From contig DRQG01000003.1 in NCBI GenBank assembly GCA_011369465.1, forward strand, positions 1-46,457: a stretch of 46,457 nt of DNA, given 5' to 3'. Source of the DNA: Caldithrix abyssi (GTDB lineage: Bacteria; Calditrichota; Calditrichia; Calditrichales; Calditrichaceae). Under the pieces are notes generated by a model. The model was not told where the DNA came from, ran no database searches, and saw only the letters and a program-made list of their open reading frames with translations. This document shows positions 1-46,457 of the stretch, piece after piece. Made by a program: the position numbers and the translations under genes. Numbering within the stretch: the first letter of the stretch is position 1; every line of letters begins with the position of its first letter.

Positions 1-161
1 AAAGAAACCTGCTTTGTGAGTTCGGTACCGTGTCCCCGATATTGGGTAAATAAAAAATCCAACGTTGCCTGTTTATCTGTGAAGGCCTTTTCAATTTTTG
101 GTATCAGCTTTTTAGCACGACCGTTGGCCGCATTGGGGTTGTAAATAATCAATAATTTCAT
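1..161 (-). CDS. Diacylglycerol/lipid kinase family protein, N-terminal part (cut by window edge)
   Basis: Reading leftwards from an ATG at 161 gives an open frame of about 53 codons that runs off the left edge. It begins MKLLIIYNPNAANGRAKKL and continues through LDFLFTQYRGHGTELTKQ. The IYNPNA(A)xGR(A)KK start followed by the T..GHGTEL segment is the N-terminal signature of the DAGK catalytic domain (YegS/LCB5/DgkB family), soluble kinases that phosphorylate diacylglycerol or related lipids at the inner membrane. The GGDGT-type active-site motif would lie beyond the window, so catalytic competence cannot be judged. It lies 44 nt downstream of the hybrid kinase on the same strand. I see no strong ribosome-binding site. 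The family call is fairly sure; the substrate is unknown. Confidence 0.7.
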   Translation of the reverse strand, partial: MKLLIIYNPNAANGRAKKLIPKIEKAFTDKQATLDFLFTQYRGHGTELTKQVS

Positions 162-205
162 AAACAAATACTTTTCGATTAAAGGGATTTATGGGTTGGA
201 AGAGT

Positions 206-3200
206 TTATAACCGGGCTTTCGTTTTTTTGAACGCTTTGAGCGTTTCCCGAATTTTAACACCCAGAGCTTCCGGAGTAAAAGGCTTCTGGATGAAATGGG
301 TATCCTGGAATAAGATGCCCTGATGAACAATTTCATCATCCGTGTAACCGGACATATACAGCACCGCCATATCCTGATGCTCTTCCGTAATGCGTTCCGC
401 CAGATCTCTTCCGCTCATACCGGGCATAACCACATCGGTAAGAAGCAGGTCTATATGCCCGTCAAAATCTTGCACTACCGCTAAAGCCTCTTCGCCATCT
501 GCCGCTTCCAGCACCTTGTAACCATTGGACTTCAGCATCTTGCAGATCATCACACGCAGACTTTGTTCATCTTCTACAACAAGGATGGTTTCTGTGCCTT
601 GCAGCTTTTTAGTCAATTTTACAGATTGGCGGGAAAAGGAGATTACGTCATTTACTTTTGGAAAGAATAATTTGAAAGAAGTACCCTTACCCTCCTCACT
701 TTCCAGCAAAATGTATCCTTTACTCTGTTTTACAATACCGAAGACGGTAGAAAGCCCCAGACCGGTTCCCTCGCCTTTTTTCTTTGTTGTAAAAAAGGGA
801 TCGAAGATTTTTGAGTGATACTCTTTTTTAATGCCGAGTCCGGTATCACGTACTTCAACCATTATGTATTCCATGGGGGTCATAAATCGGTTTTTCTCAA
901 AAACGGGATGTTGCGGATGAATTTTTTTTGTTTCAATAGAAATTTTCCCGCCCTTTGGCATAGCATCCCGGGCATTTAAAACCAGATTCATTATGACCTG
1001 CTCTATTTGTCCGGGATCGGCATATATGTTGCCCAGATCCGGATCGAGGCGGAACCACAGCTCTATGTTTTCCCGGATCAACCGATTCAGCATTTTTTCC
1101 ATATCACGGATTAACAGGTTTACATCAATTACTTTTGGCTGCAAAATTTGCCGGCGGGAAAAGGCCAAAAGCTGCCGAACCAATGCCGCTGCCCGCTCAC
1201 CGGCTTTATCGATTTCCAGAATACTCTCATACCACTCATTTTTTTCCTCGATTTCCGAAAGTATTAAATCACTATATCCGCGAATTATAGCAATAAGATT
1301 GTTGAAATCATGGGCAATGCCTCCGGCCAGTTTCCCTATGGCCTCCATCTTTTGCGACTGCCTGAGTTGGTCTTCCAGATTACGTTGGTGTGTCACGTCC
1401 GCCACGACAATCAGAACCTGTCGGCTTAGCCCATTATCCTCCTTTAGCGGTTGTATATGAATATGAAAATAATATTTATGCATATTTCTTTCCAGTTCGG
1501 CGTCATATTTAAGAGAAATGCCGGTCGATAAAACATGCTCTACTTTATTTTTGAACTCCTCTCTTCTCTCTTCGGGTATTCTGGGGATAATTGATTGACC
1601 GATGAGGGTTTCCGCAGATTCTCTGAATCGGGCGGCCAGAGCCTCGTTAATGAAGGTTATAATTCCTTCCCTGTCACAGGAAACAATGTAATGTTCCAGA
1701 CTACTTACCAGCTTTTTATATTTTTCTTCGCTGATACGCAGCATATTTTCCACATGTCGTCGAACGGAGATTTGCTCGTTTAACTTTGTATTTATTTGTT
1801 CCAGTTCTTTATTTCTCTTTTTCACCTGTTTCATGCGGATATAAAAAATTAAATAAGCAATTAACAGAAGCAGGATTGCCATGGAAATTCTGAACCACCA
1901 TGTCTGCCAGAAAGGTGGCAGAATAACTAAATTGAGTAAAATACCTTTTTCGTTCCACACTCCTCGCGAAGAGACGCCCGTAATACGAATAGGATATTCA
2001 CCCGGTGGTAGATTGATCAGAGATAAATAATTTCGGTTGTTTAAAAATCGCCATTTGGATTCAAGACCCTCAATTTTATACGCATAATAATTTTTCGCCG
2101 GATTTGTGTAATCGAGGATAGCAAATTCGATATAAAATGTATGTGTGGACCACGGAAACTCCAACCGACTATCGTTTGCCAAAAATACCGGATAACTCTC
2201 CGCTTTTTGATCGTTAAATGGTGACGACTCTGTTTTTATCCCTGTAATAACTATCTCAGGAGTTCGCCGTCCGTATTCAATTTCGAACGGATTAAAATAA
2301 GTAATACCATCGTGGTGGCCAAAATACATTATCCCGTCGGGCGCATTAAAAAAAGCATTGTTATTAAAACTGTCGTCCAATAATCCATCTTTAGCTGTGT
2401 AGCTTAAAAATGTATTGTGAATAATATTCAGATAGACGATGCCTTTACTCGTGCTAATCCATAAATTATTTTGAGAATCGGCCAATATACCTACAACACG
2501 ATTAGAAGGAAATCCGTTTGCTTCATTGAACAATTTTCCTTCCTTAGTTCTCGGATTGTAGCGAATTAACCCCCTTCCTGTCCCAATCCATATTTCGTTA
2601 TTAACATCTTCAAATAAAGTATTTACCTGTTTTATGGTAAAGTTTTTAAGGTTTTTTATTTCGGAAACATGTCCTATTATTTTTTTATTATATTTATCCA
2701 CTATATCCAGGCCGTTTTTTGTTCCGACCCATATATATCCGGCGCTGTCCTGCATAACTGTGCGAATCATATTACTGGAAAGCGTTTGACTGTCTTCTTT
2801 AGCGTAGATGTAGCGATTTATCTTATTATTAAATCTATCAAAATGGAATAAACCCCTTTTACTTGTTCCAATCCAAATATCGCCGTCCAGGTCCTCATAA
2901 AGCGTAATAATATTTGATCTTGTCAAAATTTCAAATTCCGGGTTTAATTCTGTCGGATTAATTATTTTTTCTTTTCTTTTATCAAACAGCATTACGCCGT
3001 TAAACAATGTTCCCACCCACAATTGGTCGGCAGAATCTTCCAATAGACTGGTAATTTTTTTAAACCTCTGGTATTTTTTCGTTTTACCGTTGCCATAGTA
3101 GTACTTTGATTTCCCCGTTTTTAAGTCCATCTTAAGAAGACCGCCGTTGACGAATCCCAGCCATAACACGCTGTCCCGGTCTCTTACGATTGCAAAAATC

Positions 3201-4372
3201 CGTGAACGATCCAAATACGGAAAGGTATCCTTAAAAAATGTTTTATTATGAAATCCTTTTTGTGGAAGCAAAAAGCGATCAACTCCACTATCTTTTGTCC
3301 CAATCCACAGGTTACCGCTTTTGTCTTCAAAGAGTGTGTTTATTCGATGTGAAGAGAGGCCGGACTCAAGATGCTTGTCCGAGGTATATATGGTATGGCT
3401 GCCTGTTACCGGGTCAAATTGTATAAGCCCTCGATACATGGTGCCAATCCAAAGAGTTCCTGTATGGTCTTCCAGAATAGTCTGAATTCCTATGATTTGT
3501 TTTGGCGGTAATTTCATATTAAGATTGTCGTAAAAGGTGTACCTTCCCGTTTCAAGATTGTACCGGCAAAGTATTCCCCCATAAAAACCTAACCATAAAA
3601 TATTATTTTTGCCCCGGGTTACCGCCCAGATTTTATATCTTTTAATTTTTCGCGATTTTATCAACTTTTCCGGCAATTCGATTGTATAGCGTGTAAAAGT
3701 AGCGGAATTGGGGTTATATTTATTCAAAACGCCATCTATGCTTACCACCCACAAATTACCATTATCATCTTCTAAAATGCTTTTAATTACATCATGGCTT
3801 AAACTTTGCGGGTTGTACGGGTCATTTTTAAAGGCAATAAATTTACGGGTGGTTGTATCATATTTTTTTATTCCATTGGTTCTTAATCCGACCCAGATGT
3901 TTCTATCATTGCTCACGTATAAACAAGAAACATGGCTTGGAAGAATGCCTCTTTTGGGGATTGTTTCTTTTTTAAAATAAATACGATAGCTGTTATTAAG
4001 CATATCAAAACGGCATAACCCGTTGTCGGTTCCAATCCAATATACAAAATTACTATCCGGGTCTTCGACTATAGCCGTTATTTTTGAGGATGGAAGTGAG
4101 TTGGGTTGTTGCGGATTATGTGAAAATACTCTAATTTTATTTCCGTCATATAGATGGAGGCCGTCTCGCGTACCAATAAATATAAATCCCTTTCTATCCT
4201 GATAAATACAATTTATGATAGAGTTCTGCATCCCTTCTGCACGTCCTAAATGTCGGAAACTGAGCAGGGAATGTTGATTGCTGCTTTCAGGATATGAATA
4301 AGTGAAAACGATCAGGATAAAAATAAAAACCCAAATGATATTTAAGGATTTTTCAATTTTTTTGATGGTCAT
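206..4372 (-). CDS. Hybrid sensor histidine kinase with two-component regulator propellers
   Basis: A 1388-residue one-protein signalling system. After an N-terminal hydrophobic signal (about residues 10-27) come 14 blade repeats of the WIGT..GL..(F/Y)D type, enough for two seven-bladed propellers, to about residue 700. A Y_Y_Y domain (about 755-820) and one membrane helix (about 829-848) follow. The cytoplasmic part has a PAS domain (about 880-1000), a HisKA H-box AHDFNN with phospho-acceptor H1021, an HATPase with N (NLVLNARDA) and G boxes (DTGLGI, GTGLGL), and a C-terminal receiver with phospho-acceptor D1313 in LLLTDVVMPG. The architecture matches periplasmic glycan or nutrient sensors of the HTCS class, but there is no AraC-type DNA-binding domain after the receiver, so output must pass to another protein. 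It is divergent from the amidase gene at 4467. The ligand is unknown. Confidence 0.93.
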   Translation of the reverse strand: MTIKKIEKSLNIIWVFIFILIVFTYSYPESSNQHSLLSFRHLGRAEGMQNSIINCIYQDRKGFIFIGTRDGLHLYDGNKIRVFSHNPQQPNSLPSSKITAIVEDPDSNFVYWIGTDNGLCRFDMLNNSYRIYFKKETIPKRGILPSHVSCLYVSNDRNIWVGLRTNGIKKYDTTTRKFIAFKNDPYNPQSLSHDVIKSILEDDNGNLWVVSIDGVLNKYNPNSATFTRYTIELPEKLIKSRKIKRYKIWAVTRGKNNILWLGFYGGILCRYNLETGRYTFYDNLNMKLPPKQIIGIQTILEDHTGTLWIGTMYRGLIQFDPVTGSHTIYTSDKHLESGLSSHRINTLFEDKSGNLWIGTKDSGVDRFLLPQKGFHNKTFFKDTFPYLDRSRIFAIVRDRDSVLWLGFVNGGLLKMDLKTGKSKYYYGNGKTKKYQRFKKITSLLEDSADQLWVGTLFNGVMLFDKRKEKIINPTELNPEFEILTRSNIITLYEDLDGDIWIGTSKRGLFHFDRFNNKINRYIYAKEDSQTLSSNMIRTVMQDSAGYIWVGTKNGLDIVDKYNKKIIGHVSEIKNLKNFTIKQVNTLFEDVNNEIWIGTGRGLIRYNPRTKEGKLFNEANGFPSNRVVGILADSQNNLWISTSKGIVYLNIIHNTFLSYTAKDGLLDDSFNNNAFFNAPDGIMYFGHHDGITYFNPFEIEYGRRTPEIVITGIKTESSPFNDQKAESYPVFLANDSRLEFPWSTHTFYIEFAILDYTNPAKNYYAYKIEGLESKWRFLNNRNYLSLINLPPGEYPIRITGVSSRGVWNEKGILLNLVILPPFWQTWWFRISMAILLLLIAYLIFYIRMKQVKKRNKELEQINTKLNEQISVRRHVENMLRISEEKYKKLVSSLEHYIVSCDREGIITFINEALAARFRESAETLIGQSIIPRIPEERREEFKNKVEHVLSTGISLKYDAELERNMHKYYFHIHIQPLKEDNGLSRQVLIVVADVTHQRNLEDQLRQSQKMEAIGKLAGGIAHDFNNLIAIIRGYSDLILSEIEEKNEWYESILEIDKAGERAAALVRQLLAFSRRQILQPKVIDVNLLIRDMEKMLNRLIRENIELWFRLDPDLGNIYADPGQIEQVIMNLVLNARDAMPKGGKISIETKKIHPQHPVFEKNRFMTPMEYIMVEVRDTGLGIKKEYHSKIFDPFFTTKKKGEGTGLGLSTVFGIVKQSKGYILLESEEGKGTSFKLFFPKVNDVISFSRQSVKLTKKLQGTETILVVEDEQSLRVMICKMLKSNGYKVLEAADGEEALAVVQDFDGHIDLLLTDVVMPGMSGRDLAERITEEHQDMAVLYMSGYTDDEIVHQGILFQDTHFIQKPFTPEALGVKIRETLKAFKKTKARL

Positions 4373-4466
4373 AGTATTTATATCGTAAGTAGAGGATCAT
4401 AAATTATTAATTTTTTTACATGATTACCATTATTTTTTCATATTTCTCATCAACCAGGGACTTAAA

Positions 4467-5081
4467 ATGAAGATTTTTACCATCCTGAGTGTATTGGCAA
4501 TTATTATTTATGGATGTGCTTCGGGTAAACAAATACAAGAAAGAAAGCATATTCCTTTCTCAAATGACCTGAACATCATTACCCCGGCTGAATGGGGAGG
4601 AAGCGCAATAACAGACAGCCTGCCGGTTCATGAGATAAGTAAAATTACTATACACCATGGGGGAGTCTATTTCTCGCCGGATAGTGATGCTGTAGCCTAT
4701 ATCCGTGAATTGCAGTCCTGGAGCCGGAATAATAAACATTGGATCGATATCCCTTACCACTATATGATTGACTTTGAGGGGAAAATATACGAAGCCCGTC
4801 CGATTCGTTTTCCGGGTGATACCAATACGTCTTATGATCCTCGTGGCCATGCGCTAATCTGTGTTATCGGCAACTTTGAAAAGCAGCATGTGAACGATAA
4901 ACAATTGAACAGTTTAAGCCGGCTTATTGCCCGGTTAATGAAAAAATACCATGTCCCATTAAATGAGGTAAAGACCCATAGAGATTATGCAGAAACCTTA
5001 TGCCCCGGTAAAAATCTGTATCGCTACTTTCAAAACGGATCTATCCAAAAACGCATAAAGGATGTCCTATCAAATAAATAA
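4467..5081 (+). CDS. N-acetylmuramoyl-L-alanine amidase (PGRP/Amidase_2 type) lipoprotein
   Basis: A 204-residue lipoprotein with signal MKIFTILSVLAIIIYGC (lipobox, lipidated C17). The rest is an Amidase_2/PGRP fold. The putative zinc ligands are H63 or H64 (TIHHGG), H171 (THRDYA) and C179 (LCPGK), with the family's DIPYHYMIDFEGKIYE segment between them. Such enzymes cut the bond between N-acetylmuramic acid and L-alanine in peptidoglycan. Membrane anchoring suggests periplasmic wall recycling or remodelling, like AmiD of enterobacteria. All key residues appear present. A short AGGGA lies about 9 nt before the ATG. It is divergent from the large sensor kinase with 94 nt between starts, so the two may share a regulatory region. 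Confidence 0.88.
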   Translation: MKIFTILSVLAIIIYGCASGKQIQERKHIPFSNDLNIITPAEWGGSAITDSLPVHEISKITIHHGGVYFSPDSDAVAYIRELQSWSRNNKHWIDIPYHYMIDFEGKIYEARPIRFPGDTNTSYDPRGHALICVIGNFEKQHVNDKQLNSLSRLIARLMKKYHVPLNEVKTHRDYAETLCPGKNLYRYFQNGSIQKRIKDVLSNK

Positions 5082-5101
5082 ACGGCCTGAATAATTTCCA
5101 G

Positions 5102-6325
5102 TCAAATTTTCTGTGGACTTAAAAATTGATAGGGGTCAATATTCCATTTAAGGGGCTGAACGGTAGATTGAATATGAAGATTTATTTTATCTTCTTCATT
5201 TAAATTTAAGTCATAGGGCGCAACGAAAATCTTCCACCGTGGATCATAAATGACTCGAACTACGGGTCTTAAAGGGGCTTCCTGATTTACGGCAATAACT
5301 ACGGCAAACAGGCCATTAGAAAGCTTCACTAAAGTACCTACAGGATATATACTCATCGCTTTGATAAATTTTTCGGCCAATTCTTTCTCAAAAAAGTATC
5401 CGTTTAGATCGTAAATGGTTTTTAATGCTTTAACAGGTTCTTTTGCTTTACTGTATATTGTTTCCGAAATCAACGTGTCGTACACATTAACCAAAGCAAC
5501 CATCTGCGTACCCAGATAGATTTGGTCTCCCTTTAATCCTTGCGGATAACCTAAGCCGTCATATTGCTCATGATGTTCCAAAGCTATTTGAGAGACCTCT
5601 TGAGGGAGATCGTCGATACTGGACAGAATTTCATGTCCATACAAGGTGTGCTTTTTTACCGTTTCAAACTCTTCCAGGGTCAGCTTTCCGGGTTTATTGA
5701 GTATCTCCAACGGAATGCGTATTTTGCCAATATCATGCAACAATGCACCCATGGCAATTTTTTTGAGTTCTTCATTATCTATTTCCAAATACTGGCCAAA
5801 AACCGATACCAGCACACTGGTGCGAATGGAATGCATGAATGTAAATTCATCTTTTTCTTTTATATTCATTAAGGAAAGCAGCGCATTTTGATTTCGGGTA
5901 ATTGAATCAATTATTTTTTCGGTTACATGATCTATTTTTTGGATTTCGACATCTTTTCCTTCTTTAAGATCCTCTTCCACCCCTTTTACGATTTCTTTGG
6001 CCTCATTTTTAATTTCTTCCGCTCTGCGCCATTCTTCGCGCAAAGAAACCGGTTTTGGGATCATGGGAATTTGTTCTGCAACCTGATCCCATTCATTTTC
6101 AAAAACCTTCTTGATTTCTTCCTTCGGCGGTACTTCAATTATGTCCAATCCTTTGGTTGTATCTATATATACTTCACGGATTCCTGAGGTTTGTATTTTA
6201 AAGAGCATTTTATCATTCTTTATAAGGCCGCGATGCCAAAGGAAGGGATGTTTGATCCACGGGGCATTGAAATCGTGGATATAGACGCCTTTGCAAAGTT
6301 TATCTACACTTATTTTTTTTATCAT
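5102..6325 (-). CDS. HD-GYP domain protein with DUF3391 N-terminus (probable c-di-GMP phosphodiesterase)
   Basis: A 407-residue cytoplasmic protein. Residues 1-65 match the DUF3391 N-terminal region found ahead of HD-GYP domains (start MIKKISVDKLCKGVYI, then KHPFLWHRG). A charged, probably helical linker follows (about 70-140). The HD-GYP domain spans about 150-330, with H165, the HD pair H197-D198 in LLHDIGKIRIP, H226 and H231, the HH pair at 251-252, and the GYP motif at 259-261 in YDGLGYP. All metal-binding residues appear intact, so hydrolysis of cyclic di-GMP is expected. The C-terminal 70 residues resemble the beta-rich tail common in this subgroup. It is convergent with the amidase gene, with 20 nt between ends. 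The target of regulation cannot be told from the context. Confidence 0.9.
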   Translation of the reverse strand: MIKKISVDKLCKGVYIHDFNAPWIKHPFLWHRGLIKNDKMLFKIQTSGIREVYIDTTKGLDIIEVPPKEEIKKVFENEWDQVAEQIPMIPKPVSLREEWRRAEEIKNEAKEIVKGVEEDLKEGKDVEIQKIDHVTEKIIDSITRNQNALLSLMNIKEKDEFTFMHSIRTSVLVSVFGQYLEIDNEELKKIAMGALLHDIGKIRIPLEILNKPGKLTLEEFETVKKHTLYGHEILSSIDDLPQEVSQIALEHHEQYDGLGYPQGLKGDQIYLGTQMVALVNVYDTLISETIYSKAKEPVKALKTIYDLNGYFFEKELAEKFIKAMSIYPVGTLVKLSNGLFAVVIAVNQEAPLRPVVRVIYDPRWKIFVAPYDLNLNEEDKINLHIQSTVQPLKWNIDPYQFLSPQKI

Positions 6326-6480
6326 TCAGATAACACGAAGCTAAATAATTTTACCCGGAAAATGTCTATATACTCGTATTCCTAACGGGGAAAGATTAGT
6401 TATATCAAAAAAAATGTCTCTTTTCTTTTGTATTTTGTTAATTTAGCTATATTCACAAGCATCGAAGACAAGGAGGTTCC

Positions 6481-8334
6481 ATGATTCGGAATATTTCCAA
6501 ATACTTTATCACCTTTCTTTTCCCTTTTTTTCTTTTACTTTCTTGTGATGAAAAGCCTCAATATTCCAAGCATGAGTATAACATCCCCATGCGCGATGGG
6601 AAAAAACTATTCACTGCTGTTTACATGCCCAAAGAGGGTAGCCAAAAATATCCGATTTTAATCTGGAGAACGCCATATAGCGTTCATCCGTACGGTGAAG
6701 ATAAGTTCCCCAAAAAATTCGGCCCCTCGCCTTTGTTTGTTGATGAGGGCTATATCTTTGTTTATCAGGATGTGCGCGGACGTTTTATGTCCGAAGGTGA
6801 ATTTGTAAATATGCGTCCCTATATTCCCAATAAATCCGATTCTCTGACCATTGACGAAACAACCGATACCTACGATACCATCAATTGGCTGGTTAAAAAT
6901 ATCCCCAATAATAACGGAAAAGTCGGTATGTGGGGTATTTCCTATCCCGGTTTTTACAGTAGTATGGGGTTGATTGACGCGCACCCGGCGCTCAAAGCCG
7001 TCTCGCCGCAGGCGCCTATTGCCGATTGGTTTGTGGGCGATGATATGCACCACAACGGGGCTTTTACTCTAATGCTGGCCTTTAATTTCTTTGCCAATTT
7101 CGGTCAACCCCGCCCGGAACCGACGACCCAATGGCCGCCACGTTTTAAACACGGTACACCCGACGGTTACCGCTTTTTCCTGGATATGGGGCCCCTGCTC
7201 AATGCCAATGGCAAATATTTGCACAATAAAGTCGATTTCTGGAATAAGGCTATGCAGCACGGCACTTATGACGAATTTTGGCAATCGCGCAACATTTTAC
7301 CTCATCTGAAAAATATCAAACCCGCTGTTTTGGTGGTGGGCGGCTGGTACGACGGGGAAGATTTATACGGTACGTTGGAAACCTATCGAGCTATAGAAAA
7401 AAACAATCCCGGCATTCATAACCATCTGGTCATGGGGCCGTGGGGTCACGGCGGCTGGGCACGTACCGATGGCGACTGGCTTGGTAATATCTGGTTTGGC
7501 GCGAAAACATCCCATTGGTATCAAAAAGAAATTGAGCTAAGTTTTTTTAATTATTTTTTGAAGGAAAAAGGCGAACTGCATCTGCCCGAGGCTTTCGCTT
7601 TCGATACGGGTAAAAACCGTTGGCAGCAATTTAAAACCTGGCCGCCTCTGGAACTGCAAAAATCCGCATTGTATTTACATCCCGGCGAAAGACTCGATTT
7701 TTCGGAACCGACCGAGAGAGGTCTCTCTTACGATGAATATATCAGTGACCCGAACCGCCCGGTACCGTTTGTCAACCGGCTGACAACCCGCTGGGGTAAA
7801 AAGTTTTTAGCCGAAGACCAGCGTTTTGCCTGGCAACGTCCGGATGTGCTTTCCTACGAATCCGAAATTCTGAGCGATTCATTAACCCTGGCAGGCGGTT
7901 TAACGGCCGATTTGTATGTTTCCACCAGCGGTACGGACTGCGATTGGGTGGTAAAACTGATTGATGTTTATCCGGATACCTTCCGATATCAACAGGAAGA
8001 TAAGAAACAATTACCAATGGGCGGATATCAACGTTTGGTCCGTGCCGAGATTATGCGCAGTAAATTCCGCGATAGCTACTCAGAGCCTAAACCGATGGAA
8101 CCCAACAAAATTACCCGCATTCGATATAAACTGCAGGATATTTATCACACCTTTTTACCCGGGCACAAAATAATGATTCAGGTGCAAAGCAGCTGGTTCC
8201 CGCTGTTTGACCGTAATCCGCAGATCTTCACCGATATTTATAATGCGCAGGAATCAGATTTTAAAAAGGCGGTGCAGCGGGTTTATCATTCCAAACAATA
8301 TCCGTCGCGGTTAATTGTGAACCTGCTTAACTGA
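6481..8334 (+). CDS. CocE/NonD family (peptidase S15-like) hydrolase, lipoprotein
   Basis: A 617-residue alpha/beta hydrolase with a lipoprotein signal ending LLLSC (C22). The N-terminal half is an X-Pro dipeptidyl-peptidase/CocE catalytic domain. The nucleophile S154 sits in MWGISYPGF (GxSxxG), the acid D291 in GGWYDGED, and the base H323 in MGPWGHGGW. The C-terminal part (about 370-617) is the jelly-roll domain of the family (PepX_C). Members hydrolyse esters, acyl groups or proline peptides, and the substrate cannot be read from sequence. The start is well fixed by AAGGAGG at 6470-6476, five bases before the ATG. It probably acts in the periplasm or at a membrane surface. Confidence 0.9.
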   Translation: MIRNISKYFITFLFPFFLLLSCDEKPQYSKHEYNIPMRDGKKLFTAVYMPKEGSQKYPILIWRTPYSVHPYGEDKFPKKFGPSPLFVDEGYIFVYQDVRGRFMSEGEFVNMRPYIPNKSDSLTIDETTDTYDTINWLVKNIPNNNGKVGMWGISYPGFYSSMGLIDAHPALKAVSPQAPIADWFVGDDMHHNGAFTLMLAFNFFANFGQPRPEPTTQWPPRFKHGTPDGYRFFLDMGPLLNANGKYLHNKVDFWNKAMQHGTYDEFWQSRNILPHLKNIKPAVLVVGGWYDGEDLYGTLETYRAIEKNNPGIHNHLVMGPWGHGGWARTDGDWLGNIWFGAKTSHWYQKEIELSFFNYFLKEKGELHLPEAFAFDTGKNRWQQFKTWPPLELQKSALYLHPGERLDFSEPTERGLSYDEYISDPNRPVPFVNRLTTRWGKKFLAEDQRFAWQRPDVLSYESEILSDSLTLAGGLTADLYVSTSGTDCDWVVKLIDVYPDTFRYQQEDKKQLPMGGYQRLVRAEIMRSKFRDSYSEPKPMEPNKITRIRYKLQDIYHTFLPGHKIMIQVQSSWFPLFDRNPQIFTDIYNAQESDFKKAVQRVYHSKQYPSRLIVNLLN

Positions 8335-8410
8335 TTTTCTATTTATGATACAGCTCCCTGCTGGCTTTTGCGGATTTTAGTTTTCTAAGCGCCATATTTC
8401 GCAGTCCGTT

Positions 8411-9490
8411 TTATCGATATGCTGCCCGATTAATGTCCTCCAGGGTCTTCAACACTTTTGGCGGATTGAGATAACGAGCTAAGAATTTATATATTTTTAA
8501 GCGAATTTCCCGCGCCTTTTTGGTATCCATGCGGTCAAAGGAATGCCCGCCTGGTATATCTTTGAAAATTTCGTATTCAAATTTCTTGCCGGCCGCTTTC
8601 AGCGATTTTATCAGATGTTCCACTTCCAGCACATTTACATCAGCGTCATTGGTGTTGGTATGGATTAACAGCGGGGTGTTTTGCAGTTTTTCGGCATTCC
8701 AGGCCGGCGAGCGGCGGCGGTATTCGTTCACATCCTCGTATGCCGTTTTACCGATATGATAATCGGCAGAATACAGATCACGGTAAGATTGGGTTTTATA
8801 ACCCATACGTGCTACTAAATCGCTTACCGGTACCCCGGCAAAGGCACATTGGTAATCATCAGGATGGTTAAAAATGTTGAACAGGGCAATCAATCCTCCG
8901 TGACTCCAACCGATAATGCCCACCCGGTCGGCATCGACAAAATCATAGTTTTCCAGAATGTGGTTCTTGGCCGAATAGACATCCTCCACTTCCAACCCGC
9001 CATAGTCGATCTTTTCATAATGGGCTTTGCCGTACCCTGTACTGCCGCGGTATTCCGGAGCAACCACAATGTAGCCCTGGGCCATCATTTCCCGGATGAT
9101 ATGGGTATAATAGGTGGTAAAATCGCCGTGCACGCCGCCGTGCGGAAAAACCAGCAAAGGATATTTTTTGGAATAATTGACCGTTTTAGGAATAAACACA
9201 TAGCTCCAGAATTTAACCGGATTGCCGGCGCCCTGTGCGGTGGGATTCTTCTCTTTCCATTTGGGCGGGCCGGTAATATAAATTTTGTCGATAAAAGCCA
9301 CGTCACCCACCCGTTGCTGCCAGCGCACATCATCAACCATCTTTTCCAAACGGTCCAGGCGGTGTTCCAGGTGATTGTTGTATTTTTTTAATTTTTCCAG
9401 CTCTTCTTTTAACGGCTCGTTACTTGCTTGCGACCACACATTCATGGCAAATAATAGCAAGCTTGAGAAAACGATAATTATGCTTTTCAT
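8411..9490 (-). CDS. Prolyl-oligopeptidase-family (S9-like) alpha/beta hydrolase, secreted
   Basis: A 359-residue secreted hydrolase. A signal peptide (MKSIIIVFSSLLLFAMNVWS) is followed by a charged heptad-like helix (about residues 22-57) and then a single alpha/beta-hydrolase domain. The oxyanion region is FPHGGVHGD, the nucleophile S196 is in GWSHGG, the acid is probably D282 in NDADVNV, and the base is H316 in GGHSFDRMD. The catalytic domain is of acylaminoacyl-peptidase/dipeptidyl-peptidase type (S9), but the usual beta-propeller is absent. The start chosen is ATG 9490: an AAGGAG site (9500-9505) lies 9 nt before it, whereas the upstream in-frame TTG at 9499 abuts that site. The substrate is unknown; peptide or ester are both possible. 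It is convergent with the CocE-like gene and divergent from the LamG gene. Confidence 0.85.
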   Translation of the reverse strand: MKSIIIVFSSLLLFAMNVWSQASNEPLKEELEKLKKYNNHLEHRLDRLEKMVDDVRWQQRVGDVAFIDKIYITGPPKWKEKNPTAQGAGNPVKFWSYVFIPKTVNYSKKYPLLVFPHGGVHGDFTTYYTHIIREMMAQGYIVVAPEYRGSTGYGKAHYEKIDYGGLEVEDVYSAKNHILENYDFVDADRVGIIGWSHGGLIALFNIFNHPDDYQCAFAGVPVSDLVARMGYKTQSYRDLYSADYHIGKTAYEDVNEYRRRSPAWNAEKLQNTPLLIHTNTNDADVNVLEVEHLIKSLKAAGKKFEYEIFKDIPGGHSFDRMDTKKAREIRLKIYKFLARYLNPPKVLKTLEDINRAAYR

Positions 9491-9888
9491 AATTTTCAAC
9501 TCCTTTTCTTAACTTTGTATATCGAAATATTGATATCTTTTCAGGATGAGTATTTCAGAAAAATGACCGGTTCTCTCATCGGTCTAAAAACGAAACTGTT
9601 ACCAATGCTGCTTTCATTCTGAAATTATAAAATATATTCTGCTTAATCAAAAAACATGGGAAGGCAATAATTTGAGTAATGTTCAACATTTCCCTTACAT
9701 ATTTTTAACTCCGTAATTTGGATACAGATATTCCTATTGTCTTTTGTCCTGTTCTCTCTTTTTTCTGTTTTGCGTAAAACAATGTTAGGGAGACGATCTC
9801 CAATCTTGATTTTCTCCATTGCGGATTGTAATATTATGTAGCATTTTTCCTTTCTTTTCGTGTAATTCAAAAATAAAGGAGGTCTGAA
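9491..9888. other. Divergent intergenic region without a convincing gene
   Basis: About 400 AT-rich bases between two divergent genes, so it should hold promoters for both. A weak hairpin (GACCGGT with ATCGGTC, one G-U pair) lies near 9563-9584, and a short GGAGA/TCTCC pair lies near 9793. A minus-strand open frame inside starts without a ribosome-binding site and has no recognisable family. No promoter could be assigned with confidence. Confidence 0.5.
9500..9505 (-). promoter_or_regulatory. Ribosome-binding site that decides the start of the S9-like hydrolase
   Basis: On the minus strand AAGGAG is followed after 9 nt by ATG at 9490. An in-frame TTG at 9499 touches the site and so cannot be served by it. 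This supports the shorter protein, whose first residues form a clean signal peptide. Confidence 0.75.
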
Positions 9889-10599
9889 ATGAAATTCTTT
9901 TCTTTTCTTGTTGTTTTGTCTTTCATTTTTTGGGCCTGTGAAAAAAATGAATCCACAGCACCCGAACAAGGCGATGGTTTATCGGCTTATTATCCGTTCA
10001 ACGGCAATGCCAAGGATGAAAGCGGCAATGGGAATGATGGTGTTGTCAATGGCGCAGTTTTGGTAAAGGACCGGTTTGGGAATGATAGTTCAGCTTTTTA
10101 CTTAAACGGAATTGCTGATTATATTGAATTCCCGCAAACTTTTATTTTCCACGAAGAAGGCGATGGCAGTTTCTTCTTCTGGATAAACCATGACTCTGTA
10201 GGCCATGAATCAATATTCTGGACACGAGGGGACGACACAGATAAAAACAGATTTAATATTTACACGACTTACGAAAATAAATTATTTGGTGTGGACTATC
10301 GGTCGCCTTCCGGTGAGCGTCATAAAATATTTGGCGTAGATACGGAGCTGAACACCTGGGTATTCATAGGAATCACCCGAAGCGGAAATACATACAGCCT
10401 GTATGTTAACGGGACTAAAATATCGGATTTCACGGATTCGAACCCGGACTTACCTACCTATACAGGAAAATGGTTTTGCGGGAAACGTCATAACTTTATG
10501 TATAATGGTGCCGTAGACGATATCCGTATTTATAACCGCGCCCTTACTGAACAAGAAATTAACAATCTTTACCACGAAGGTAATTGGGATGAATCTTAA
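9889..10599 (+). CDS. LamG-domain (concanavalin A-like) lipoprotein
   Basis: A 236-residue lipoprotein: signal with lipobox FIFWAC (C17), a short Ser/Thr/Pro linker, then one Laminin_G_3/LamG jelly-roll domain (about 30-230). Typical features are LSAYYPFNGNAKDESGNGND near the start, AFYLNGIADYIEF, and the closing VDDIRIYNRALTEQEINNLY. LamG domains of this class bind glycans or proteins at the cell surface and are usually not catalytic. The start is fixed by AAAGGAGG 6-7 nt before the ATG. No partner gene follows directly; the next gene is convergent. Probable location is the periplasmic face or the outer membrane surface. Confidence 0.87.
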   Translation: MKFFSFLVVLSFIFWACEKNESTAPEQGDGLSAYYPFNGNAKDESGNGNDGVVNGAVLVKDRFGNDSSAFYLNGIADYIEFPQTFIFHEEGDGSFFFWINHDSVGHESIFWTRGDDTDKNRFNIYTTYENKLFGVDYRSPSGERHKIFGVDTELNTWVFIGITRSGNTYSLYVNGTKISDFTDSNPDLPTYTGKWFCGKRHNFMYNGAVDDIRIYNRALTEQEINNLYHEGNWDES

Positions 10600-10742
10600 A
10601 TATACCTGTGCTTAACCAATTTGAAATATAAAATAAAGTTGGAAAATTTATTACATCCGGCTGATTTATCTTATTCTTATTAAACGATGAGCATAATCTT
10701 CTAACGGCATCTGTGATTCAGACTCTTATTGAATTATTTTTA

Positions 10743-11531
10743 CTATTTTTTTAACGCTTCGATTACTTGTTGAGTAATTTTCTTAATCTGTTCGTCTGTT
10801 AAAGGGCTTGACTTTGGAAGCGCTGTTTGTATTTTCGGTTTCGTTAGTTCAAGGGGATCGGTTTCACAGGCAGTTACACGACCGGATATAGTATATTTTT
10901 CCCGTAAACCCAATAGACGATCAGCTTCTTCCTTCGGAAGCACATTGACGTTTCCCAATTGAACCGCATTCCAGACGATTTGCGCGGTATGTTCCAACGT
11001 TTCCATTTTAAAATAGGCGCTTAACAAATCGGGGCCCAAAGTTAAGGCACCGTGGTTTTCCAAAAGAATGGCATCCGAGTTTTTAATATGCGGGCGGATA
11101 TTTTCGGGAATTTCCATAGTGGAGGGCAGACCGTATTTGGCAATGGGAACAGAGCCTATAATCATAACAGCTTCCGGCAGAACACAGCGATCTAAGGGAA
11201 TACCGGCTACGGCAAAGCTGGTGCAGTAAGGCGGATGGGCGTGTACCACGGATTTAATATCCGGTCTTTCTTTATAGACTTCGATGTGCATTTTTACTTC
11301 GCTGGACGGTTTATATGTTGAAGTCTTTGAGATCATTTTACCGTTCATATCGACTTTAACAATCATCTCGGGCGTCATAAAACCTTTACTCACACCTGTG
11401 GCAGTTGTAAGCAGTTCGTTATCGTTGATGCGTACGGAGATATTGCCGTCATTCGCAGCCACATAACCGCGCGTCCATACGCGGCGACCTATTTCTATAA
11501 TCTGCTTTTTAAGCTGCCATTCTCGGGCCAT
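10743..11531 (-). CDS. Class II aldolase (L-fuculose/rhamnulose-phosphate aldolase-like) with possible encapsulation tail
   Basis: A 262-residue class II (zinc) aldolase/adducin-family enzyme. The catalytic acid E78 is in KPSSEVKMH. The zinc ligands are H97 and H99 in VVHAHPP and H160 in LENHGA; the phosphate-binding ANDGNISVR (26-34) is also typical. FucA-type members cleave L-fuculose-1-phosphate to DHAP and L-lactaldehyde. After the core (ending about 225) comes a linker rich in K, P and S, then a helix, LTDEQIKKITQQVIEALKK (244-262). It resembles the short amphipathic encapsulation peptides of bacterial-microcompartment enzymes, including aldolases of fucose/rhamnose-type compartments. 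No shell gene is nearby. The exact sugar phosphate is unproven. AAGGGA precedes the ATG. Confidence 0.87.
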   Translation of the reverse strand: MAREWQLKKQIIEIGRRVWTRGYVAANDGNISVRINDNELLTTATGVSKGFMTPEMIVKVDMNGKMISKTSTYKPSSEVKMHIEVYKERPDIKSVVHAHPPYCTSFAVAGIPLDRCVLPEAVMIIGSVPIAKYGLPSTMEIPENIRPHIKNSDAILLENHGALTLGPDLLSAYFKMETLEHTAQIVWNAVQLGNVNVLPKEEADRLLGLREKYTISGRVTACETDPLELTKPKIQTALPKSSPLTDEQIKKITQQVIEALKK

Positions 11532-11728
11532 AAATAGTCCCTTTTATATTGAAAAGAAGCCTTATGTTAATGATGATTGTAATTTAAGATAATATATGCA
11601 ATAGCGGTCTTCAACTTAAATTATAATTTAAACCGGTAAGAATGCTTGAGTGGGTATTTCCCTTACCCGGTCAATCTTCGCAGAAGGACAACTTTGCCAA
11701 AAGAGAACCGGAAAATCGATTTCTATAC

Positions 11729-11761
11729 AAAAAAAGGCTGTGAGTCTTCACAGCCTTTTTT
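11729..11761 (-). terminator. Intrinsic terminator downstream of tRNA-Phe
   Basis: A perfect 8-bp stem (GGCTGTGA, 11736-11743, with TCACAGCC, 11748-11755) has a 4-nt loop. A-runs on the left and T-runs on the right give a U-tract on either strand. It begins four bases past the 3' end of the minus-strand tRNA, so it most likely ends that transcript. Confidence 0.85.
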
Positions 11762-11764
11762 AAG

Positions 11765-11837
<73 letters not shown>

Positions 11838-11905
11838 ACAAAATGCTTTATTTTTGAGAGGCTAAATATAAAAATAATTCCCAAACTTTGCAAATGCTTA
11901 TCCGG

Positions 11906-12781
11906 TTAAAATATGTCTATATCTAATCCCTTTTCCTTTATCTGAACCGAAAGGGAATCAATACTTTTCAACGTCTTATTTAAATTATAATATAGTGTTG
12001 TATCATATATCATCTTACCCAATGAGCCTTCCTGATTTTCGATGCCGGTAATGATATGGTTCATCGAAACGCTCATAGAATCTAATCTGGAAGATAATTG
12101 TGCCAATACGGATATGGTAGAATCCATAGAAGCGCTGTTGTTATCGATGAATTGATTTAACCGGGCTGTAGTTTCGGCAATTTCTTCGGTTATTTTTCTG
12201 AAATCGGCCGGTAATTTTTTAAACTCATTGGTCATTGCATGGATATTAGCCAAACTCGCCTGCAAATCGGATTGCATTCTACCTGATTTTAAAATATTGT
12301 TGATCAATGTAACCGTAGTATCAATGCGAAAGGAGAGGCGGGACATATCGCCGGCTAAATCTCCGATAATCAGTCCAACATCTACAATTCGACCGCCGTA
12401 ACTACCCTGAAAGGGTTGTTGGGAGAGATTTATATGCCGGGTTGAACGTCCCGGAAAAATCTCGATCTTCATTCCGGCAAGCAACTCTGAGCTGATTACC
12501 GAGAATGTGGCATCTTCAAACAGTTGAATATGATCATTCAGCTCTATGGTGCACAAGACATCCCGGTCTCTCCAACCCACTTCCAAAACTTTGCCTTCTC
12601 TTACACCATTTACGGTTACAGGGTCGCCGGGAACAAGGCCGCCAACCTGTTCAAAAACAATTTGTATATTATATTTGTTGGTCTTCAGCCGGAATTCTTT
12701 TCCCCAGATAATACCGAGTATAAGTATAACGGACGAAATCAGGACGGTTATACCTACTTTAAATTCTGTGGAGATTTTCAT
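11906..12781 (-). CDS. MlaD/MCE-family lipid-transport substrate-binding protein
   Basis: A 291-residue protein with one N-terminal membrane anchor (about 8-27, VGITVLISSVILILGIIWG), an MCE/MlaD domain (about 35-115, with GGLVPGDPVTVNGVREGKV and ELLAGMKIEIFPG), and a long helical C-terminus (150-290). MCE proteins form hexameric rings or tunnels that carry phospholipids between inner and outer membranes with an ABC permease (MlaE) and ATPase (MlaF). Neither partner is in the window, so this is an orphan or works with a distant transporter. It starts 21 nt after the PTS IIB stop on the same strand and is probably co-transcribed with it. Confidence 0.88.
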   Translation of the reverse strand: MKISTEFKVGITVLISSVILILGIIWGKEFRLKTNKYNIQIVFEQVGGLVPGDPVTVNGVREGKVLEVGWRDRDVLCTIELNDHIQLFEDATFSVISSELLAGMKIEIFPGRSTRHINLSQQPFQGSYGGRIVDVGLIIGDLAGDMSRLSFRIDTTVTLINNILKSGRMQSDLQASLANIHAMTNEFKKLPADFRKITEEIAETTARLNQFIDNNSASMDSTISVLAQLSSRLDSMSVSMNHIITGIENQEGSLGKMIYDTTLYYNLNKTLKSIDSLSVQIKEKGLDIDIF

Positions 12782-12802
12782 ATTTACCTGAATATTAATG
12801 TA

Positions 12803-13279
12803 CTATTTTATAACATCTTCTAACGGAAGTTTTTTGCTGTTTGGCATATCCTGGCATTCAAATTGTACCCCTCTGGTCATACAACGCCTAAAAGAAGAGA
12901 CTTCTTCCTCGTTTAGAAACAGATAGGGCAAATATTTTTTACGACCCTGTTTAAAATGGATGCCGCCCACATTTACTACATCCTGATTTAAGCCTTTATC
13001 TAAAAGTTCTTCGATAATGACCGGTGAGTTAACCACCAAAATTGCTTTCTCAACTTCTACAGGATGATCCTGGATAAAATGACTGGTTTCCTCTGTATTA
13101 AAAACGTTACAAACTAAATACTCCGGAACCACCGAAAGATAGAGTTCCCGTTCCCAATCGTTTTCGCGAACCATATTATCGCATAAGATTACACGTGTGC
13201 TTTTAAGATAGTTTGCCCAGCCCAAAACGACCTGACCGTGTATTAATCGATCATCAATTCGGAATAGTTGAACTCCCAT
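12803..13279 (-). CDS. PTS mannose/sorbose-type IIB component
   Basis: A 158-residue mannose-family IIB domain. The phosphorylated histidine is H14 in FRIDDRLIHGQVVLGW, the family signature. IIB takes phosphate from IIA and normally passes it to sugar entering through IIC/IID. The start chosen is ATG 13279. AAAGGA (13283-13288) precedes it, it lies 7 nt after the IIA stop, and the signature then begins at the usual distance from the N-terminus. A longer TTG start inside IIA is less likely. No IIC or IID gene follows; the next gene is an MCE protein. It may therefore serve regulation or work with a permease encoded elsewhere. Confidence 0.9.
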   Translation of the reverse strand: MGVQLFRIDDRLIHGQVVLGWANYLKSTRVILCDNMVRENDWERELYLSVVPEYLVCNVFNTEETSHFIQDHPVEVEKAILVVNSPVIIEELLDKGLNQDVVNVGGIHFKQGRKKYLPYLFLNEEEVSSFRRCMTRGVQFECQDMPNSKKLPLEDVIK

Positions 13280-13286
13280 ATTTCCT

Positions 13287-13673
13287 TTATGCTTTAAAAA
13301 TACCTTTTTTACCGTCTTCAATAATTTTGGACACTAAATTATCCCAGTCCATACGATCCACATGCATTTGAAAAGAAACAATTAAAGGGACGTTTACGCC
13401 GCCGATTACCGTGATATTGTCACGTTTCATTTTGATTCGATTGGCCAACAGCCAGCAGCTGCCTCCCGCTAAATCCACAAAAACAATAATTTTTTCCGGG
13501 TTTTGTTTATTTACATCTTCCCATATCCGGTGTTCGATTTCTTCCAGAGAAAGTTCCATATTTGTAAATGCCTTAACTTCTACCGAAGGTGCCACCAGCT
13601 TTTCGGAAATTTTTTTTAAACACTGGGCAAGCGTCCCATGGGTAATAACGCAGGCATAATAATTTTTACTCAT
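13287..13673 (-). CDS. PTS mannose-type IIA component
   Basis: A 128-residue stand-alone IIA domain of the mannose (EIIA-Man) family. The active histidine is H12 in CVITHGTLAQ, followed by the family's GGS and GVNVP segments. It accepts phosphate from HPr and hands it to IIB. Its ATG overlaps the hprK stop codon by 4 bases (ATGA), so translation is coupled to the HPr kinase. IIB starts 7 nt after its stop. Together the three genes look like one regulatory unit. HPr (ptsH) and enzyme I (ptsI) are not in the window. Confidence 0.9.
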   Translation of the reverse strand: MSKNYYACVITHGTLAQCLKKISEKLVAPSVEVKAFTNMELSLEEIEHRIWEDVNKQNPEKIIVFVDLAGGSCWLLANRIKMKRDNITVIGGVNVPLIVSFQMHVDRMDWDNLVSKIIEDGKKGIFKA

Positions 13674-14656
13674 TCAAAATCTTTCTCTAAATAATCACGA
13701 TCCTTATAAATAGGAACCAGATCTTTTTCCTTCATATATTTTTTCAAGCGTTTGTTAAACTCTTTGGGCGTATGGTAACCGTACATACGCAGCAGGTAAT
13801 TCATGGCAATCGTTTCTGCTATAACCGTAATGTTTTTGCCGGGATTTATCGCTAAAGTTATTTCGGGAAGTTCCACACCTAATATTTCTGTAGTTTTCTC
13901 TTCCAAACCCACCCGTTCGAAATCCAGATTTTTATCCCAATCCACCAACTTTACAACTACTTCCACGCGTTTTTGCATACGCACGCCGCGGATACCAAAC
14001 ATTTGGCGTACATCAATGAGTCCAATTCCCCGGATTTCCAGAATATGTTCCGCTATTTCCCTTCCGCTGCCTATTAACACCTGCTCGGCTTTTTTGGTAA
14101 CTATAATTAAATCATCGGCAACCAGACGATGACCGCGTTCCACCAAATCCAGAGCTATTTCACTTTTCCCGATACCGCTGCGCCCGGTAAACAAAATACC
14201 AATCCCGTACACATCCACCAGCGAGCCGTGCATGGAAACCCGGGGAGCAAATTTACTCTCCAGATATTCACTCAATAAATGGATAAGCCGTGTTGTACTA
14301 AATGGCGTGCTGAATATGGAAATATAACGGCGCGTTGCCGCTTCGATAAGCTGTTTGGGAACCGGATTGTTATTAGTAACTATAATCGCCGGGATTTCAA
14401 ACTCGATAAAACGGTCTATGGAACGAGTTAACGCAGATGGTTGTAAACCGGACAGGTATTTAATCTCTGTGTTACCCAGTATTTGAAGCCGGTCGTGTGT
14501 AAACAGCTCAACAAATCCGGAAAGCGCTAACCCCGGTCGATGTAACTCACTGGTGGTAATTTTACGGTTCAATCCGTTCTCGGAACAGACCAGTTTAAGT
14601 TTAAGTTGAGATTGAGTTTCACTGAGTAATGTTCGGACGGTTAAAAAGTCTTCCAT
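13670..14656 (-). CDS. hprK: HPr kinase/phosphorylase
   Basis: A 328-residue protein of typical length for HprK. The N-terminal domain (1-130) is followed by the catalytic domain with H143 in MHGSLVDVYGIG, Walker A GRSGIGKS (158-165), D181-D182 in RLVADDLI, and the HprK signature region IRGIGLIDVRQMFGIRGV. It phosphorylates HPr on serine in response to metabolite state and also removes that phosphate. In Gram-negatives it usually controls PTS-dependent regulation, not classic catabolite repression. It heads a translationally coupled set with PTS IIA and IIB. A terminator lies upstream, after hpf, so it probably has its own promoter in 14657-14698. Confidence 0.95.
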   Translation of the reverse strand: MEDFLTVRTLLSETQSQLKLKLVCSENGLNRKITTSELHRPGLALSGFVELFTHDRLQILGNTEIKYLSGLQPSALTRSIDRFIEFEIPAIIVTNNNPVPKQLIEAATRRYISIFSTPFSTTRLIHLLSEYLESKFAPRVSMHGSLVDVYGIGILFTGRSGIGKSEIALDLVERGHRLVADDLIIVTKKAEQVLIGSGREIAEHILEIRGIGLIDVRQMFGIRGVRMQKRVEVVVKLVDWDKNLDFERVGLEEKTTEILGVELPEITLAINPGKNITVIAETIAMNYLLRMYGYHTPKEFNKRLKKYMKEKDLVPIYKDRDYLEKDFE

Positions 14657-14698
14657 AGTATTTTAATTTAATAAAGAATACCTACAGGGGCAAAAATT

Positions 14699-14728
14699 AA
14701 AAAAGGCGTCCTGCCTTAGCAAGACGCC
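14699..14728 (-). terminator. Intrinsic terminator after hpf
   Basis: On the minus strand a 10-bp stem (GGCGTCTTGC with GCAGGACGCC, one G-U) closes a TAAG loop and is followed directly by six T. It lies 24 nt past the hpf stop, so it ends the xerC-hpf transcript and separates it from hprK. Confidence 0.88.
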
Positions 14729-14751
14729 CTCGAATATATCTCTGAAGAATG

Positions 14752-15072
14752 TTAGCTGACCAGGTTTTCAACCATCTTAACCTTGTCGTGTTCTTTAATT
14801 TTTTCTTTTATCTTGGCCAACTGCCTTTCCAGATTATCAATCGCCAGATCAATCGATTTGAAAACATCTTCCGATTTTTCTTTAACGATAATCATTTTAT
14901 GAGGCGTTTTTAATTTAAATTCCACCACTTGATCCTTCTTTTCGTAGGAGAGGATAGCTTCCACACCCATAATTCGATTTGCAAAACGATCCAGTCGTTT
15001 CAATTTATCTTGCAAATAATTTTTTAAACGGGCTGGGGCTTTGTACCCTCTGGTCGTGATGGCTATGTTCAT
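14752..15072 (-). CDS. hpf: Ribosome hibernation-promoting factor, short form
   Basis: A 106-residue protein of the HPF/RaiA (YfiA) family, with the beta-alpha-beta-beta-beta-alpha pattern: start MNIAITTRGYKAPARLKNYL, LDRFANRIMGVEAILSYEK, and the basic helix IDLAIDNLERQLAKIKEK. It binds the 30S decoding region in stationary phase and holds ribosomes inactive. It lacks the C-terminal dimerisation domain of long HPF. A very strong AAGGAGG precedes the ATG. It lies 15 nt after xerC on the same strand and is followed by an intrinsic terminator. Confidence 0.93.
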   Translation of the reverse strand: MNIAITTRGYKAPARLKNYLQDKLKRLDRFANRIMGVEAILSYEKKDQVVEFKLKTPHKMIIVKEKSEDVFKSIDLAIDNLERQLAKIKEKIKEHDKVKMVENLVS

Positions 15073-15087
15073 TCTGACCTCCTTAAA

Positions 15088-15993
15088 TTAAGGTTTATTT
15101 TTAGCGGCTCCCGGGTGAGCCTGGTTATATATTGATTTCAAATGGTCGATGGACAGATGCGTATATACCTGAGTTGTCGAAAGGCTTTCGTGGCCTAAAA
15201 GATCTTTCACCGTACGAATGCTGGCTCCGGCATTGAGTAAATGAGTTGCATAGGTATGCCGTAATATATGGGGGCTTTTCTGATTTAAATTGGAAACCAG
15301 TCCTAAATATTTTTTTATAATTCTTTGTACTGCCATAGGATACATTTTATTACCGGACTGAAGTATAAAAACGTTTTCGACAGATTTATTCACATATTGA
15401 GCGCGAACCTGCAAATACTTTTTAAGAATTTGTTCTGCATGTTGTCCTATCGGTACAATGCGTTCTTTATTTCCTTTTCCTACGATGTGAATCCTTTTTT
15501 CATTAAAGTGAATGTCGCTGGTTTTCATATTTATCAACTCAGAAAGCCGTATTCCGGTTCCGTAAAATAATTCCAGTATCGCCAAATCACGCAATCCCTC
15601 AAAGCTGGAAGGTTTGGGCAGTTTAAGTAGTTTTGTAATTTCATCCGGGCTTAAATACTCGGGTAGCTTTTTAGGAAAGCGGGGCATTCGAATAGACAGA
15701 GCCGGATTGTGATCGATAATCTGCTCGCGCGCGCAATATTTAAAAAAGGATTTTAGAGTGGCCAGTTTTCGGGCGATGCTGCGATGGGAGAGATTCTTAT
15801 CCTGCAAATCGATCAAAAAATATCGAATAATTTTTTTATCGATACGCTGCCAAAAAATCCGCTCCGTACCAAAATATTCAACTAAAAAGGATTCGAACTG
15901 ACGTAAATCATTGGCGTACGACTCCGCCGTATGAGGTGAGTACCTGCGTTCCAGAGAAATATATCGTAAATAATCTCGGATGGTTTTATCCAT
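15088..15993 (-). CDS. xerC: Tyrosine recombinase XerC/XerD type
   Basis: A 301-residue recombinase of normal Xer length. An N-terminal SAM-like core-binding domain (1-85) precedes the catalytic domain with R149 (GTGIRLSEL), K173 (GKGNKER), H242 and R245 (HILRHTYATHLL), H268 (LLGHESL) and nucleophile Y277 (TTQVYTHL). All catalytic residues are present. Xer proteins resolve chromosome dimers at dif. Housekeeping context (topA upstream, hpf downstream) argues for the chromosomal recombinase and against a mobile integrase. XerC and XerD cannot be separated with certainty from sequence alone. No dif-like site was recognised. Confidence 0.9.
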   Translation of the reverse strand: MDKTIRDYLRYISLERRYSPHTAESYANDLRQFESFLVEYFGTERIFWQRIDKKIIRYFLIDLQDKNLSHRSIARKLATLKSFFKYCAREQIIDHNPALSIRMPRFPKKLPEYLSPDEITKLLKLPKPSSFEGLRDLAILELFYGTGIRLSELINMKTSDIHFNEKRIHIVGKGNKERIVPIGQHAEQILKKYLQVRAQYVNKSVENVFILQSGNKMYPMAVQRIIKKYLGLVSNLNQKSPHILRHTYATHLLNAGASIRTVKDLLGHESLSTTQVYTHLSIDHLKSIYNQAHPGAAKNKP

Positions 15994-16061
15994 TTATTCC
16001 ATCAGGCTGAAATGACGGCTGTATATATCATCGTAAATTAGAGGAAAAAATGCAAGAATTT

Positions 16062-18287
16062 TTATTCAAACAATTCAAATTTACATTCGGGACAGCGTAA
16101 AAATTCCCCCTTACTCTTTAAAATCTTTTCAACCATGTAATTATTCCCGCAGGATGGACATTTTTTATTAACCGGTTTATCCCAGCTTACAAAATCACAT
16201 TTGGGATAATTGGAACACCCGTAGAAAACACGTCCGCGTTTACTTTTCCTTTGCACAATTTCACCGTCACAGCCTTCTTTAGGGCATTTTACACCGGTGG
16301 AAAGCGGTTTGGTGTTTTTACATTTGGGATAATTGGAGCAGGCCAGAAAAGCCCCGAAACGTCCCTGTTTGATAACCATCGGACTGCCGCATTTCTCGCA
16401 TATTTCGTCGGTTTGCTGCGGAGCTTCCTGTTCGTTTAACGGTTTGGTGTTTTTGCATTCCGGGAACCCGCTGCAAGCCATAAATCGGCCGTTGCGTCCC
16501 CAGCGGATGATCATAGGCCGGCCGCATTTCTCGCACAGCTCGCCCGCTTCTTCCTGCAAATTTTCCTTTACTTCCTTTTTCCGGGTTTCCAACCGCTCTA
16601 CCGCTTCCTTAAAGGGCTTATAAAAATTATCCATGACCTCTTCGTAGGTGGCTTTCCGGCTGGCAATATCGTCCAGCTCTTTTTCCATTTCGGCGGTAAA
16701 CGAAACGCTGAACAAAGTGGGAAAATTTTCCACCAGAATACGGTTCACGGTTTCTCCCAGTTCTGTGGCATGTAATTTACGTTCTTCCAGGCTCACGTAT
16801 TTGCGCTGTAGAATGGTGCTTACAATTTGGGCATAGGTGGACGGCCGGCCGATTCCCAATCGATCCAATTCCTTTACCAGGGTGCTTTCCGTATAGCGCG
16901 GCGTGGGTTTGGTAAAATTTTGTTCCGCTTTCAGATCGACCAATTGACAGGGGCCGCCTTCCTGTAAATTATCCGGTAACTGCTGATTACCATTGCCGTT
17001 ATTTTCTTCCGTTTCTTTGTAAACACGCATATAGCCGGGAAATTTTATTACCTCGCCTTCGGCAGTAAGTTCGTATTTATCGCCGCTCACGGTAAGGGTT
17101 GTTTTTTCCACCAGAGCCGGAGCCATCTGGCAGGCTACAAACCGTTTCCAGATGAGATTATACAGATTGAACTGTTCTCTCGAGAGATGCGGCTTTAAAG
17201 CTTCCGGTGAAAACTCCGGAGTAATATAGGTGGGGCGGATGGCTTCGTGTGCGTCCTGCGCGCCTGCTTTTGTTTTGAAATAACGGGCCTTGGGCAGGCC
17301 GTACTCCTCGCCGAATTGCTGCCGGATGTATTGCGAAACCGCTCCCAGGGCCTCCTGGCTGATTCGGGTGGAGTCGGTACGCATATAGGTAATAAGGCCA
17401 ACACTGCCCTGACCGGGAATATCCACACCTTCGTACAATCCCTGAGCAATAGACATGATGCGTTTAGTGGACATGCGCAGCATCCGGGCGGCAACCTGTT
17501 GCAATGTGCTGGTAATAAAAGGCGGACCCGGTTGTCGCTTAACCTCTTTTTTGGTAATTGCGCTCAGTATCAGGCTGGCGGCGCGGATGGCGGCGGTGTG
17601 TTCTTCGGCCTGCTCCCGGTTGGAAATCCTGGCCTTTTTACCGCCTATTTTGTTTAATTTGACCTGAAACGGTGCACTATTGTCCTGTTTCACCATTGCA
17701 GCAATGGTCCAAAATTCTTCCGGTTTGAAATTACGGATTTCTTCTTCACGTTCACAGATAAGCCGCAGAGCCACCGATTGCACACGTCCGGCGCTTAAGC
17801 CGCGGTAGATCATCTGCCATAGCACCGGGCTTATTTTATACCCAACCAGCCGGTCCAGCACGCGACGGGCCTGCTGAGAATACACACGGGCCATATCGAT
17901 CTCGCGCGGACTGTTCATCGCCGTTTCCACAGCGCGTTGTGTAATTTCATTAAATTCTACCCTGCGTATCGATTTTTCATCGCCATTGGTTAACAGGGTG
18001 GATATATGATAAGCGATAGCCTCACCTTCACGGTCAGGGTCGGTAGCTATATAGATGTGAGAAGATTTCTTCGCCAATTCACGCAATTCTTTTATAACTT
18101 TTTCTTTGCCGCGTATTTTTACATACTGGGGTTTGAAGCCCTCCTCCACACTTACACCCAATTTGCTTTTGGGCAGATCAATTACATGACCAACCGTGGC
18201 GGAAACCTTGAAACCTCTACCAAGATATTTGTTGATTGTTTTGGCTTTTGCCGGAGATTCTACAATAACAAGCGATTGTTTTGCCAT
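16062..18287 (-). CDS. topA: DNA topoisomerase I
   Basis: A 741-residue type IA topoisomerase. The TOPRIM domain (1-125) has LVIVESPAKAKTI and the acidic motif TDPDREGEA. The active tyrosine is Y301 in GLITYMRTDS. Four C-terminal zinc-ribbon repeats (about 590-741) have cysteine sets CEKCG...CSGFPEC, CEKCG...CSNYPKC, CPKEGC...CSNYPKC and CPSCG...CPEC. It relaxes negative supercoils, and the zinc ribbons bind single-stranded DNA. It sits between smg and xerC on the same strand, an arrangement with parallels in the smg-topA and topA-xer orders of other phyla. Confidence 0.97.
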   Translation of the reverse strand: MAKQSLVIVESPAKAKTINKYLGRGFKVSATVGHVIDLPKSKLGVSVEEGFKPQYVKIRGKEKVIKELRELAKKSSHIYIATDPDREGEAIAYHISTLLTNGDEKSIRRVEFNEITQRAVETAMNSPREIDMARVYSQQARRVLDRLVGYKISPVLWQMIYRGLSAGRVQSVALRLICEREEEIRNFKPEEFWTIAAMVKQDNSAPFQVKLNKIGGKKARISNREQAEEHTAAIRAASLILSAITKKEVKRQPGPPFITSTLQQVAARMLRMSTKRIMSIAQGLYEGVDIPGQGSVGLITYMRTDSTRISQEALGAVSQYIRQQFGEEYGLPKARYFKTKAGAQDAHEAIRPTYITPEFSPEALKPHLSREQFNLYNLIWKRFVACQMAPALVEKTTLTVSGDKYELTAEGEVIKFPGYMRVYKETEENNGNGNQQLPDNLQEGGPCQLVDLKAEQNFTKPTPRYTESTLVKELDRLGIGRPSTYAQIVSTILQRKYVSLEERKLHATELGETVNRILVENFPTLFSVSFTAEMEKELDDIASRKATYEEVMDNFYKPFKEAVERLETRKKEVKENLQEEAGELCEKCGRPMIIRWGRNGRFMACSGFPECKNTKPLNEQEAPQQTDEICEKCGSPMVIKQGRFGAFLACSNYPKCKNTKPLSTGVKCPKEGCDGEIVQRKSKRGRVFYGCSNYPKCDFVSWDKPVNKKCPSCGNNYMVEKILKSKGEFLRCPECKFELFE

Positions 18288-18376
18288 AAGTACGATACCA
18301 GACAGATTTAATAAAACCGTTATTTAATTGTTAATTTAAATATATGACGTGCCAACAATAAAAAAAAGAGGACCTT

Positions 18377-18841
18377 TTAATGAACGGTATTGTTTCCCTG
18401 TTGAAAGAAATATCCTTCCCAGGAATTACCGGAATCTGATCCGAAAAGCAGGGAGGCGGTAATGGCTTTGATATCAGCGATCTCAATGGATGTTGTTCCC
18501 AAAGCCAGAGCGCGGTCTATAATTATTTCCAAATCAAAATCGGATAAAATACCGAGATGCCGCAATTGCAAAACGTAACCATACGCCTCGGCCGAAATCA
18601 CCAGTTTTTCAACATCGTGTAGTACACGGTTGGAACCCAGGCTGTAACTAAATTCCTCGCCGTTTCCACTTCCGGTTGATTGTAAATGATTAAAAATCCA
18701 TGAAAAAGCAAGATTTATTTCGCTTTCCGTATAACCGAGGGAAATAAGCTGTTTGGATAAATCGGAATAGTTTTCTTCCGTATGCTCCTGCCGAAATTCT
18801 TCCAGTAAATATACAATTATTTCGATGATTCGTTCTTGCAT
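18377..18841 (-). CDS. smg: Smg/DUF494 family protein
   Basis: A 154-residue protein matching Smg (DUF494). It starts MQERIIEIIVYLLEEFRQ, has LISLGYTESEINLAFSWIF in the middle and a C-terminal YGYVLQLRHLGILSDFDLE region. The function of Smg is not established; in proteobacteria it lies between dprA and a topA-like gene. Here it is directly upstream of topA, with recJ before it, which keeps the DNA-metabolism context. The start is ATG 18841, where the family consensus begins and AGGG lies upstream. A 26-residue extension from a TTG at 18919 is not family-like and was not used. Confidence 0.87.
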   Translation of the reverse strand: MQERIIEIIVYLLEEFRQEHTEENYSDLSKQLISLGYTESEINLAFSWIFNHLQSTGSGNGEEFSYSLGSNRVLHDVEKLVISAEAYGYVLQLRHLGILSDFDLEIIIDRALALGTTSIEIADIKAITASLLFGSDSGNSWEGYFFQQGNNTVH

Positions 18842-18981
18842 TTTCTGCCCTGCTTTGGAATAAAAATAGGATAACGCCCGATTAAAATCAAGCGCTTTGA
18901 GTAAGATCGTCTTAAACAATCTAAACTTTTCATTTATTAAAACTGTGTTTCAGGTCAATAATACCGACCTGCATTTGGACG

Positions 18982-20655
18982 TCAATCCTTCAAATTAATG
19001 TCCTCAACCGTCAATTGCAATCGTTCCGTACCCTGCCAGTTGTTTATATTCAGCTTAAAGACGATATCGATTTGTCCTCCAAAGGTGATCGTATCTTTGA
19101 ATTCACCCGAGTTCCACCAAACACATTCAAATATCTGATTATTTTTTTGAATGTACAGTTTTAGATGTTTACCGTTGCTTAAGGGTACAATTTCTCTGAT
19201 ATAGGCCCTTTCCAGCAAAAGCAACGGTTCGGGATTGGTTTCGCCGAAGGGTCCAACTTCCTGTAAGCGCCGCGCCGTAGCCAGATTGAGCTGGTCAATA
19301 TCAACGAGCGAATCTATTTGAAGTTCCGGGACAAGCTGGTTTTCCTCAATGGACTTTTCAGCATAAGCCAAAAATTCTTCTTTAAACTCTGTAAATTTAT
19401 CCTGCGGCACCGTTAGCCCGGCCGCTTTTTGATGCCCCCCGTAATTGATAAAATAATGACTGAATCGCGTAAGCGCATTGGTCACGTGAAAAGCGTCCAC
19501 ACTGCGGGCGCTGCCCACATAGTTGCCGTTTTCATCGCGGGTAAAGGCAAACACCGGGCGCCCCAGACGCTCTTTCAAATTTCCGGATACCAGGCCTATG
19601 AGTCCGGCCTGCCAATCGTCGTTGTGCACAAATACGACTTTATTCAACATCTCGGGTTCATCCGGCAGTTGATTAAGCGCATCCTTCACGTAACCGGCCT
19701 GTAATTCCTGGCGCTGACGATTGAGTTTATTTAGATAATTAGACAGCTCGCGCGCTTTTGCGGAAGAGTCGGTTGTGAGCAATTCCACAGCGATACCGGC
19801 TTCTTCCATCCGGCCGGAAGCATTTAAACGCGGGGCCAGAAAGAATCCCACCGAAATGGGCGTTAATACCGGTTCCCGAATACCCGCCGCTTTCTTTAAC
19901 TCGATGAGTCCCGGCTTACGGGTATTGGCCAAAACTTTTAAACCGAACTTTACCAGAGCATAGTTTTCATCGCGCAGAGGCATCACGTCGGCAATGGTGC
20001 CGATGGCCACCAGATCGAGATGATTAAGCAGGAATTGTTTGTAATCTTCCTCCGGCAGAAGCCGCTGTCCCAAAGCCTGGATTACTTTAAACGCCACCGC
20101 CGCTCCGCAGATGGTTTTAAAAGGATATTTTGAATCGCTGCGGTTGGGGTTGATTACCGCCACCGCCCTGGGCAGTTCCGCTTCCTGCAGGTGATGGTCG
20201 GTTACCACTACATCAATGTTTTTGGAAGCGGCATAATCGATGGCTTCGTTGGAGGTAATGCCGTTATCCACGGTGATAATCAGATTGGCGCCTTGTTCAG
20301 CCAGCGCCTCCACCGAGCTGACCCGCAGGCCATAGCCGTCCCGTTCACGATGCGGCAGTTGATACTGTACCGGATAATCAATCCTGCGGAAAAAATAGAG
20401 CATCAAGGCCGTGGAGGTGATACCGTCCACATCATAATCGCCGTAAACGAATATTTTTTCTTCATTTTTTATCGCCCTTATGATGCGCTCGACCCCGGCT
20501 TCCATATCCGGCAGCAGATAGGGATCGTGAATACGGTCGGAGAGGCGAAAGGGATCCATGTGATCGGGCGGCAATCCCCGGTTTTCCAGAATCACGTCAA
20601 TAATAGATCGGGTCAGGTCGCGGTTCAGTATTTTCCATTTTTTCCGAGGCAGCAT
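18982..20655 (-). CDS. recJ: Single-stranded-DNA-specific 5'-3' exonuclease RecJ
   Basis: A 557-residue DHH-superfamily nuclease. Motif I is VYGDYDVDGITS (D73 and D75). Motif III is VVTDHHLQE, followed by INPNRSDSKYPF and the DHHA1 region with GGHQKAAGLT near residue 415. The C-terminal domain is an OB fold. RecJ degrades single-stranded DNA in recombination and mismatch repair and needs Mn or Mg held by the aspartates. All core motifs are present and the length is normal. It is upstream of smg and topA on the same strand. The 205-nt gap to the helicase gene downstream of the glc genes holds inverted period-8 repeats. Confidence 0.95.
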   Translation of the reverse strand: MLPRKKWKILNRDLTRSIIDVILENRGLPPDHMDPFRLSDRIHDPYLLPDMEAGVERIIRAIKNEEKIFVYGDYDVDGITSTALMLYFFRRIDYPVQYQLPHRERDGYGLRVSSVEALAEQGANLIITVDNGITSNEAIDYAASKNIDVVVTDHHLQEAELPRAVAVINPNRSDSKYPFKTICGAAVAFKVIQALGQRLLPEEDYKQFLLNHLDLVAIGTIADVMPLRDENYALVKFGLKVLANTRKPGLIELKKAAGIREPVLTPISVGFFLAPRLNASGRMEEAGIAVELLTTDSSAKARELSNYLNKLNRQRQELQAGYVKDALNQLPDEPEMLNKVVFVHNDDWQAGLIGLVSGNLKERLGRPVFAFTRDENGNYVGSARSVDAFHVTNALTRFSHYFINYGGHQKAAGLTVPQDKFTEFKEEFLAYAEKSIEENQLVPELQIDSLVDIDQLNLATARRLQEVGPFGETNPEPLLLLERAYIREIVPLSNGKHLKLYIQKNNQIFECVWWNSGEFKDTITFGGQIDIVFKLNINNWQGTERLQLTVEDINLKD

Positions 20656-20693
20656 TGTACTTCCTGTTTGATAGATTAAAAACTATGACAAAA

Positions 20694-20812
20694 GAATTGG
20701 TGAATTGTTGAATATATGAATTACTGCTTAAACAATGTAAAAAATATATAAAGGTCAGATAGTTACACAGTCAGGCATCTATTCCATTATTCAACAATTC
20801 CAACATTCCTTT
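20694..20812. repeat. Inverted arrays of a degenerate 8-bp repeat between recJ and the helicase gene
   Basis: GAAT recurs exactly every 8 bases at 20694, 20702, 20710 and 20718 (units GAATTGGT, GAATTGTT, GAATATAT, GAATTACT). Its complement ATTC recurs every 8 bases at 20781, 20789, 20797 and 20805. The two arrays are inverted, and GAATTGTTGAATA (20702-20714) pairs exactly with 20788-20800. The segment between them (about 55 nt) is AT-rich. Related period-8 repeats occur at 28037 and 37533. Confidence 0.7.
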
Positions 20813-20860
20813 TTTGCTATGGCGAATTATACTCAAATTTACATCAGGAAGCAAAGAATG

Positions 20861-23842
20861 TTATTGGTAGGTTTTTATCTCGATGGACTCTTTTATCTCA
20901 TTGAGAAACGGCGAAGCTTTTTGCAATCGGCCGAAACGGTTTTTAACCGCCGTGAGTATCACTTCGCTTTTGGCGCGGGTGATGCCCACATAAAGCAGAC
21001 GTTTTTGCTCTTCCAACTTTTTGGTTACCGTACGATCGTCCTCGTCGTCGTTTTTGTAGGCGAAAAAGCTGGGCATGTTTTCATCTTCCATTCCCACGAT
21101 GATTACCCGGTCAAATTCCAAACCTTTGGCGGCATGGTACGTGAGCATCGATACGGCGTCAACCGGCTCCAGACTATCCTGCGGATTAACCAGCGCCACA
21201 AAGGACAAAAATTCGGCGATGGCCTCATCCACCGGCATTTCATTGAACTCTTTTGCCGTCTGCATTATACGCAAAGCAAAATCGTCTTCATTTTTATACA
21301 AAACGGAAACCGCCGTCTGACGTGAAGCAATACGCTTTAAGTTGTTTAGCAATTCATCTTCCTCTATGCCAAACTGAGCGGCATAGGCCGAACGAATCCG
21401 CGAATAGGGCGAGAGCAGTTTTTGAATGCCGGCGCTGAAAAATATCTTGTCTTCCACGGCGGAAAGCTCATTCAGCAAAACGTTCCCCAGGGCGATGTAT
21501 TCCGTAAATTCCTCTCCCGAAATCTTGACGTCCTGTTCCCCCAAAATATCGAGCAGCCGGACAAATATCTCCTGCAGCACCTTTACATCGTCCAGAGCGC
21601 GATGGCGCGTGCCCGCATCCAGCTTAAACCGGGCCGCCAGTCCGTCAATGGAATTTTGCTGATTGGGAAAAAGCGTCCGGGCCAGTATCAGCGTATCGTA
21701 ACGCACATTAGACAAACGAGGCTGGTTAAAATCTTTTGCCAAACGATCCAGCACCCTAAAATCAAAACCGTATCCGTTATGCGCGATGAGCAAACTGTTG
21801 CCGGCAAAGGCTTTGAATTGCTCCCATGCTTCCTTTTCGGAAGGCGCCTGCGCGATATCTTCCGTGCTGATGTGATGCACTTCCCGGGCTTCCTCTTCTA
21901 TCTCCATACCGGGATTTACCAGGGTTTGGAATTCATCGATGATTTCGCCCTCTTTTACCCGGACGGCGGCAATTTCCACCACGCCGCAGGTTTCCGGGTT
22001 TTTTCCGGTTGTCTCCAGATCAAAAATAACGTAATCGTCAAAAACGGGCTGATCTTCCCGCTGTAAATGCGCCTGCAGCCAGCGGAACAGAACAGAGAGA
22101 ACGCTGCGGCGGCGATCGGTGGTCTGTTTAAACATCAGTTCATAGCGGCAGGATAGATTTTCTACCGGCAAAGGATCAAGCAGCAATGCGATGTCGGAAG
22201 ATTTAACATGCAGGGTGCGTTCCGCCGATAACCGATGAACCCGTTCCCCAAACGCCGCTTTGAGTAACCGCAGGGCGATAAAACTGATCCGTTCATCCTG
22301 ATGATAGACCCATATACTGGTTTCCGGCCGGGCAATCTTCTTAAAATAGCGGCATTCAAAACGGGATAGTTTAGCCGCATTATGCCGCAGTACCGATCGG
22401 CTGATTTCCTGCGAGCCGCGGATGATCTCGCTGATAAGCCGTTCGAAACTAAAAAAAGATTTCAGGTTGACCATATTGGCGATATGGCCGATGAAGGTGC
22501 TGATTTGATTACGGATTTTATAACTGATTTCTTCGCGCTGGGACAGTTCGTTGAGTGCTTTGCGAAAGGTTGTGTTATGCAGGTTCTTAAAATTTTGCAC
22601 CTGCTTGTAAATTTGATAACCCAATTCCTTTTCAACCAATTGTTCCAGCGCCAGCGTATCGGAGGGCATTCGAATGAGTTTGAGGTACAGAATAATTTTT
22701 TGCATTAAAGGGTGTTCGCTCAGGTTTTTGCCGCTGGCCATTTGAAAAGGAATGCGTTCCTTAAGCAGGTAGCTGCTCAGTCGTTCCCCAAAACGGTGCT
22801 GCGGATAAATGATGGCCATCTCCGAGTAGGGTATCTCTTCATTCGCCTGCCAGTCTGTAATTTTTTTGGTGATGTAGCGGATTTCCTGATTTTCATCCTT
22901 AAAAAAATAAGCGCGGATCAGAGAGTCCTTTTCATCATTACCGTGCAGTTTTTTATCGGGCCCGATGCGATCTGTGCTGCGTACTACATGCTGCGCCGCC
23001 TCCACAATGTTTTTACCGCTGCGGTAATTGATTTCAAGAAAAATGGGTTCGCTTATGGAAAAATCGTCCATATAGCGGCGGATATTTTCCGGATTGGCCC
23101 CGCGCCAGGCGTAAATGGACTGATCGTCGTCGGCAACAACAAAAATATTACGGTGCTTCCAGGCCAGCAGCTTAACAATCTGATATTGCACAGGATCCGT
23201 ATCCTGGAACTCATCCACTAAAACGGACTGATTGAGGAAACGATATTGTTCCAGCACATCGGGATGGTTTTGCAGCAACTCCAGTGTTTTCACCAAAAGC
23301 AGATTGTAATCCAGTAACTGGTATTTTTGCAAATGGCGGGTGTATTCGTCAAAAACAGAAGCGGAAAAGGCCGGCAGCGGTTTGTTTTTTAGCAGATGGT
23401 TGGAAAAGGCCAGCTGAATACCGCGCGCCTTTCGTTCCACATTTTCCCGTATGCGATTGGCCAGCAGTTCCTGCAACAAACGCATCTGGTACTGGTCATC
23501 GCAAACACTGAAGGTTTTCGCCAGTCCGGCCAATTGGTGATATTTGCGCAACACATTGAGGCAGAAAGAATGAAAGGTGGAAATCTTGACTTTTTCGGCC
23601 TGGTCATTAAGAGCGTGAAGCAGCCGCTGTTTCATCTCGCCGGCGGCTTTATTGCTGAAGGTTAAGGCCCGGATCTGATCGGGGGGAATCTGATAGTGCT
23701 GGATTTCATAAACGATGCGGGCGATCAGGGTGCGGGTTTTTCCGGTGCCCGGTCCGGCAATAACCAGCAGCGGCTTACGGGGCGATTCCACCGCCTGCTT
23801 CTGTTTTTCGTTTAATTCCTCTAAAATATTGGAATAAATCAT
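20861..23842 (-). CDS. UvrD/Rep-type SF1 helicase with an embedded DnaQ-like 3'-5' exonuclease domain
   Basis: A 993-residue fusion. The N-terminal half is an SF1A helicase: Walker A GPGTGKT (30-36), ALTFSNKAAGEMK, STFHSFC, Walker B VLVDEFQDTD (about 210), ADDDQSIYAWRGA and the INYRSG motif. A DEDDh exonuclease (about 600-770) follows, with FDLETTG (D608, E610), AHNGYGFDFRVLDR and the closing HRALDDVK. The helicase then resumes with motif V YHAAKGLEFDRVII (about 898) and motif VI LLYVGITRAK (about 950). The nuclease therefore sits inside the helicase fold, between motifs IV and V, and is not attached at an end. Unwinding coupled to 3'-5' trimming of DNA is the likely activity. It follows holC by 43 nt. 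Confidence 0.88.
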   Translation of the reverse strand: MIYSNILEELNEKQKQAVESPRKPLLVIAGPGTGKTRTLIARIVYEIQHYQIPPDQIRALTFSNKAAGEMKQRLLHALNDQAEKVKISTFHSFCLNVLRKYHQLAGLAKTFSVCDDQYQMRLLQELLANRIRENVERKARGIQLAFSNHLLKNKPLPAFSASVFDEYTRHLQKYQLLDYNLLLVKTLELLQNHPDVLEQYRFLNQSVLVDEFQDTDPVQYQIVKLLAWKHRNIFVVADDDQSIYAWRGANPENIRRYMDDFSISEPIFLEINYRSGKNIVEAAQHVVRSTDRIGPDKKLHGNDEKDSLIRAYFFKDENQEIRYITKKITDWQANEEIPYSEMAIIYPQHRFGERLSSYLLKERIPFQMASGKNLSEHPLMQKIILYLKLIRMPSDTLALEQLVEKELGYQIYKQVQNFKNLHNTTFRKALNELSQREEISYKIRNQISTFIGHIANMVNLKSFFSFERLISEIIRGSQEISRSVLRHNAAKLSRFECRYFKKIARPETSIWVYHQDERISFIALRLLKAAFGERVHRLSAERTLHVKSSDIALLLDPLPVENLSCRYELMFKQTTDRRRSVLSVLFRWLQAHLQREDQPVFDDYVIFDLETTGKNPETCGVVEIAAVRVKEGEIIDEFQTLVNPGMEIEEEAREVHHISTEDIAQAPSEKEAWEQFKAFAGNSLLIAHNGYGFDFRVLDRLAKDFNQPRLSNVRYDTLILARTLFPNQQNSIDGLAARFKLDAGTRHRALDDVKVLQEIFVRLLDILGEQDVKISGEEFTEYIALGNVLLNELSAVEDKIFFSAGIQKLLSPYSRIRSAYAAQFGIEEDELLNNLKRIASRQTAVSVLYKNEDDFALRIMQTAKEFNEMPVDEAIAEFLSFVALVNPQDSLEPVDAVSMLTYHAAKGLEFDRVIIVGMEDENMPSFFAYKNDDEDDRTVTKKLEEQKRLLYVGITRAKSEVILTAVKNRFGRLQKASPFLNEIKESIEIKTYQ

Positions 23843-23885
23843 ATCGGATATTTAAGAAACGGAAGCCGGAAGCGCAAAAATTTAT

Positions 23886-24368
23886 TTAAGATGTTTGCTT
23901 AACGGGATGATACGCAAGTTCTTTTCCCAGAAATTCACCCAGTTTCAAATACTCCAGTTCAAATTCCCCGATGTCGCGCAATTGTTTAAAACGCTGGCGA
24001 CTTTTCTGCAGCCGGGCTTTATCATACACCTCGGCAAAATCAACAACCAGTTGATACTTATGCAACTTTTCCGGAGGCAGCGGATCGTACAACACCACCG
24101 CATCTGTGCGGACCGGAAGATCTTCCTGTTCGGTCAGTAATACCGCTTCATCCGTATCTGAATCGGGATCTATTTCGGTTGTGTGAGGAATAAAGGATTC
24201 CTGTTTCCAGGTCCACAACATTCGATCAAGGGTGTGTTTTTGGCTTGAATCCTTTGTAAACACGGTTACACTAAAGCCCTGTTCGTACAGTTTTTCCACA
24301 ATATCGCAGGTGTGGCGCGTTTTATTGGAAATGGACAGATCGATAAAATAGACTTTTATTTTTTGCAC
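23886..24368 (-). CDS. holC: DNA polymerase III chi subunit (HolC) family protein
   Basis: A 160-residue protein matching the chi family: start KIKVYFIDL, CDIVEKLYEQGFSVTVFT, the signature LDRMLWTWKQESFIPH (47-62), and a C-terminal VVDFAEVYDKARLQKSRQRFK. Chi links the clamp loader to SSB and, in E. coli, also pairs with the YoaA helicase. The start is GTG at 24368, overlapping the upstream TAG by one base; AGGGAG lies 9 nt before it. It is directly upstream of the helicase-exonuclease gene, which fits a repair role with that helicase. Chi is unevenly distributed outside proteobacteria, so this is a useful marker. Confidence 0.85.
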   Translation of the reverse strand: MQKIKVYFIDLSISNKTRHTCDIVEKLYEQGFSVTVFTKDSSQKHTLDRMLWTWKQESFIPHTTEIDPDSDTDEAVLLTEQEDLPVRTDAVVLYDPLPPEKLHKYQLVVDFAEVYDKARLQKSRQRFKQLRDIGEFELEYLKLGEFLGKELAYHPVKQTS

Positions 24369-24994
24369 TAAAACCGTCTCCCTAATTCCAGGCGTAAATC
24401 CAGCGTGGAATGATCTTTTGTTTCGCCCAATCGATTCTGAAACGTCATGTAGCGGTATTGCAGACGGATGCCGAACAAATAGACCTTATCCACAACGGCA
24501 TTTACGCCAAAGGCTCCGGCAACTGTGGGAGCAACCCCCTGCTCAACCGGGCGGGTTTTATCCTCGGGAAAATTTATTCCGTATATAGCTCCGGCGCTAA
24601 ACATGACAAAGGGCTGAAAACTGTCATGCAGCTCCCGGGCAAATAACCGCTTACGCAGAGTGACTAATAAATCGCCCATATACACATTGTTTTGCCGGTT
24701 AAAAATATACACATTGTAACCGTCGCTATACTGGAACTCTTTGGAATCACGAAGAAAAAAGATATCCGCCGTAAGACCGATATGAACGAAATCCGCCGGG
24801 GAAACATCTATAAGATTTTTTAACGGTGTTTCTATGAAACCGCCTATGCCGGTGCCGCCTTCCAACACACTGAAGGCCGCACCCCACTGATTCATAACGG
24901 TTGGCTCGGGGTCTTTTTCCAGGTATTTTTCCAACTGGCTAAAAGCAGGCAGGGGCCCGAGAACGATCAGTAATAAAACGACAATGTATCGCAT
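24368..24994 (-). CDS. Small outer-membrane beta-barrel-like protein of unknown function
   Basis: A 208-residue protein with signal MRYIVVLLLIVLGPLPAFSQ. Alternating beta-rich segments end in LDLRLELGRRF; a terminal phenylalanine is typical of outer-membrane barrels handled by BamA. I do not recognise a named family. The start is ATG 24994, one base after the glcF stop (TAA-A-ATG), with AAAGGCGGA before it; a longer TTG frame would lie inside glcF. Tight coupling to glcF and a one-base overlap with holC place it inside an operon, but its role there is unclear. It could be a porin-like or assembly protein. Confidence 0.75.
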   Translation of the reverse strand: MRYIVVLLLIVLGPLPAFSQLEKYLEKDPEPTVMNQWGAAFSVLEGGTGIGGFIETPLKNLIDVSPADFVHIGLTADIFFLRDSKEFQYSDGYNVYIFNRQNNVYMGDLLVTLRKRLFARELHDSFQPFVMFSAGAIYGINFPEDKTRPVEQGVAPTVAGAFGVNAVVDKVYLFGIRLQYRYMTFQNRLGETKDHSTLDLRLELGRRF

Positions 24995-24995
24995 T

Positions 24996-26315
24996 TTATC
25001 CGCCTTTGTTATTTTTCCCATTCTCACCAAAATAACCTTTGTGCAATAAAGATACGGGATGCAGCAGCTCAAAGTCCAGATTAAATTTCTTTTTTCCGTA
25101 AAATAGTTGGATCAGGCAGCCGGGATTGCCGGTAACCACATATTTTGCTCCCGTCTTTCTTATGTTATCGATTTTGCGGGCAAGAAGTTCCATCGACGTA
25201 TCATAATGGGTAATATTGTAAACGCCGGCGCTGCCGCAGCACCAGTCGGACTCGGGCAATTCGATATATTTAACGCCGGGGACGGATTGAACTATTTCCC
25301 GCGGTGCTGTTTTTATTTTTTGCGTATGGGCCAGATGACAGGGCTCGTGATAGGTAACTGTTTCCGGAAAGGGCCTTTGCGGGTCTTTGTACCCTTCCTG
25401 CACCAAAAATTCCGTTATGTCTTTTACTTTGCTTACGAAACGCTGCGCCCTTTCGGCGTACTGCTGGTCATCAGCCAAAAGCTGGTCGTATTCTTTCATA
25501 AAGGCGCCGCAACCGGCGGAATTGACCACCACAAAATCCACGTTTCCCTGTTCAAAAAGATCAATCATCTGTCGGGCCAATTGTTTGGCGGTGGATAAAT
25601 CGCCGTTGTGCCCGTGCACCGAACCGCAGCACTGCTGAGCCTGCGGCGTGAACACATCGTAGCCGTTATAAGCCAGCACATCGATGGTATCGTGGTTTAC
25701 TTTGTTAAAAAAAATATCCTGCACACAGCCGGTCAGAATACCCACTTTTTTGTTTCTTTTTTGGGCTGAATCCGCCGCTTTGATTTCAGGATAAGCCTGC
25801 CGTTTGGGAATGGGCGGCAGCATAAAGGATAAATTGTGCATTTTCGGGGAAAACAATTTCATCAGACCGCTGGTTTGTACCAGCCACTGCAAACCGCTTA
25901 ACTGATACAAACGCATAAAAAATCCGAGCAGACGCAAATAAGATTGATTGCGAAACAGCCAGCCCAGGGCGATCCGTTTGATAAACGGTACTTCGCCCCG
26001 TTCTTTTTTCCACTCCTCGATGTGGTAATGAGCCGCTTCCACCAGCAGACCGTATTCCACGCCGGCCGGACAGGCCGTAACGCAGGCCTGGCAGTCCAGA
26101 CAAAAATCCAACGAATAGACAAAATTAGGAGTAATGTCCAGCTCGCCTTCGGCTACGGCTTTAATCAGACGGATGCGGCCGCGGGGTGAATATTTTTCCA
26201 TTTTGGTCAAATCGTAAGTAGGACACACCGGCAGACACATGCCGCAGTGCATGCATTTTAGAAGCTGCTCATCATCCGGCATCGGTATGTTGTTGTAAAA
26301 ATTGTTTTCGGCCAT
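24996..26315 (-). CDS. glcF: Glycolate oxidase/(S)-lactate-type iron-sulfur subunit
   Basis: A 439-residue Fe-S protein. Two 4Fe-4S clusters are bound by CMHCGMCLPVCP (C21, C24, C27, C31) and CLDCQACVTACP. Two CCG domains follow, with motifs QQCCGSVHGHNG and DWCCGSAGVYN, as in GlcF, LutA and HdrB. It passes electrons from the GlcD flavoprotein to the membrane quinone pool. The start is ATG 26315. A longer ATG at 26351 would put the first codons inside a 15-bp palindrome and adds residues not seen in the family. Upstream glcD is on the same strand after 286 nt. The substrate could be glycolate, D-lactate or another 2-hydroxy acid. Confidence 0.88.
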   Translation of the reverse strand: MAENNFYNNIPMPDDEQLLKCMHCGMCLPVCPTYDLTKMEKYSPRGRIRLIKAVAEGELDITPNFVYSLDFCLDCQACVTACPAGVEYGLLVEAAHYHIEEWKKERGEVPFIKRIALGWLFRNQSYLRLLGFFMRLYQLSGLQWLVQTSGLMKLFSPKMHNLSFMLPPIPKRQAYPEIKAADSAQKRNKKVGILTGCVQDIFFNKVNHDTIDVLAYNGYDVFTPQAQQCCGSVHGHNGDLSTAKQLARQMIDLFEQGNVDFVVVNSAGCGAFMKEYDQLLADDQQYAERAQRFVSKVKDITEFLVQEGYKDPQRPFPETVTYHEPCHLAHTQKIKTAPREIVQSVPGVKYIELPESDWCCGSAGVYNITHYDTSMELLARKIDNIRKTGAKYVVTGNPGCLIQLFYGKKKFNLDFELLHPVSLLHKGYFGENGKNNKGG

Positions 26316-26340
26316 TTTTAAATCCGAATCATATCCATAG

Positions 26341-26373
26341 AACAATACCATCGCTCTGAGCGATGGTATTGTT
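26341..26373. repeat. Palindrome copy 1 (15-bp perfect arms)
   Basis: The left arm is AACAATACCATCGCT (26341-26355), the spacer is CTG, and the right arm AGCGATGGTATTGTT (26359-26373) is its exact complement. The inner 11 bp of each arm are shared with the second palindrome at 26468. There is no U-tract on either strand, so a terminator is unlikely. Confidence 0.85.
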
Positions 26374-26467
26374 TGAAGTCCTGTTTATTCTTTATACACT
26401 GCCAACACTTGAAATCGTAGCAATATTTGAAAAATCGGGTGACTCTTGAATAATTTCTTTTTTATTA

Positions 26468-26498
26468 GCGATACCATCGCTTTAAGCGATGGTATCGC
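26468..26498. repeat. Palindrome copy 2 (14-bp perfect arms)
   Basis: The left arm is GCGATACCATCGCT (26468-26481), the spacer is TTA, and the right arm is AGCGATGGTATCGC (26485-26498). It shares ATACCATCGCT/AGCGATGGTAT with copy 1, while the outer 3-4 bases differ but still pair. This is the compensatory pattern of a selected or mobile hairpin (REP-like). Confidence 0.85.
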
Positions 26499-26601
26499 AC
26501 CCACAAGTTTCCTTGAATCTGTTCAATCCGTTCATCGACAGCAAACGTTTCTTTTCCATTCTCCCATCAATCCAAAAATTCAATATTTCATCAACCCGCT
26601 T

Positions 26602-28023
26602 CTACCCCGGCAATTTCCCCTCGCACTTCGGCGCCAGGGAAAACATTTTCCCGCGATTTAAAATATTGTTGGGGTCCAGGCTTTGCTTAATGCTGCGCAT
26701 CATATCCAGAGCAGGAATGTCGATAAAACGGGCCAGGAATTCCTTTTTAGCCAATCCGACGCCGTGCTCTCCGGTAATGGTGCCGCCCAATTTGATGGTT
26801 TCTTCATAGACTTCGTTAAAGAATTTTTCCACGCGCCGCAGTTCTTCGCTATTACGCTCATCGGTCAGCACCGTGGGGTGCATATTGCCGTCGCCGGCAT
26901 GGCCGAAGTTGCCCATTTGCAGATTGTATTTACGGGATAGTTCAGCCGTACGTTCGATGAGCGTAGCCAGATTAGCCCGCGGCACGGTGGCGTCTTCCAG
27001 TATGGTGGTCGGTTTCAATCGGGCCAGCGAAGAAAAGGCCGCCCGGCGCGCCGTTTTGAGTTTATCGGCCTCGGCCGCCGTCTGCGCCACTTTCACCTCG
27101 CGGGCGTTATTTTTACGCAGCACTTTTTCCATAATCGCCGCTTCCTCTTCCACCACCGCCGGATGGCCGTCGGTTTCCAGCAAAAGCAGGGCGCGCACAT
27201 CCGTCGGCAAACCCAAATGCGCAAAATCCTCCACGCATTGGATGGTGGTGGCATCCAGAAATTCCATGGTACAGGGGATTACATGATGGGCGATGATTTC
27301 GGAAACGCTTTCGGCGGCGTCGCCTAATTTATCAAAAAAGGCCAGCAGGGTTCTGGACGTCTGCGGTTTGGGAATCAGCTTAAGCAGAATTTTGGTGAAC
27401 ACGCCCAGTGTGCCCTCGGAACCGATCACCAGATCGCGCAAATTATAACCGGCCACGTCTTTTACATTTTTACCGCCGTTTTTCACCAGCCGGCCGTCGG
27501 GCAAAATCATTTCGATGCCCATTACATAATTTTTGGTGATGCCGTATTTGAGACCGCGCAGGCCGCCGGCGTTTTCGGCCACGTTGCCGCCGATGGTGCA
27601 GATATTCTGGCTGCCCGGATCGGGCGGATAAAACAGTCCCTGCTGCTCCACCGCCTGCTGCAATTTGGCCGTAACCACGCCGGGCTGCACCCAGGCCATC
27701 AGATTGTCGCTGTCGATTTCCACGATCTTATCCCAGCGGTTCATCAGCAGAATGATGGAATTTTCCACCGGGATCGAGCCGCCGCTTAAACCGGTGCCCG
27801 AACCGCGCGGGATGACGGAAAAATCCGCCTCGTTGGCCAGCTGCATAATGCGGCTGATATGTTCCTCGCTTTGGGGAATGACCACCGCTTCCGGTTTTTG
27901 CTGATGCAGGGGGGTTCCGTCGTAGGAGTAAACCAGTCTGTCTTCATCAGAATCCAGCACATTTGGGCTGCCCACAATCTCTTTGATTTTATTGAGTACG
28001 GATGGATTCATTGGCTTTACCAT
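26602..28023 (-). CDS. glcD: FAD-binding glycolate/D-lactate oxidase subunit
   Basis: A 473-residue FAD_binding_4 (PCMH-type) flavoprotein with a FAD-oxidase C-terminal domain. The FAD pyrophosphate loop is PRGSGTGLSGGSIP, followed by GGNVAENAGGLRGLKYG and VAGYNLRDLVIGSEGTLG. Near the C-terminus are NFGHAGDGNMHP and ITGEHGVGLAKKEF, the metal/substrate region of GlcD and D-LDH proteins. It oxidises a 2-hydroxy acid to a 2-oxo acid and pairs with the Fe-S subunit GlcF downstream. A second ATG at 28011 is an equally possible start; neither has a clear ribosome-binding site. Glycolate and D-lactate cannot be separated here. Confidence 0.9.
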   Translation of the reverse strand: MVKPMNPSVLNKIKEIVGSPNVLDSDEDRLVYSYDGTPLHQQKPEAVVIPQSEEHISRIMQLANEADFSVIPRGSGTGLSGGSIPVENSIILLMNRWDKIVEIDSDNLMAWVQPGVVTAKLQQAVEQQGLFYPPDPGSQNICTIGGNVAENAGGLRGLKYGITKNYVMGIEMILPDGRLVKNGGKNVKDVAGYNLRDLVIGSEGTLGVFTKILLKLIPKPQTSRTLLAFFDKLGDAAESVSEIIAHHVIPCTMEFLDATTIQCVEDFAHLGLPTDVRALLLLETDGHPAVVEEEAAIMEKVLRKNNAREVKVAQTAAEADKLKTARRAAFSSLARLKPTTILEDATVPRANLATLIERTAELSRKYNLQMGNFGHAGDGNMHPTVLTDERNSEELRRVEKFFNEVYEETIKLGGTITGEHGVGLAKKEFLARFIDIPALDMMRSIKQSLDPNNILNRGKMFSLAPKCEGKLPG

Positions 28024-28036
28024 TTAGTAAATTGTC

Positions 28037-28060
28037 GAATGGGTGAATGGATGAATGGCT
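28037..28060. repeat. Period-8 degenerate repeat upstream of glcD
   Basis: Three units, GAATGGGT, GAATGGAT and GAATGGCT, occur in phase. A complementary CCATTCAT at 28082-28089 is inverted to ATGAATGG (28051-28058). It is the same GAAT-every-8 pattern as at 20694. Confidence 0.6.
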
Positions 28061-28181
28061 GCTCTCACTCTATCTAAACAACCATTCATTTTTTGAATTG
28101 TCCTTACTATATTATTCGTTAAAAGATACGCAATTTGCAGAAAAAAAGACAAGAAATTTGCTACAGAAAAATAATAAGTGT

Positions 28182-29609
28182 TTAACTTAAATAGGCATGA
28201 ACCGCTTCCGCTGCTTTGCGGCCTCCCTGAATGGCCCGTACCACCAGTGAAGCGCCGCTGGCCGCATCGCCGACGGCAAAAACGTCTTCCAAAGAAGTTC
28301 TATGCATTTCGTCCGTTTTTATGTTGCCGATAGGCGTCCGTTCTATATTCAGATGACGAATAAAGCGGTCGTACTTTACGTGAACAAATCCCATTGCCAG
28401 CAATACCAGGTCGGTTTCAACTTCAAATTCGGAACCTTCCAGCGGTTGGGGATAGGACTTTTTGCCGTTTTCGCCCGGCTGCCATTTCACGCGGCGGCAG
28501 CGGGCTTTTTGTACATAGCCGTTTTTACCGGAAAAGGCTTCGGTGGATACGTTCCATTTGCGTTCGCAGCCTTCTTCCTGCGAAGAGGAAGTGCGCAGGA
28601 TATTGGGCCAGAACGGCCATTGAGGGTTCCGGCTTTTATCCCAGCGGGGCGGCATGGGCATAATTTCAAACTGGTAAATTTCTTTCGCTCCCTGCCGATG
28701 AGCGGTCCCGATACAGTCCGACCCGGTATCTCCTCCGCCGATGACCAGCACCTTTTTACCTTCAGCCCAAATTATTTCTTCTTTATTCAGACTACCCTCC
28801 ACATATAGATTGGATTGGGTCAGATATTCCAAAGCCAGATGTATGCCCTTCAATTCGCGTCCGGGAACCTTCAAATCACGCGCTTCACCGGCGCCGGTGG
28901 TAATTAAAATGGCGTCGTGGTTTTTTCGGAGATAGCGGGCGGAGATATCTTCGCCCACCTCCACACCGCAGATAAACTGCACGCCTTCCGCTTCGAGAAT
29001 CCGCAGGCGGCGGTCGATGATATGTTTTTCCAGTTTAAAATCCGGGATACCATAGCGCAGCAACCCGCCCGGCCGGGGTGATTTTTCATATACAAACACC
29101 TGATGTCCGTTACGTCTTAGCTGCTGTGCCGCTGCCAACCCGGCCGGACCGGAACCGACGACAGCCACTTTTTTACCGCTTTCTTTCCGCGGCGGTTGCG
29201 GCTTCACCCAATTTTCGGCAAAGGCTCTTTCTATGACGGCCAGTTCGATTTGCTTAATGGTAACCGGGCTGTCGTTAATGGACAGGGTACAGGCTGTTTC
29301 GCACGGCGCCGGACAAACACGCCCCGTAAATTCCGGGAAATTATTGGTCATCGTCAACCGTTCGTAAGCCTCCTTCCAGTGGCGGCGATAAACCAAATCG
29401 TTCCATTCGGGGATAAGATTCATCACCGGACAGCCGAATTCCGAATGGCAGAAAGGCGTTCCGCAGTCCATGCAGCGCGCGCCTTGTTCGGAAATCACAT
29501 CAGGGTTTACCGGCCTCATAAATTCCTTGTAGTTTTTAACGCGCTTTTGAGGCTTATCATAAACAAAAGACTGTCGTTTATATTCTAAAAATCCGTTTGC
29601 TTTTCCCAT
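28182..29609 (-). CDS. gltD: Glutamate synthase small (beta) subunit
   Basis: A 475-residue GltD. The N-terminal Fe-S domain has CMDCGTPFCH, GCPVMNLIPEWNDLV and GRVCPAPCETAC. Next come the FAD-binding GSGPAGLAAAQQLRRNG and the NADPH-binding VIGGGDTGSDCIGTA. It oxidises NAD(P)H and sends electrons to the large subunit for reductive transfer of the glutamine amide to 2-oxoglutarate. Its ATG overlaps the gltB stop by one base (TAATG), so the two are coupled and made in ratio. It is the last gene of the arg-glt run; the next gene is 158 nt away. Confidence 0.96.
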   Translation of the reverse strand: MGKANGFLEYKRQSFVYDKPQKRVKNYKEFMRPVNPDVISEQGARCMDCGTPFCHSEFGCPVMNLIPEWNDLVYRRHWKEAYERLTMTNNFPEFTGRVCPAPCETACTLSINDSPVTIKQIELAVIERAFAENWVKPQPPRKESGKKVAVVGSGPAGLAAAQQLRRNGHQVFVYEKSPRPGGLLRYGIPDFKLEKHIIDRRLRILEAEGVQFICGVEVGEDISARYLRKNHDAILITTGAGEARDLKVPGRELKGIHLALEYLTQSNLYVEGSLNKEEIIWAEGKKVLVIGGGDTGSDCIGTAHRQGAKEIYQFEIMPMPPRWDKSRNPQWPFWPNILRTSSSQEEGCERKWNVSTEAFSGKNGYVQKARCRRVKWQPGENGKKSYPQPLEGSEFEVETDLVLLAMGFVHVKYDRFIRHLNIERTPIGNIKTDEMHRTSLEDVFAVGDAASGASLVVRAIQGGRKAAEAVHAYLS

Positions 29610-32600
29610 TAGTCATATACCTCTTCGGTCATTCCTACCACACCGGCTTCTTTGTATTTTTGTTCCTCTATTCTCTGTAGCGCCCGGCGGTAATCAATGG
29701 GCATAACCCGTACAAAGTAGGGCAGCATATCGGTCCAGTTTTTCAGAATATCATGCGCCAGAGGGCTGGCGGTGTATTTGTAATGCCGTTTTATAAATTT
29801 TTGCAGGAACCGTATATCTTTTTCTTCCCTGACCGGTTCAATATCCACCATTTCCAGGTTGCAGTGGGTATCAAACAATTGATTTTCGTCGAGAACATAG
29901 GCAATACCGCCGCTCATTCCTGCGGCAAAATTTACTCCTGTTTTACCCAATACAATCACTCTGCCGCCGGTCATATACTCGCAGCCGTGATCGCCGACTC
30001 CTTCCACCACGGCCACGGCACCGCTATTACGCACGGCAAAGCGTTCGCCTGCCCGCCCGTTGATATACGCCTCTCCCGAGGTGGCTCCGAATAGATTCAC
30101 ATTTCCCGATATAATATTTTTCTGCGGTAAAAAGGATGATTCCTTCGGCGGATAGACGATAATTTTTCCTCCGGATAATCCTTTGCCGAGATAATCGTTG
30201 GCGTCGCCTTCCAGTTCCAGGGTAATGCCTTTGGCCAAAAAAGCGCCGAAACTCTGTCCGGCCGAACCGCTAAAATGGATGTGTATGGTATCTTCCGCTA
30301 ATCCTTTAAAACCGTAGCGGCGCGAGACCTCGTAACTCAGTTCGGCGCCGGCGGCCCGGTAATGATTGCGTATTTTTTCATCTAATTTTATTTTTTTTCC
30401 GTTTTTGATCGCCTGGCGACATTTCCCGACCCAGGCGCCGTCGTCAGAAGCGGGCATAAGTTTATCCGCCGCAGTTTTGGTACAGTAGCGCGGCTTGTCT
30501 TTTATGTTTTCGGGGAAGTAGAAAATCGCCGAAAAATCCAGGTTTTTTGCCTTATAATGTTCCAGTGAGGTATTTACATTCAATAAGTCGCTGTGCCCTA
30601 CCATTTCGTTAAAGGTGCGAAATCCCAGTTGAGCCATATATTCGCGCACCTCGCGGGCGATAAAGCGCATAAAATTGATAACGTGTTCGGCTTTCCCGTT
30701 AAAACGTTGGCGCAGCCGCGGGTCCTGGGTAGCCACACCCACCGGGCAGGTGTTTAAACGGCATTTGCGCATCATAATACAGCCCAGGCTGACCAGGGCG
30801 GCGGTGCCGAATCCGAATTCTTCCGCGCCCAACAAGGCGGCAATGACCACATCCCGGCCGGTTTTCAACTGTCCATCCACCTGAATGCGGATTTGGTCGC
30901 GCAAACCGTTTAGAAGAAGCGTCTGCTGTGTTTCGGCCAGACCGATTTCCCAGGCCGAACCGGTATGCTTGATGGATGAAAGCGGCGCCGCCCCGGTTCC
31001 GCCGTCGCTGCCGCTTATCAGAACCGTATCCGCCTGCGCTTTGGCCACGCCCGCAGCTACCGTTCCTACGCCCACTTCCGCCACCAGTTTAACCGAGACG
31101 CGCGCTTTGGGATTGGCGCGTTTGAGATCATAAATGAGCTGCGACAGGTCTTCAATAGAATAAATATCATGATGCGGCGGCGGAGAAATTAGCATCACGC
31201 CCGGCGTGGAATGACGCACTTTGGCAATGATTTCATTCACCTTAAAACCGGGAAGCTGCCCTCCTTCGCCCGGTTTGGCGCCCTGCGCCATCTTGATCTG
31301 CAGTTCTTCCGCCTGCACCAGATATACGCTGCTCACCCCAAACCGCGCCGAGGCCACTTGTTTTACTTTACTGTTTAAAGAATCGCCGTTGGGCAGCGGT
31401 TTATATCGTTCGGCTTCCTCGCCGCCTTCTCCGCTGTTGCTTTGCGCGCCCAAACGGTTCATCGCCAATGCCAGGGTTTCGTGCGCTTCTTTGCTGATGG
31501 AACCAAAAGACATTGCCGAACTGACAAATCGTTTGATGATTTCTTCCTCGGACTCCACTTCCTGCAATGGAACCGGATGTCCGTTTTTTATTTTGAATAA
31601 TCCGCGCAACGTGCATAGATTTTTTTGCGTATCGGTGATTTCCGCGCTGTATTTTTTAAAAAGAGCGTAATCATTATGACGTACGGCCTGCTGCAAATAG
31701 ACAATGGCGGCAGGAGAGAAAAGATGTTTTTCTCCTGCGCGCCGGTAAGCGTACTGTCCGTCGGAAGGCAGCGCTGTTTCGGCGCTTCTTCTTCCGTTAA
31801 AAATCCGTTTGTGCCGCTGCAGGGATTCATGCTCGATTTCCCTCAAACCGATACCGCCGATGCTGCTGCGCGTACCGGCAAAATAGCGCTGGACAAAATT
31901 GCGGTCCAGGCCGAGTATTTCGAAGGTTTGGGCGTGTCGGTAACCGCGCAGAGTGGAAATGCCCATTTTGGACATCACCTTCAGCAAACCCTTGTTTACT
32001 GCCGTGATATAATTGAGAATGGTCACCGACTGCGGAATGGTGCGGCTGATATAACCGCGGTCAATCAAATCGGTAATGGAATCGAACACAAGGTAAGGAT
32101 TCACGCCGGATGCGCCGTAAGAGATGAGCGCGGCAAAATGATGCACCTCGCGGGCTTCGCCGGTTTCCAGGATCAACGCGGCCAGATGGCGTTTAAAACG
32201 CCGCACAAGGTGATGATGCACGGCGGAAACCGCCAGCAGAGCGGGAAGAGGAGCCCGTTCCTCGGAAACGCTGCGGTCGCTTAAAATGACCATTGCAAAT
32301 CCTTCGTCCACTTTCTTTTCCGCATTGATACACAGTTTGCTTAATCCGTTTTCCAATGCGTTTTCTCGCGCTTCGAAACACATATCGATGCGGCAGACTT
32401 TAAAATCCTTTATTTCCGAATGAATCAGACGTTCGATATCGTCATTCGTCAAAATCGGATTGGTCAGTTTCAACTGGCGGCAGTGCAGAGGCGTTTCTTC
32501 CAGCAAATTGCGCTCGCGGCCGACAAAACTGGACAGCGACATCACCAGATTCTCGCGATAGGGATCAATCGGCGGATTGGTAACCTGGGCAAAGGTTTGG

Positions 32601-34135
32601 CGGAAATAATCGTATAGCAGCCGGGGTCTTTCCGAGAGTACGGCCAGAGGGGCGTCGTTGCCCATGGAGCCCACAGGTTCCTGTTTATTCAATACCATAG
32701 GCAAGATAATATTCTTGATATCTTCCTGCGAATAGCCGAAAATTTGCTGACGCTGTTTCAGGATTTCTTTATCCGGCTGTACTTTGCCGGGCGCTTGAAA
32801 CAGACCGGTCAGTTCAATCTTGTTTTCTTCCAGCCAGCGGCGGTAAGGCTTCCAACGGGTTACCCGCGCTTTGATTTCATTATCCCGTATGATTCGTCCT
32901 TCCTGTGTATCCACCACAAACATTTTGCCCGGACCGAGCTTGCCTTTTTCGCGCACATCCGCCGGGTCGATATCCAGCACACCGGTTTCCGAAGCCAGAA
33001 TCACTTTACGGCTTTTGGTGACGATATAGCGGGACGGACGCAAGCCGTTACGGTCCAGATAAGCGCCGATGCGGCTGCCGTCACAAAAGGTAAAAGAGGC
33101 GGGGCCGTCCCAGGGATCCATAAGAGCCATGTGATATTCATAAAAAGCGCGTTTATCCTGACTGATGTGATAGCTGTAACCGAAAGCTTCCGGGGCCATC
33201 ATCATCATCACGTGCTCCATACTGCGGCCGCTCATGGTTAACAATTCGAAGACATTGTCAAAAATGGCCGAATCGCTGGCCGATTTATCGATAATGGGGA
33301 AAATTTTTTTTATTTCCTTACCGAACAGGGGCGATTCCAGGGTATAATTAAGCGCCGTCATTTTGTTGATGTTGCCGCGCAGCGTGTTAATTTCGCCGTT
33401 GTGAGCGAGAAAACGAAAAGGTTGAGCCAGCGACCAGGAAGGAAAGGTATTGGTACTGTAGCGCTGGTGCACCATCGCCAGGGCGCTTTCAAAATCTTCA
33501 TCGGAAAAATCCTTGTAAAATTCGGCCAATTGTTCGGCTACAAACATTCCCTTGTAAATAACCGTGCGCGAAGACAAAGAACTTATATAGAAATCATCGC
33601 TCTTCCAGCCTTTTTCGCGGGCGGCGTTTTCCAGGCTTTTGCGCAGAATAAAAAGTTTACGCTCTCTTGCCTGCGGTTCCATATCTTCAACATTTACAAA
33701 AATCTGATAGAATGCGGGCATGGATTCCAAAGCCATTGTTCCCAGATTATCGGCATAAACCGGCACTTTTCGCCAACCCAATAAAGACGCTTTTTCCCTT
33801 TGCAAAACATCCTCAACCATCTTTTTTGCGGCTTCAAGATCGTGAGCATCGGCAGGCATAAAAAGAAATCCCAGACCATAAGCGCCTTCTTCCGGCAGTT
33901 CAAAGGAAAGAACTTTGCGGAAGAAGCGGTCCGGAATTTGAAGTAACATGCCGGCTCCGTCGCCGGTTTTTTGATCGCCGCCCACGGCTCCGCGATGTTT
34001 TAAATTTTGCAGAATGGTCAGGCCGTCCCGTATAATCGAATGGCTTTTTTTGCCGTCCATATCGACAATAAAGCCGATACCGCAGGCGTCGTGTTCATAA
34101 CGGGGCTCATACAATCCTTGCCTAGCCGGTCGCAT
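29609..34135 (-). CDS. gltB: Glutamate synthase large (alpha) subunit
   Basis: About 1508 residues, the full GltB layout. The N-terminal Ntn glutaminase has nucleophile cysteine in YEHDACGIGF (C18 from this start, after a short pro-peptide). A central domain, the FMN-binding synthase domain (SGEGGE, GGQLPGFKV, SGSDGGTGA) and the 3Fe-4S site CIMMRKCRLNTCPVG follow. The C-terminal beta-helix carries repeated GxxGG segments. It makes two glutamates from glutamine and 2-oxoglutarate. The start at 34135 has GGAG 6 nt before it; an ATG four codons upstream (34147) lacks a site. It begins just after argH, so it appears to belong to the arginine operon. Confidence 0.95.
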   Translation of the reverse strand: MRPARQGLYEPRYEHDACGIGFIVDMDGKKSHSIIRDGLTILQNLKHRGAVGGDQKTGDGAGMLLQIPDRFFRKVLSFELPEEGAYGLGFLFMPADAHDLEAAKKMVEDVLQREKASLLGWRKVPVYADNLGTMALESMPAFYQIFVNVEDMEPQARERKLFILRKSLENAAREKGWKSDDFYISSLSSRTVIYKGMFVAEQLAEFYKDFSDEDFESALAMVHQRYSTNTFPSWSLAQPFRFLAHNGEINTLRGNINKMTALNYTLESPLFGKEIKKIFPIIDKSASDSAIFDNVFELLTMSGRSMEHVMMMMAPEAFGYSYHISQDKRAFYEYHMALMDPWDGPASFTFCDGSRIGAYLDRNGLRPSRYIVTKSRKVILASETGVLDIDPADVREKGKLGPGKMFVVDTQEGRIIRDNEIKARVTRWKPYRRWLEENKIELTGLFQAPGKVQPDKEILKQRQQIFGYSQEDIKNIILPMVLNKQEPVGSMGNDAPLAVLSERPRLLYDYFRQTFAQVTNPPIDPYRENLVMSLSSFVGRERNLLEETPLHCRQLKLTNPILTNDDIERLIHSEIKDFKVCRIDMCFEARENALENGLSKLCINAEKKVDEGFAMVILSDRSVSEERAPLPALLAVSAVHHHLVRRFKRHLAALILETGEAREVHHFAALISYGASGVNPYLVFDSITDLIDRGYISRTIPQSVTILNYITAVNKGLLKVMSKMGISTLRGYRHAQTFEILGLDRNFVQRYFAGTRSSIGGIGLREIEHESLQRHKRIFNGRRSAETALPSDGQYAYRRAGEKHLFSPAAIVYLQQAVRHNDYALFKKYSAEITDTQKNLCTLRGLFKIKNGHPVPLQEVESEEEIIKRFVSSAMSFGSISKEAHETLALAMNRLGAQSNSGEGGEEAERYKPLPNGDSLNSKVKQVASARFGVSSVYLVQAEELQIKMAQGAKPGEGGQLPGFKVNEIIAKVRHSTPGVMLISPPPHHDIYSIEDLSQLIYDLKRANPKARVSVKLVAEVGVGTVAAGVAKAQADTVLISGSDGGTGAAPLSSIKHTGSAWEIGLAETQQTLLLNGLRDQIRIQVDGQLKTGRDVVIAALLGAEEFGFGTAALVSLGCIMMRKCRLNTCPVGVATQDPRLRQRFNGKAEHVINFMRFIAREVREYMAQLGFRTFNEMVGHSDLLNVNTSLEHYKAKNLDFSAIFYFPENIKDKPRYCTKTAADKLMPASDDGAWVGKCRQAIKNGKKIKLDEKIRNHYRAAGAELSYEVSRRYGFKGLAEDTIHIHFSGSAGQSFGAFLAKGITLELEGDANDYLGKGLSGGKIIVYPPKESSFLPQKNIISGNVNLFGATSGEAYINGRAGERFAVRNSGAVAVVEGVGDHGCEYMTGGRVIVLGKTGVNFAAGMSGGIAYVLDENQLFDTHCNLEMVDIEPVREEKDIRFLQKFIKRHYKYTASPLAHDILKNWTDMLPYFVRVMPIDYRRALQRIEEQKYKEAGVVGMTEEVYD

Positions 34136-34167
34136 TATTCTCTCCATATTTTTATGTAAATTGTTTC

Positions 34168-35505
34168 TTATCCGCTAAGCAGTTTTGCTTCCGCTTCCGC
34201 CACTTTTTTAAAAGGGAATCCATCCCGGACCTGCCGCCAGATTTCGGCCAGGCGACGGTTGGGCAGATTATCTTTACTGCCGATATGCGTATGTACTAAG
34301 GCATTCGGCTTCACAAAGGCACCGCTTTCCACCCGTTTGCCAACCTGCCGGTAGGCTTCTCGAAATGGTATGCCCTGCTTGATCAATTTATTAACAGCAT
34401 CCACTGTAAACAGATACGTGTATTTTTCTTCTTCGAGGATATTTTCCCGTATTTGTATATGCGGTAGAACATGGGTGAGAATGTTCAGACACTCCTGCGC
34501 ATCAAAAAGAGCGGGCAGGAAGCGTTCCTTTATGAGCTGCAAATCACGGTGATAGCCGGAAGGCAGATTGGCCTGGATGAGCATGATTTCGTTAGGCAGC
34601 GCTTTTAAACGGTTGCAGCGCGCCCGGACGATTTCGAACACATCGGGATTCTTTTTATGCGGCATGATGCTGGAACCGGTGGTAACGCTATCCGGAAAAG
34701 AAATGAAAGCAAAGTTTTGCGACAAATACAAGGTAATATCCATAGCCAGCCGTCCCAGCGTTTCGGCCAGAGAAGACAAAGCCTGGCTGACGATCCGTTC
34801 CACTCGTCCACGCCCCATTTGAGCATAGACCACATTGTAATCCAGATCGTCAAATCCCAGCAGTTCGGTAGTCATTTGCCGGTCGATGGGAAAGGAAGAA
34901 CCGTAACCGGCCGCCGAACCGAGCGGATTTTTATTTACAATCGTGTAAGCGGTTTGTAACTGCCGTAAATCATCAATTAAACTCTCGGCGTAGGCGCCAA
35001 ACCACAGACCGAAGGATGACGGCATGGCCACCTGTAAATGGGTGTAACCCGGTAAAAGAGCGTCTTTGTGTTTGTCGCTTAATTGTATCAAAACCTCAAA
35101 AAGCCCGGACGCTTGGGTAACAATATCCGCCAAACGGGCGCGGGTAAACAGTTTTATATCCAATAGAACCTGATCGTTGCGCGAACGTCCGGTGTGGATT
35201 TTCTTTCCGGCCTCGCCTGCGCGTTCGGTCAGCAAAAGTTCAATTTGTGAATGAATGTCTTCCACGCCTTCATCAATGGTAAAATCATTTTGCTCGATTT
35301 GCCGGTAGATTTCCCGCAGGGCATCCCGCAAGCTCGACCATTCCTTTTCGGTAATTAAATTTACGGCCTGCAACATGGCGCCGTGAGCCAGCGAACCGAG
35401 CACATCGTATTTGGCCAGCAGCACATCCAGGTCGCGGTCTTTGCCTACCGTAAAGGCTTCCACCGCTTTGTCCAGCTCGGCGTTTTTTTGCCAGAGTTTT
35501 TTCAT
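34168..35505 (-). CDS. argH: Argininosuccinate lyase
   Basis: A 445-residue fumarase/aspartase-superfamily lyase. The signature GSSIMPHKKNPDVFE holds the catalytic serine loop, and HTGRSRNDQV and LPGYTHLQVAMP are also present. It splits argininosuccinate into arginine and fumarate, the last step of arginine synthesis. The start is ATG 35505 with AAAGGTG about 7 nt upstream; an in-frame GTG at 35514 lies inside that site. It is 100 nt downstream of the M20 deacetylase gene and about 32 nt upstream of the gltB start, all on one strand. Confidence 0.96.
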   Translation of the reverse strand: MKKLWQKNAELDKAVEAFTVGKDRDLDVLLAKYDVLGSLAHGAMLQAVNLITEKEWSSLRDALREIYRQIEQNDFTIDEGVEDIHSQIELLLTERAGEAGKKIHTGRSRNDQVLLDIKLFTRARLADIVTQASGLFEVLIQLSDKHKDALLPGYTHLQVAMPSSFGLWFGAYAESLIDDLRQLQTAYTIVNKNPLGSAAGYGSSFPIDRQMTTELLGFDDLDYNVVYAQMGRGRVERIVSQALSSLAETLGRLAMDITLYLSQNFAFISFPDSVTTGSSIMPHKKNPDVFEIVRARCNRLKALPNEIMLIQANLPSGYHRDLQLIKERFLPALFDAQECLNILTHVLPHIQIRENILEEEKYTYLFTVDAVNKLIKQGIPFREAYRQVGKRVESGAFVKPNALVHTHIGSKDNLPNRRLAEIWRQVRDGFPFKKVAEAEAKLLSG

Positions 35506-35605
35506 TTTAAACACCTTTATTGCTTGTTTACCAAAAAAGGCCTATCCCGCGCCACTGGCTATTTCAGTTTCTTTTTAGCCACCGAATCACACCGAAAATC
35601 ACGGA

Positions 35606-36697
35606 TTAGGGGACGGTATGCGGTATTATGGTAAAAAACCGCTCCAACAGTTTTATATAGCCCTCTACCCCCTGCCGGATTTCTTCCGGATAGACAAACT
35701 CGTCCGCCGTATGCGAGCGTTCGGACATACCGGGACCGATTTTTACCGAGGGCGCATCGATAAGCGACTGATCCGACAAGGTCGGTGAACCGAAGGTATT
35801 CATGTTTAACGAACGCGCCGCCTCCACAAGCGGATGTTGCGGATCAATGGATGAGGGTTTTAAGCTTAACGATACGGAATCGATTTCACATTTTATATGT
35901 TTTTTAATTGTTTCCAATACCTGTTCGTTGGTATAGGCATCGGTCATGCGGATATCTACCGTAAAATCACAGACGTCCGGTATCACATTGTGCTGGGAAC
36001 CGGCGTTGATGATGGTAACGGTCATTTTTACCGGGCCGAGAAAGGAAGATTCCCTGGCAAAACGGTAGTTACGAAACCAGTTGATATCCTGTATGGCTTT
36101 ATAGATGGCGTTCTCTCCTACGTCGCGGGCGGCATGACCGCTTTTGCCGTGGGCTTTGCAGCGCAGCACCATCAGACCTTTTTCCGCCACGGCTAACTGC
36201 ATTCCGGTCGGCTCTCCGACAACGGCCAGATCGATCGGACCAAATTCGTCCAATACGGAACGCAAACCTTTCTTGCCCGAAGTTTCTTCTTCTGCCGTGG
36301 CGGCCATGATGATATTGAAAGGAAGGCGTTCCGCATCATAAAAATAGACAAACGCAGCCAACAGGCTGACCAGCGGCGCGCCGGCGTCGTTGCTGCCCAG
36401 GCCGATTAACTTTCCTTCCTGCTCTGTTGGCGTAAAGGGATCAAACGTCCACTTGGTATTGGGTTTTACCGTATCGTGGTGTGAATTCAACAACAGCGTG
36501 GGCTTTTCCTTATCGAAATAGCGGTTAACGGCCCAGACGTTGTTGTCTTTTCGGCGGACGGGAATGTTCTTTTCCTCCAAATAGACGCTGATACGCTGCG
36601 CCGTTTTATCCTCCTGCCCGCTGAAGGAAGGCAGGGCAATCAGGTCTTTCAACAGAGCCGTAGCCTGTGCCGTTAGTGCGGTTATATCGGGTTTCAT
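35606..36697 (-). CDS. M20 family acyl-amino-acid deacylase (ArgE/DapE/LysK-like)
   Basis: A 363-residue zinc peptidase of family M20. The metal and catalytic residues are H73-x-D75 in LLNSHHDTV, D104 in GLGSNDAGAP, E136-E138 in TAEEETSGK, and a C-terminal histidine in SERSHTADE. The dimerisation domain lies between. In the arginine operon it most likely removes the N-acyl group from acetylornithine or, as in some Bacteroidota, from acetylcitrulline. Context alone cannot tell which, and N-succinyl intermediates are also possible. Its ATG overlaps the argB stop by 4 bases (ATGA). Confidence 0.88.
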   Translation of the reverse strand: MKPDITALTAQATALLKDLIALPSFSGQEDKTAQRISVYLEEKNIPVRRKDNNVWAVNRYFDKEKPTLLLNSHHDTVKPNTKWTFDPFTPTEQEGKLIGLGSNDAGAPLVSLLAAFVYFYDAERLPFNIIMAATAEEETSGKKGLRSVLDEFGPIDLAVVGEPTGMQLAVAEKGLMVLRCKAHGKSGHAARDVGENAIYKAIQDINWFRNYRFARESSFLGPVKMTVTIINAGSQHNVIPDVCDFTVDIRMTDAYTNEQVLETIKKHIKCEIDSVSLSLKPSSIDPQHPLVEAARSLNMNTFGSPTLSDQSLIDAPSVKIGPGMSERSHTADEFVYPEEIRQGVEGYIKLLERFFTIIPHTVP

Positions 36698-37473
36698 AAT
36701 ACGATCCTCGTTCCTTCCCCAACGCTGTCAATTTTATCAAAGCGGGTGATGAATACTTCATCCGCGCCTGCGTTCAAGGCCATAAAGGCATTGTCCAGCT
36801 TGGGCATCATACCGTTATTGATGATATTTTCTGCTTTCAGGCGCAGATAGCTTTGACGGTCAAGTTCTTTGATGAGCGACCTTTCATTATTCACATCTTT
36901 TAGCACACCTATTTTTTCGAAGGCAAAAATAAGCCGCGTATGATACAAAGCAGAAAGCGCCGCAGCCATTTCCGAGGCGATCGTATCGGCATTGGTGTTG
37001 AGCATCTGCCCGCTGCCGTCATGGGTGAGGGCGCAAAGCACCGGCACAAACCCGGCTTGTATGATTTTCATCAGATTTTCTCTATTAACTTGTTTGACGT
37101 CTCCAACCAAGCCATAATCGATTTCGCCAACCGGCCGTTTTTCGGCTAAAAGGATACCGGCATCCGCCCCGCTCAGCCCGATGGCCGGGCAGCGCAAGGC
37201 CTGTAAGGCGGCCACAATCTTTTTGTTTTCCAGTCCGGCATAAACCATCAGCGCGGCGTCCAATGTCTGCGCATCGGTTATGCGGCGACCGTTAACCATT
37301 TGCGGCCGGATACCCAATCGGTGAAGAAGACCGTCTAACTTTGTTCCTCCGCCATGTACCAAAATCTTCAAGCCGTTTATTCGTGCAAACAGCTCCAGCG
37401 CCTTCGACAAATCCGACTTGTTTTCCAGCACCTTCCCGCCGATTTTTATGATTGTAATTTGTTGTTTTTTCAT
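36694..37473 (-). CDS. argB: Acetylglutamate kinase
   Basis: A 259-residue amino-acid kinase. IIKIGGKVLE and LVHGGGTKLDGLL form the nucleotide/phosphate loops, VNGRRITDAQTLDAALMVYAG is the NAG-kinase signature region, and LSGADAGILLA and LNTNADTIASEMAAAL follow. It phosphorylates N-acetylglutamate, or an N-acyl analogue, the first committed activation step. It lacks the N-terminal helix of arginine-inhibited hexameric NAG kinases, so feedback control by that route is unlikely. It is 94 nt downstream of argC and coupled to the M20 gene by an ATGA overlap. Confidence 0.93.
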   Translation of the reverse strand: MKKQQITIIKIGGKVLENKSDLSKALELFARINGLKILVHGGGTKLDGLLHRLGIRPQMVNGRRITDAQTLDAALMVYAGLENKKIVAALQALRCPAIGLSGADAGILLAEKRPVGEIDYGLVGDVKQVNRENLMKIIQAGFVPVLCALTHDGSGQMLNTNADTIASEMAAALSALYHTRLIFAFEKIGVLKDVNNERSLIKELDRQSYLRLKAENIINNGMMPKLDNAFMALNAGADEVFITRFDKIDSVGEGTRIVL

Positions 37474-37532
37474 ATCTAACAGTTTAACCCACCCTCCCCT
37501 GGAGGGGAATTAATATTCATCTTTCACCATTA

Positions 37533-37560
37533 ATTCAATAATTCACCAATTCATTAATCC
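37533..37560. repeat. Period-8 degenerate repeat between argC and argB
   Basis: ATTC recurs every 8 bases at 37533, 37541 and 37549 (units ATTCAATA, ATTCACCA, ATTCATTA). It is the complement of the GAAT-every-8 pattern seen at 20694 and 28037. A small hairpin, TCCCC-TGGA-GGGGA, lies just to the left (near 37495-37508) with no U-tract. Confidence 0.55.
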
Positions 37561-37567
37561 GTTATTT

Positions 37568-38536
37568 TTAAAACCCGCTGCCTTTTAACTCCAGCCCTGC
37601 CGTTTCCTCTAAGCCGAAAATCAGATTCATATTCTGCACCGCCTGACCGGAGGCGCCTTTGAGCAGATTGTCAATGACGCTGACGATGAGCAGTTGATCG
37701 TCCTGTTTATCCAAATACAAAAAGGCTTTGTTGGTGTTGACCACCTGCTTTACATCCGGGTTCTCATCCACCACCGTTACAAAAGGATGCGCGGCATAAT
37801 AATTAATGTATTCCTGTTTAATCTCCTGCAAATCCCCTTCCACCGAAGTGTACACAGCGGACAGGATACCGCGCGTAAAATTACCGCGGAATGGCAGAAA
37901 ACGGATATCGGGCAAGGCGGATTTTTGCGCTGCTTTCAGCGTCTCGCGGACTTCATCCAGATGCTGATGCCGGAACGGCTTGTACAGGGAAATATTGGAA
38001 TCCCGCCAGCTAAAATGCGTGGTTGCCGTTGGCTGCTGCCCCGCCCCCGTGGAACCGGTTATGCCGCTGACATGCACCGGCTGCGTTAACATACTGCGTC
38101 CGGCCAGCGGCAGCAGAGCCAGCTCGATGGAGGTGGCGAAACAACCGGGATTGGCGATATTTGCTGCATTTTTGATTTGCTCGCGATAAGCCTCCGGCAA
38201 CCCATAGACAAACGAGCGGGACGGATGCGTTGTAAAGCGAAAATCGCGGCTTAAATCGATTATTTTTAGCGATGAAGGAACTTCGTTGTTTTGAAAAAAA
38301 CGCTGCGATTCGCCGTGCCCCATACATAAAAAAAGCACATCCGAATCGAATACCGGCTCTTTTCTGAAAAGCAATTCCGTCTCACCGGTTAAATCGCGAT
38401 GCGCGGTATAAACCGCTTTACCGGCCTGACTGCGGCTGCTTACAAAAACAATTTCCACCCCGGGATGCCGCAGCAGAAGACGCAGCAGTTCACCGCCGGT
38501 ATAACCCGCGCCGCCTACTATGCCCGCTCTAATCAT
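37568..38536 (-). CDS. argC: N-acetyl-gamma-glutamyl-phosphate reductase
   Basis: A 322-residue enzyme with NADP-binding GGAGYTGGELLRLLLRHP at the start, the active cysteine C132 in ANPGCFATS, and HQHLDEVRETL toward the C-terminus. It reduces acylglutamyl phosphate to the semialdehyde. Its start overlaps the argG stop by 8 bases, so translation is probably coupled. The next enzyme of the classical pathway (ArgD aminotransferase) is not encoded in the window. Confidence 0.96.
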   Translation of the reverse strand: MIRAGIVGGAGYTGGELLRLLLRHPGVEIVFVSSRSQAGKAVYTAHRDLTGETELLFRKEPVFDSDVLFLCMGHGESQRFFQNNEVPSSLKIIDLSRDFRFTTHPSRSFVYGLPEAYREQIKNAANIANPGCFATSIELALLPLAGRSMLTQPVHVSGITGSTGAGQQPTATTHFSWRDSNISLYKPFRHQHLDEVRETLKAAQKSALPDIRFLPFRGNFTRGILSAVYTSVEGDLQEIKQEYINYYAAHPFVTVVDENPDVKQVVNTNKAFLYLDKQDDQLLIVSVIDNLLKGASGQAVQNMNLIFGLEETAGLELKGSGF

Positions 38537-39731
38537 GTTCTTTGTCCTTCCGGTTTACGCTGCGGTAAATACGCATCGGGTTGGCTAAAATTTTAGCAAA
38601 GCCCCGCACATCATCTCCCGTCCAGCCCAGATTCATTTCACCGTAAGCGCCGAATTTCGCGGACATTAAATCATTGGGACTCTCAACGCCTTCTATGCGG
38701 AAGGTGTCGGGCAACAGTTCGATAAAAACCGTGCCGTTGACCGTTTGCTGGCTGTGTTCCAGAAATTGTTCGATATCGCGCATTACCGGATCAAAATAGC
38801 CGCCTTCGTGCAGCATCATGCCGTACCAGTTGGCCAGTTGGTCTTTCCAGTACAACTGCCATTTGGTGAGCGTGTGTTTTTCCAACGCCTGGTGGGCTTT
38901 GATTAACAGGATGGGCGCAGCGGCCTCAAAACCGACCCGTCCCTTAATGCCGATGATGGTATCGCCCACGTGAATATCCCGCCCGATGCCGAAAGGAGCG
39001 GCCAGTCTATTCAAAGCGGTTACGGCTTCCACAGGCGAATCAAAATGTCTATCATTGAATCCGCTGAAATTGCCCCGCTCAAAATGAATTTTCACTTTTT
39101 CCGCAGGCGCGGAAGTTTTCGGCGTGGGGTAGGCTTCTTCCGGCAAGGGCAGATGCGAGGTCAGCGTTTCCTTACCGCCCACCGAGGTGCCCCACAAACC
39201 CTGATTGACGGAATATTGCATTTTTTCCCAGTTCTGCCGTATTCCGTGTGCCGCCAGATATTCGATTTCCTCTTCCCGCGACAGCCGCTTATCCCGGATG
39301 GGGGTTAGTATTTCCGTATCCGGCAAAAGGGTGTGAAAAATCATATCGAAGCGCACCTGGTCGTTGCCTGCCCCGGTACTGCCGTGGGCTACATAATCTG
39401 CGCCGATGGTTTGCGCGTAATCGGCAATGGCAACCGCCTGAAAAACCCGCTCGGCGCTGACCGACAGAGGATAGGTACCGTTCCGCAACACATTGCCGTA
39501 AATCAGATAGCGCACACAGTCATTGTAAAACCGTTCCGTTACATCCACGGTTTTGTGTTTTTTTACACCCAGGGCATAGGCCTTCTTCTCAATTTCTTCG
39601 GTTTCTTCGGCCGAAAAGCCGCCGGTATTGACCAACACGCTGTGTACTTCCAGATTTTTTTCTTTAGCCAAATGCACCGCGCAATAGGATGTATCCAGTC
39701 CGCCGCTAAAGGCTAACACTACTTTTTCCAT
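38529..39731 (-). CDS. argG: Argininosuccinate synthase
   Basis: A 400-residue ATP-dependent ligase. The PP-loop is VLAFSGGLDTSY, followed by VAHGSTGAGNDQVRFD and, later, VNQGLWGTSVGGKE and LPLPEEAYPT. It joins citrulline and aspartate. The start chosen is ATG 39731, with GAGGGA upstream and the PP-loop at the usual distance; the 33-residue extension in the same frame is unlike the family. It overlaps the end of the GNAT gene by 26 bases, which links it to the operon head. Confidence 0.95.
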   Translation of the reverse strand: MEKVVLAFSGGLDTSYCAVHLAKEKNLEVHSVLVNTGGFSAEETEEIEKKAYALGVKKHKTVDVTERFYNDCVRYLIYGNVLRNGTYPLSVSAERVFQAVAIADYAQTIGADYVAHGSTGAGNDQVRFDMIFHTLLPDTEILTPIRDKRLSREEEIEYLAAHGIRQNWEKMQYSVNQGLWGTSVGGKETLTSHLPLPEEAYPTPKTSAPAEKVKIHFERGNFSGFNDRHFDSPVEAVTALNRLAAPFGIGRDIHVGDTIIGIKGRVGFEAAAPILLIKAHQALEKHTLTKWQLYWKDQLANWYGMMLHEGGYFDPVMRDIEQFLEHSQQTVNGTVFIELLPDTFRIEGVESPNDLMSAKFGAYGEMNLGWTGDDVRGFAKILANPMRIYRSVNRKDKEHD

Positions 39732-40320
39732 TGAATCCCTCTTCCTTTTGCATTTCTGCCTTTTCAGCCGGATCGTACAGCATGGCCGTACATAAACAAT
39801 GCTTGTAATCCGTGCGCTGCAAAATATCAAAGTTTACACAGCTTTGACAACCGGCCCAAAAATCCTCATCGTCGGTCAACTGATCGAAAGCCACCGGCCT
39901 ATAACCTAACATATAATTAATTTTCAAAACCGCCGGGCTGGTGGTGATGCCAAACAGCTTTGCCTTTGGGAATTTTTTCCGCGACAACTGAAAAGCCGCT
40001 TCCTTTATCCGCTTGCCCAATCCCATCGAACGAAATTTCAGCGCCACAATCAAGCCGGAATTAGCGATAAAATCCTTGTCCTTTCCCCAGGATTCGATAT
40101 AGCAAAATCCGGCAAAGTCTCCGCTTTCGGCTAAGGCAATAACGGATTTACCCTGTAAAATTTTTTCTCGAATGTAGGACGGTTCCCGTTTGGCGATACC
40201 AGTACCCCGTTTTTTAGCGGCTTCTTCAATAACCTGACAGATTTCTTCAGCATATTTGATATGTTGTTTGCCGGCTGTATAAATATTAATTTTTGATATT
40301 CCCTTTTGCAGATATAACAT
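39706..40320 (-). CDS. GNAT N-acetyltransferase, probable first arginine enzyme (acetylglutamate synthase-like)
   Basis: A 204-residue GNAT-fold protein. The acetyl-CoA loop is RSMGLGKRI (97-105), preceded by beta-strand GLIVALKF. A cysteine set near the C-terminus (C158, C161, C175, C177; spacing C-x2-C-x13-C-x-C) could hold a metal. As first gene of the arg operon it is the best candidate for making N-acetylglutamate, a role known for short GNAT proteins in phyla that lack the ArgA or ArgJ types. The start is ATG 40320 with GGAGGT (40324-40329); a longer TTG frame was rejected. Function is inferred from context and fold. Confidence 0.82.
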   Translation of the reverse strand: MLYLQKGISKINIYTAGKQHIKYAEEICQVIEEAAKKRGTGIAKREPSYIREKILQGKSVIALAESGDFAGFCYIESWGKDKDFIANSGLIVALKFRSMGLGKRIKEAAFQLSRKKFPKAKLFGITTSPAVLKINYMLGYRPVAFDQLTDDEDFWAGCQSCVNFDILQRTDYKHCLCTAMLYDPAEKAEMQKEEGFNGKSSVSL

Positions 40321-40323
40321 ACT

Positions 40324-40329
40324 ACCTCC
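40324..40329 (-). promoter_or_regulatory. Ribosome-binding site of the arg operon's first gene
   Basis: GGAGGT on the minus strand, 3 nt before ATG 40320. It fixes the start of the GNAT gene and marks the end of the leader region. Confidence 0.8.
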
Positions 40330-40374
40330 GCTGTATATTTTTAATTTTATAATTTTGAAAGATGAAAATGTGGT

Positions 40375-40403
40375 TTTTGGCCCGGATGGCCTGCGCCCCA
40401 AAA
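40375..40403 (-). promoter_or_regulatory. GC-rich hairpin candidate in the arg leader
   Basis: In the minus-strand RNA, UUUUGG (40403-40398) can pair with CCAAAA (40380-40375). Inside this span a GGCC/GGCC pair around AUCCG is possible as an alternative. No U-run follows, so it is not a textbook terminator. It starts 14 nt after the stop codon of the arginine-rich leader frame, where an attenuator structure would be expected. Confidence 0.35.
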
Positions 40404-40417
40404 GGCTAAGGATGGCT

Positions 40418-40495
40418 TTATCGTCGAAATCGTCGATTGGACGACAAGGCAGGGATACTACACGGTATGGTACATGAGATGATTATTTCTAGCAT
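40418..40495 (-). CDS. Candidate arginine leader peptide (25 codons, ends in four CGA codons)
   Basis: A short frame from ATG 40495 to TAA 40418 encodes 25 residues beginning MLEIIISC and ending SSNRRFRR. The last five codons are CGA CGA TTT CGA CGA, then stop. It lies about 98 nt upstream of the first arginine-biosynthesis gene on the same strand. That is what a ribosome-mediated attenuator leader would look like: starvation for charged tRNA-Arg would stall the ribosome at the end of the frame. Weak points are the absence of a clear ribosome-binding site near 40495, the fact that the frame is open further upstream, and the lack of a U-tract terminator. Also possible is a chance run. The call rests on position and codon content. 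Confidence 0.45.
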   Translation of the reverse strand: MLEIIISCTIPCSIPALSSNRRFRR

Positions 40496-40535
40496 AACGT
40501 AATTTATTTGGTTCCGTTCAATCTCTTTTTTTGCG

Positions 40536-40563
40536 AATTTACAATATATTTTTAAATATGCAA
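40536..40563 (-). promoter_or_regulatory. Possible promoter of the arg operon
   Basis: On the minus strand TTGCAT (40563-40558) and TAAATT (40541-40536) are separated by 16 nt, a fair match to -35 and -10 boxes in a very AT-rich stretch. The predicted start would fall near 40529, about 33 nt before the leader ATG. No clear ArgR box was seen. Confidence 0.3.
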
Positions 40564-40819
40564 ATATTTTTATACACTTTATTGTATATTTATAATATAA
40601 TTTCCGTTTTATTTTGTGTGCTTCATATTTGTGTGTTAAGGATTTCCATTGACTCCTAAGTTGATATATATTACATTTTATCATGGTAAAGCTGCTGTTC
40701 ATTAAAAGAGCGCTTCAAATCAATATTCATCTAAATTTATCGTACCAAAAAAATAATCCGAGAACAGCGTGGGGAAACATCTTCGTAAAAACACACTCTA
40801 AACAGCGGAGGAAAACTGT
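40564..40819. other. AT-rich divergent intergenic region
   Basis: Between the arg leader (minus strand) and the beta-helix gene (plus strand). It is strongly AT-rich, with a continued minus-strand open frame (to 40702) of low-complexity Lys/Tyr/Ile composition that I do not regard as a gene. It should hold promoters for both directions; none for the plus strand could be assigned. Confidence 0.45.
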
Positions 40820-42595
40820 ATGCAAATTATACTAACGCCCATTTTTATAATATTTCTGCTTGTAAGCCTCAGAGCGGAAACATACAGCGTCGGGCCTTCC
40901 CAAGATTACAACGATTTGGGAGCGGTTCCCTGGCTTACCTTAGTTCCCGGCGATACGGTCCTTATTCATTGGCGTGATGAACCGTACGCCTCGAAAATCT
41001 TTGTTCGGGTTTCCGGCACGGCAGAAAACCCGATCGTTATAAAAGGCCTTCCAAATGATAAGGGGGAGCTTCCTGTTATCACCGGGCAAAACGCCACTAC
41101 AAACGCTCAGTTTGCCGGCTACTTTAGCAGCGAATGGACTGAAGACCTGGGTTTGTTTCTTATCCATCGCAACAATAATGTGCCGCCCTATGACGATGAA
41201 TCATATAAACCCAAACATCTTATCTTTGAATACCTGGAACTAACGGGAGTTAAACCGGAAAACACCTTTACCGACCAGTTTGGCAATACGCGTAATTATA
41301 ACAGTTTTTCTTCAGCCATACATGCGTTGGAATCGGACAACCTGACCATACGCCACTGCCGTATTCATGACAATGCCCAGGGAATATTCACCAACAGCAA
41401 CGGCAACACAGAAGGATACATATCCAGAAACACACTGATCGAATACAATGAAATCTGGGGCAACGGTAATACGGACGAAGACGGTAGGGAACATAACATT
41501 TATATACAATCTGCCGGTACAATCATTCAGTACAATAAATTCGGCAGCTTGCGCTCCGGATCGCAGGGCGCCAATATAAAAGACCGCTCCTCCGGAACCA
41601 TCATCCGTTATAACTGGATAGAAGGCGCGGCTCGCATTTTGGATTTGGTGGAAACCGAAGACGCCTGGGAAATTATCATGTTTGAACCTGACTACCACGA
41701 CGTTTATGTTTACGGAAACGTTATTATAAACGATATGACAAAATCGCCTTTCGCGACCAATATGATCCATTTCGGCTTCGATAATTCTCCTGTAGAGGCC
41801 AAACGAGGAACCTTGTTTTTTTATAATAATACGGTATATATAAAAGGAGATAAAGATATCTACTGGTATGTCCGCCTTTTTGATGTAACGTCGGATAACG
41901 ATCCTGATACGGAAGAGGGGACAGTGGCAATGTATAATAACATTATTCATAAGGAAGGAACAACTAATCTTGAGCTGATGCGCGACTCCGGTACGCTTAA
42001 TTTTTATGGGAATAATTGGATCCGGGAGGGATACGCTGAGCTGGGATACCGAGCAACCGCGCAGATAAATTATCCCACCCCACCGATTGTCGGGACAGAT
42101 CCGGGCTTTAAGGATGTCTCCAATGAAGATTTTACTCTGTTGGAATCCTCGGTTTGTATAGATACGGCCGGGACATTACCGGACAGCGTGGAATCCCGTT
42201 ATCCGGTTGAATATGAATACGTAAAACATACTTCCCGAAAAAACCGATTGTTGTCCGGAAGCAGATATGATCTTGGTGCCTTCGAATATGCAAACCAAAC
42301 CGGAATTGAGTTTGATAAAGAATTACTTATTACCGATTACCGGCTGCTTCAGAATTATCCCAACCCGTTTAATCCGATTACAGCTATCAGCTATCGGCTA
42401 TCGGCTGTCAGCGATGTGAAGTTGACGGTTTATAATGTTTTGGGGCAAAAGATTCGAACATTGGTTAATGAAAAACAATCGGCGGGGAAATACCGGGTAA
42501 GCTTTGACGCTTCCGGGCTGGCCGGCGGCGTCTATTTTTACCGCTTACAGGCCGGAGATTTTACAGCAACCCGCAAGATGATTTTGATGCAATAA
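40820..42595 (+). CDS. Secreted right-handed parallel beta-helix protein with type IX-like C-terminal sorting domain
   Basis: A 591-residue exported protein. A signal peptide (MQIILTPIFIIFLLVSLRAE) is followed by a beta-helix (about 30-480) with repeated IxxNxI/YN turns such as HCRIHDNAQGIFTN, YNEIWGNGNT and YNNIIHKEG, as in pectate-lyase-like and chondroitinase-B-like folds. The tail is a sorting domain: LLQNYPNPFNP, VYNVLGQKIRTLVNE, GVYFYRLQAGDFTATRKMIL. The domain implies export by the type IX system and surface attachment or release. A glycan substrate is likely, but lyase residues cannot be assigned. The start is fixed by GGAGG 9 nt upstream. A heptamer tandem repeat lies within the sorting domain. 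Confidence 0.88.
   Translation: MQIILTPIFIIFLLVSLRAETYSVGPSQDYNDLGAVPWLTLVPGDTVLIHWRDEPYASKIFVRVSGTAENPIVIKGLPNDKGELPVITGQNATTNAQFAGYFSSEWTEDLGLFLIHRNNNVPPYDDESYKPKHLIFEYLELTGVKPENTFTDQFGNTRNYNSFSSAIHALESDNLTIRHCRIHDNAQGIFTNSNGNTEGYISRNTLIEYNEIWGNGNTDEDGREHNIYIQSAGTIIQYNKFGSLRSGSQGANIKDRSSGTIIRYNWIEGAARILDLVETEDAWEIIMFEPDYHDVYVYGNVIINDMTKSPFATNMIHFGFDNSPVEAKRGTLFFYNNTVYIKGDKDIYWYVRLFDVTSDNDPDTEEGTVAMYNNIIHKEGTTNLELMRDSGTLNFYGNNWIREGYAELGYRATAQINYPTPPIVGTDPGFKDVSNEDFTLLESSVCIDTAGTLPDSVESRYPVEYEYVKHTSRKNRLLSGSRYDLGAFEYANQTGIEFDKELLITDYRLLQNYPNPFNPITAISYRLSAVSDVKLTVYNVLGQKIRTLVNEKQSAGKYRVSFDASGLAGGVYFYRLQAGDFTATRKMILMQ
42382..42409 (+). repeat. Heptamer tandem repeat inside the sorting-domain coding sequence
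   Basis: Four consecutive 7-bp units, AGCTATC, AGCTATC, GGCTATC and GGCTGTC, with a decayed fifth (AGCGATG). They encode the AISYRLSAVS stretch just after NYPNPFNP. Because 7 is not a multiple of 3, gain or loss of one unit would shift the frame of the remaining 60 or so codons. A two-unit ATTACCG repeat lies shortly upstream, near 42334. Confidence 0.8.
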
Positions 42596-42617
42596 GGAAA
42601 CATGTTGCGTTTTTATT

Positions 42618-45600
42618 TCAGGAGGCGATAAAGGGGAATTTTGTTTTAATTTCCCGAATTGTCTGCAATAATTCATCGGTAATTTTTTCAATCTCTTCCC
42701 GGCTGTATTCCACTTTATATAATAAATCGGGATGCAGGAAATAGAGGCTGACCGGATACACTTCCTGCTGCGGATACAGCCGGCTGACCTGCAAAGCGTA
42801 CGTTTTCATCTGCCACTCATATTTTTTTGCTTCCCTGTTCAGAGCAGTCGGGTTGATGCGGTTGGTTTTATAATCCACCACCTCCCACAACCCCTGCTCA
42901 TTACGGTATAAACGGTCGATGGAACCGGTGAGGAAATCCTCGCCCAGCCTGACGGTGATTGATGTTTCATTACGGGCTTCGGCGGCATGTAAAATTTTTC
43001 TCCCTTTTTCCGATTCAAGCGCGCGCTGTTCCGTTTCCCGCAATTCATCGAAAAACTCTCGCCGCAGTTTCTCATCATATACTTCATATTCAAACAGGAT
43101 ATTATGGATCAACGCCTCGCGGTCGGCCGGGGACTGATCCAGCAATTCCAGATAGCGGTGCACCAGTTTCCCTTTGAGCAGGCTCAGGTCGCTTTTGTAA
43201 ATATCCCGGGCAAATACTTCGTAATCGTGCTCAAAAAAACCGAGATGATAACGGCGGTAATATTCCTGCGGATCGTGCAGATAGGTCATAATGCGGGTGG
43301 CCGAAAAAACGATCGGGCCCATTCCGCCTTCAAGGAGAGCCGCTTCCTTTGGAACGGGTCGGTAATCCCGGACGAATTGCTCCAGTTGTTCCACTTCTTT
43401 GAAAAATCCCGTACTCTCTTTCTCTTCCTTTTCTACAGGAGGCACCTGCCGGACAATACGCAGTTTGAAATCCGGATGCTCTATGCTTTCTTCCGCGAAC
43501 AGATCGTATTCTCCCTTAAGAAAACTTTCCTGCAGCCAGGCCAGGGGCGTGTTGTCCTCAGGTTTATTGTTTTTTATTGCTGCAGAAAGGAAAAGATAAT
43601 CTCTGGCCCGCGTTATGGCCACATAAAAGAGACGCCTTTTTTCCGCCTCTTCCCGTTGCCGGGCGATCCGCCGCAAATGGCGGTAATAATAAAAGCCAGC
43701 ATTGTTATTTTCGCCGGCAAGATTCACAGCCAGGCCGTTTTCCGGTTCGAGATAAATTCCTGAGCTTCTGCCGCTTTTGCCCTGATTGAGAAAGGGCAGG
43801 AAAACAACCGGGAATTGCAGACCTTTGGCGCTGTGAATGGTAATAATTTTTACCGTGGAATCATCTTCCTGGATAAGAGGCGCTTCTCCCTCTTTTTCCG
43901 ACTTGTCCATCAAATCTTCCAGATAATAGAGAAAATCGCTCAACCCGCCCGCGCCGGATGAACTGAAACCCTGCGCCGCTTCAATCAGTTTGTCGATGTT
44001 GGCAATCAATTGCTCTCCGTTGATCTGAGCCGCCAGCACACTGCGCAGCCGCAAATCGTCGATTATGCGATGCAGCAAATCCTCCAGGGGCAGGCGTTCG
44101 CGTAAATGCAACCATTTGTCGATGAGAACAGCGGCTTTGAGCAGAGCGTTTGTTTCCTCATCCTGCGCGGTGGCGTCCGTCTGTGCGGTAAACTGTCTCA
44201 GTTTTTCAACCAGCGTATCGCCTGGCATCTGCGTAAACCGCAAAAGGATATGGTCGGCAATGATGAAAAAGGTCGAGCGTAAAACGGCAAGCAAAGCAAA
44301 ATCGTCATCCGGGCTGTTCAAAAATCGCAGGATATGGTAAAAATCATATATTTCCTGTTTTTGCCAGAACCCGATACCGCTTACGGTTTTAAAGGGGATG
44401 CCATGGTCGCGCAGGGTTTGTTCAATCTGCAGAAGGTGGGTGCGCCCTCTTAACAAAATGGCAATATCCCCGTATTTTATATCTGTTTCTTCTTCCTTAT
44501 CTTCCCGCCATTTGAAACAGGTGATTTTGTTGTCCAGCAGGTATCGAATAGAACGGGCCATATACAGCGCTTCTTCTTTTACCGGCTGTTCGGATTCCAA
44601 CAGAGCCAGCTCAATCTGTCCTTTTCCCGGCAACTCTCGTTTGGATACAAGCGGGTTATATTCAACCGTAAAAGGATTGGCCGGGTCTTCCTGCAAGATA
44701 TGGGAAAAGACGAAATTAATAAAACCGTTCAAGACGGGCAGAAAGCGAAAGCTGTCTTCAAAAATAATATTACCGGCATATTGCTTTACATCGGAATGAC
44801 CTGCAGACCGGGCAAAGTCTCTCTTTACATTTTTAAACACCCGTACATCGGCATTGCGAAAGGCGTAAATGGATTGTTTGGGGTCGCCCACAATAAACAC
44901 TTTATCGCCAGCCGGTTCGCCGTTTTCCACAGCCAGCAATCGAATGATTTCCCATTGCAGTTCATTGGTGTCCTGAAACTCGTCCACCATGATAAAATCG
45001 AAGCGCGAAGCCAGCTCACTGCGAACCGCCTCATTGCTGCGCAGAAGATGAAGGGTCAGAAGCAGCAAATCTTCGTAATCCACCACGCCGATTTCCTTCT
45101 TTTGCCGGGTATAATCTTCCCTGGTTATTTCGTATAAATGGAGCAGCATTCGAAAATATTTAAACCATTGTTCATCCTCTTCGCCCGGCGGCGGCGCTAA
45201 CCCGGCCTGTAAAATCTGCGGCGCCCACTGGGCACAGAATTCGCTTAACTCCACAAGCAAGGCCCGTTTTTCCTGCGGCCAGCCGGCATTGGTACCCAAC
45301 TTGCCTAAATTTTTATAAGCCGTTCCCTTTTGGGTGGTGAAGGTTTGAATGACCCTGACAAGGATTTTATATTTTTCTATTTCATTGGCTGTCTTCTGTT
45401 CCCGAACAAATTGGGTCAGCAGCCGGTGCACCGTACTTCCGTCTTCATGGGATGGTACCGGGCAGTCTCTTAAAATAGAACCCGCTTGTCCAATTGCTTC
45501 CTCAACAACCCACGGCTGTACTATTTGGCGTATCTTTTCCAGCCATATATTATGAAGAAAGCTGCGCCAATCCTCTTCTTTCATTTGGCCAAAGCGTGAT

Positions 45601-46157
45601 TCGATTTGCTCCATCTCATACGGTTTGTCCAGCATCGCCTTAAGAGCTTTACGGATTTTTGCGGTATTTAGCGCCAGGAAGAAGGACATCCAGTCTGTTT
45701 CTTTATCCTGGGGCAATTGTTCCAACGACTCAAAGGCCCGGTCAACCGCTTCGTATTTGAACACTTCGCTGCGTAATTCATCCATTTCGTTGAAGTCGGG
45801 GGCCAGTCCAGCTTCCAGGGGGAATTCGCGCAGCACGGATGCGCAAAAAGAGTGGATGGTGGAAATGGAAGCGGAATTGAGATGATCGCGAACCTGCAGC
45901 AGCTTATTCTGCTCCTGCGCGGGAGATTTATCCAATAATTTGTTGATTTGTTCGGCCACCCGTTCGCGCATTTCCGCCACCGCCTTTTTAGTAAAGGTGA
46001 TGGCCAGAACGCGGCGCACCTTCCCGGCATCCCGGGAAACGATTTTCAAAAAACGCTCCACCAGTATAGCGGTTTTGCCCGACCCCGCTCCCGCGGTTAC
46101 CGAGATGTTTTTATCTAACGCCAGCGCTTTTTGTTGAGTGGCGGTAAGTTTGGTCAA
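42618..46157 (-). CDS. addA: AddA/RecB-like UvrD helicase-nuclease
   Basis: A 1179-residue SF1A helicase with a C-terminal PD-(D/E)XK nuclease. Walker A is AGAGSGKT (22-29), followed by ITFTKKAVAEMRERV, STIHSFC, Walker B MVDEFQDTN (about 390), DPKQSIYAFRNADV, HSAKGLQFPVVFLP and LFYVAITRARD. The nuclease has GSIDRLY (D1081) and VVDYKTN (D1095, K1097), the RecB-family active site. The layout is that of AddA, half of the AddAB end-resection machine. No AddB is visible here; it may lie elsewhere. The start is TTG 46157, with AAAGGAG 11 nt before it and an in-frame stop shortly upstream, so no ATG or GTG alternative exists nearby. It is convergent with the beta-helix gene, 22 nt apart. Confidence 0.9.
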   Translation of the reverse strand: MTKLTATQQKALALDKNISVTAGAGSGKTAILVERFLKIVSRDAGKVRRVLAITFTKKAVAEMRERVAEQINKLLDKSPAQEQNKLLQVRDHLNSASISTIHSFCASVLREFPLEAGLAPDFNEMDELRSEVFKYEAVDRAFESLEQLPQDKETDWMSFFLALNTAKIRKALKAMLDKPYEMEQIESRFGQMKEEDWRSFLHNIWLEKIRQIVQPWVVEEAIGQAGSILRDCPVPSHEDGSTVHRLLTQFVREQKTANEIEKYKILVRVIQTFTTQKGTAYKNLGKLGTNAGWPQEKRALLVELSEFCAQWAPQILQAGLAPPPGEEDEQWFKYFRMLLHLYEITREDYTRQKKEIGVVDYEDLLLLTLHLLRSNEAVRSELASRFDFIMVDEFQDTNELQWEIIRLLAVENGEPAGDKVFIVGDPKQSIYAFRNADVRVFKNVKRDFARSAGHSDVKQYAGNIIFEDSFRFLPVLNGFINFVFSHILQEDPANPFTVEYNPLVSKRELPGKGQIELALLESEQPVKEEALYMARSIRYLLDNKITCFKWREDKEEETDIKYGDIAILLRGRTHLLQIEQTLRDHGIPFKTVSGIGFWQKQEIYDFYHILRFLNSPDDDFALLAVLRSTFFIIADHILLRFTQMPGDTLVEKLRQFTAQTDATAQDEETNALLKAAVLIDKWLHLRERLPLEDLLHRIIDDLRLRSVLAAQINGEQLIANIDKLIEAAQGFSSSGAGGLSDFLYYLEDLMDKSEKEGEAPLIQEDDSTVKIITIHSAKGLQFPVVFLPFLNQGKSGRSSGIYLEPENGLAVNLAGENNNAGFYYYRHLRRIARQREEAEKRRLFYVAITRARDYLFLSAAIKNNKPEDNTPLAWLQESFLKGEYDLFAEESIEHPDFKLRIVRQVPPVEKEEKESTGFFKEVEQLEQFVRDYRPVPKEAALLEGGMGPIVFSATRIMTYLHDPQEYYRRYHLGFFEHDYEVFARDIYKSDLSLLKGKLVHRYLELLDQSPADREALIHNILFEYEVYDEKLRREFFDELRETEQRALESEKGRKILHAAEARNETSITVRLGEDFLTGSIDRLYRNEQGLWEVVDYKTNRINPTALNREAKKYEWQMKTYALQVSRLYPQQEVYPVSLYFLHPDLLYKVEYSREEIEKITDELLQTIREIKTKFPFIAS

Positions 46158-46457
46158 AGGTACTCTATCTCCTTTATTTCAATCCGGGAAATTACAATCT
46201 GGAACAACTTAGCCGAGTTCTTCTCTATTTTGACTCAGCATGGAGAGGGTAAGCTCTTCCTTAACAGCGTAATGTGGTTTTTGGCTGATTACTTACCCCC
46301 CTGCCCCCTAACGAGGCTGTTGCAGGGGTTGGTTGTTAGGGTGATAGAACAGCGTATATTGACTTATTTTGTTTTTTGAAAAATTGGGTCATAAAAATAG
46401 CCCAAACGGTCTTTGACATTGCGATATATTGATTCCATCTTGATATTGATGCATTAT
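46158..46457. other. Right-edge region without a recognised gene
   Basis: 300 bases upstream of addA. They contain its AAAGGAG site and a G/C-tract block (46298-46341) with two crossing complementary pairs. A 24-codon minus-strand frame, MESIYRNVKDRLGYFYDPIF and a few more residues, ends near 46369; it has no recognised family or ribosome-binding site and was not called. Confidence 0.45.

Follow-up and report, generated by a model that had tools for sequence, protein, structure and literature searches.

We analyzed a 46,457-nt stretch of a Caldithrix abyssi assembly (contig DRQG01000003.1; hereafter the window), in which an arginine operon with the gene order GNAT-argG-argC-argB-M20-argH lies on the minus strand (Table 1). 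It is preceded by a short open reading frame (ORF) of 25 codons, ATG CTA GAA ... AAT CGA CGA TTT CGA CGA TAA, which ends 97 nt before the GNAT start codon at 40320. This confirms the proposal of a first-pass annotation that an Arg-codon-rich frame stands ahead of the operon, and it links the frame to genes of the matching pathway.

The first gene of the operon is probably the N-acetylglutamate synthase (NAGS) of Calditrichota and Bacteroidota; its GNAT family membership is weakly but uniformly supported in 19 of 19 aligned members. The gene gives only weak Pfam and NCBIfam matches, is conserved together with argG in Calditrichota, and has high-identity counterparts in Bacteroidota.

Table 1. 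Arginine operon and upstream features in the window (an asterisk marks a stop codon)
Feature	Position	Strand	Basis or remark
TTTG upstream promoter element (predicted)	40561..40564	-	19 nt before the -7 element; spacing recurs in relatives
-7 element TAAATTCG (predicted)	40534..40541	-	38 nt before the leader ATG
Weak ArgR-box-like site TGTATAAAAATATT (tentative)	40563..40576	-	overlaps promoter; 10/12 consensus positions; P = 0.55 against shuffles
Leader peptide ORF MLEIIISCTIPCSIPALSSNRRFRR*	40418..40495	-	sequence; conserved Arg-ending leaders in relatives
Regulatory codons CGA CGA TTT CGA CGA (Arg Arg Phe Arg Arg)	40421..40435	-	sequence; CGA rarity; Arg kept with synonymous change in relatives
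Predicted hairpin UUGUCGUC (40447-40440) / GACGAUAA (40425-40418)	40418..40447	-	last Arg-Arg-stop codons in 3' arm
Small GC-rich hairpins (two) in the spacer after the leader	40406-40395 and 40391-40379	-	U-tract absent; no conservation seen in relatives
GNAT acetyltransferase, first gene	39706..40320	-	own Shine-Dalgarno GGAGG at 40329-40325
argG, argininosuccinate synthase	38529..39731	-	
argC, N-acetyl-glutamyl-phosphate reductase	37568..38536	-	semialdehyde dehydrogenase domains
argB-like amino acid kinase	36694..37473	-	
M20 peptidase family deacylase (argE-like)	35606..36697	-	
argH-like argininosuccinate lyase	34168..35514	-	

Leader frame and predicted promoter in the window

The Arg content of the leader frame stands out against several backgrounds. 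When the upstream region was dinucleotide-shuffled 300 times, no shuffle produced a short ORF matching its number of Arg codons, and of the 438 ends of short ATG-ORFs in the window, 2 have at least four Arg within the last five codons. Each of the four Arg codons of the leader is CGA, which makes up 9.4% of Arg codons among the window genes. The 171-nt leader stretch is single copy in its own genome. Its C-terminus reads NRRFRR*, lacking the final Pro usual in the leaders of relatives.

The frame is open further upstream, to an ATG at 40702, and the ATG at 40495 is the first past the predicted promoter. No Shine-Dalgarno sequence is evident at 40495, as the first-pass annotation had pointed out in objection to an attenuator. 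Leaders of relatives likewise lack one, whereas their GNAT gene usually has it; its absence is thus normal for these leaders, and the objection carries little weight.

Most same-family relatives carry TTTG-N19-TAnnTTTG upstream of the leader, with the spacing fixed at 19 nt and the leader ATG 23–47 nt further on (longer in relative L002). The TAnnTTTG box corresponds to the consensus element of Bacteroidota sigma-A promoters as quoted in PMC9723704. This predicted, conserved promoter places the transcription start upstream of the leader, which would lie between promoter and first structural gene. ArgR is encoded in this genome, and good ArgR-box matches overlap or adjoin the promoter in several relatives (L002, L004, and L011), whereas none was seen at the leader promoter of ArgR-lacking genomes. 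ArgR and the leader probably act together in this genome.

Arg-ending leaders in Calditrichota and Bacteroidota

We sampled 40 Calditrichota genomes, 20 of which have the GNAT gene. In 19 of these 20, Arg codons cluster at the C-terminus of a short ORF at the same position, which ends 69–232 nt before the gene. The first-pass annotation had looked to relatives for a verdict, and this result, together with Arg-rich frames in many Bacteroidota, went in the leader's favor. Typical C-termini are YRPRGRRRP*, LSILRRRP*, TIRRRP*, and FRFRRP*, most of them of the form ...RRRP*. The summed Arg statistic of the relatives' leaders reached 72, compared with 6.9 ± 2.7 in dinucleotide shuffles and values near zero on the opposite strand; among residues, Arg is the one strongly enriched (z = 23), and Pro comes next, far behind (z = 6).

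The Calditrichota leaders keep Arg at codons -3 and -2 while the codons switch among CGA, CGT, AGA, and AGG (CGC also occurs at -4), and some of the changes cross between the CGN box and the AGR box. Such synonymous change is the signature of selection on decoding, not on DNA sequence, and speaks indirectly for leader translation with ribosome stalling on starvation. The final residue is variable (P, S, R, or I), and the remainder of the peptide shows no conservation. In L009, the sole Calditrichota relative without an ATG-started Arg leader, an ORF that starts with TTG, MKTIQSTYRTFSNRPRPSGVSI*, may be a diverged or decayed leader.

ArgR occurs in 29 of the 40 Calditrichota genomes, including this one, and mostly coexists there with the leader. 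Two nearly complete genomes of family f2 (G016 and G019) are without ArgR and ArgR boxes and have kept the leader. The family (G015–G020) appears to be without ArgR throughout, and its two GNAT-bearing members keep the leader.

The Bacteroidota sample comprised 50 genomes with orthologous GNAT genes, with ArgR found in 14. Leaders were called in 24 of the 36 ArgR-lacking genomes, compared with 1 of the 14 that have ArgR (Fisher P = 2.9e-4, a value that ignores kinship, the genomes being non-independent samples and some of them incomplete drafts). Leader presence and ArgR absence are thus strongly associated in Bacteroidota. The single call in an ArgR-bearing genome is an isolated ORF 224 nt upstream, unlike the other leaders, and is probably spurious; 12 of the 36 ArgR-lacking genomes gave no leader call. 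The contrast drawn by the first-pass annotation between a leader and the usual control by ArgR needs to be qualified: in the Bacteroidota sampled, leaders go with a lack of ArgR, and this genome has both.

Flavobacteriia leaders end in RRRP* or RRRRP*, those of Cytophagales show other Arg clusters, and in several Bacteroidota leaders the cluster lies 5–10 codons before the stop. Four loci from Mucilaginibacter and a relative (L109, L119, L130, and L131) have leaders of 39–41 codons ending in (S/P)PRRR(P/L)(Y/F)MPRV* or similar (e.g. PRRRPYMPRV*), a layout in which the Arg run sits several codons before the stop and which differs from that of the RRRP* leaders. In ArgR-bearing Bacteroidales (L055, L059, L074, L081, and others), argR itself tends to sit directly upstream of GNAT-argG-argC, in the place of the leader; the Bacteroidales L064 and L102, in which no ArgR was detected, have Arg leaders instead.

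Outside the GNAT operon, no convincing leader was seen at argG of Calditrichota that lack the GNAT gene (L038, L039, L042, and L043), nor a convincing comparable one at the carA and OTCase loci examined. An apparent leader at a carA/OTCase locus (L211) was rejected, as the ORF lies inside the end of the preceding gene.

RNA structure around the leader stop codon

In predicted folds of the window leader, UCGUC (40444-40440) can pair with GACGA at either 40434-40430 or 40425-40421, the alternative that the first-pass annotation had described. With the second GACGA, the pairing lengthens to a helix of 8 bp that constitutes the minimum free energy (MFE) form of the leader. The fold is not more stable than those of shuffled sequences (z = -0.18). 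Downstream, the two small hairpins are followed by AAAAACC, and no intrinsic terminator (GC stem plus U-run) was found in 39700-40900, which bears out the earlier remark that a U-tract terminator is missing. Neither this region of the window nor the arg leaders at 14 related loci gave a relevant match in searches with Rfam covariance models. The global MFE fold of the window suggested that the leader might sequester the GNAT ribosome-binding site; such pairing is not consistent across relatives, and the idea was rejected.

Relatives show a different arrangement. Of 19 leaders examined, 14 have their stop codon within a hairpin whose 5' arm carries the Arg/Pro codons (e.g. GUAGACCC-UAAC-GGGUCUAC), and the hairpin's own arms pair better than swapped arms (permutation P = 0.02). 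The GUAG form of this hairpin has one site per genome, always at the arginine operon, in seven genomes. Flavobacteriia have a CCGUAAGG version together with a second hairpin in which the AGGUGNGUCC apex is conserved and some of the changes are compensatory. Neither the stop-codon hairpin nor the second Flavobacteriia hairpin is present in the window leader, where the predicted helix between the Arg-Arg-stop codons and upstream leader sequence stands in the place of the former.

The Flavobacteriia hairpin, UGGAAAU-AGGUGAGUCC-AUUUCCGC, is strongly conserved about 15–45 nt past the leader stop (loci L066, L078, L095, L106, L113, L116, L124, L125, L129, L072, and L114) and is not in Rfam. Its apex pattern occurs once per genome, at the arg operon only, in the six genomes searched, so the idea of a general amino-acid attenuator module was dropped; the hairpin looks specific to the arg operon.

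Proposed mechanism, alternatives, and known systems

Comparative sequence analysis shows the leader position, selection on the Arg codons, an upstream promoter, single-copy occurrence, and the link to an arginine operon, and with them the sensor part of the element; an arginine-sensing leader peptide is well supported. We consider it very likely that the element is a cis-acting arginine sensor, in which ribosomes read Arg-tRNA charging on the leader and thereby control the operon. Transcription would start about 35–40 nt upstream of the leader ORF, which closes with clustered Arg codons of the rare CGA type. Under a shortage of charged Arg-tRNA, the ribosome would halt on these codons and cover the Arg/stop segment, which then could not pair, and the operon would be expressed. 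With arginine plentiful, the ribosome would finish and leave, the segment would pair, in the window with the upstream helix partner and in most relatives within the stop-codon hairpin, and GNAT-argG-argC and the following genes would be expressed less. We infer leader translation, stalling, and the direction of the response, expression on starvation being the simplest polarity by analogy. As to the output step, transcription may end prematurely (through Rho or in a non-canonical way), or control may fall on translation of the GNAT gene or on decay of the RNA.

Of the ribosome-sensed arginine attenuator that the first-pass annotation had put forward, the arginine-sensing leader is supported by relatives; an attenuator in the strict sense is less secure, given that there is no intrinsic terminator and that the alternative folds are predictions. 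Because an intrinsic terminator was looked for and not found, the element is no classical trp-type attenuator, while it is a member of the broad group of amino-acid-sensing leader peptides. More broadly, we lean toward a lineage-wide attenuator without an intrinsic terminator, in which an Arg leader and a non-canonical RNA switch would together serve Calditrichota and ArgR-less Bacteroidota as the general means of arginine control at the NAGS-argG-argC operon, replacing ArgR in the latter. As part of the same reading, the switch would consist of a hairpin containing the stop codon, to which Flavobacteriia would add the second conserved hairpin with its AGGUGNGUCC apex.

Control by ArgR at the promoter alone, with an incidental Arg-rich ORF, would fit the presence of ArgR in this genome and of ArgR-box-like sites overlapping the promoter in several relatives. 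It is nevertheless very unlikely, since the Arg enrichment across relatives goes far beyond the shuffle and strand controls, the leader persists in relatives and in Bacteroidota that lack ArgR, and Arg is retained through synonymous codon changes. The fungal arginine attenuator peptide and TnaC are peptides that stall the ribosome at termination, and an Arg-rich C-terminus, typically RRRP-stop, might regulate the operon through such nascent-chain arrest, possibly aided by free arginine. The terminal position of the Arg cluster in the ORF and the Pro that often precedes the stop are in keeping with arrest, and a ribosome waiting at the stop would hold the surrounding hairpin open. Yet the final residue varies (P, S, R, or I, with RR in the window), and the remaining peptide is unconserved, in contrast to known arrest peptides. 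Several Bacteroidota leaders, moreover, have their Arg cluster 5–10 codons before the stop, and the Pro codon is also an arm of the stop hairpin, which can account for its conservation. We therefore regard arrest as unlikely.

Repetitive palindromes of the GTAG/CGTC type exist as families (PMC3733652), and the stop-region hairpin of distant relatives does begin with GTAG. That such a palindrome or another mobile repeat lies here by chance is scarcely credible, and we rejected it on the single-copy occurrence both of the hairpin (always at the arginine operon, in the seven genomes) and of the window stretch. Closer to the preferred sensor reading is Rho-coupled control, a variant of its output step and compatible with it, in which leader translation, or a ribosome stalled at the leader end, would govern the access of Rho to the untranslated spacer with no specific antiterminator structure. 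It has precedents in orf34-speF (PMC6386406) and in the terminator-less cys leaders of mycobacteria (PMC1262725). The lack of an intrinsic terminator in the window and the unconserved structure of the spacer, which in Calditrichota is slightly richer in C than in G (0.19 versus 0.15), would suit it. However, this C excess is weak, and the stop-codon and Flavobacteriia hairpins indicate a structural part in many relatives; we hold Rho-coupled control to be possible, tentatively.

Arginine operons are textbook targets of ArgR, whereas in the present case arginine synthesis in two phyla appears to be served by a leader that ribosomes read and that, among Bacteroidota, goes with the absence of ArgR. 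If true, this would suggest a way in which bacteria common in soil, sea, and gut control arginine synthesis when the known repressor is missing. Many genomes would also gain a small ORF that is not annotated, and an attenuator without a terminator would become available for study in organisms largely without Shine-Dalgarno sequences.

We found no description of this arginine leader in the literature searched (open-licence papers only), in which its target, distribution, and architecture appear undescribed. The attenuators of the trp, his, leu, and thr operons combine a leader peptide with an intrinsic terminator. The present element resembles them in being a short, translated-looking ORF with clustered end-product codons between promoter and first biosynthetic gene; it differs in its amino acid (arginine), in having no intrinsic terminator or U-tract, in the placement of the codons at the very end of the ORF, in lacking a Shine-Dalgarno sequence, and in its host lineages, Calditrichota and Bacteroidota.

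Closer in layout are the poly-cysteine short ORFs upstream of mycobacterial cys operons (PMC1262725; also Canestrari 2020, as cited in PMC9031893), which likewise have a codon run near the stop and no obvious terminator and precede a biosynthetic operon for the same amino acid. They concern cysteine, leaderless mRNAs, and another phylum, unlike the roughly 35–40 nt of 5' UTR predicted here. That mycobacterial work counts arginine genes among those controlled elsewhere at the RNA level, through T-boxes and not through leader peptides (PMC1262725). For Flavobacterium psychrophilum, clues of leader-peptide attenuation at amino-acid operons are reported in PMC9723704, a proposal similar to ours in placing leader peptides before biosynthesis operons of Bacteroidota; the main-text passages found name no arginine leader, and the arginine motif may or may not be on its list.

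Arg codons report arginine in two other upstream ORFs (uORFs). Consecutive Arg codons of orf34/speFL, upstream of speF in Salmonella, sense arginine, and ribosome position changes RNA folding (PMC6386406). That leader is long and multi-level and controls ornithine decarboxylase, not arginine synthesis, and we claim no sequence relation to it. In rbfL of Staphylococcus aureus, arginine limitation is sensed through rare Arg codons of a short uORF, as it may be in the window (PMC13009471); rbfL differs in blocking the next ribosome-binding site, in controlling the biofilm regulator rbf, and in that starvation lowers expression. ArgR with tandem ArgR boxes exerts the same arginine feedback on arg operons and is present in this genome; it differs as a protein repressor acting at DNA, and is absent from the leader-bearing Bacteroidota sampled.
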